From positions 1 to 22,456 of IMG/VR virus record IMGVR_UViG_3300025138_000407: a DNA stretch of 22,456 nt; one strand, given 5' to 3'. The position numbers and the translations under genes are program-made. Positions within the stretch are counted from its first letter, which is position 1. The number at the start of each line of letters is the position of its first letter. This stretch comes from a virus. Below the pieces are notes generated by a model. That model did not search any database and was not told the DNA's origin. It saw nothing but the letters and a program-made list of their open reading frames with translations. Positions 1-22,456 of this stretch are shown one piece after another.

Positions 1-17
1 CAGCGGAGTAATGTTAC

Positions 18-1889
18 ATGCCACTAAGCAAGCTCCAGTTCAAGCCGGGAATCAACCGAGAGGGCACCAACTACTCTAACGAAGGGGGTTGGTTTGACGG
101 AGATAAAATCCGTTTTAAGTCTGGCTACGTAGAGCGCATTGGTGGTTGGGACCGAGTAGCGACGACAACCTTTGAGGGAAGCTGTCGCAATATGCTAGAC
201 TTTGTTACTCTCGCTTCCGATAACTTCTTGTTTATGGGTACGCACAAGAAAGCATACCTGGAGGACGGTGGTACATATAACGATATAACCCCACTTCGCA
301 CGACCTTGACCCTCGGATCTAATCCCATCACAACAGGAGCGGCGGGTTCTGGAACAATCACAATAACGAAAAACTCTTTTGGTTCTGATGCAGGGGACTT
401 CGTTACACTAGCGGGAGCCACTGCTGTAGACGGTATTACCGCCGAGCAAATAAATCAAAACTTTGAGATCCTAACTGTAGCGTCTTCGGGCAACTCTTTT
501 ACTGTAAACACAGGTGGGGCCGCATCTTCTGGTTCAACTGCTGGTGGGGGTAGCTCTGTTACAGCCGCTATGGAAATCAGCATTGGCCTTGATACAACGC
601 TATTAGGTAATGGTTGGAGCGCAGGAACTTGGGGTCGTTTTACCTGGGGATCTGGTGCAGGTTCACTGGCTGGACAAAACTTACGGCTTTGGTTCTCTGA
701 CTCTTGGGGCGAGGATCTTGTTGCTAACCTAGTGGACAGTAGACTTTATTACTGGGATGCCACAAACGGTAAAACAACCAGGTTGGTCGAGTTGAATACT
801 TTATCTGGGGCATCTAACGTCCCGACAAGTGTTCGAAGAGTTATGGTATCTGATACAGACAGACACGTCCTGTGCTTTGGATCTAACCCTTTAGGTAGTA
901 CTACATTCGATCCACTTTTAATCCGTTGGTCGAGTCAGGAAAGTGTAACGGACTGGACTCCTACAGCCACAAACACGGCGGGAGATCTAAGGTTATCTCA
1001 AGGTTCTGAGATCGTTACAGCCATTCGAACAACACGCCAAATTCTTGTCTTTACAGAAAACAGTTTGCACAGTGTACAGTTTATCGGGCCTCCGTATACG
1101 TTCGGTACAGCGATCCTTGGTACGAACGTTCGTATTGCAGGGCCGAACACAGCCATTAGTGTAAACGATTTAGTGTTTTGGATGGGTCAAGAGAACTTTT
1201 ACATGTATGATGGTCGGATAAACCCTCTACCGTGTAGTGTTCGACAGTATGTGTTTGATGATATTAACCGACAGCAATCATTTAAGTTCTTTGCAGGGAG
1301 CCTATCGAGCAACTCCGAGGTTTGGTGGTATTACTGTTCCGCAGGGAGCAACGAGGTGGATCGGTATGTGATCTACAACTACCTAGAAAGAACGTGGTAT
1401 TACGGCACTCTTGCAAGGACAGCTTGGAACGACAGAGCTTCTGGTTCTAGATTGTTTCCTCAGAGTCCAGGAACAGATGGCATTCTTTATAACCACGAGT
1501 TTGGTTTAGACGATGGAAGTCAGTATCCTCCTGTACCTGTCAATGCTTTTATCCAGTCTTCTGACTTTGATATTGGAGACGGGCAACAGTTTATGCTTAT
1601 TAACAGGGTGCTTCCAGATCTAAACTTTGAGTCGTCTACGGCTACGGCACCCCAGGTTACGTTTAGTATGGGCGCAAGAAACTATAGTGGTAGCGCAGCG
1701 GGGCAAGGTAGCGTAAGCGGCGATGTGGTTCGTTCGTCTGTTGTTTCAGGAACGGACAACTACACGGACCAAGTTCAGATGCGACTACGCGGAAGACAAG
1801 TTAATCTAAAGGTTGAGAGTGATACAGCAGGGGTTAAATGGAGACTGGGCGCACCTAGATTAGATGCTAGACCGGACGGTCGTCGATGA
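18..1889 (+). CDS. P22 gp10-like head-completion / DNA-stabilization protein
   Basis: 623 residues. The start is typical of proteins that plug the packaged-DNA exit channel and join head to tail in podoviruses: MPLSKLQFKPGINREGTNY, then a WFDGDKIRF motif and an ERIGGW motif. The body is rich in beta strands and aromatic residues (Trp-Gly repeats at 195-235, MYDGRINPLP near 400), as expected for the propeller-like gp10 family. A Thr/Gly/Ser-rich beta module at about 97-185 (core GDFVTLAGATAVDGI) looks inserted, which would explain a length above the roughly 470 residues of P22 gp10. The ATG has GGAG nine bases upstream. A TAA at 9-11 may end a gene lying outside the window. The next gene overlaps by ATGA. 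The virion role is secure from context; the gp10 assignment is from memory of the family, not a search. Confidence 0.6.
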   Translation: MPLSKLQFKPGINREGTNYSNEGGWFDGDKIRFKSGYVERIGGWDRVATTTFEGSCRNMLDFVTLASDNFLFMGTHKKAYLEDGGTYNDITPLRTTLTLGSNPITTGAAGSGTITITKNSFGSDAGDFVTLAGATAVDGITAEQINQNFEILTVASSGNSFTVNTGGAASSGSTAGGGSSVTAAMEISIGLDTTLLGNGWSAGTWGRFTWGSGAGSLAGQNLRLWFSDSWGEDLVANLVDSRLYYWDATNGKTTRLVELNTLSGASNVPTSVRRVMVSDTDRHVLCFGSNPLGSTTFDPLLIRWSSQESVTDWTPTATNTAGDLRLSQGSEIVTAIRTTRQILVFTENSLHSVQFIGPPYTFGTAILGTNVRIAGPNTAISVNDLVFWMGQENFYMYDGRINPLPCSVRQYVFDDINRQQSFKFFAGSLSSNSEVWWYYCSAGSNEVDRYVIYNYLERTWYYGTLARTAWNDRASGSRLFPQSPGTDGILYNHEFGLDDGSQYPPVPVNAFIQSSDFDIGDGQQFMLINRVLPDLNFESSTATAPQVTFSMGARNYSGSAAGQGSVSGDVVRSSVVSGTDNYTDQVQMRLRGRQVNLKVESDTAGVKWRLGAPRLDARPDGRR

Positions 1890-2170
1890 GTAAAAAGATT
1901 ATTCGATCTATTATTCCGATTGCCCCACCTCAGTATGACTCTGCATATGTGAATCAATTAGCTCGGTCCTTGGACAATTTTATAGATGAGTCCCGTAACC
2001 CAATTGTAAACATTCCAAACATGCCAACAGTGGGTGCGGCGAATATATTAGAGGTAGGAGACTTGTACGAAGCTAATGGGTTTGTAAAAATCAAACGTGC
2101 AAGCGATGTATTTTCAGGTTCCTCTCAGGCTGCAACAGCAGTAGGAACAGTAACGGTGGTGATAACATGA
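1886..2170 (+). CDS. Small beta-rich virion-block protein, conserved in podoviruses
   Basis: 94 residues; start ATG overlaps the previous stop (ATGA), so it is translationally coupled to the gp10-like gene. The N-terminal half has a Pro-rich turn then an amphipathic helix (IAPPQYDSAYVNQLARSLDN, about 12-31), an arrangement I associate with small proteins beside podovirus tail genes. The C-terminal half (GDLYEANGFVKIKRA, then a Ser/Ala/Gly/Thr-Val tail ending in TVTVVIT) is predicted beta. No signal peptide or enzyme motif. Probably a minor virion or assembly protein; the function is not recognised. Confidence 0.65.
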   Translation: MSKKIIRSIIPIAPPQYDSAYVNQLARSLDNFIDESRNPIVNIPNMPTVGAANILEVGDLYEANGFVKIKRASDVFSGSSQAATAVGTVTVVIT

Positions 2171-2391
2171 CAGATATTCTTATTATGCCAGACGGAAGCA
2201 GGTGGAAACCTTCTTCAAGTTCTGATACAGTGGAATGTGTAAACTGTAATAACGCAGTGGACACGCCAGAAGAGATTGCTTCTTATCCAGACGGCAACTG
2301 CCCAGATTGTGGTGAGTCATGGACAGGAAGCGAAAAGCGCAGTACAACTATTGTAGTAACAATGCCTGAACAGATTAAAGGTGACTCGTAA
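2167..2391 (+). CDS. Zinc-ribbon protein in the virion operon
   Basis: 74 residues, coupled to the preceding gene by ATGA and to the next by TAATG. Four cysteines in two CxxC knuckles (C24-x2-C27 and C45-x2-C48) form a clear rubredoxin-like zinc ribbon. A short N-terminal strand (DILIMPDGSRW) precedes it and a Thr/Val strand follows. Such ribbons bind nucleic acid or protein or act only as structural folds, so the specific job is unknown. Its place inside a structural operon argues for a virion-assembly role over a regulatory one. Confidence 0.65.
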   Translation: MTDILIMPDGSRWKPSSSSDTVECVNCNNAVDTPEEIASYPDGNCPDCGESWTGSEKRSTTIVVTMPEQIKGDS

Positions 2392-3011
2392 TGTCAATAA
2401 TGGGTATTCTTGGAACACTAGCTGGCAACGCATTGTTTCCTGGTGCGGGTATGTTGGGTGGTTTGTTAGGCGGTGGACTTGGTGCCATAGCTGGCGAAAA
2501 ACTTTTTAATAAAGGTGACGACAACGCTGACGCTAAAGAACGTTTTAAGAGAATGAACGAAGGCCCACCAACTGCGGAAGATGCATTAGACAATTTATTT
2601 AAGTCTAGGTTCACTGATCCTGAAACAGGGATCTCTCCTCATTTTGATACAGCAGCAGCCCGTGATTCTTATGATAAAGATTTTATGGAAAAACATGGGG
2701 GTCAACCTGTATTGTATCAGGGTTTAGCACTGGGTGGACAGGCGGAGTCTGGTATTGGGGGCTTGATCCAAGGTCCTGGGAACGTGACCAGTGATTCAAT
2801 TCCTGGTGGTATTATGCAGAACGGTAATAAGGTAGAAGAAATCTTAGTGTCTAATGGGGAAGTTATTTTATCAGGAAAAGATTTGGCGGGATTAGATCCT
2901 AATGGTAACATGGAAAAAGCAGGTATGAGGTTAGGCGGAGCAGCTAACGGTACTCGTGGTGCGGAAGCAGCTAAGATGTTTGCTGAAGTACAGAAATTGA
3001 AAAGAGGGTAA
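2391..3011 (+). CDS. Glycine-rich virion protein with TSDSIP-type motif
   Basis: 206 residues. Residues 5-36 are a Gly/Leu/Ala-rich hydrophobic stretch that could insert in a membrane or pack in a virion core. The middle (40-105) is charged and helical. The C-terminal part carries GPGNVTSDSIP (128-138) followed by VSNGEVILSGKDL (153-165). This matches a recurring phage virion motif of the form G-x-G-T-S-D-S-I-P then S-x-G-E-hydrophobic-V, seen in tail and internal proteins. The start overlaps the zinc-ribbon stop (TAATG). I infer an internal or tail-associated virion component; exact role unknown. Confidence 0.6.
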   Translation: MSIMGILGTLAGNALFPGAGMLGGLLGGGLGAIAGEKLFNKGDDNADAKERFKRMNEGPPTAEDALDNLFKSRFTDPETGISPHFDTAAARDSYDKDFMEKHGGQPVLYQGLALGGQAESGIGGLIQGPGNVTSDSIPGGIMQNGNKVEEILVSNGEVILSGKDLAGLDPNGNMEKAGMRLGGAANGTRGAEAAKMFAEVQKLKRG

Positions 3012-3015
3012 GAGC

Positions 3016-3894
3016 ATGTCAGAACTCACACAAACAAGTATTACGGACTTACCCGAGTATCAACAGAAGTATATGAAAGAAATCCTAGACCGTGCACAGG
3101 CTCTAGGTAAACAGTCTTATACTCTTCCCTCTTATCAAGTTGCTGGTCGCACACCCTTGCAACAACAAGCTACTAGTTTGGCTACACAAGGTGTAGGATC
3201 ATACATGCCTATGCTACAGGCAGGGGAACGAGCTACAGGTGCAGGTATTACAGCAGTACAAAGTTTGTTAGATCCGAACGCTGCAATGGCATATATGAAC
3301 CCGTATAATCAGGCTGTCATTGATCAGTCCATGCAGGACATAAACCGCGCTGGACAGATGCAACAGAATCAGGCGGCGGCTCGTGCCGTTGGAGCGGGAG
3401 CCTTTGGTGGATCTCGTGAGGGCATTGAACGAGCGGAGATTGGACGTAACATCTTGGATCAACAGGCTCGAACGGCTTCAACTTTACGACAGCAGGGTTT
3501 TAACCAAGCACAGCAACAACAGTTTGCTAGAGCACAGGGCGCAGCGTCTGGTTTGGGTAGCTTGGGTATGCAACAGGCTAAACTTGGCGAGGCGTTCCAA
3601 GGCATGAACATCAACGATCTTAATACCTTGGCGGCTATGGGCGGACAAGAACAACAACAGCGTCAATCAGAACTGGATGCCGCACGTCAGACACAATACC
3701 AAAATGTTATGCAGCCATATCAACAGCTTGGTTTTTACTCAGATGTATTTCAAGGAATGCCTACGGGTCAGACTAAGTTCTTGGATCAACAGAAGTCAGA
3801 TCCTAGTTTCTTGTCACAGGCTGCTGGTCTTGCTGGAGGATTGTATAGTCTGGGGCAGATGCCCGGGTTTGGGTTTGGAGGTTCGGGACCATGA
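3016..3894 (+). CDS. Gln/Ala-rich internal virion (ejection-type) protein
   Basis: 292 residues, dominated by Gln- and Ala-rich helices (about 110-235 has many Gln-Gln pairs) with a Gly-rich C-terminus (GLAGGLYSLG, ending GFGFGGSGP). Two landmarks, NPYNQAVID (95-103) and GAFGGSRE (128-135), are familiar from podovirus internal proteins lying just before the large ejection protein. AGAGGG-type spacing from the preceding stop supports the ATG. By position and composition it could be the equivalent of a small T7-type core or channel protein (gp14-like), but no sequence identity is claimed. The next gene overlaps by ATGA. Confidence 0.6.
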   Translation: MSELTQTSITDLPEYQQKYMKEILDRAQALGKQSYTLPSYQVAGRTPLQQQATSLATQGVGSYMPMLQAGERATGAGITAVQSLLDPNAAMAYMNPYNQAVIDQSMQDINRAGQMQQNQAAARAVGAGAFGGSREGIERAEIGRNILDQQARTASTLRQQGFNQAQQQQFARAQGAASGLGSLGMQQAKLGEAFQGMNINDLNTLAAMGGQEQQQRQSELDAARQTQYQNVMQPYQQLGFYSDVFQGMPTGQTKFLDQQKSDPSFLSQAAGLAGGLYSLGQMPGFGFGGSGP

Positions 3895-5570
3895 ACGTAC
3901 TGAACCGTAAGATGTTTGCTAATCGAGATGCTCGTAGCAAGCTAGCAAACATGGGCGGCATACTTGCATCCTCTCCAGAACTAATGAACACAGCGCAGAT
4001 GTTTGCCCCGGGCGGACAAGTTTCTGTTCCGGTTAAAACTAAAACTGTCATAATAGGAGATCCTTTGGGCGGTGCAAGATATGATCTGTACTCCGATGGC
4101 AGTGCTATTATGCTTGCTACGGGTTCAAGAATAGAGCCTGACAACGCCAGTAACCAATCGTTTCTTCAAATGTTACAAGGTCTACCGGATGTAACCAACA
4201 CATCTATTTCTCAACCTGAATTAGAGAATGATCCTATTCTTAGTAACCCGGGTATAGCGACTGAACCTAGAAGTATGCTTCCTGTAAGAGATAACCGTCA
4301 GGAGTTACAGAACACAATTGAGTCTGGCACTGAGCTTGTTCCTGGGGTCAATGTCCCCGGTCCATCGGAACAGTATGTCATGGACAAAACATCTCCTAAC
4401 TATACAGCAAGAGATCCAAGCGAGATTCCAGAACTTGCAATAAATGCAAAGGGTGAATTAGAAGATATGATTCAAGCCAACACTGAGCTTGTTCCTGGGG
4501 TTAACGTTCCCATGACTCGTACTCAAGCCATGGTTGCATCAGGAGAGCTACCAGATTCTAGAGACATTGAGGATAAACCCGGCACTCTCACGGATGATTT
4601 ATACAGGTTCGGTATAGATGCAACAAATGTTCTCAGGGCTGGTGGCATTGATTATGGAAACAGACCTGCAACACCAGATATGGTAGCAAAAAGTACAGGT
4701 ACAGACACAGACACAAATAAAGTAGCAACAGCAACAGATAAGGGTTACTATGTTTCTCCAGGTGTGAAAGCGATCAAAGGGTTCTTTGGTTCTGGCGATA
4801 ACGAAAAAAAAGAAGAAAAGAAAACTGCAGAAACTAAAGAGGTAGAAATTGCAGCAGACGCGGATGTAGAAACAGCAAACGTAGAAGAACCCGGTCAAAG
4901 AGGTTTTACTCCAGGTGGGGACGACACCATAGCAGCATTAGAAAATATAGCCACAAGTGGGGCAAGCTCAGAAAAAAAAGTTGAGGATATCAGAGAGAAG
5001 ATTTTTGGTCCGGGTGTAGATTCCAAGACTGCGCTTTCCGGATACCAAAAGCAATTCAACGAGATGCTTGGTGAAGACAGAGATCTAAACGAAGAGAAGT
5101 GGCATACACTAGCTATGATAGGGTTTGCTATTGCGGCGGGTGAAGACTCAAATGCTCTGACCAATATAGCCAAGGGTCTGCTTCAAGGTACGCAGATGGT
5201 AAGAGAAGACAAAGCCACACGTCAGGCAAGAAAAGATAAGGTTGATATGTTGGCTCTTGAACAGTTCTACGCGGACAATAGACTTGCTACAGAAATACAA
5301 GGTAGAAAAGATGTTGCACAAATTGGAGCTGATGCAAGAAGTAGCGAAACATTTTTGGACACACCAGAAGGTAAATTATACACTAGAATCTATCAAGAAA
5401 TATTTGACCCTGACGCATCGAATACCGTTCTTCCTGAAAACCGCATGGCAGAGTTTGTAGGGAGGGTTGGGGAAAATAATGCTAAACTGTTCTTTGCAGC
5501 CACTGGTCTTCCTCAAGAAGAGACACAATCTAAACAAAGATCTTTAGACGAAATTCCTGAAGGAAAGTAG
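3891..5570 (+). CDS. Internal virion protein with repeated ELVPGVNVP segment
   Basis: 559 residues. The N-terminus (FANRDARSKLANMGGILASS) is typical of phage virion proteins encoded next to ejection proteins. Residues about 140-210 hold two copies of TELVPGVNVP spaced 51 codons apart. A Lys/Glu/Thr/Ala-rich low-complexity linker spans about 270-330. The C-terminal third is helical, with a long stretch (WHTLAMIGFAIAAGEDSNAL, then an LLQGTQMVREDKATRQARKDK region) I regard as a conserved helical tail. Coupled upstream by ATGA and 7 bases from the next gene. Likely part of the ejected core; enzymatic function not recognised. Confidence 0.6.
   Translation: MNVLNRKMFANRDARSKLANMGGILASSPELMNTAQMFAPGGQVSVPVKTKTVIIGDPLGGARYDLYSDGSAIMLATGSRIEPDNASNQSFLQMLQGLPDVTNTSISQPELENDPILSNPGIATEPRSMLPVRDNRQELQNTIESGTELVPGVNVPGPSEQYVMDKTSPNYTARDPSEIPELAINAKGELEDMIQANTELVPGVNVPMTRTQAMVASGELPDSRDIEDKPGTLTDDLYRFGIDATNVLRAGGIDYGNRPATPDMVAKSTGTDTDTNKVATATDKGYYVSPGVKAIKGFFGSGDNEKKEEKKTAETKEVEIAADADVETANVEEPGQRGFTPGGDDTIAALENIATSGASSEKKVEDIREKIFGPGVDSKTALSGYQKQFNEMLGEDRDLNEEKWHTLAMIGFAIAAGEDSNALTNIAKGLLQGTQMVREDKATRQARKDKVDMLALEQFYADNRLATEIQGRKDVAQIGADARSSETFLDTPEGKLYTRIYQEIFDPDASNTVLPENRMAEFVGRVGENNAKLFFAATGLPQEETQSKQRSLDEIPEGK
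4328..4501 (+). repeat. Direct repeat inside the internal-protein gene
   Basis: A 21-bp exact direct repeat occurs at 4328-4348 and 4481-4501, 153 bases (51 codons) apart and in frame. It encodes the duplicated TELVPG core of TELVPGVNVP. Flanking codons are only loosely similar, so this is either an old duplication kept at its core or two binding motifs under selection. Confidence 0.8.
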
Positions 5571-5577
5571 ATCAACG

Positions 5578-8500
5578 ATGCCTACATTCTCAGAGTTAGA
5601 ATCAGCAGCCTTATCTGCTTATGATAAAGGGGACGTAGAAGGTGCTAAACGTTTAAAGAAAGAAGCTTTAGCTACACAACAATACGAACTTCTAGAGCAG
5701 CAAGCCTTATCCGCTTATGATGCAGGGGACGTAGACCTTGCAAAAGAAATCAAAGCGGAGGCTCTAGCTACACTGGCTCCGTTTGAAGAGTCTCGGCTCA
5801 CGGACATTGGTCGAGGGTTCAAAGCTGCACCTGTCACAGTAGCACAAGGTATAGCAGAGTTTGGAGCAGCCGCATCAGATATTACGTTTGGTACAGAATA
5901 CTCAAGACCTACTAGCGATTTCTTTAACGACTTTAGAAGAGAGAATGACCTCGATCCTCGAACCACGGGTGGAGAAATTACAGAAGAGCTTCTGTCTTTT
6001 GGTCTCGGTTTTATTCCTATAGCTGGATGGTTAGGCCGTGCTAGTTCCGTGGCCCGTGGTACAGCAAAAATAAAAGCTCCTGCCAAAAGCAAGTTTTTTA
6101 AGTCAGCAGAAAAGTTTGGTAATTCTAAAACAGGTAAGACTTTATTAGACAATCGCGCAAAGTTAATCGGATCTACTGCTCTAGCTACAGCAGGATACGA
6201 GGCTTTTGTTACACCAGATGGTAGGCCCACCATATCGGATGCTTTTGATTTTATGCCTGACGCACTTAAAACAACTGATACAACACAGATGAGTGGTTCA
6301 GAACTGGCATACAATAGACTCAAGAATAAATATCGAAGGGGTATCGAAGGAGGGTTGGCTAGTGGATTTGTAGATCTGGCTTTGCCTGTGGTCGGTGCGG
6401 GTGCTCGAGAAATTGGAGCACTGCCATATGTTAGTGAAGGCTTGTCGAAACTGGGACAGGGGACACAGAAGTATTTTGGCTTGGCTAACCAGTTGCTAGA
6501 CAAGGCTCCTGGGATTAAACCAAGCAAACAAAAGTTTAAAGAGTGGTTTAACCCAACGGCTTTGGCAGATGCAGATATTATGGAAGAGGCGTTGGATGTA
6601 AAAGCTGTGAGAGACACAGCAGAGCGCGAGGCTTTCCAGCACTATAAAGCTTTTGAAAAAGCGACAGGAGAGTTTTTTACGGTGGCTAAAGTACCTGCTA
6701 TGCGTAAGCGTAAACGAAAAGAAATCAAGGAAAAACTATACAACTATCTTATAGAGGGAAAACCTGAAAACTTAGAAGGTTTAAACAAGGGAGCAAAGAA
6801 AGCTGCCGAGCGTATGCGTAACTTAGACTTAGAGTTTCAAGACAAGTTTATATTAGAGTTAGAAAAAAGAACTGAAGGAGTTACAGGCACTCCGTTGGTT
6901 GCCGCTCTTAATACCATAAAAAGAAACAGGGATGATGTCGGTGGATATCTACGTCGTAGATTTGACATGTACGACAGGCCAGATAAATTTTATGACAAAT
7001 TAGATTTTGATTCTAAAGTTTATCAAGATGCTCTTAAAGAAATGAAAACTCATATCAGGACAAATGTAAGAGATCCAGGGAAACCACAATACGAAGAACT
7101 TTTTGGTGAAGGAACATATCCAGGTACTCTTACTGATGCAGAAGCAGATGCTTTTGCTGAAAGAAAACTTTTAAAGTATTTGAATTTAGATTTGGCAGAG
7201 GGCGTGGTTGATCCCAAGAGTGCTCTTGAGTTAAGAAAGAATGCATTAAAAGAAGTTAACAATGTCGTTATGTCTGGGCGTGTGGTTAGTTTGGTTGACA
7301 ACATGTTAATCGAACGGGTTGAGGAACTAAATAAATTACCAAAGACTCTTGAATTAATGGGGGAGATTAGAGATCCTCAGACTGCTTTTATCAGAACCGT
7401 ATCTGATCTAGCGCAAACAACAGCAGGTTTGAAATTCTATGAGGGTGTAGCCAAGGATGTTTCTGAGGGAGGGTTTAGTGTAGCTGCCTCCACTGCCTTC
7501 AACATGTTAAACAAAGGACAACGACCCGCGATTGTTCGTGCGCCAAAAGCAGAACCAAGTTTTTCTACAACAGTTGGCGGGGAGGAAAGACCTTTAATCT
7601 ATGACCCCGACACTTTGGAGTTTCAGGATATAGCAGACGTTGGAACTACTAAGGGTGTGTCAGGTGTAGTGATACCGAAAGCAGAATTAAGTTTCCTAAA
7701 ACGTTTAAATGCGGAGAACTATGTAAAACTAGAACCGGACGAATCAGGAGAGGCTTTCTTCGGCGGTGCGTATGCAGACCTGTCTGATATGTATGTCACC
7801 CCCGAAGTAAAACAGGCACTAACAACTCCTGCTCGTATGGGATTAGATGAACTAGGACAAGCCATAGCCATAGGTGCACTGCTCAAGGGTCAGGCACAAC
7901 GTATGACGATCGTTCCTAACATTCTTTCACAGGTAAGGAATATTTATGGCAATGGTATTGCCATAGCAAACAATGGAAACCTTACCAGGGACAGTGATTT
8001 TATAGATGCGCTCAGAGTAGTTGCAGCCAACGTAGATCTCATGGATGACGAGGCGGTTCGTAAGTACAGCCGAGAGCTTGGTGCGTTAGGTGTTATGGAT
8101 ACCAGCCTTGTGACCTCTGCCCTTCGAGACTTCAAAGAAATGGCACAGGACTTTCAAGTGGCAGGTAGGTTGCAAACTGCTGTGGACAAATCAACATCTC
8201 TTATACCTTTTATGCAGCAGCTTGAATCCCTGTACTCCGACTCCGATTCTGTTTTTAAGATGATGTCTGTGTTTGCGGAGCAAGCAAAAGTAACCAACGC
8301 TCTTGGTAAAGCAAATTTAGATATCAATGCTTTGCCGACAAATGCATTTCCTGAATTACAGAAAGTATTTGTAGAACAGGGTATAGCCAAACGTGGCACA
8401 TCTCTATCCCTTGATCAATCTCCTGCAAACTTTCTTCTGACAATGGCTGGGGACACAGTCAAAGATACTATGCCTGTGTACAGTCGTGTAGGTAAAGCAA

Positions 8501-10095
8501 TCCGTAGACTCGATGCCATACCAGTATTTGGTAACTTTACATCGTTCGCATCTGAAAACATTAGGAACTCTGCCAACACCTTGGCTCGAGGGATTAAGGA
8601 GTTGTCATTTAAAATAGATCCCAATACAGATGCAGGTAAAGCTCTCATTAGGTCGATAGGGGAAGATAATGCAAAGATCCTTGAACGACAGATCCACGGT
8701 ATCGGAACCAACAGACTTACATCCTATGTAGCTACGTCCGCTATTCTTCCAGCAGCCATGACCAAAGCTTCGATGCTTGCAACAGGGACCACGGAGCAAG
8801 AGATGAATGCTGCTCTTACTTTGACAGCGGACTTCTACGACGGACATCAGATGATTGTTCTCGACAATGACAAGCGTGGCAACATATCTATGGGGGATCT
8901 CAGCTTTATCTTCCCACACGCATTTGTTTTAGATCCTGCCCGGGCTGCTCTTCGAACATACTTTGAGCGAGGTGAGTTAGGTAAAGGCGAAGCGGATCAG
9001 ATTATGAACTCTGCTTGGTCTGCTATAGAAGGTTATGCCGAGCCTTTCTTATCTGAATCTTTGATCTACGAACGGGTAAGAGATGTGCTGCCACAGTCTT
9101 GGATTGGACGAGACGGTGAGACACAGACAGGTGGACTGGTTTACACAGGTGCAGACAGCTTTGGAACCAAACTGCAAAAGAGTTTTACACACATAGCTGG
9201 CACATATATCCCAGGCTACGGTCGTATGTTTCAGGAAGAACGATCCGGTAAGTTTCGAGAGGGTAGATTGCTTCGAGCATTAAAGGATCAGGGAGGTACT
9301 CGTGGTCAAGAGTATACAGTTAACGAAGAGCTTGCTCGGGTTGTAACAGGTCTTACACCAATCAACGTTAACACAAGAACCGACTTTGAGTTTCAAGGTG
9401 GTGAGTATCTCCCACTTAGATCCTCTGCCAAAGGTTCTGCCAACAGAGAAATTAAACGTGCGGATGCAACTATACCAGAGGTCATGGAGGGATGGTCCAC
9501 GTACCTCGATAACTTGTATCGTGAGCAAAGCAACCTGTACTACAAGGTTGAGGCTGCTCGAGCTATGGGTGCAACTGACACATCTATACGCAAAGGTCTC
9601 GTAAAATCTGGCATGGGCGGGGCAGAAATTAATGTAATCATGCGCGGAGAGTTTTGGCCCGGTCTGGCATCTAATGAACTTATTAAAGAAGTCATGATGG
9701 AAATGCGTAGCGAGGACAAAAAGTATTTAATTAAAGATCGACCTTGGGCAGAACTAAACAGGTTGTCCAACGAACGTAGGTTTGAAAAGTTACAGCCGCT
9801 GGTAGCAAAAGAAGAAAGAGAAGCCAGACTTGCCGACCGTCGTGCAGATAGGCAACGTAGATTAGAGCAAGCCACTCCGCAAATTACTACTCCTGAAGTA
9901 GAACAACCGCAACCCGAGGTATCTTTTCCACAGACTATCACGGCTCCAGTTAGAAACACCCTGGCTCAAGTCAGAAATACAGCAGGTAATTTAACAGAAG
10001 GGTTTGTAGAGAGAGCGCAGACCCTTGCTCCAAGTGTCTTTGGTGACCCTGCCTCGCAGAGTGCTAACCTAGAAATACAAAGACGGAACGACTAG
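5578..10095 (+). CDS. Very large internal virion / DNA-ejection protein (gp16-like by position)
   Basis: 1505 residues, the largest gene here and the last of the virion block. The N-terminus has two 32-residue repeats (ALSAYDKGDVEGAK from 11 and ALSAYDAGDVDLAK from 43), which look TPR-like helical hairpins. A hydrophobic stretch near 138-152 (LLSFGLGFIPIAGWLG) and another Ala/Gly/Pro-rich one (GFVDLALPVVGAGA) could contact membrane. The long middle is helical and charged; the C-terminus is an Arg/Glu helix (EREARLADRRADRQRRLE) then a Pro/Gln linker. Size and position fit proteins ejected with the genome, such as T7 gp16. I see no lytic transglycosylase signature, so a muralytic role is unsupported. 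It has GGAAAG upstream of the ATG. Its TAG overlaps the convergent gene's stop. Confidence 0.6.
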   Translation: MPTFSELESAALSAYDKGDVEGAKRLKKEALATQQYELLEQQALSAYDAGDVDLAKEIKAEALATLAPFEESRLTDIGRGFKAAPVTVAQGIAEFGAAASDITFGTEYSRPTSDFFNDFRRENDLDPRTTGGEITEELLSFGLGFIPIAGWLGRASSVARGTAKIKAPAKSKFFKSAEKFGNSKTGKTLLDNRAKLIGSTALATAGYEAFVTPDGRPTISDAFDFMPDALKTTDTTQMSGSELAYNRLKNKYRRGIEGGLASGFVDLALPVVGAGAREIGALPYVSEGLSKLGQGTQKYFGLANQLLDKAPGIKPSKQKFKEWFNPTALADADIMEEALDVKAVRDTAEREAFQHYKAFEKATGEFFTVAKVPAMRKRKRKEIKEKLYNYLIEGKPENLEGLNKGAKKAAERMRNLDLEFQDKFILELEKRTEGVTGTPLVAALNTIKRNRDDVGGYLRRRFDMYDRPDKFYDKLDFDSKVYQDALKEMKTHIRTNVRDPGKPQYEELFGEGTYPGTLTDAEADAFAERKLLKYLNLDLAEGVVDPKSALELRKNALKEVNNVVMSGRVVSLVDNMLIERVEELNKLPKTLELMGEIRDPQTAFIRTVSDLAQTTAGLKFYEGVAKDVSEGGFSVAASTAFNMLNKGQRPAIVRAPKAEPSFSTTVGGEERPLIYDPDTLEFQDIADVGTTKGVSGVVIPKAELSFLKRLNAENYVKLEPDESGEAFFGGAYADLSDMYVTPEVKQALTTPARMGLDELGQAIAIGALLKGQAQRMTIVPNILSQVRNIYGNGIAIANNGNLTRDSDFIDALRVVAANVDLMDDEAVRKYSRELGALGVMDTSLVTSALRDFKEMAQDFQVAGRLQTAVDKSTSLIPFMQQLESLYSDSDSVFKMMSVFAEQAKVTNALGKANLDINALPTNAFPELQKVFVEQGIAKRGTSLSLDQSPANFLLTMAGDTVKDTMPVYSRVGKAIRRLDAIPVFGNFTSFASENIRNSANTLARGIKELSFKIDPNTDAGKALIRSIGEDNAKILERQIHGIGTNRLTSYVATSAILPAAMTKASMLATGTTEQEMNAALTLTADFYDGHQMIVLDNDKRGNISMGDLSFIFPHAFVLDPARAALRTYFERGELGKGEADQIMNSAWSAIEGYAEPFLSESLIYERVRDVLPQSWIGRDGETQTGGLVYTGADSFGTKLQKSFTHIAGTYIPGYGRMFQEERSGKFREGRLLRALKDQGGTRGQEYTVNEELARVVTGLTPINVNTRTDFEFQGGEYLPLRSSAKGSANREIKRADATIPEVMEGWSTYLDNLYREQSNLYYKVEAARAMGATDTSIRKGLVKSGMGGAEINVIMRGEFWPGLASNELIKEVMMEMRSEDKKYLIKDRPWAELNRLSNERRFEKLQPLVAKEEREARLADRRADRQRRLEQATPQITTPEVEQPQPEVSFPQTITAPVRNTLAQVRNTAGNLTEGFVERAQTLAPSVFGDPASQSANLEIQRRND
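5611..5772 (+). repeat. Two 32-codon repeats at N-terminus of the large ejection protein
   Basis: Consecutive units begin LSAYDKGDVEGAK and LSAYDAGDVDLAK (residues 12 and 44), each followed by a helix ending EALAT. The 32-residue spacing and the A-Y-D-x-G-D pattern resemble TPR or SEL1-type helix pairs. DNA identity is partial, so this is an ancestral protein repeat rather than a recent DNA duplication. Confidence 0.7.
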
Positions 10096-10295
10096 TCCTC
10101 TACCGTAACTCTTATACCACTGCCTCCGAATAGTTTTATGAGTTCATCAGCAGATGCCTCTACGTCCAGCAGAGTTTTATCATCCCCTGTTTCGGCAGCT
10201 AATCTTAGGGTCGTGCCAACAAAGTCCATGAGTGCTTCGACTTGCATTGGATGCATTTGTCTTAGTCCTAATGTCTTCATGTCTGGATCTATCAT
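10092..10295 (-). CDS. 67-residue protein at the end of the replication operon
   Basis: Starting at ATG 10295 (MIDPDMKTLGLRQMHP), it is 67 residues and its ATGA junction overlaps the polymerase stop, with GGGGAGA a proper distance upstream; an upstream in-frame TTG at 10310 is less likely. The sequence is one or two amphipathic helices (MQVEALMDFVGTTLRLAAET) and an acidic C-terminus ending RVTVED. No motif recognised. Its position after the polymerase suggests an accessory replication role, but this is only inference from context. Its TAG and the TAG of the large virion gene share CTAG at 10092-10095. Confidence 0.6.
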   Translation of the reverse strand: MIDPDMKTLGLRQMHPMQVEALMDFVGTTLRLAAETGDDKTLLDVEASADELIKLFGGSGIRVTVED

Positions 10296-12193
10296 TCTAT
10301 GTCTCCCCAATCTGGTTGAATGTCTACGTCAATTTTAGAGGGCACCTTTAGAGGTACGCCTGTTTCCATTAGTTCCTTTATTTTTCCGACTTGGGCTTCA
10401 TCATCTATGTTAAAGCATAACTCATCATGCACCGTAAGCATAGGAGTAAGTCCCTCGTTGTAACAATCAAGCATTGCCTTCTTAGTTTGGTCGGCTGCTG
10501 ATCCTTGGATCAATCTGTTCAGTGCCTTGTATGTGAAGGCTCGTTTGATCTGTTTGCCGTACTCCTTCTGTGCGTCGTCGTGAGGTAGGGGTTTACCTAC
10601 TCCGAAAGTAAGAGGCTCCCAAAGGTGAAACCTGCACTTACGGCCTAGTAGAGTGCGTATCTGCCCGTTGTCTGACGCCTGTTTGGTAGCTAGATCTGCA
10701 AGACCTTTAACAAACGGCACCTTTTCTCTGTGTTTTCTAATCAAACTCTTTGCATCATCCGCAGGTATGCCAAGCTGATCGGCTAACTTTGCTACGCCCA
10801 TGCCATACATAATGCCAAGGTTCACGGTCTTGGCTTGCTTACGAGTGATCGAAGCTAGGTCTGCAACCATCTGATGTAGATCCACGTCCCCTGTATTGAA
10901 CTCATCTACGATGTTGTCGACCACAGAGTGCCTCAACCCTACAGGTACGGACGCTGCAAAGTGCACCAGTAACCTCGGCTCTTGACTCGAGTAATCAAAC
11001 GATCCCCACTGACAACCGTCCTCTGGTATAAACAAACCACGGATCATCTTCTTGATGTCGGGATCTCGCGCAGGAATTTGTTGTAGGTTTGGGTTGGATG
11101 ACGAAAATCTCCCAGTCACAGTGCCTCCCTCATCTCTTCGTGTGGAGTGTAGCTCTGTATGTATCCGTCCGTTGTGCTCGTGGCGCAGTATGCTATCGAT
11201 GAATGTAGAGTCTGCCTTATCGAACTCACGTAGTTTAACCAAAGCCTGACAGACTTTCGATGGGTGATCGATCAAAAACGATTTGGTAAACGATGGCGCA
11301 CCCTTTTCTGTGGTAAAGTATTCCATATCCAGTTTATCAAACATCTTTCGGATAGAAGCAGAGGCCCAGATGTCCACCTCCATCCCTGCTTCCTTTTCGA
11401 TAAACGAACGTAGCTCCTTGGTCTTGGCGCGAATTAACTTCTTGTTCTTGTCTGCTTTGTCGAGATCCACACGCACACCGTTGGTTCTCATGTCTAACAT
11501 GCAGCGTATAAGATCTGTCTCTACATTCCAGATGTGCCAGAGTTCTTGCTCCTCGAGTTGTACCTTCAGCGCATCCCATAGTTTAAGCGTAGCAACTGCG
11601 TCTTGCTCGGCATAGGCTCCAACATACTTGGGTGGTAGCTTGTACATCTCTGCCTTTGGATCTACGCCCCACTCCTTGGCTGCTGCCTGTAGAAGCCTTT
11701 CATTCTTTCGAAGCTGCACGTAATCTCGAGCCATTGCATCTAGCCCAAAGGACCAACGGTTCTCGTTTACCAATGCGCCAGTAATCATAGTGTCGATGAT
11801 CCTGCCCTGTATCTCTATGCCCTCGGCCCTCATCCAACCTGCATCGTAGGTTGCGTTGTGCATGATCACGTTCATGTCAGGCACAGCCATCTGTTTCTTC
11901 AGCCACTTGAGTGTGAACTTCGGATCTAAGTTGTGTGAGTTCTCATGGCGGATAGGGAAGTACCCTTTGTATTCCCCTGCTGCCACAGCTATGCCAATGA
12001 TGTGCCCGTCCTTACGTGCCCATCCTGGCCCCAATGTTTTTATGTTAGGATCGTAGGTCTCAAGATCTACAGCCACATCTTTGTAGCCTGTCAGGTCTGG
12101 ATACTCTGGCGGTATGTTCCAGTCCTGATCTATTAGATCTAGTTCCCCTTTGATCTGATGGTGTAATGCACTGCCAAATAAATTACTTTGCAT
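10292..12193 (-). CDS. polA: Family A DNA polymerase with 3'-5' exonuclease
   Basis: 633 residues. The proofreading DEDDy exonuclease is intact: Exo I VDLET (D43, E45), Exo II HNATYD (D117), Exo III YAEQD (Y194, D198). The polymerase has motif A FDYSSQEPR (D400, E405), motif B RKQAKTVNLGIMYG (R451, K455, Y463) and motif C VHDE (H589, D590, E591). There is no 5'-3' exonuclease domain, as in T7-type replicative enzymes. The residue matching E. coli Pol I Phe762 is Leu459. Motif A departs from DYSQIELR at two neutral positions (Q and P for I and L), a variant I have seen in phage enzymes. It should copy the phage genome using the primase products. Start ATG overlaps the DUF6378 gene by 11 bases with a GAAACGAAGA leader. 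Confidence 0.95.
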   Translation of the reverse strand: MQSNLFGSALHHQIKGELDLIDQDWNIPPEYPDLTGYKDVAVDLETYDPNIKTLGPGWARKDGHIIGIAVAAGEYKGYFPIRHENSHNLDPKFTLKWLKKQMAVPDMNVIMHNATYDAGWMRAEGIEIQGRIIDTMITGALVNENRWSFGLDAMARDYVQLRKNERLLQAAAKEWGVDPKAEMYKLPPKYVGAYAEQDAVATLKLWDALKVQLEEQELWHIWNVETDLIRCMLDMRTNGVRVDLDKADKNKKLIRAKTKELRSFIEKEAGMEVDIWASASIRKMFDKLDMEYFTTEKGAPSFTKSFLIDHPSKVCQALVKLREFDKADSTFIDSILRHEHNGRIHTELHSTRRDEGGTVTGRFSSSNPNLQQIPARDPDIKKMIRGLFIPEDGCQWGSFDYSSQEPRLLVHFAASVPVGLRHSVVDNIVDEFNTGDVDLHQMVADLASITRKQAKTVNLGIMYGMGVAKLADQLGIPADDAKSLIRKHREKVPFVKGLADLATKQASDNGQIRTLLGRKCRFHLWEPLTFGVGKPLPHDDAQKEYGKQIKRAFTYKALNRLIQGSAADQTKKAMLDCYNEGLTPMLTVHDELCFNIDDEAQVGKIKELMETGVPLKVPSKIDVDIQPDWGDIE

Positions 12194-12539
12194 TCTTCGT
12201 TTCCACTCTAGCTAATATTTCTTCGTGCCGAGGCAGTAAGATAGAAGGTTTGTCGTCCCCCCTGCCACTGTGCTCTGCTCCGAGAGCCGAGTATCCACAC
12301 TTGTCTACCCATGAATCCTGATGATTGATGTTCTCGACAAGTCTCGCACTCTTTACCCAGTCCATCATCAACGCCACATGCGAGGCAGTCAGGTGTCCAT
12401 GACTTTCCATTGCCCCATCTACGATGATGTTCCACCCCGAAGCGATTCGACTATGGTTGTCATGTGCATCACCATAGTCCTTGGCCCTCTGTCCATTGAT
12501 TAATTGCTTTGCTGTATCCAACACTTCATCACGTTTCAT
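12183..12539 (-). CDS. DUF6378 family protein
   Basis: 118 residues matching the phage/prophage family DUF6378 as I know it: an N-terminal helix with DTAKQLINGQRAKDYGDAHD, then SRIASGWN, HVALMMDWVKSARL and a final DSWVDKCGYSALGAE. The RA-x-DYGD and DSW-x-D-x-x-GY motifs are the hallmarks. The biochemical function is not established to my knowledge. Members often sit in phage replication or nucleotide-metabolism regions, which fits this place between a helicase and the polymerase. Start ATG is 5 residues from the end of the zinc-ribbon gene in another frame (11-base overlap). Confidence 0.8.
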   Translation of the reverse strand: MKRDEVLDTAKQLINGQRAKDYGDAHDNHSRIASGWNIIVDGAMESHGHLTASHVALMMDWVKSARLVENINHQDSWVDKCGYSALGAEHSGRGDDKPSILLPRHEEILARVETKNAK

Positions 12540-12687
12540 CTTCTTGTTCCCTTGGATAAAAAACTAAAACAAAACTACCGCACTCCGGGCAGCTTAAATT
12601 TGTTTCTATACTGTATTCCGGGTCTTCCTCCTCTATATCATGATCTCCACCCCAAATTAGTTTTGTCCTGCAATGCCAACATTTCAT
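12529..12687 (-). CDS. 52-residue double-CxxC zinc-ribbon protein
   Basis: A short gene filling what otherwise looks like a 144-base gap. It begins MKCWHCRTKLIWGGDHDIEE and ends in a strand-rich FVLVFYPREQEDET. Cysteines C3-x2-C6 and C33-x2-C36 form a zinc ribbon; the WGGDHD segment and acidic run between the knuckles are familiar from a widespread small phage protein. Its ATG overlaps the helicase TGA (ATGA), with AGGT upstream, and its end overlaps the DUF6378 start by 11 bases. Both couplings and the motif make it convincing. Function unknown; possibly a nucleic-acid or protein adaptor in the replisome (inference). Confidence 0.85.
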   Translation of the reverse strand: MKCWHCRTKLIWGGDHDIEEEDPEYSIETNLSCPECGSFVLVFYPREQEDET

Positions 12688-14213
12688 ATCGTGTACCTGT
12701 AATTGTTTGTTGTTTGTAATATGTACAGAGAGTTACGTGCTCGAGTTACCCCAACATAAAACGCCCTGTGCTCATCGTCTTGAAACCTGCTTTCACAGGC
12801 CGCTTTGGTAGACCCTAAGTATACCAAACAGTTGTCGTCTTCGCCTCCCTTCATAGCATGGAAGGTGGACAACTTTATGCGAGGGGCAGATAGTAGATCG
12901 TCACCCCTTCGCATCATTGCTGCAATGTAATCCTGCTCTACCTTGCTTACACGCAACACCTCGTAGCCGCTCTGCTCTGCGCCTACCAGTAAACCGTATT
13001 CATTTTGTAGCTGTGTCATATCCAATTCTGCATCTGGAGCTAAAGCGTCTAACCTCTGTGTGAATCCACGTTTGACCACAGCGTTTTGTCCCTGCTTGGG
13101 TACAGTTGTGTATAGATCCTTGATCCTTTGCAGTCCAACCTTCTTGTCCTGACACAGATCTTCCCAAGTAAATAGGTTTGCTACCAGTTTGTCCGAGATA
13201 CTTGGTCTACCCTTGATCGAAAACTTAAAACCCATGTTCTTGATTCTCTTTGCCATGTCATGGACGTATCCATTTGTCCTTGCCATGAGTGTCCACGATC
13301 CCTCGTACAATGGCGTCTCATCAAGGTGGTTGATCCACTCAACCAAACCCTCTTCCTCCCTTGGTTTAAATAACTTGGGGTGTCGATCCTCAATCCTCCC
13401 TGCAATAACCCTTGCTAGTTTATGCACGGACCTTGGTATTCTGTACGATTGATCCAGTACATCTATGTCCTTGGAGCATTCCTTAAATAGCTCCACGTCC
13501 ACGCCTGTCCATCTGTGGATAGCTTGGTCGTCATCCCCTGCTATAAATACTTTCTCCGCCTCGCTTGCTATCTTGACTGCCATCTCCCACTGCAACGGTG
13601 TGAAATCTTGGGCCTCGTCTATAATCAGGTATTCAAGTTTTGGAACTTCCCCCACCTGTATGTACTTGTCGATCATGTCCACATAGTCGTACTTGTTTAG
13701 GGCTTGCTTATACTGCTCAATCTGCTCGTGTAATTGCAACAACTTAGGGAAGTGCAGCGTCCGGTCAAACGTGTCGTTAAACTCTTTGTCCAAGGTAACC
13801 ATGCGTAAACGTGATCGGCCTATCATCTGTAGATAATCTGACCCTGACCCACCTAAAGAAGGCATAGGCATTCCATCCTCTAAAGAGTTAGAAAGCTTAC
13901 CTTCAAAGGTTAATCCTACCGTTTCTCCTATGTTGTCGTAATCTTCTTTCTTCATGATGTCTTGCGGCTGCAAGCCTAACGCTCGGAACCCAAACGAATG
14001 AGATGTTCTCATGTATGGAAAGTCTTTTGGTTCCAGTTCGAACTCTTCACAGGCTCGAGTCACCATCTCTTCGATGGCCTTCCGTGTAAAAGAGATCACA
14101 CCCATGCGTGAGGGGTGCGTACCCTCTGCCAGAGCCTTGCGGATCTCCTCAATTAGACGATAGGTTTTTCCACATCCTGGCGGTCCAAGAATTAATTTAG
14201 CTTTCGGTATCAT
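12684..14213 (-). CDS. UvrD/Rep-like SF1 DNA helicase
   Basis: 509 residues with the superfamily 1A motif set: Walker A GPPGCGKT (10-17), Ia FTRKAIEEM (42-50), motif II IDEAQD (198-203), motif III GDDDQAIHRW (226-235), motif IV QSYR (255-258), motif V FHAMKGGEDD (451-460) and motif VI VGVTRAR (487-493). It is shorter than bacterial UvrD (about 720 residues), so the accessory 1B/2B subdomains are reduced. SF1A enzymes translocate 3'-5' on single-stranded DNA and unwind duplexes using ATP. Sitting between the primase and polymerase, it is the most likely replication or recombination helicase. The ATG follows GGGGGAAAGAAT and overlaps the AlpA-like gene by 17 bases. Confidence 0.92.
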   Translation of the reverse strand: MIPKAKLILGPPGCGKTYRLIEEIRKALAEGTHPSRMGVISFTRKAIEEMVTRACEEFELEPKDFPYMRTSHSFGFRALGLQPQDIMKKEDYDNIGETVGLTFEGKLSNSLEDGMPMPSLGGSGSDYLQMIGRSRLRMVTLDKEFNDTFDRTLHFPKLLQLHEQIEQYKQALNKYDYVDMIDKYIQVGEVPKLEYLIIDEAQDFTPLQWEMAVKIASEAEKVFIAGDDDQAIHRWTGVDVELFKECSKDIDVLDQSYRIPRSVHKLARVIAGRIEDRHPKLFKPREEEGLVEWINHLDETPLYEGSWTLMARTNGYVHDMAKRIKNMGFKFSIKGRPSISDKLVANLFTWEDLCQDKKVGLQRIKDLYTTVPKQGQNAVVKRGFTQRLDALAPDAELDMTQLQNEYGLLVGAEQSGYEVLRVSKVEQDYIAAMMRRGDDLLSAPRIKLSTFHAMKGGEDDNCLVYLGSTKAACESRFQDDEHRAFYVGVTRARNSLYILQTTNNYRYTI

Positions 14214-14421
14214 ATTCTTTCCCCCTTGGTCTTGTGTTTACCCAGTCCTCGATCTCGGTCAGAACCCAACGGCTCGAGGATCTCCTGTTTGTCTCGTCAC
14301 CCAGAACAATGGGCTTCGGAAAGTCTCCGGTCTGCGACAGTTTATATATGTAGGATTTCGATACGCCTAACATCTCGGCTACCTCACCCACCCGCAGCAG
14401 TCGATTAGAATGGGATTTCAT
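14197..14421 (-). CDS. AlpA/excisionase-type helix-turn-helix protein
   Basis: 74 residues. LLRVGEVAEMLGVSKSYIY (8-26) is a MerR-like winged helix-turn-helix start typical of the AlpA and 'excisionase family' folds. KLSQTGDFPKPIVLG then gives the wing, and SRWVLTEIEDWVNTRP is the matching C-terminal helix (the usual W-x-x-x-E-I-x-x-W pattern). Known relatives regulate transcription or act as directionality factors for integrases. No integrase is in this window, so a regulator or a DNA-bending partner of the replication genes fits better. AAAGGAG lies 7 bases from the ATG; the gene starts inside the primase gene's final codons. Confidence 0.85.
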   Translation of the reverse strand: MKSHSNRLLRVGEVAEMLGVSKSYIYKLSQTGDFPKPIVLGDETNRRSSSRWVLTEIEDWVNTRPRGKEYDTES

Positions 14422-15940
14422 TGCTATACTCCTTTACAGGTAATTCTATTTCTTCTTCTTCAAACGCAGGGACAAACCAACAACGTACATTAGTTCTTGT
14501 TTCACCCTTCGGTCCTCGCTTGGTTATGTTTTGTTTTGTGGCATCACCACCAAGATCTCGTATCATCTGGGTTATCTGTCCACGGCTCGTAATAATAAAC
14601 CTTCTGTTATGCAGAAACTCGAGCAGTCCCTCTAGTTTGAACTTGGTAACTCCACCGTCAGTCCATGGTTTGTTCATAAGTATTTCTTCTGGAGCCATGG
14701 CCCGAATGTAGCTCGTGCAATACCCTTCTAACAGATCCTTAAACTGGCCTGTTATTGTAAGCTCTTCTGGTACATCTATGTAAGTAGCCTGACTCATTAA
14801 GTTGTTAACCATCTGCTGCCACTTCTGTGGCTTGGTGGTTGGTGGCATGAACATGCACTGCTCCATACACGCACGTTGCCATAGCGTCTGGTTCTGTAAC
14901 TGCTCTGTTGAAAGCTGTATCCGTGTGCCGTTCACATCCATGAAATACAAACGTGGTTCGGACAGCATGATCGTTAGCCCACCAACCTGTGGTGCATCCG
15001 GTGCATCCTGACCTATACCAAAATTAGCCAGTACACACAAAGACGGATCGCAGTACGACTTGAACGGCTCTTCCTTACAAGTGTAACCCCAGTCTTTCTT
15101 CTCATGCTGTTTGATTACGGTCTGCACCTCTGAGGATGGAAGGGGCGGTGAAAATAACGTTCGGTTGTATTCCTCCAGAGACGCTTGCCAACTGTCAGGG
15201 AACTTCTTCTTGCAGTACACACCCATAAAAAACAAAAGCTTGTTCCTTGGTTCTGATTGTGGTCCGTCTGCAAAGATATGCCGTAAACATGGCGGTCCGT
15301 CTTCGAAATGCTTCCTTACAGTTTGAGTAGCACGTATAGACTCCAAGTCAGATAGGCTCACACTCTTGTTGTCTATCTCTGTCAGGAACTCATCAAGTTC
15401 CATGGCCTCTGTATTTTTGTTGTAACAAAATCTCTGCGGCATCTCCGCATCGAAGTAAGGCATGTTGATAAAGTTACCAACGTCTCCACGTTCAGCAATT
15501 ATTTTATCCTGCTTGGGAAAGATCTCTACGCCACTGTGCCCCAAGAGTATCGCCATCTCTGTTAGATACTCTCTAGCTACAGCAGCAGGTTCCCAGTCTT
15601 TGAGAAACAAATACAAGTGAGCACCGCCCGACTTGGATCTACAATGCAACAGAGGCAGATCCAATTTGTTTATTCGTTCCTGTAATTCTTTATGGTTGAG
15701 GTCATACACATCTACATCGATGGCCCCAAACTTACACATGTTGTCTTCGTTGATTGGTATCGCACCAATCCCTTGCTTGCCGTCGATGTGCCCCTGCACA
15801 ACCTCCTCGGTCATCGGCTCTCGAACAATCTTACTTTGGCTCTCTGCCTTGCCGTTGCGTCCAATTCTACCGACCGTAGTTGTCCCATGTGCGGACAATG
15901 CGCCAGTGTACGCGGCAAGAAGCTTCTTTGCTTGTGACAT
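14405..15940 (-). CDS. Archaeo-eukaryotic-type primase (TOTE-like AEP)
   Basis: 511 residues. The N-terminal 165 residues match an AEP core of the TOTE-type: GAIPINEDNMCKFGAIDVDVYD with metal-binding acidic D75 and D77, SKSGGAHLY with H108, and EIFPKQD (139-145). A four-cysteine set (C218 in GPPCLRH, C288, C297, C302 in CDPSLC) could hold a metal or iron-sulfur cluster, as in some AEP primase C-terminal regions (inference). The second half is helical and ends in acidic KEYSNEIPF. It should lay primers for the polymerase. No helicase domain is fused. The start has AGGAG 6 bases upstream. Transcripts from the SSB-like gene must read through an intrinsic terminator to reach it unless it has its own promoter. 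Confidence 0.85.
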   Translation of the reverse strand: MSQAKKLLAAYTGALSAHGTTTVGRIGRNGKAESQSKIVREPMTEEVVQGHIDGKQGIGAIPINEDNMCKFGAIDVDVYDLNHKELQERINKLDLPLLHCRSKSGGAHLYLFLKDWEPAAVAREYLTEMAILLGHSGVEIFPKQDKIIAERGDVGNFINMPYFDAEMPQRFCYNKNTEAMELDEFLTEIDNKSVSLSDLESIRATQTVRKHFEDGPPCLRHIFADGPQSEPRNKLLFFMGVYCKKKFPDSWQASLEEYNRTLFSPPLPSSEVQTVIKQHEKKDWGYTCKEEPFKSYCDPSLCVLANFGIGQDAPDAPQVGGLTIMLSEPRLYFMDVNGTRIQLSTEQLQNQTLWQRACMEQCMFMPPTTKPQKWQQMVNNLMSQATYIDVPEELTITGQFKDLLEGYCTSYIRAMAPEEILMNKPWTDGGVTKFKLEGLLEFLHNRRFIITSRGQITQMIRDLGGDATKQNITKRGPKGETRTNVRCWFVPAFEEEEIELPVKEYSNEIPF

Positions 15941-15956
15941 TTACTGCTCCTGTTGA

Positions 15957-15993
15957 AATGAAAAAGGGGCGGCAAGGGAAAATAGCCGCCCCC
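15957..15993 (-). terminator. Intrinsic terminator between SSB-like gene and primase
   Basis: Read on the - strand: an 8-bp perfect all-G/C stem, GGGGCGGC paired with GCCGCCCC (15985-15992 and 15966-15973), an 11-base loop, then five T at 15965-15961 followed by a further T-rich CATTTC. It lies 8 bases after the stop of the SSB-like gene and before the primase Shine-Dalgarno. It is the clearest Rho-independent terminator in the window and would let the two upstream genes be transcribed more than the rest. Confidence 0.88.
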
Positions 15994-16000
15994 AGGCTAC

Positions 16001-16786
16001 CTAGAAGGGGATTTCTTCTCCGTCTTTCGAGGGAGAGTCCTCAACTTCTGGGGCAGCTTTCACTTCACCTGCGGCTACACTGTCACGGAATGACTTAGCC
16101 TCAAGTAGGAGATCTCGGTTCTCTAACAAACCGATCTTTTCGATAGCGTAGTTGAACCACGTACCTTGGTCATTGGATTCTTCGACAGTGCCGAACTTCC
16201 ACTGATTGCCAAACAACGGTGGCGTAATCAACTGACCTGTCTTCGGATGCTTAATCTTTTGCATTGCGATCTGGGTCTTCCAACGACGACTGACCTTTAA
16301 CTGGCTAGACTTCATGTCGATAACAACAGGTTGAAAAGAACCCTCGTCATCCACAACCAAGCAGTAATGTTGGTCAGACTTCACCAGTTCGTTGCCGCTA
16401 GGTAAGATCTCTTTTGCACCCTGACGTTCAGTCCTTTGCAAGACTGGATCTGTTGGTGCGATCTCACCACGGAAGCCACCACCTTGTTCACGCGGTGTGA
16501 ACTCTAAGTACTTGGTGGTTTGGAAACAAGGTATGACAGTCACACCTTCTTCCCCTGTCCAATACTGTTTGGTTACAGTGTTGAACATGTCCCCCTGTTC
16601 CGAGCCTTCGATGTACTCAGCTTCACGCTTCTTTAACTGAGGTGACATGGCTTGCAGGATACGGACAAATGGAATCTGCATCTCCGAACTGTCGTATGCT
16701 GCACCCTCCCCTGCAAATTCTAAGATGTCATCCATTACATCGGTGCTTAACTCTGCACTTTTTTTCTTTGTTACTGCGGTCGCCAT
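16001..16786 (-). CDS. SSB-like ssDNA-binding protein, phage type
   Basis: 261 residues. The N-terminal helix is followed by a conserved-looking body (IPFVRILQAMSPQLKKRE, then FNTVTKQYWTGEEGVTVIPC, EFTPREQGGGF, VSRRWKTQ, and a final PLFGNQWKFGT-like strand). I recall this layout from small phage proteins filed as ssDNA-binding or hypothetical. The C-terminal 16 residues are disordered and acidic and end EEIPF, like the DDDIPF tip of bacterial SSB that recruits repair and replication partners. Immediate neighbours are a coiled-coil protein, the primase and the replisome. AGGAGG is just upstream of the ATG (TAATG overlap with the previous stop). The fold is not certain without a search; the replication role is strongly supported by context. 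Confidence 0.6.
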   Translation of the reverse strand: MATAVTKKKSAELSTDVMDDILEFAGEGAAYDSSEMQIPFVRILQAMSPQLKKREAEYIEGSEQGDMFNTVTKQYWTGEEGVTVIPCFQTTKYLEFTPREQGGGFRGEIAPTDPVLQRTERQGAKEILPSGNELVKSDQHYCLVVDDEGSFQPVVIDMKSSQLKVSRRWKTQIAMQKIKHPKTGQLITPPLFGNQWKFGTVEESNDQGTWFNYAIEKIGLLENRDLLLEAKSFRDSVAAGEVKAAPEVEDSPSKDGEEIPF

Positions 16787-17346
16787 TATGATTTCCTCCT
16801 GATCTGCGCTGCATTTGAAATGAATGCCCCGAACATATCGAGGTCAATCGGTTTACCATCCGTTACTCTCTCCCTTACAAAAGCTTTGAGTGTGGATGGA
16901 TGTACATGGGTCTTGGTCATTGGATCGAAACCACGGTCTTGTAGTATTCCAACAACATCCCCTGCCAGATTGTCCTGACCTTTACCAAAGGAACAGGTGA
17001 CATCGTTCTTTATGATGTCGTCCAATCCGTTATCACGCAGCCATGCAAGGGCGTCTTCCTTGCGGTTTTGCGGTATTGATGCACTGATAATCATCTTACG
17101 CTCAACGGTAAGACCGTCTACGTCGAGACGCTCTACCCCCATCTCATCCATGAGTGCAGGGATGTTTTCTACGGAGAGCTTATGCTTCTCCTGCTTCAGT
17201 GCTTTCATGTGGTTCTCTGCATCCTCGATCTGTTGCTCGACGTTGCGGAGATTGCGAACCAGTTGACTTAATTGTTTTCCAGTTCCAGTGTCGACTGACG
17301 ACAGTGCTGCCGATTCGTCAAACATGTCTTCAAATATATCGTCCAT
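16786..17346 (-). CDS. Coiled-coil early replication-operon protein
   Basis: 186 residues when started at ATG 17346 (MDDIFEDMFDES), which has GAGGAG seven bases upstream; the longer TTG-initiated form (17406) is not needed. Residues about 24-62 are a predicted coiled coil (LVRNLRNVEQQIEDAENHMK). The C-terminal part contains DALAWLRDNGLDDIIKNDV, FGKGQD and THVHPSTLKAFVRE, a pattern I recall in conserved phage proteins of unknown function, often near SSB or recombination genes. It is the first gene of the leftward operon and ends TAATG into the SSB-like gene. Possibly a structural or annealing partner of the SSB-like protein (inference). Confidence 0.7.
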   Translation of the reverse strand: MDDIFEDMFDESAALSSVDTGTGKQLSQLVRNLRNVEQQIEDAENHMKALKQEKHKLSVENIPALMDEMGVERLDVDGLTVERKMIISASIPQNRKEDALAWLRDNGLDDIIKNDVTCSFGKGQDNLAGDVVGILQDRGFDPMTKTHVHPSTLKAFVRERVTDGKPIDLDMFGAFISNAAQIRRKS

Positions 17347-17418
17347 AAGTTTCTCCTCTTCAGGGTTGATATAACGGAAGCAGTATGCTATCCGTATTGA
17401 AGACAATAATGGAGATAT
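17347..17418. promoter_or_regulatory. Divergent control region for replication operon and SNF2 helicase
   Basis: 72 bases separate the leftward coiled-coil gene from the rightward SNF2 gene; this is the only divergent gap in the window. On the + strand TTGATA (17366-17371), 17 bases, then TATCCG (17389-17394) is a weak sigma70-like pair. On the - strand TATATC can be seen without a clear -35. A dyad lies at 17375-17394. Both transcription units are expected to start here, but the promoters may be non-canonical. Confidence 0.45.
17375..17394. repeat. Imperfect dyad in the divergent region (operator candidate)
   Basis: CGGAAGCA (17375-17382), three bases GTA, then TGCT-A-TCCG (17386-17394): an 8-bp inverted repeat with one bulged A. 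It overlaps the presumed promoter spacer of the rightward gene, a usual place for a repressor site. The binding protein is unknown; the AlpA-, RHH- or winged-helix proteins of this window are candidates. Confidence 0.4.
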
Positions 17419-18888
17419 GTGGTGGTTGTCAACTACAATTACAAATTAAAACCATTTGACCACCAGATCACGGCACTCGAACGTGGGTGGGACAGGCCAG
17501 AGTTTGGTTACTTTATGGAAATGGGTACGGGTAAATCAAAAGTTCTACTCGATAACATCGGTATGCTGTACCTATTAGGAGAAATAAACTTTGCTTTGGT
17601 CATCGCACCAAAGGGAGTGTATCGAAACTGGGTAGCAAAAGAAATACCAGAGCATATGTCCGATGACATACCTCATCGAGTAATCCGGTGGGTATCCTCG
17701 CCAAACAAAACCCAACAGGCAGAGATGAGATCTGTTGGTGAGAAGTTCGAGGGCCTCACAATCTTTGTTATGAATGTTGAAGCATTCTCATCGGTCAAAG
17801 GTAAGACAGGTGGAGAATGGATGGCTCGTACGTTTGGTCGAAATGGATTGATTGCGGTTGATGAATCCACCACCATCAAGAATCCAAAAGCCAAACGCAC
17901 TAAATCACTAATGAGAATTGCAGCGGCATTCAAGTATAAACGGCTACTAACAGGATCTCCCATTACAAAAAGTCCTATGGATATTTATTCGCAGTGTGAG
18001 TTCCTTCGCCCAGGTCTTCTCGGTTACGATTCCTTTTATTCATTTCAATACAGATACGCAGTCGTGCAACGCAAAACCATGGGTTCCCATGCCTTCCAAC
18101 AGATTGTGGGATACAAGAACCTCGATGAATTAACCGAGAGGATCGATGCATTCTCCTATCGCGTACTGAAACAAGACTGTCTGGACCTACCAGAAAAGAT
18201 TTACACAGTGCGTTATGTCGAGATGACCAAGCAACAACGAGAGATGTACAACTCAATCAAACAGTATGCCCTCGTTATGTTGGATAGTGGCGAACTGTCC
18301 ACGGCCCCTGCTGTTATTACCCAGATGCTGCGCTTGCAACAAATCATGTCCGGTCATCTCAAAACCGATGACGGCGAAACAATATACTTTGAATCAAAAC
18401 GTATGGATGCATTGAAAGAACTGATCGAAGAGCACGACGGCAAGGCTATCATCTGGTCACGCTTTCGATACGACATCCAACAGATTACTAAAATGCTAAA
18501 CGAAACCTTTGGGCAAGGATGTGCCGCTTCCTTCTACGGAGATACCCCAGACGATGAACGGCAAAGAATAGTCGAGGATTTTCAAGACAAAAACTCAAAA
18601 CTAAAGTTCTTCGTAGGCAACCCCGCCACAGCGGGATATGGATTGACCTTGACCGAAGCAGATCTCGTGGTTTATTATGCTAATGATTTTAATCTTGAAA
18701 CTCGAGCACAATCAGAGGATCGAGCACACCGAATTGGACAAAAGAATAACGTGACCTACGTTGATCTTATTACAGACGGAACCATCGATGAAAAGATTGT
18801 CACCTCACTGCAATCCAAGATCGATATCAGTGCAAAAGTATTAGGTGAAGAGGCTAGAGAATGGCTGACTTTAACCCCAAAGAAATAA
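17419..18888 (+). CDS. SNF2-type DEAD/H-like helicase
   Basis: 489 residues starting at GTG 17419 (a second GTG at 17422 has better distance from GGAG 17411-17414). Motifs: HQ (15-16), Walker A MGTGKS (35-40), IAPKGVYRNW (63-72), motif II VDEST (149-152 region), III LTGSP (178-182), IV IIWSRFR, V NPATAGYGLT, VI AQSEDRAHRIGQ (430-441). This is a complete SWI2/SNF2 ATPase with no additional domains. SNF2 enzymes translocate on double-stranded DNA and remodel or displace bound proteins. In phages they may clear proteins from DNA or help replication restart. It is divergent from the replication operon, shares its control region, and is followed by a small HTH-like gene overlapping by 28 bases. 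Confidence 0.93.
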   Translation: MVVVNYNYKLKPFDHQITALERGWDRPEFGYFMEMGTGKSKVLLDNIGMLYLLGEINFALVIAPKGVYRNWVAKEIPEHMSDDIPHRVIRWVSSPNKTQQAEMRSVGEKFEGLTIFVMNVEAFSSVKGKTGGEWMARTFGRNGLIAVDESTTIKNPKAKRTKSLMRIAAAFKYKRLLTGSPITKSPMDIYSQCEFLRPGLLGYDSFYSFQYRYAVVQRKTMGSHAFQQIVGYKNLDELTERIDAFSYRVLKQDCLDLPEKIYTVRYVEMTKQQREMYNSIKQYALVMLDSGELSTAPAVITQMLRLQQIMSGHLKTDDGETIYFESKRMDALKELIEEHDGKAIIWSRFRYDIQQITKMLNETFGQGCAASFYGDTPDDERQRIVEDFQDKNSKLKFFVGNPATAGYGLTLTEADLVVYYANDFNLETRAQSEDRAHRIGQKNNVTYVDLITDGTIDEKIVTSLQSKIDISAKVLGEEAREWLTLTPKK

Positions 18889-19070
18889 CCAAGCTGCTCG
18901 AAGAACGATGCGTGTCCTACGCATCCGAAGAAACAACAGCAAAAGAAATTGCAGAGTTAACTGGCCTCGACCTCGATGTTGCCAAAGCTTTTTCTCGGGG
19001 GTGGTCTCGAATGACAGCAGCCCAAGTGCGTGGTTATAAAAAGAAAGAGTTTCCTAAAAAGAAAAAGTGA
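18861..19070 (+). CDS. Small basic HTH-like protein after the SNF2 helicase
   Basis: 69 residues. Residues 25-50 (TTAKEIAELTGLDLDVAKAF) fit a helix-turn-helix, and the C-terminus is strongly basic (GYKKKEFPKKKK). A DNA-binding partner for the helicase is the obvious reading, but this is inference. Its ATG lies inside the helicase gene (28-base overlap), with GAGG upstream. No other motif. Confidence 0.65.
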   Translation: MADFNPKEITKLLEERCVSYASEETTAKEIAELTGLDLDVAKAFSRGWSRMTAAQVRGYKKKEFPKKKK

Positions 19071-19114
19071 CCCCAACGTCGCAGTGTTACATTTTTTCCT
19101 AGCCAGTCGGGGTC
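19069..19114 (-). terminator. Leftward terminator candidate with long loop
   Basis: Read on the - strand, GACCCCGAC (19114-19106) pairs with GTTGGGGTC (19077-19069) as a 9-bp stem with one G-U wobble. The loop is 28 bases, and AC then TTTTTCTTTTT follows. On the + strand the same stem has an A-C mismatch, so leftward folding is favoured. It would end transcription of the small-gene ladder. The T-rich tract is the complement of the Lys codons ending the opposing basic protein. The long loop lowers confidence. Confidence 0.45.
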
Positions 19115-19122
19115 CAGTAATC

Positions 19123-19153
19123 CGAGGTAAGCCACAGGCAGTGCGCTTACTCG
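19123..19153. other. Second hairpin in the convergent intergenic region
   Basis: CGAG(G)TAAGC (19123-19132) pairs with GCTTACTCG (19145-19153): 9 bp with one bulged G and a 12-base loop. No U-run follows on either strand. Together with the neighbouring terminator it makes the 102-base gap (19071-19172) structured; it may stabilise 3' ends. No ORF is seen in this gap. Confidence 0.5.
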
Positions 19154-19172
19154 AGCAGTGTGATTTATTGTA

Positions 19173-19343
19173 TCATGCAGCCTTTTGTTCAGCAACAGCT
19201 TTCTGAATTATTACAGAAAGTTGTCGAGCCATGGACCTTTGTTCTTTGTCCGCAAGTTTCTTTAGCAGTTTAATGTCGTCTTTAAACAGGGCTATAGTCT
19301 GAAACTTCTCTGACCATTTCCTATCTTGTTTTCTGGCTTCCAT
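19173..19343 (-). CDS. Ribbon-helix-helix (CopG/Arc-like) regulator
   Basis: 56 residues from ATG 19343 (MEARKQDRKWSEKFQTIALF), with GGAG seven bases upstream; an in-frame TTG at 19394 is weaker. The FQTIALF strand then two helices (DDIKLLKKLADKEQ, SMARQLSVIIQKAV) is the ribbon-helix-helix layout. Such proteins are dimeric DNA-binding repressors, often autoregulated. It is the last gene of the leftward ladder, has its own promoter candidate with direct repeats, and lies just before the convergent terminator. Confidence 0.75.
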   Translation of the reverse strand: MEARKQDRKWSEKFQTIALFKDDIKLLKKLADKEQRSMARQLSVIIQKAVAEQKAA

Positions 19344-19365
19344 TTTATTCTCCGTTTGTTTGCAG

Positions 19366-19394
19366 CTTATACATTGGTTGTGTTCTGGTTGCAA
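19366..19394 (-). promoter_or_regulatory. Sigma70-like promoter for the RHH gene, with direct repeats
   Basis: On the - strand, TTGCAA (19394-19389), 17 bases, then TATAAG (19371-19366): 4/6 and 5/6 matches to -35 and -10 with optimal spacing. It occupies the only sizeable gap (51 bases) of the ladder. CAACCA occurs twice (19391-19386 and 19380-19375), 11 bases (one turn) apart, inside it. This is a plausible operator for the RHH protein. Confidence 0.5.
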
Positions 19395-19565
19395 TTAAAA
19401 GTTAGGTTCGTACAATTCGCCCTGCTCGTGCTTGTTTTTGTAGTAGTTGAGTTCCTTTATTAGGCCCTCGATCCTCGGATCTTCTGGATCTTCCCATTGT
19501 ATGTCATCCAGTTCCGTTTCTTTTCTCTTGATCAGTGAACTGATCATCTCGATCTTTGCTTTCAT
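19395..19565 (-). CDS. 56-residue charged helical protein
   Basis: Begins MKAKIEMISSLIKRKETELD and ends LYEPNF. GGAG precedes the ATG by 7 bases (GGAGAAAAAAGATG). It looks like a helical hairpin (KRKETELDDIQWEDPEDPR, then LIKELNYYKNKHEQ), with no recognisable motif. It overlaps the previous gene by 62 bases in another frame. Function unknown. Confidence 0.7.
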   Translation of the reverse strand: MKAKIEMISSLIKRKETELDDIQWEDPEDPRIEGLIKELNYYKNKHEQGELYEPNF

Positions 19566-19671
19566 CTTTTTTCTCCCATGGTGCTTCCTTCAAAGACACC
19601 TCTTGTTTTCCATATGCAAGCTTACGTTTGTACCCTTGCCATTCTTTTTGCGACTTTGTCCAACGGCCCAT
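19504..19671 (-). CDS. 55-residue basic/acidic small protein
   Basis: Begins MGRWTKSQKEWQGYKRKLAY and ends DQEKRNGTG. The start overlaps the previous stop (TAATG) and follows GGGGG. The N-terminal half is aromatic and basic, with SLKEAPWEKK in the middle and a polar tail. The N-terminal half looks conserved-like. The last part overlaps the next gene. Unrecognised. Confidence 0.6.
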   Translation of the reverse strand: MGRWTKSQKEWQGYKRKLAYGKQEVSLKEAPWEKKDESKDRDDQFTDQEKRNGTG

Positions 19672-19874
19672 TACCGACCCCCATTGTGAATTGATACACC
19701 AACTTTCTTGAGTTGCCTGACGTAATCATCAAGCTCCTCCCTTGCGGCCCACAGCTCTCGCTTTATTCCAGGCCGTGCGTCTGTCTTGTGTTCCTCCTCC
19801 CGCAAATTATCCACCTGTCTTTTTAGCCAGTGCAACTGCGCTGCTTGAAACATACTTAACTGCTCGTCTCCCAT
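19671..19874 (-). CDS. 67-residue coiled-coil protein
   Basis: MGDEQLSMFQAAQLHWLKRQ begins a helix that runs to about residue 58, heavily charged with heptad-like Leu/Val (LKRQVDNLREEE, AAREELDDYVRQLKKVG). AGGAGG lies six bases upstream of the ATG, 1 base after the previous stop. Probably a coiled-coil adaptor; no specific function recognised. Confidence 0.7.
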   Translation of the reverse strand: MGDEQLSMFQAAQLHWLKRQVDNLREEEHKTDARPGIKRELWAAREELDDYVRQLKKVGVSIHNGGR

Positions 19875-19875
19875 A

Positions 19876-20115
19876 TCACTCCTCCTTATTGGGTCTTAAC
19901 TTCGGTTTAATTAATCTCGATACTCGGTCCGTTGTCTGACATGTCATCATGATGTCGTTGCCATAGATGTCGTACAGATAATCATACATCATATCTGCAC
20001 TCCTGTTGTTCATGGCCCTCGAACAATGCCTTTCGCTTTCGAACCATACAGCCGTTTCAATCTCGTGACCATGTAAGGTATACGCGATCACGAGTGCCGT
20101 GAAGTATTCGATCAT
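19876..20115 (-). CDS. 79-residue, possibly exported two-cysteine protein
   Basis: The N-terminus is hydrophobic (MIEYFTALVIAYTLHG), and could be a short signal peptide or anchor. The rest has two cysteines (C31, near C59) in a pattern I associate with exported phage proteins, W-F-E-S-E-R-H-C-S-R-A-M then a later C-Q-T-T. A disulfide in the periplasm is possible but unproven. Start overlaps the previous stop (TAATG). Confidence 0.6.
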   Translation of the reverse strand: MIEYFTALVIAYTLHGHEIETAVWFESERHCSRAMNNRSADMMYDYLYDIYGNDIMMTCQTTDRVSRLIKPKLRPNKEE

Positions 20116-20357
20116 TACCTAACAACTTCCCAGATGCTCTCACTCCCTGCATCTTTGCCAGTGTCCTTGATCTTGCCAGACTTCTTGAGTTGAGACAGTG
20201 TCGTGCGTACAATCGTCAGCTTCACGCCCGACCTGTCCGCAAGTTGTTTCGCTGTCCCAATGTCTCGGTTCAGTTCCGCCAAGATCTGCTCCTTGCGCGT
20301 AAGCTTCGCGCCCGATTGCTGTTTGCTCCTGATCCTTGCCCATAGTTCTTTAAACAT
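20115..20357 (-). CDS. Winged helix-turn-helix DNA-binding protein
   Basis: 80 residues from ATG 20357 (MFKELWARIRSKQQSGAKLT), with GAGGAG seven bases upstream; an in-frame TTG (20387) is dispensable. KEQILAELNRDIGTAKQLAD then VKLTIVRTTLSQLKKSGKI is a winged-helix domain with the recognition helix at about 48-60. A short wing (DAGSESIWEVV) follows. Probably an early transcription regulator. Targets are unknown. Confidence 0.75.
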   Translation of the reverse strand: MFKELWARIRSKQQSGAKLTRKEQILAELNRDIGTAKQLADRSGVKLTIVRTTLSQLKKSGKIKDTGKDAGSESIWEVVR

Positions 20358-20358
20358 T

Positions 20359-20667
20359 TTAAGTCTCCTCTTCCCATGAAAGTTCAATTGTAATGTTATG
20401 ATAGCGGCAATATCCTATCGCCGCATAGGTTTTTTTCGCGTCCTCGTGATCATGTATCAACGCACGAGCCTTGCCATGGTCATCCAAAACAAGCATCAGG
20501 AAGTATCCATCCGACCCATCCGACCATGACACGATGCGACCCTCGTCACTCGAGGTCGTGAAACTCTCACCAATAACCTCGGTCAACCCCGATATAGCCC
20601 AGACAAAATCTCCTATGTCCTTGGGCATGAACTTCTCTTTAAGCTTAGATAAATCCCACTTAACCAT
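20359..20667 (-). CDS. 102-residue acidic protein of unknown function
   Basis: Starts at ATG 20667 (MVKWDLSKLKEKFMPKDIGD), which overlaps the previous stop (TGATG). The longer form from ATG 20703 has its GAGGG directly abutting the start codon and is less likely. Strand-rich middle (GRIVSWSDGSDGYFLMLVL), then a helix with DHEDAKKTYAAIGY, and a WEEET tail. Not recognised. Confidence 0.65.
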   Translation of the reverse strand: MVKWDLSKLKEKFMPKDIGDFVWAISGLTEVIGESFTTSSDEGRIVSWSDGSDGYFLMLVLDDHGKARALIHDHEDAKKTYAAIGYCRYHNITIELSWEEET

Positions 20668-20879
20668 CAGCCCCAATCCTTTCTGTCTTCCTCGTTGCGC
20701 CATCCCTCGAAGTACGAATCAACCTCTTCAACAGTCATGTCGTCCTCAGTCACAAAGTTGACGCCCAAGTTGTCCAACCAAATATGTGGCACTGGCTCCC
20801 GACCATAATACCGATCAGCCGCACCGCGATCAGCGGCCCTATCCTCTCGGTCCATGACCCATGCTTTTACTTTACCCAT
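20667..20879 (-). CDS. 70-residue protein, conserved-looking N-terminus
   Basis: Starts at ATG 20879 with AGGAGG seven bases upstream (MGKVKAWVMDREDRAADRG). An Arg/Asp-rich helix is followed by YYGREPVPHIWLDNLG and an acidic tail. I recall similar N-terminal patterns in small phage proteins but no function. Its ATG overlaps the stop of the 22-residue gene. Confidence 0.65.
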   Translation of the reverse strand: MGKVKAWVMDREDRAADRGAADRYYGREPVPHIWLDNLGVNFVTEDDMTVEEVDSYFEGWRNEEDRKDWG

Positions 20880-20947
20880 CACCAATCCTCCTTAAATACT
20901 CTGCGGAATATCTCATCCAACATGTCTTCCATCTCACGATCCGTCAT
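20879..20947 (-). CDS. 22-residue micro-gene
   Basis: MTDREMEDMLDEIFRRVFKE then DW. It has GGGAG six bases before the ATG, and its TGA overlaps the next ATG (TGATG). It fills the gap between two genes exactly and is one amphipathic helix. It may be a leader ORF that couples translation rather than a functional protein. Support is from the junctions only. Confidence 0.5.
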   Translation of the reverse strand: MTDREMEDMLDEIFRRVFKEDW

Positions 20948-21074
20948 CTTCTTCTCCCTTTCCCCAGTAACGTATGTGTGGTTTGTTGTCCGTTGCCTCA
21001 CTGACCTCGACATAAATAGTGTAGCCGTTGATCATAATGTAACCCGACACAGGACTTCGAACGTCAACTATCAT
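20934..21074 (-). CDS. 46-residue beta-rich small protein
   Basis: Starts at ATG 21074 (MIVDVRSPVSGYIMINGYTI) with GGAGG six bases upstream; a second ATG six bases upstream sits directly on the same site. Strand-rich, ending IRYWGKGEEDDGS. Overlaps its neighbours on both sides. Unrecognised. Confidence 0.6.
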   Translation of the reverse strand: MIVDVRSPVSGYIMINGYTIYVEVSEATDNKPHIRYWGKGEEDDGS

Positions 21075-21267
21075 CTTCATCCTCCAATATCTGTACGTCT
21101 GTACCCCAGACCCAATCGCCATCCGATGGATCAGGTTCATAAAAATCGCCACCATCGACGTTGTTCTTGATCCAATACCAAATCTCATCCTCTGGAATGT
21201 CATCAGGCACATCGCCCACCCACTCCATAAACGAAATCATATCCGCTTGTGCTTTAACTCTAGGCAT
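21064..21267 (-). CDS. 67-residue acidic, Trp-rich protein
   Basis: Starts at ATG 21267 (MPRVKAQADMISFMEWVGDV) just inside the previous gene, with a weak GAAG leader. The rest is strongly acidic and rich in Trp (DEIWYWIKNN, DPSDGDWVWGTD). Such acidic small phage proteins sometimes mimic DNA, but I have no evidence for that here. A longer form from ATG 21381 runs in a shadow frame of the upstream gene and is less likely. Confidence 0.6.
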   Translation of the reverse strand: MPRVKAQADMISFMEWVGDVPDDIPEDEIWYWIKNNVDGGDFYEPDPSDGDWVWGTDVQILEDEDDS

Positions 21268-21478
21268 CTTCGATAAACGCAAAGCCACCGCCATTGCCCT
21301 CCTCATCTCTGGACAACACAAACTTAAACACATCGTTGCCCTTTCGCATCGTGAACGTAGGCCACGAATTATGATTGTCATATCTGTCAGGAACCATACT
21401 GAAGTCTATGATCTTCGCGCCTCTCAACTGACCAAAATGTTCTCTATAAAATTTCATAGCTTGTTTATCCAGTATCAT
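21260..21478 (-). CDS. 72-residue small protein
   Basis: MILDKQAMKFYREHFGQLRG start with GGAGG upstream. Coupled to the preceding gene by ATGA. Predicted alpha then beta (FTMRKGNDVFKFVLSRDEEG) with a Gly-rich turn near the end. Unrecognised; likely an early accessory protein. Confidence 0.65.
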   Translation of the reverse strand: MILDKQAMKFYREHFGQLRGAKIIDFSMVPDRYDNHNSWPTFTMRKGNDVFKFVLSRDEEGNGGGFAFIEDA

Positions 21479-21636
21479 ACCGCTTCCTCCATCGGTTCAA
21501 CGTCATCAGGCTCAACGTGCCACGTTCCATACTTAACGTCAGCATACTCGAAGTTCTCCATGAACTTTTGCTGTGCCTCTTTAGGACTGTCAGCCTCGAC
21601 AGTCTCAGATAGTTCTACTCTAACCTCATACCGCAT
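21475..21636 (-). CDS. 53-residue small protein
   Basis: MRYEVRVELSETVEADSPKE start with AGGAGG six bases upstream. Its stop overlaps the next ATG (ATGA), and its start overlaps the YubB-like gene by 11 bases. Strand then helix (EAQQKFMENFEYADVKYGTW) and an acidic tail. Found by reading the gap. Function unknown. Confidence 0.7.
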   Translation of the reverse strand: MRYEVRVELSETVEADSPKEAQQKFMENFEYADVKYGTWHVEPDDVEPMEEAV

Positions 21637-22087
21637 GAGCTTCCTCCTCTAACTCTGGTTCCCACGAACGATCTACACCGTTGATGTACTCGCCCTCAAA
21701 CATTCCGCCCTCGTCCTGATACTCAGCATGAATATCAAAGCCCATCTCGTGAAGCCTATCCCAAACTGGAGTAGGTGGTGCCCATGCCGTCCAACAACGG
21801 AACGAAAAGTATTTTATATCACGCTCAACAGTAGGCTCGTCACAAATCTCAGCCTCACTGATATCCCATTTCGTATTCCAGTTTTCATTGCGCCAGTCGT
21901 ACCAGTTCGGACGACCCTCCGCCTCGCACATCTCGCGCTCCTCATCGCCCAACGCACCGTGAAACATGGTACTCGGTTCTGGGACCACGGCATTCAAAAA
22001 CTTTTCTTCCTTGACCGCCTCGTACAGACGGTCAATTTCTTTTGGATTACCTGCTAGGTAAACATATTGATAACAATGATTTGGCAT
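21626..22087 (-). CDS. YubB/Api92-like ferredoxin-fold protein (DUF1281 type)
   Basis: 153 residues from ATG 22087 (MPNHCYQYVYLAG), with GGAG seven bases upstream; an in-frame TTG (22108) is unlikely. The MPN-x-C start, YDWRNENWNTKWD, then FRCWTAWAPPTPVWDRL and the final EYQDEGGMFEGEY match the Api92/YubB family. Members are known from phages, plasmids and mobile elements. The fold is thought to be ferredoxin-like, and the function is unclear. The TKWD and TAWAPP motifs are the strongest evidence. Confidence 0.8.
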   Translation of the reverse strand: MPNHCYQYVYLAGNPKEIDRLYEAVKEEKFLNAVVPEPSTMFHGALGDEEREMCEAEGRPNWYDWRNENWNTKWDISEAEICDEPTVERDIKYFSFRCWTAWAPPTPVWDRLHEMGFDIHAEYQDEGGMFEGEYINGVDRSWEPELEEEAHAV

Positions 22088-22101
22088 AATTTTTCTCCCT
22101 T

Positions 22102-22278
22102 CTACCAATCTAAAGATTTCTCATCACCAGTAATCGGGCAGTCAAAGTGACCGTCCGAACCAATGTCTTGCTTGTAATCTTCCTTGAGAACCTTGTAGAA
22201 CTCTCTCTCGTTCTTGGCCTCAATCGTACCGAACATAGCACCGTAGTCGCTATCAAAACAAAAATGATACTCTTCCAT
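22102..22278 (-). CDS. 58-residue small protein
   Basis: MEEYHFCFDSDYGAMFGTIE start after GGGGGAAG; TAATG overlap with the previous gene. Strand-helix-strand layout with a FDCPITGDEKSL tail. No recognised motif. It ends 14 bases before the YubB-like ATG. Confidence 0.7.
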   Translation of the reverse strand: MEEYHFCFDSDYGAMFGTIEAKNEREFYKVLKEDYKQDIGSDGHFDCPITGDEKSLDW

Positions 22279-22456
22279 TACACTTCCCCCAGTTCATCAT
22301 GTAACCTACTGATAATCGCACCCAGTGCAGAACCCAAATGCTTGCGGTCACACACTGTCACCACATCTCGCACATCGTAGGCGTTGAGATCTCGTGCAGG
22401 TTTGTATTCACTGCAAGTAATGCCAGTTTGTGTGGGTGGTGTGGGTTCTGGATACC
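22278..22456 (-). CDS. Partial gene, 5' end beyond the window
   Basis: An open frame without a stop runs from the right edge to TAA 22280-22278 (59 codons seen, no ATG visible), coupled by TAATG to the next gene. Visible sequence includes ARDLNAYDVRDVVTVCDRKH and ends LHDELGEV. Function cannot be judged from the fragment. Confidence 0.65.
   Translation of the reverse strand, partial: YPEPTPPTQTGITCSEYKPARDLNAYDVRDVVTVCDRKHLGSALGAIISRLHDELGEV

Follow-up and report, generated by a model that had tools for sequence, protein, structure and literature searches.

Gene content of the locus

The whole stretch of DNA analysed here, referred to as the window, is a viral record of IMG/VR type and comprises 22456 bases. 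Its minus strand encodes, in this order, a DUF7307 protein, a Pam3_Gp34 protein, an AEP primase, an AlpA-like protein, a UvrD-like helicase, small genes and a family A DNA polymerase, and a divergent SNF2 helicase gene is located upstream of these replication genes (Table 1). The Pam3_Gp34 gene lies upstream of the primase gene, and the two proteins are unrelated. Counts per lineage refer to a set of 71 representatives, chosen so that their primases are less than 75% identical to each other.

Table 1. Location of the genes and tip codons considered, with the evidence for each
Feature	Position	Strand	Evidence and remarks
AEP (TOTE-type) primase, 511 aa, C-terminal tail ...EEEEIELPVKEYSNEIPF	14405..15940	-	PF22548 3.9e-16; phrog_21866 4.5e-91; motifs; AF2; PDB fold
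Primase tip codons E-I-P-F (GAA ATC CCA TTC), stop 14405-14407	14408..14419	-	Overlap with start of next gene; sequence
Pam3_Gp34-family protein ("SSB-like"), 261 aa, tail ...EDSPSKDGEEIPF	16001..16786	-	PF23977 3e-66; phrog_2402
Pam3_Gp34 tip codons E-I-P-F (GAA ATC CCC TTC), stop 16001-16003	16004..16015	-	Sequence; free of gene overlap; tip kept in relatives
DUF7307 (Pam3 gp33-like), candidate hub, start codon uncertain	16786..17406	-	PF23984 1.4e-29; in 65/71 representative loci
SNF2-family helicase, candidate hub	17419..18888	+	PF00176/PF00271; in 60/71 representative loci
UvrD-like SF1 helicase, candidate hub	12684..14213	-	PF00580 2.6e-26; phrog_1967; in 69/71 representative loci
Family A DNA polymerase with 3'-5' exonuclease, candidate hub (T7 gp5 as precedent)	10292..12193	-	PF00476 9.1e-60; PF01612
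AlpA-like HTH protein, start overlaps primase tip; outside the proposed system	14197..14421	-	PF05930 1.4e-11

The family A polymerase is present in 45 of the 71 loci, many of the others being short. The UvrD helicase gene is often found immediately after the primase gene in the loci of relatives. In the clade of the window the AlpA-like HTH gene separates the two; it is missing from distant loci, where the UvrD gene adjoins that of the primase. The DUF7307 gene adjoins Pam3_Gp34 in PB1-, YuA-, Wifcevirus-, phiVC8-, ZP6-, pelagiphage- and window-type phages (the window; L360-L365, L358, L359), an adjacency that survives different polymerases and primases, and an SNF2-type helicase is encoded nearby in most such phages. 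The C-terminus of DUF7307 is often a basic stretch (ITRK, VTKK).

Identity of the primase and of its neighbour

The assignment of the primase to the AEP family, made in a preliminary description of this DNA, is solid. PF22548 was matched with 59.8 bits against a cut-off of 27, the best match in a fold search of the PDB was the CAPP Prim-Pol 7nqe (2.6e-10), and the residues D75, D77, S104, G106 and H108 (S104xGxH108) of the catalytic DxD and SxH-type motifs are invariant among 60 aligned sequences. In NCBIfam a CAPP match was obtained below the cut-off only, and a helicase domain was absent from the Pfam matches. The AF2 model has a mean pLDDT of 91.5, with a low-confidence segment devoid of structure after residue 491. 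A genome scan using the primase of phage HTVC027P found no bacterial relative. The window primase thus shares its fold and motifs with the CAPP and AEP-TOTE primases (PF22548; the family of PDB 7nqe), but differs from them in being located in a phage replication operon and in carrying a putative C-terminal docking tail. No account of such tails on AEP primases was found in the literature, a search whose partial coverage makes this weak evidence.

The neighbouring protein had been described as SSB-like, a label that is weakly supported. It belongs to the Pam3_Gp34 family, with a match to PF23977 over residues 13-243 at 224 bits against a curated cut-off of 27, whereas the bacterial SSB family PF00436 was matched neither by this protein nor elsewhere in the window. 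No matches were obtained against NCBIfam, or when its profile was searched against the sequences of the PDB. In the fold search of the PDB the highest-ranking matches included RPA, MCM and SSB entries, but with E-values of at least 0.015 and low TM scores, and a BFVD entry named as a phage SSB was matched at 3e-3; an OB-type fold is thereby weakly suggested for the model. The mean pLDDT of this AF2 model is 89.8, and a structureless tail of lower confidence begins at about residue 240. Homology to T7 gp2.5 was rejected, as hhalign of 84 relatives against gp2.5 gave a probability of 0.3%. We infer that Pam3_Gp34 handles single-stranded DNA.

A shared and conserved C-terminal tip

Both proteins of the window end in the same four residues, KDGEEIPF in the neighbour and KEYSNEIPF in the primase. 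These endings were verified in the translated DNA, where the stop codon follows LPVKEYSNEIPF in the primase and SPSKDGEEIPF in the neighbour. No third protein with this tip was found among the 22 genes of the window, in which no other plausible gene ends in PF, and the gene lists of HTVC027P and DSL-LC04 contained no convincing case.

A [DE]xPF ending is present in 146 of 251 distinct primases and in 128 of 233 distinct neighbours. Among 8059 other closed reading frames of at least 80 aa in the fetched loci, PF ends 11, [DE]xPF six and IPF a single one, a rarity that excludes a chance match of the two tips. The group carrying matched tips consists of many phages, mostly marine. The preliminary description had named missing conservation of the last residues as a ground for refuting its proposal; these residues are conserved among homologues of both proteins, and [DE]xPF is kept in both among primases down to about 42% identity. 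The last residue is hydrophobic in 67 of the 71 primases and in 70 of the 71 neighbours. PF is found in both proteins in 34 lineages, and not in the clades ending in -IV, -IL, -NY or -EF. When the representatives of these 34 xPF/xPF lineages are compared, F at position -1 and P at -2 are both 100% conserved and an acidic residue occupies position -4 in 91% of primases and 85% of neighbours, whereas no consensus exists at positions -7 to -14 of the neighbour; the residues preceding the tip form a fast-changing linker that is predicted to be disordered. The tip had also been described as acidic. This holds for the clade of the window, but not for the -SNY and -DIL clades, where the primase tail contains Lys or Arg (VERKESNY, MKSKKDIL).

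Related endings were also observed elsewhere. In the PurZ phages phiVC8 (L362), ZP6 (L363) and K298 (L365), Pam3_Gp34 ends in FPDEM, DEEFA and IPAEM, respectively, and a separate small protein, annotated as SSB in phiVC8 and K298, carries DDDIPF either terminally or, as in phiVC8, internally with about 14 residues after it. A 113-aa open frame in another locus (L331:16274-16613) ends in DTDQDIPF, the Pam3_Gp34 protein and primase of that locus ending in AADM and ESEI, so that this phage, too, has tips of two kinds. In one Pam3_Gp34 gene (L057:3138-3947) the frame shifts near the end and DNEIPF is encoded in another frame; this probably results from faulty sequencing or assembly.

Overlap with the next gene

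In the window the primase gene runs into the AlpA-like gene, whose ATG and SD-like AGGAG are contained in the final primase codons, and about two thirds of the distinct primases overlap the next gene (165 overlap, 83 do not). The tip of the primase could therefore be viewed as a side effect of the start signals (ribosome site, start codon) of the following gene, but this can hardly be maintained. The same tip on the neighbour is overlapped by no gene, and the primase tip is retained in loci where the next gene starts past the primase stop codon (L239, L245). The residues IPF are encoded by 13 different DNA spellings in the primases, which implies conservation at the protein level. Furthermore, one clade (L107/L126) retains DIPF with ATACCCTTC, although the product read from the overlapping gene is altered from MTSHSN to MTYPSN. 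Gene conversion was also considered as a source of the likeness between the tails and is unlikely, since codon usage differs between the tips.

Matched switching of the two tips

Several clades have switched to tips in -IV, -IL, -NY, -NF or -EF, and such a switch usually involves both proteins. Deeper clades combine EDIL with KSIL, SNY with SNY, SNF with SNF (ESNF/ESNF) and PPFV with IPFA. HTVC027P has ENIV and QDIV, phages resembling it pair -NIV or -EIV with -DIV, and the two tips of the Providencia phage Kokobel2 are HSEF and KAEF. Primase and neighbour agree in their last two residues in 47 of the 71 lineages, compared to a mean of 19.7 and a maximum of 29 in shuffled pairs. Outside the xPF/xPF set they do so in 13 of 37 lineages (shuffle mean 2.0, maximum 7). 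Within the xPF pairs the residue at position -3 is the same in 25 of 34 (I/I 19, V/V 4, A/A 2), and none of 10,000 shuffles reached so high a count.

Because shuffling ignores kinship, a tree-based null was also run, using one quick tree built from both proteins with the tails removed and a simple state model in which terminal residues were simulated as independent. The class of the terminal residue agrees in 59 of the 71 lineages. The mutual information was 0.66, compared to a mean of 0.135 in the simulations; 2 of 1000 runs of independent evolution reached the observed value, and when the primase tips were held fixed an agreement of 59/71 was reached in none of 1000 simulations. Independent switches are few, and a matched-pairs test rests on 3-5 pairs only and has no power.

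Under another reading the tips have separate partners and are selected for different reasons, their likeness being due to the common ancestry of the genomes and to acidic-hydrophobic ends being preferred in general. Mismatched clades such as KDIL/AAHY and KEAF/ATPY speak in its favour, as does Nanhaivirus, where the primase alone has lost its tip. This reading is very improbable in the light of the tree-based null of independent evolution and of exact matches following a switch, such as ESNF/ESNF (L288) beside KDIF/SAHF (L299), and EAPF/EAPF beside EPPF/HSAF. Further mismatched tips are EEIF/DSIM and RSEF/NNDM, and in HTVC023P, as in Nanhaivirus, the primase tip is absent and the neighbour keeps xPF.

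In Nanhaivirus and its relatives (L165-L167) the primases end in ENGQD and DGEA, and Pam3_Gp34 keeps EVPF or EIPF. The primase of phage 023Pt_psg01 (L160) ends in KTPYQIENF and its Pam3_Gp34 in DSTPY, the matching TPY being located five residues inside the primase end.

Proposed docking on a phage protein or on host partners

That unrelated proteins carry the same tip speaks for a partner in common, as had been proposed, and the fact that both tips change together between lineages suggests that a single socket receives them, with a replication protein of the phage as its probable site. Conservation of the tips, a fast-changing linker in the neighbour, modelled tails without structure, constraint at the protein level and matched switching were observed here. 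We consider it probable that both C-termini are docking peptides that enter the same pocket of one replisome protein encoded by the phage. In such a mechanism a short linear motif on a flexible tail would insert its last hydrophobic residue and the carboxylate of that residue into the pocket, Pam3_Gp34 and the primase would share one hub or alternate on it, and the pocket would drift along with both tips between lineages. What we infer is the use of one pocket by both tails, its location on a phage protein and the recruitment of the primase through binding; through a shared hub, priming would then be coupled to single-stranded DNA that the phage has covered.

The preliminary description had offered two partners, a phage pocket and a hub of host proteins, of which the former is favoured. 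According to the latter, the tails copy the tip of the host SSB and dock to PriA, RecO, RecG, chi and others, either recruiting them to the phage DNA or diverting them from the SSB of the host. The window tips are indeed close to the SSB tip DDDIPF, small proteins ending in DFDDDIPF are found in other phages (K298, ZP6), and DIPF ends 73 of 80 fetched SSB relatives, a check that covers relatives from Enterobacterales and Vibrio only. Nevertheless, docking to host partners appears unlikely. Large clades carry -IV, -IL, -NY or -EF on both proteins, and such switches away from IPF argue against it. Either the P to S change of SSB-113 or loss of the last F weakens the binding of E. coli SSB to its partners (PMC10164576), and tips in -SNY, -DIV and -SEF should therefore fit the host pockets poorly. 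Providencia SSBs end in DDDIPF, whereas Kokobel2, which is a Providencia phage, has left I-P-F in both of its proteins. In ZP6 and K298, phages of Z-genome type that are related through Pam3_Gp34, DDDIPF resides on a separate protein and Pam3_Gp34 has another ending, so that the two signals seem to be distinct.

The tail of T7 gp2.5 is thought to compete with single-stranded DNA for its own protein. In a further reading analogous to this, both tails would bind the nucleic acid groove of Pam3_Gp34 itself, and the primase tail would open or load Pam3_Gp34. This is consistent with the interaction of the E. coli SSB-Ct with its own OB domain (PMC10164576), and with a Pam3_Gp34 ending that stays hydrophobic or acidic in phages lacking this primase (AEEF, KPVF, DEEFA). 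We regard it as decidedly unlikely, as core sites of Pam3_Gp34 follow the tip type no better than those of other candidates.

For a separate phage hub, the analogy with T7 offers a first guess, in which the family A polymerase would be the foremost candidate, followed by the UvrD-like helicase, DUF7307 and the SNF2 helicase. A search for residues that follow the tip type gave a signal over several candidates, the strongest being in the primase, and this looks like a residual clade effect; it singled out none of the candidates.

Comparison with known systems

The nearest known system in working principle would be that of T7, where gp2.5 and gp4 end in EEADEDGDF and WSNDTDF (GDF/TDF). The gp2.5 tail uses the same surface of gp5 as the gp4 tail does. 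The acidic tail of gp4 binds basic patches of the family A polymerase gp5 (PMC12593628; PMC12230644). In both cases a single-stranded DNA protein and a primase of one phage would share the ending of a flexible acidic tail, EIPF/EIPF in the window, where the role of the neighbour on single-stranded DNA is a putative one. The proteins are, however, non-homologous (AEP against the gp4 primase-helicase, and the neighbour against gp2.5). Furthermore, the tips studied here vary by lineage (PF, IV, IL, NY, EF), and some of the tails are not acidic.

The bacterial SSB-Ct (DDDIPF) has in common with the clade of the window a disordered linker, acidic residues and a terminal I-P-F. In contrast to the bacterial system, neither protein matches PF00436, the primase is also tipped, and many related lineages drop I-P-F.

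A third comparison concerns PrimPol, in which a short motif binds RPA, the single-stranded DNA-binding protein. Eukaryotic PrimPol, an AEP primase-polymerase, is recruited via RPA (PMC5457501). The likeness consists in an AEP primase tied to a protein that binds single-stranded DNA, a role that the neighbour in the window would presumably fill. Here, unlike in PrimPol/RPA, the primase and the protein next to it both end in one tip, pointing to a site that they share or to a third protein that binds them.

Implications

A more specific proposal, to which we give slightly less than even credence, is that of a lineage-specific plug code. The AEP primase would have acquired the plug of the protein handling single-stranded DNA and kept in step with it, one phage pocket would read both plugs, and the code (IPF, IV, IL, NY, EF) would drift together with the pocket, keeping the replisome of the phage insulated from the SSB hub of its host.

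An I-P-F tip resembling that of SSB on a phage protein need not imply docking to host SSB partners. The matched tip variants constitute a natural series for mapping the putative shared pocket, and function leads are provided for Pam3_Gp34 and DUF7307, both large families of unknown role. If true, the docking of both tails on one phage protein would show how an AEP primase is coupled to the single-strand machinery in phages without a helicase-primase of the T7 type.
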